DNA from: Bacteroidota bacterium
GTDB taxonomy: Bacteria > Bacteroidota > Bacteroidia > NORP154
Direction of reading: 5' to 3'
Assembly: GCA_002401055.1 (NCBI GenBank)
Contig: NVRZ01000023.1
Span: 1 to 5,436 of the forward strand
DNA length: 5,436 nt
In this document: in pieces, positions 1 through 5,436 of the stretch
Layout of the letters: each line of letters starts with the position of its first letter
Position numbering within the stretch: position 1 is the first letter of the stretch
Translations under genes and position numbers: made by a program
The notes under the pieces: generated by a model
Database searches by the model: none
What the model was told of the DNA's origin: nothing
The model's input: only the letters and a program-made list of their open reading frames with translations

Positions 1-167
1 TTCATCTTATAACTAATATCAAGCAATCGAAACGTATCGATAAGCAATCCTTTTTTCACTTCCATATCTAAGTCTGTATCAGTGTTGAAGGAAGGTGCTT
101 GATTTACTTCGAGGAGCCAGGGATTCATTTTCTTATCAAGGATTATATCAAATCCTAATATCTCAAA
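1..167 (-). other. TTLL-type ATP-grasp C-terminal segment within the minus-strand gene
   Basis: Residues 316-370 match the end of the tubulin-tyrosine-ligase-like catalytic core: FEILGFDIILD, the metal/ATP ligand motif PWLLEVN with E335 and N337, PSFNTDTDLD, and the amphipathic VKKGLLIDTFRLLDI helix. TTLL enzymes ligate amino acids (Tyr, Glu, Gly) to protein side chains or tails. The N-terminal and central ATP-grasp subdomains that should precede this are absent. TTLL proteins are best known from eukaryotes, with scattered bacterial members. By hand count, GC is about 33% in 1-180 and about 41% in 181-420, which is suggestive but a small sample. Confidence 0.75.
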
Positions 168-1112
168 TTCATTAACCATTTGCCCACCACCAAGTCCGGC
201 CAGAAGAACTTTAGATCCTGGTGGTTTATATGATGAATAAGCAGCTATTCGATGAACATATAAAAATGCGGATCTCCCGGTTGGCAGGTAGGAATAGCTT
301 TGCGATATATTATTCACATAAAGTAACCTGGTTTCCTTTTTTATATAATCAATCACTAGAAGTTGGCCTGCTAAGCCATCAGATTTATGAATGACGTTGA
401 AGTGTTTGCTGGTGGGAAACGCGCTCAGAACACTTACAATATTTAAGGACGTTAGTAGAGCGGTAATTGACAGAAATGCCAACGCGCTCTTCAAGTTTCT
501 TGTTTTTAGAAACACAACAATGGGTGCGGTTACAGCTATCATAGCAACTGTTACAGCGCAAATCCTCAAGCCTAAAGATGGAATAAGAAAGAATCCCAAT
601 GAGATTGTAGTGATCACCCCGCCTAGGGTGGCAATCGCAAAGGTTGTTCCAACAAACTTGCCCGTATTCTGTACACTTGAGGAAAGAGCTGTTATTATCA
701 GCGGAGAAGTTATTCCTAAACAAAACATAATCGGGAATATAAAAATCAGGCTTGAAATCACTGAAGCAGTGCGAATATCTGAGAACAGCATAAACTCCAT
801 AACCCAGGGCCCAATAAATGGCATGCTTGCGATTAAGATTGCTGCAACTCCCATGGATTTGTACAATATTTCAATTTCATCGTATTTTTTGCTCAGAATA
901 CCGCCTAAATAATATCCTCCGGCTAGGCCAAATAGGGTCACGGCTAGCACGGAACACCAAGTGTACAAGGATGAACCAAAGTAGGGCTCAATAAACTTGG
1001 CACCCAGCAATTCTGCTCCCATCACTACAGCCCCTTCAATTAAGGCAGTGAGTAAAAGCATTTTTTCACCTATAACTTCTGAATATGTTGTCTTCTGATT
1101 AGTTTTAGCCAT
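1..1112 (-). CDS. Membrane spermidine-synthase-like protein joined in frame to a TTLL (tubulin-tyrosine-ligase-like) C-terminal segment; 3' end outside window
   Basis: The frame is open for 370 codons from ATG at 1112 to the left edge, with no stop in the window. An in-frame TAG lies six codons upstream, so 1112 is the first possible ATG; the next is M18. Residues 1-235 hold about seven hydrophobic segments (roughly 18-40, 50-73, 87-109, 118-140, 152-175, 183-202, 209-231). The segment EPYFGSSLYTW followed by LFGLAGGYYLGG is typical of fused MFS/spermidine-synthase proteins. Residues 237-313 match the synthase beta region (GLAGQLLVIDY, LYVNNISQSYSYLPTGR) and the nucleotide-binding loop KVLLAGLGGG. 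Instead of the expected acidic motif (VVEIDP-like), residues 316-370 read as a TTLL C-terminus: FEILGFDIILD, PWLLEVNQAPSFNTD, then LDMEVKKGLL. E335 and N337 correspond to the family's Mg-ATP ligands. Neither catalytic domain is complete here, so activity cannot be inferred. The gene is divergent from the adhesin gene. Confidence 0.85.
   Translation of the reverse strand, partial: MAKTNQKTTYSEVIGEKMLLLTALIEGAVVMGAELLGAKFIEPYFGSSLYTWCSVLAVTLFGLAGGYYLGGILSKKYDEIEILYKSMGVAAILIASMPFIGPWVMEFMLFSDIRTASVISSLIFIFPIMFCLGITSPLIITALSSSVQNTGKFVGTTFAIATLGGVITTISLGFFLIPSLGLRICAVTVAMIAVTAPIVVFLKTRNLKSALAFLSITALLTSLNIVSVLSAFPTSKHFNVIHKSDGLAGQLLVIDYIKKETRLLYVNNISQSYSYLPTGRSAFLYVHRIAAYSSYKPPGSKVLLAGLGGGQMVNEFEILGFDIILDKKMNPWLLEVNQAPSFNTDTDLDMEVKKGLLIDTFRLLDISYKM
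144..173 (-). other. Fusion or chimera junction at a motif common to both families
   Basis: Residues 314-323 (NEFEILGFDI). The spermidine-synthase family typically has a V-N-E-L-x-x-L-G-F-D-like stretch after its glycine loop. The TTLL family has C-F-E-I-L-G-F-D-I. The join falls in this shared segment, with the synthase NE on one side and the TTLL FEI-GFDIILD on the other, so the exact breakpoint cannot be placed more finely. The reading frame is kept. Confidence 0.65.
147..404 (-). other. Truncated spermidine-synthase-like domain within the minus-strand gene
   Basis: Residues about 237-322. The beta-strand region before the Rossmann fold is present (GQLLVIDY, RLLYVNNISQSY), then SAFLYVHRIAAY and the SAM/decarboxy-SAM-binding glycine loop GLGGGQMVNE. 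In this family a strand ending in an acidic residue and then the catalytic Asp region should follow within about 60-100 residues. Here they are replaced by TTLL sequence, so only the first quarter or so of the Rossmann domain remains. Assignment to the family rests on motif order read by eye. Confidence 0.7.
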
Positions 1113-1417
1113 GTCTCGTATGCTAAACTAGGAAAACTTATCTATCGCTCTTTCATATTTGTTTCGAAACCAGCAGCTGAAAGGAGATGGTAGCTGGTTG
1201 AGTTTGGCCCACTTAAAGCCTAAGGCAACCTTTTGTCAATAATTTAGTCTTATATCTGGGGAGTTTAATTTAACTTGAATGATAATATACCGAGTATGAC
1301 AAGATTAATTTGATAATTTCACCAAGTTGAATTTGGACGTTTAACAAATACTTGATCTTTTTTAATTTTTAAATAGGGGGAAAGAACGAATTAAGTGTCT
1401 TATTATCGGGGCATCGG
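1113..1417. promoter_or_regulatory. Divergent intergenic region, presumed to hold both promoters
   Basis: This stretch separates the two divergent starts, so both genes are presumably transcribed from it. It is AT-rich towards the plus-strand gene. I find no convincing match to the Bacteroidota promoter pattern (TTTG, then TAnnTTTG). The closest are TATATCTG near 1252 and TGAATTTG near 1328, each one base off and with short spacers to an upstream TTTG. A G-run (GGGGG, 1376-1380) lies too far from the start at 1418 to act as its ribosome binding site. No small ORF with support was seen. Confidence 0.4.
1168..1199. repeat. Inverted repeat AACCAGC / GCTGGTT in the intergenic region
   Basis: Perfect 7-base arms at 1168-1174 and 1193-1199 with an 18-base loop, 56 bases upstream of the minus-strand start codon. 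It could be a regulator site or a 5' leader hairpin of the minus-strand transcript. The arms are short enough that chance is possible, and there is no U-run to suggest a terminator. Confidence 0.3.
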
Positions 1418-1540
1418 ATGACGCTAACAGAAATTTTAATAAATCGCGTGAATAATATTTCTTTAAGAATTCCATTACAGTTTAAAGCAATGCTTCTACT
1501 GTTTTGTTTGACGTTCGGAATGTCAAACAACTTATATGCT
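1418..1540 (+). other. Signal peptide of the giant surface protein
   Basis: Residues 1-41. A long n-region carries R10, R17 and K23, followed by a hydrophobic core (MLLLFCLTFGM, 25-35) and a probable signal peptidase I site after NNLYA, just before C42. These are the only basic residues in the whole visible protein. The Cys after LYA resembles a lipobox, but Tyr at -2 argues against a lipoprotein. Confidence 0.75.
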
Positions 1541-4500
1541 TGTGACCAAACTTCAATAACAATAACCAGCGCCGTAGATAATGGTGATGGTACTTACACG
1601 TATACAGTAACCATTTGTCTGGGGATTTCGCCAAATTGGGGTGGCACCAGCGATTTAACTATCACTACTGATGCAAACATTATCAGCAGTTCGACCTCTA
1701 GTGTTTCAACTACCTATACGTATTGTGATACGCCCCTAGGGTTTAATGGTCAGGGTTGCTTAACCGGTACCGTGGTTATGGGAGTAGGCGGGGTTGGCGG
1801 AAATTTAGTTACAACAACGGCTACAGGAAATGTTAGTGTAATGAATGGTTCCCTAATAATAAGTAATTCCGGCGACCCCTTGGCTCCGTCTGATACTCAA
1901 GGTCCCGAGGCTGGAGATTGTGCCGAATGTGGTAACGGTTCACAAGTATGTTTTGATGTAACTTTTACAACTGATGCACCAATTAGTATAGTAAACTTAC
2001 TTGGCGCAGAAGATGTGAATGGCAATTGCTCGTCACCTCCTTGCTGTCCAAATGAATATGATAGCACAGTTCCACCTTTGACGTCTGGGGGATGTAGCAC
2101 AGTTCCAACAGCATCCTTTACTTCAACTTCACCCTTATGTGAGGGCAGCTCCTTTGATTTTACCAATACTGGTTCCTCAGGGTCAACGATGGGTGTTCCA
2201 GATTTTTCATATAGCTGGACTTTTTCATCTGGCAGTCCTTCGACCTCGACAGATGAAAATCCCAGTGGTATTACTTGGTCTAGCCCTGGAACCTATAGTG
2301 TAACCTTAACCGTGTGTGAAGCAGCCGATAACACATGTTGTGCTGATGTCACGCAATCAATAACTGTAAATGACAATCCGGTTATCTCAATTACAGGAGT
2401 AGATGAAACTTGTGCAGATCTTTGCGATGGTTCAGCAACTTCATCTGTAAGTGGCGGTACATCTGCATATACATACTCTTGGTCAAATGGTGGAACAGGA
2501 GCGGATGCTACTGGCCTTTGTGATGGCACATACACTGTTACTGTCACTGACGCCAATGGATGTATTGGCACTGCCTCAGTCGTTATTGCTCCAGGTGTTG
2601 GTCCCACTGCAGGATTCACCTATACAGGATCCAGCTGTTTGAGTACCAATAGTTTTACTTTCACAAATACAGGAACACCTATTTCTATGAATGGTCCCAC
2701 AATTGTCTGGAACTTTGGAGATCTAGGATCTTCGACTGCTGAAAACCCTACCTATTCTTACACAACCTGCGGTACGTTTACAGTAACTCAGACTATAACG
2801 GAAAATGGGTGTAGCGCCTCCACTTCTCAAACGGTAACTGTAGCCTGTGAACCAACGCTTACTGTTACCCCAACAGATGAAACTTGCGCTGGGGCTTGCG
2901 ATGGTGCTCTGGATGTTACGGTTACTGGAGGAACTTCAGCATATACCTACGCCTGGTCAAATGGTCCTACAACAGAAGATCAATCCGCATTGTGTGCGGG
3001 TGATTATACGGTTACTGTAACTGATGCAAATGGCTGTACTGCAGTGATTACCGGTACGGTAGGGGTTGGAGGTACCTCGCCGGTGGCTAGTTTTACTTAT
3101 AATGGCAATCAATGTTTATCAGGGAATAGTTATGATTTTACAAATACTGGTACCTCTCAGGTAATGGGAGTACCGGCATTTTCTTGGGATTTTGGTGATC
3201 TCAGTGGAACCTCAACGGTGGAAAACCCAAGCTATACCTACACATCTTCCGGTACATATACGGTAACTTTAACTTTAACTGATGGAAGTGGTTGTACAGA
3301 TGTTGCTACAGTTACGCTAGAGGTATATCCTGATCCGGCTGCAGCAATTGTAGGTGTTGATGAGACTTGTCCTGGAACTTGCGATGGATCTGCTGATCTT
3401 ACTCCTTCTGGTGGTACTTCCCCGTATACATTTTCTTGGGCAAGTGGTGAAACTTCTGAGGATTTAACTAATTTATGTGCAGGTACTTATGACGTAACCG
3501 TAACGGATGCCAACGGCTGTCAGGCGATTGCAACTATTGTTATTGGGGTGGGCGCTGGCCCCACCGCAGGATTCACTGCCAGCCCGCTTTCGGCATGCTT
3601 AACAGGCAATAGCTTCACATTCACCAATACTGGCACCACGGCTATGAATGGTGCTACCTTTACCTGGGATTTTGGAGATTTATCTGGCACGTCTACTTCT
3701 GAAAATCCATCCTATTCCTATTCCTCAACAGGAACATATACTGTTACACAAACCGTCACGGTGAGCGGTTGTTCCGCGGTCTCGTCGCTAACAGTTACCG
3801 TGAATCCTGAACCAACAGGATCTATAGTTGGAACAAATTTATTATGTAATGGGGTTTGTATTGGAGAAGCTGATCTTACACCTTCTGGAGGAACTTCACC
3901 TTACACATACGCGTGGTCGAATGGTTCGACTTCGCAAGACCTTACAAGCCTTTGCGCTGGTACATATACGGTGACAATTACCGATGATAATGGTTGTATT
4001 GGTACGGCTAGTATTATTATAACTGAGCCTCCGCTTCTCACTTTGGGGACTGCAGGGACAGATATCTTGTGTAATGGTTTGTGTAGTGGAAGTGCAACAT
4101 CGGCTGTATCTGGGGGAACTGCATCTTATACTTATTCATGGAATACGTCTCCGGTGCAAACTACATCTGGTGCAACTGGACTTTGTGCACAAACCTATAC
4201 GCTCACGCTCACTGATGGAAACGGCTGTGTGTTAACTTCTGATGTGACAATTGCAGAGCCAACGGCTTTGGCAGCTCCAACTTCAAGTGTTAATGAAAGT
4301 TGTCCTGGTGCATGCGATGGAACTGTCACTGTCTCTCCAACAGGCGGAACCGGAGCATATACTTATGGTTGGGATGACCCTCTTTTCCAGAATACCTCAA
4401 CTGCTACAGGCTTGTGTAGTGGTACATTTAACGTTACAGTTACAGATGCCAATGGATGTCAAATTCTTGCAAGTGCTGTTGTCGGATCTGATCCAGGCCC

Positions 4501-5436
4501 GGTCGCTGCTTTTACCACTAGCGCTGATGAGTGTTTAACAGGTAATGGCTTCACTTTTACAAATACCGGAACTCCAGGCTCGATGAATGGCCCAACCTTT
4601 TCTTGGGATTTCGGAGACTTGAGTGGAACCTCAACAGCTGAAAATCCAACCTATTCTTATACTGCATGTGGAACTTTTACGGTTACACAAATGGTGTCTT
4701 TTAATGGATGTGATTCTATAATCACTCAAAGCGTTACAATCTTTTGCGAACCCACTGTCACCATGTCCGGCACGGACTTGCTTTGTAATAGTGTGTGCAC
4801 AGGAACAGCTACAGCTACGGCGGGATCTGGTACTCCTTCTTATACTTACATTTGGAGTGATGGGCAAACAACCTCAACAGCAACAGGACTCTGTGCAGGA
4901 ATAGCTTATAATGTAACTGTATCTGATGCGAATGGATGTCAGGTAATTGATAGCCAAACACTTACTGAACCACTGGCACTCACAGCCACTATCTCAGTCA
5001 CTAACGATCCACTATGTAATGGCGGCACGGGCGATGCTACTGTTTCAGCAGGCGGTGGCACAGGCACACTTACTTACTCATGGTCACCAACGGGCGGCAC
5101 AACAGCCACAGGTACTGGTCTTTTAGCAGGAACCTTGTATACAGTAACGGTCACTGATGCGAATGGATGTACCGCAACAGCTACAGTAACATTGTCAGAA
5201 CCAACAGTACTCGCAGCAAGTATCACCGGCACAACTGATCCACTATGTAATGGCGGCACAGGCGATGCAACTGTAACAGCGAGTGGAGGCACAACAACTT
5301 ACACCTACGCATGGTCACCAACGGGAGGAACGGGAGCTACAGGCACAGGTCTTTTGGCAGGCACCTTGTACACGGTAACAGTAACTGACGCCAACGGATG
5401 TACCACCACAGCAACAGTAACCCTAAGTGAACCAAC
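1418..5436 (+). CDS. Giant secreted PKD/SprB-repeat surface protein, probable T9SS substrate (adhesin-like); 3' end outside window
   Basis: The frame is open for 1339 codons from ATG 1418 to the right edge. The upstream in-frame TAA is at 1370-1372 and 1418 is the first ATG after it. A start at M25 would leave the signal peptide without basic residues, so 1418 is preferred. Layout: signal peptide (1-41), Cys-rich region of unknown family (42-229), then five PKD domains and nine SprB-type repeats. SprB repeats are named after the Flavobacterium gliding adhesin, and proteins of this kind are usually exported by the Sec and type IX systems and displayed on the cell surface. The sorting domain that would confirm this is not in the window. 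The mature part has no Lys, Arg or His that I can find, against about 100 Asp/Glu, and is rich in Thr, Ser, Gly and Cys. Function is inferred from architecture only; a structural or enzyme-anchoring role is also possible. Confidence 0.9.
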   Translation, partial: MTLTEILINRVNNISLRIPLQFKAMLLLFCLTFGMSNNLYACDQTSITITSAVDNGDGTYTYTVTICLGISPNWGGTSDLTITTDANIISSSTSSVSTTYTYCDTPLGFNGQGCLTGTVVMGVGGVGGNLVTTTATGNVSVMNGSLIISNSGDPLAPSDTQGPEAGDCAECGNGSQVCFDVTFTTDAPISIVNLLGAEDVNGNCSSPPCCPNEYDSTVPPLTSGGCSTVPTASFTSTSPLCEGSSFDFTNTGSSGSTMGVPDFSYSWTFSSGSPSTSTDENPSGITWSSPGTYSVTLTVCEAADNTCCADVTQSITVNDNPVISITGVDETCADLCDGSATSSVSGGTSAYTYSWSNGGTGADATGLCDGTYTVTVTDANGCIGTASVVIAPGVGPTAGFTYTGSSCLSTNSFTFTNTGTPISMNGPTIVWNFGDLGSSTAENPTYSYTTCGTFTVTQTITENGCSASTSQTVTVACEPTLTVTPTDETCAGACDGALDVTVTGGTSAYTYAWSNGPTTEDQSALCAGDYTVTVTDANGCTAVITGTVGVGGTSPVASFTYNGNQCLSGNSYDFTNTGTSQVMGVPAFSWDFGDLSGTSTVENPSYTYTSSGTYTVTLTLTDGSGCTDVATVTLEVYPDPAAAIVGVDETCPGTCDGSADLTPSGGTSPYTFSWASGETSEDLTNLCAGTYDVTVTDANGCQAIATIVIGVGAGPTAGFTASPLSACLTGNSFTFTNTGTTAMNGATFTWDFGDLSGTSTSENPSYSYSSTGTYTVTQTVTVSGCSAVSSLTVTVNPEPTGSIVGTNLLCNGVCIGEADLTPSGGTSPYTYAWSNGSTSQDLTSLCAGTYTVTITDDNGCIGTASIIITEPPLLTLGTAGTDILCNGLCSGSATSAVSGGTASYTYSWNTSPVQTTSGATGLCAQTYTLTLTDGNGCVLTSDVTIAEPTALAAPTSSVNESCPGACDGTVTVSPTGGTGAYTYGWDDPLFQNTSTATGLCSGTFNVTVTDANGCQILASAVVGSDPGPVAAFTTSADECLTGNGFTFTNTGTPGSMNGPTFSWDFGDLSGTSTAENPTYSYTACGTFTVTQMVSFNGCDSIITQSVTIFCEPTVTMSGTDLLCNSVCTGTATATAGSGTPSYTYIWSDGQTTSTATGLCAGIAYNVTVSDANGCQVIDSQTLTEPLALTATISVTNDPLCNGGTGDATVSAGGGTGTLTYSWSPTGGTTATGTGLLAGTLYTVTVTDANGCTATATVTLSEPTVLAASITGTTDPLCNGGTGDATVTASGGTTTYTYAWSPTGGTGATGTGLLAGTLYTVTVTDANGCTTTATVTLSEP
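1541..2104 (+). other. Cys-rich N-terminal region of unknown family
   Basis: Residues 42-229, about 188 residues, with 11 Cys. It has Thr/Ser/Val-rich alternation (for example GDGTYTYTVTICLG) suggesting beta strands, and ends with a Cys cluster (NCSSPPCCPNEYD) before PKD1. It does not show the SprB or PKD motifs. It may be an N-terminal cap or ligand-binding module; I do not recognise it. Confidence 0.55.
2105..2374 (+). repeat. PKD1, degenerate PKD domain
   Basis: Begins PTASFTSTSPLCEGSSFDFTN and ends in the strand GTYSVTLTVCEA...SITVND. The usual WDFGD core is replaced by WTFSSGSP. The strand pattern and the SPGTYSVTLTV ending keep it recognisable as an immunoglobulin-like PKD fold. It carries a Cys-Cys pair (NTCCADV) not found in the other PKD copies. 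Confidence 0.7.
2375..2593 (+). repeat. SprB repeat 1 (four-Cys type)
   Basis: Motif order DETCADLCDGSA, GGTSAYTYSWSNG, GLCDGTYTVTVTDANGC, which fits the SprB repeat family. Cys occur at four positions: a CxxxC pair at the start, LC in the middle and NGC at the end. Confidence 0.85.
2594..2848 (+). repeat. PKD2 (extra-Cys type)
   Basis: GPTAGFTYTG start, core WNFGDLGSSTAENPTYSY, then CGTFTVTQTIT. The core Asp of WDFGD is Asn here. It has an added Cys before GTF and another at the domain end (TVAC), shared only with PKD5. Confidence 0.85.
2849..3061 (+). repeat. SprB repeat 2 (four-Cys type)
   Basis: EPTLTVTPTDETCAGACDGA, GGTSAYTYAWSNG, ALCAGDYTVTVTDANGC. All four Cys positions are kept. The repeat starts with EPT, as do S4 and S7. 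Confidence 0.85.
3062..3331 (+). repeat. PKD3
   Basis: SPVASFTYNG start, core FSWDFGDLSGTSTVENPSY, ending SSGTYTVTLTLTDGSGC. The classical WDFGD motif is intact. The extra Cys pair of PKD2 and PKD5 is absent: Ser replaces Cys before GTY. Confidence 0.9.
3332..3544 (+). repeat. SprB repeat 3 (four-Cys type)
   Basis: VDETCPGTCDGSADLTPSGG, TSPYTFSWASGE, NLCAGTYDVTVTDANGC. Full four-Cys set, directly followed by the GVGAGPTAGF linker into PKD4. Confidence 0.88.
3545..3808 (+). repeat. PKD4
   Basis: GPTAGFTASPLSACLTGNSF start, core FTWDFGDLSGTSTSENPSY, ending STGTYTVTQTVTVSGC. It lacks the extra Cys pair, as in PKD3. Confidence 0.9.
3809..4030 (+). repeat. SprB repeat 4 (four-Cys type)
   Basis: LLCNGVCIGEADLTPSGG, TSPYTYAWSNGS, SLCAGTYTVTITDDNGC. 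The usual CDG is CIG here. It is followed directly by another SprB repeat with no PKD between. Confidence 0.88.
4031..4261 (+). repeat. SprB repeat 5 (four-Cys type)
   Basis: DILCNGLCSGSATSAVSGG, TASYTYSWNTS, GLCAQTYTLTLTDGNGC. More divergent than its neighbours: the AGTY turn is AQTY and TDANG is TDGNG. Confidence 0.85.
4262..4483 (+). repeat. SprB repeat 6 (four-Cys type)
   Basis: NESCPGACDGTVTVSPTGG, TGAYTYGWDDP, GLCSGTFNVTVTDANGC. The WSNG turn is replaced by WDDPLFQ. It ends the first run of three consecutive SprB repeats. Confidence 0.85.
4484..4747 (+). repeat. PKD5 (extra-Cys type)
   Basis: GPVAAFTTSADECLTGNGF start, core FSWDFGDLSGTSTAENPTY, then CGTFTVTQMVSFNGC and TIFC at the end. 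The two added Cys sit at the same places as in PKD2, and EPTVT follows just as EPTLT follows PKD2. Confidence 0.9.
4748..4972 (+). repeat. SprB repeat 7 (four-Cys type)
   Basis: DLLCNSVCTGTATATAGSG, PSYTYIWSDGQTT, GLCAGIAYNVTVSDANGC. The last repeat with the full four-Cys set. The insertion in AGIAY anticipates the AGTLY form of S8 and S9. Confidence 0.85.
4973..5203 (+). repeat. SprB repeat 8 (two-Cys type, 231-base unit)
   Basis: NDPLCNGGTGDATV, SWSPTGGTTATGTGLLAGTLY, TVTVTDANGC. Two of the four Cys are lost: the second of the start pair, and LC, which becomes LL. It forms a tandem pair with S9. Confidence 0.9.
5204..5436 (+). repeat. SprB repeat 9 (two-Cys type), last unit in the window
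   Basis: Same 231-base length and two-Cys pattern as S8. By hand alignment 63 of 77 residues agree, with many synonymous third-base differences in the identical stretches (GGC/GGA, ACG/ACA, GAT/GAC). It ends in LSEP at 5434; the Thr codon that would open another unit is cut by the window edge. Confidence 0.9.

Follow-up and report, generated by a model that had tools for sequence, protein, structure and literature searches.

The fused MFS/spermidine synthases (NCBIfam: NF037959, MFS_SpdSyn) combine a membrane half with a synthase-like domain that carries a glycine loop. Residues 1-323 of the protein considered here resemble them in both membrane half and loop, but the synthase-like domain lacks its second half, in place of which stands a tubulin-tyrosine-ligase-like (TTLL) piece; a matching half is found on a different contig. 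With the TTLL6/TTLL7 tubulin polyglutamylases (Pfam: PF03133) the protein shares the C-terminal block FEILGFD...PWLLEVN.APSF, whereas it keeps only positions 232-281 of the 292 in the TTL profile. The third system to which the locus may be compared is the chimeric metagenome contig, which, in those parts of two accounts that deal with its formation, is described as arising where shared k-mers link graphs and where similar regions are merged (PMC7299287, PMC8862208). As in the cases described there, two sources would be joined at a common word, which is presumed for the present locus; unlike in the usual chimeric contig, the shared word is here a coding motif, so that no stop interrupts the frame and the join resembles a gene fusion.

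The window, by which we mean the whole stretch of DNA analysed (5,436 bp), is an entire contig (C16) of a 2.49-Mb genome bin (G000; 269 contigs, 60.5% complete). The join reported in it is real as a sequence as such; the gene fusion that it suggests is, judging from the sequence, almost certainly not a real feature. With a probability that we put at about 0.95, the fused frame would be an assembly artefact, produced by the assembler stepping between genes inside a short shared stretch.

An open frame with two incomplete domains

The frame lies on the minus strand (window 3..1112, 370 aa), starts at 1112 and is stop-free up to the left contig edge, where it runs off at 3; the extent of 1..404 given in the initial annotation was too short, as the gene reaches 1112. 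Its matches to both NF037959 and Pfam TTL bear out the description of a single open frame that leads, without a linker, from an MFS/spermidine-synthase N-terminus with a GLGGG loop to a TTLL motif. NF037959 covers residues 29-222 (E 4.5e-23, 81.7 bits, cut-off 40 bits), so that the MFS-like membrane half is present; the intact orthologue from another genome of the same genus (G001, see below) scores 123.4 bits against the same model. The full spermidine-synthase-like domain is lacking: homology to the intact orthologue ends at residue 323, and Pfam Spermine_synth, which matches residues 301-405 of that orthologue, was not reported for the window protein. On the basis of blastn, NF037959 and amino acid identity to G001, residues 1-323 (window 144..1112, minus strand) are the genuine part and come from a gene resembling those of the fused MFS/spermidine synthases, the orthologue of G001:C33 4186-5781.

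The final 55 residues (316-370; window 1..143, minus strand) form a TTLL6/7-type C-terminal piece that ends at the contig edge and is foreign to the gene, as judged by its Pfam TTL match, its matches to PDB chains, protein searches and an alignment of TTLL proteins. The Pfam TTL match (PF03133) falls on residues 313-362 with E 1.2e-13 and 51.4 bits (cut-off 20.1 bits); it includes the C-terminal block of the family, while the entire TTL/ATP-grasp domain is not found. Both catalytic domains are thus cut in mid-fold, as had been noted before, the ligase being reduced to profile positions 232-281 of 292 and the synthase fold ending at residue 323, and with both domains incomplete neither ligase nor synthase activity is expected. 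The GC content left of the join is indeed lower, as initially described, but the difference is smaller than the 33% against 41% then given: it amounts to 35.7% in 1-143, against 40.5% in 144-1112 and 37.2% in 144-404.

The intact gene and its missing half

At an E-value limit of 0.001, a protein search gave 486 proteins, the best 120 of which include the window's own. The remaining 119 among the matches listed, with 366 others lying outside, make up the panel of relatives used below. The TTLL motif occurs in none of these 119. When the contigs of the genomes were scanned with an alignment of intact relatives, 9 of 114 stretches were confirmed, each matching at least 493 of 531 residues; the same kind of scan with the chimera as the query matched 52 stretches, none of which was confirmed.

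G001, which belongs to the same genus, encodes a complete orthologue of 531 aa at C33 4186-5781, and a SprB-like gene diverges from it, in the same arrangement as in the window. By blastn, window 145-1082 aligns to G001:C33 5159-4222 at 70.1% and window 1443-4147 to G001:C33 3802-1140 at 65.6%; at the protein level, the N-terminal half in the window is 70.1% identical to the G001 orthologue over 324 residues. The divergent neighbour in the window (1418..5434, plus strand), which lies outside the join, is a SprB/PKD-repeat gene in which Pfam finds seven SprB and five PKD_4 stretches. The contig ends on the right while still inside the repeats of this gene, which is thereby truncated, and its G001 orthologue likewise leaves its contig.

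A C-terminal part of the gene, such as the window lacks, is found in the same bin, at the edge of contig C191. Its frame is open at that edge, with QYFNMTDKVNV as its first residues, and it matches residues 339-529 of a relative (P0002) at 87%. By blastn, C191 87-6321 runs along G001:C33 11476-5204 at 71.1%, and on the G001 map the gap between window 144 and the end of C191 is 42 nt, equal to 14 codons. From these two alignments to G001:C33, C16 and C191 tile the locus with 42 nt between them and are next to each other in gene order. The C191 part is 86.5% identical to G001 in amino acid sequence, compared with 70.1% for the N-terminal half in the window; a similar contrast between halves is seen in three further relatives (P0003, P0004 and P0005), a lesser one in P0002 and none in P0006. 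From bin membership and gene order only, we infer that C16 and C191 carry one gene of one organism.

Source of the tail, switch point and readings of the join

The proteins that resemble the tail point mostly to eukaryotes. Against the PDB, the 57 residues of the tail (314-370) match five distinct chain sequences of TTLL7 and TTLL6 (E 1.9e-16 to 1.3e-15) and, more weakly, TTL and TTLL11. With query residues 314-370, nine proteins were found besides the window's own, the top one covering 91% of the tail at 77% identity; the named ones both come from eukaryotes, namely a TTLL6-like protein from Lutzomyia longipalpis and, from Stylonychia lemnae, a member of the tubulin-tyrosine ligase family. 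When the 57 residues alone served as the query, 19 short proteins were returned at only 60-77% identity, so that the exact TTLL source is not among them. Three labels occur in this set: 'tubulin polyglutamylase TTLL6/13'; MMETSP, which we take to stand for a marine eukaryote transcriptome project; and 'D-alanine-D-alanine ligase-like ATP-grasp enzyme', an automatic label of bacterial kind on a metagenome fragment. As the named matches are mostly eukaryotic, the tail is likely to derive from a eukaryote.

The place at which the bacterial sequence gives way to this tail can be located closely. When window 293-1 is set against G001 without gaps, a single change point fits best at window 145, on either side of which identity is 77.9% and then 26.4%, and in 24-base bins the number of matches falls from 22 (173-150) to 7 (149-126). 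The switch lies in a word at 144..167 (minus strand) that encodes FEILGFDI, eight residues compatible with both proteins. All eight letters are found in seven of nine aligned TTLL relatives and, complete, in one of the 119 bacterial relatives among the matches listed (P0003), while 20 of those 119 have a glutamate and an LGF-like triplet whose spacing from the glycine loop is the same. The idea that both families carry an E-x-x-x-LGFD-like motif at the join thus holds for the close bacterial relatives, where the motif is common, but not for the family at large. The residue before the word is C (7/9) or A (2/9) in the TTLL relatives and E in all nine aligned bacterial relatives; the one after it is I, L or F in the former and D in all nine of the latter. 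Since the flanking residues differ between the families, the shared word can be at most about 24 nt long, a length that would suit a small assembler k-mer. At the DNA level, the word is deduced from the protein: a scan of viral contigs for the TTLL source confirmed 0 of 37 stretches, and the protein search with the tail gave no exact source either.

Taken together, the intact gene of a relative, the missing half at the edge of a second contig, a foreign tail that fills the last 143 nt of this contig and a switch placed within a shared word argue for a false join. A false join at a k-mer shared within a metagenome assembly was one of two origins that the initial annotation had considered, and it is strongly supported: the close relative carries the gene intact, join-free and beside the same neighbour (G001:C33), and a C-terminal half lies at the edge of C191, a second contig of that assembly, which stops 42 nt short of the join. 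The other origin, homology-driven recombination that would leave a membrane-tethered ligase remnant, gained no support, as the TTLL motif is absent from the 119 relatives among the matches listed and the search for the same join elsewhere, then proposed as a check, gave no exact match to the 39-nt join pattern in viral contigs.

The same two results weigh against a real insertion, in which eukaryotic TTLL DNA would split the bacterial gene at a short shared stretch, with the C-terminal half further on. The frame is open through the join, and TTLL DNA inserted between the halves would yield the identical two contig edges; such an event, however, requires that DNA which is likely eukaryotic be inserted in frame, exactly where two coding sequences match and next to an assembly gap, and the bin contains no other PF03133 match, the tail being its sole TTL-family place. 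We regard an insertion as very improbable; if it were real, it would yield a membrane protein that is cut short and ends in the TTLL C-terminal motif as an inactive ligase tail.

Harder still to credit is a true fusion with a bacterial TTL-like gene, selected as a membrane-anchored ligase. TTL-family matches do occur in the class, with PF03133 found in 8 of the 295 genomes drawn from it (the bin and seven others), but in none of six further genomes from the genus and family; moreover, the tail's named matches are TTLL6, TTLL7 and TTL proteins of eukaryotes, save for the one metagenome fragment with its bacterial-kind label, and both enzyme domains are incomplete. A real fusion within the lineage was rejected on these grounds. 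A chimeric molecule from library preparation, joined at the shared word and not made by the assembler, would give an identical contig but is just as hard to credit, as a junction that falls in a shared stretch, at a contig edge and next to a gap, is more simply accounted for by an assembler branch.

Under the preferred reading of a false assembly join, the gene on C16 would continue into C191 over about 42 unassembled nucleotides, as it does in G001. In their place, the graph path would have led, by way of the shared word, to a short stretch of TTLL sequence present in the same sample, the assembler thereby passing from a bacterial membrane-enzyme gene to a TTLL gene, likely that of a microbial eukaryote, and the contig would then have ended 143 nt past the switch. 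The real bacterial product would be an ordinary MFS/spermidine-synthase-like protein, and there would be no membrane-tethered ligase.

The main value of the case lies in caution, as a short motif that a bacterial gene has in common with a TTLL gene left the frame open over a probable false join. The chimera can be mistaken for a gene fusion; in the protein collection that was searched it is entered as a TTL-domain protein (P0001, a cluster of three member sequences from one contig), and the contamination estimate of the bin (0.19%) does not show it. Three checks would expose similar fusions: whether a relative has the gene intact, whether the missing half stands at the edge of a different contig and whether a change point falls within a shared word.

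Further observations on the membrane family

At C191 3853-5726 (L011), and likewise at L033 5800-7706, genes for an ECF sigma factor (TIGR02985, above cut-off) and a FecR-like protein (a weak match, below cut-off) separate two paralogous MFS/spermidine-synthase-like genes, and this order is also found in G001. On contig C241 of the bin (L013, 3-1377), two MFS/spermidine-synthase-like fragments adjoin each other, one of about half size and the other cut by the contig edge; half-size matches adjoining full-length ones are also seen in four other genomes (G002:C23, G003:C179, G005:C33 and G006:C82).

The glycine loop of the family (window 197-183, minus strand) has G or A, and never D or E, at its fourth place in all 119 relatives among the matches listed. 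Spermidine synthases are described as requiring D or E there, in GxG(D/E)G (PMC10349129). With G or A where an acidic residue is needed, 'spermidine synthase' may be a misnomer for this membrane family.
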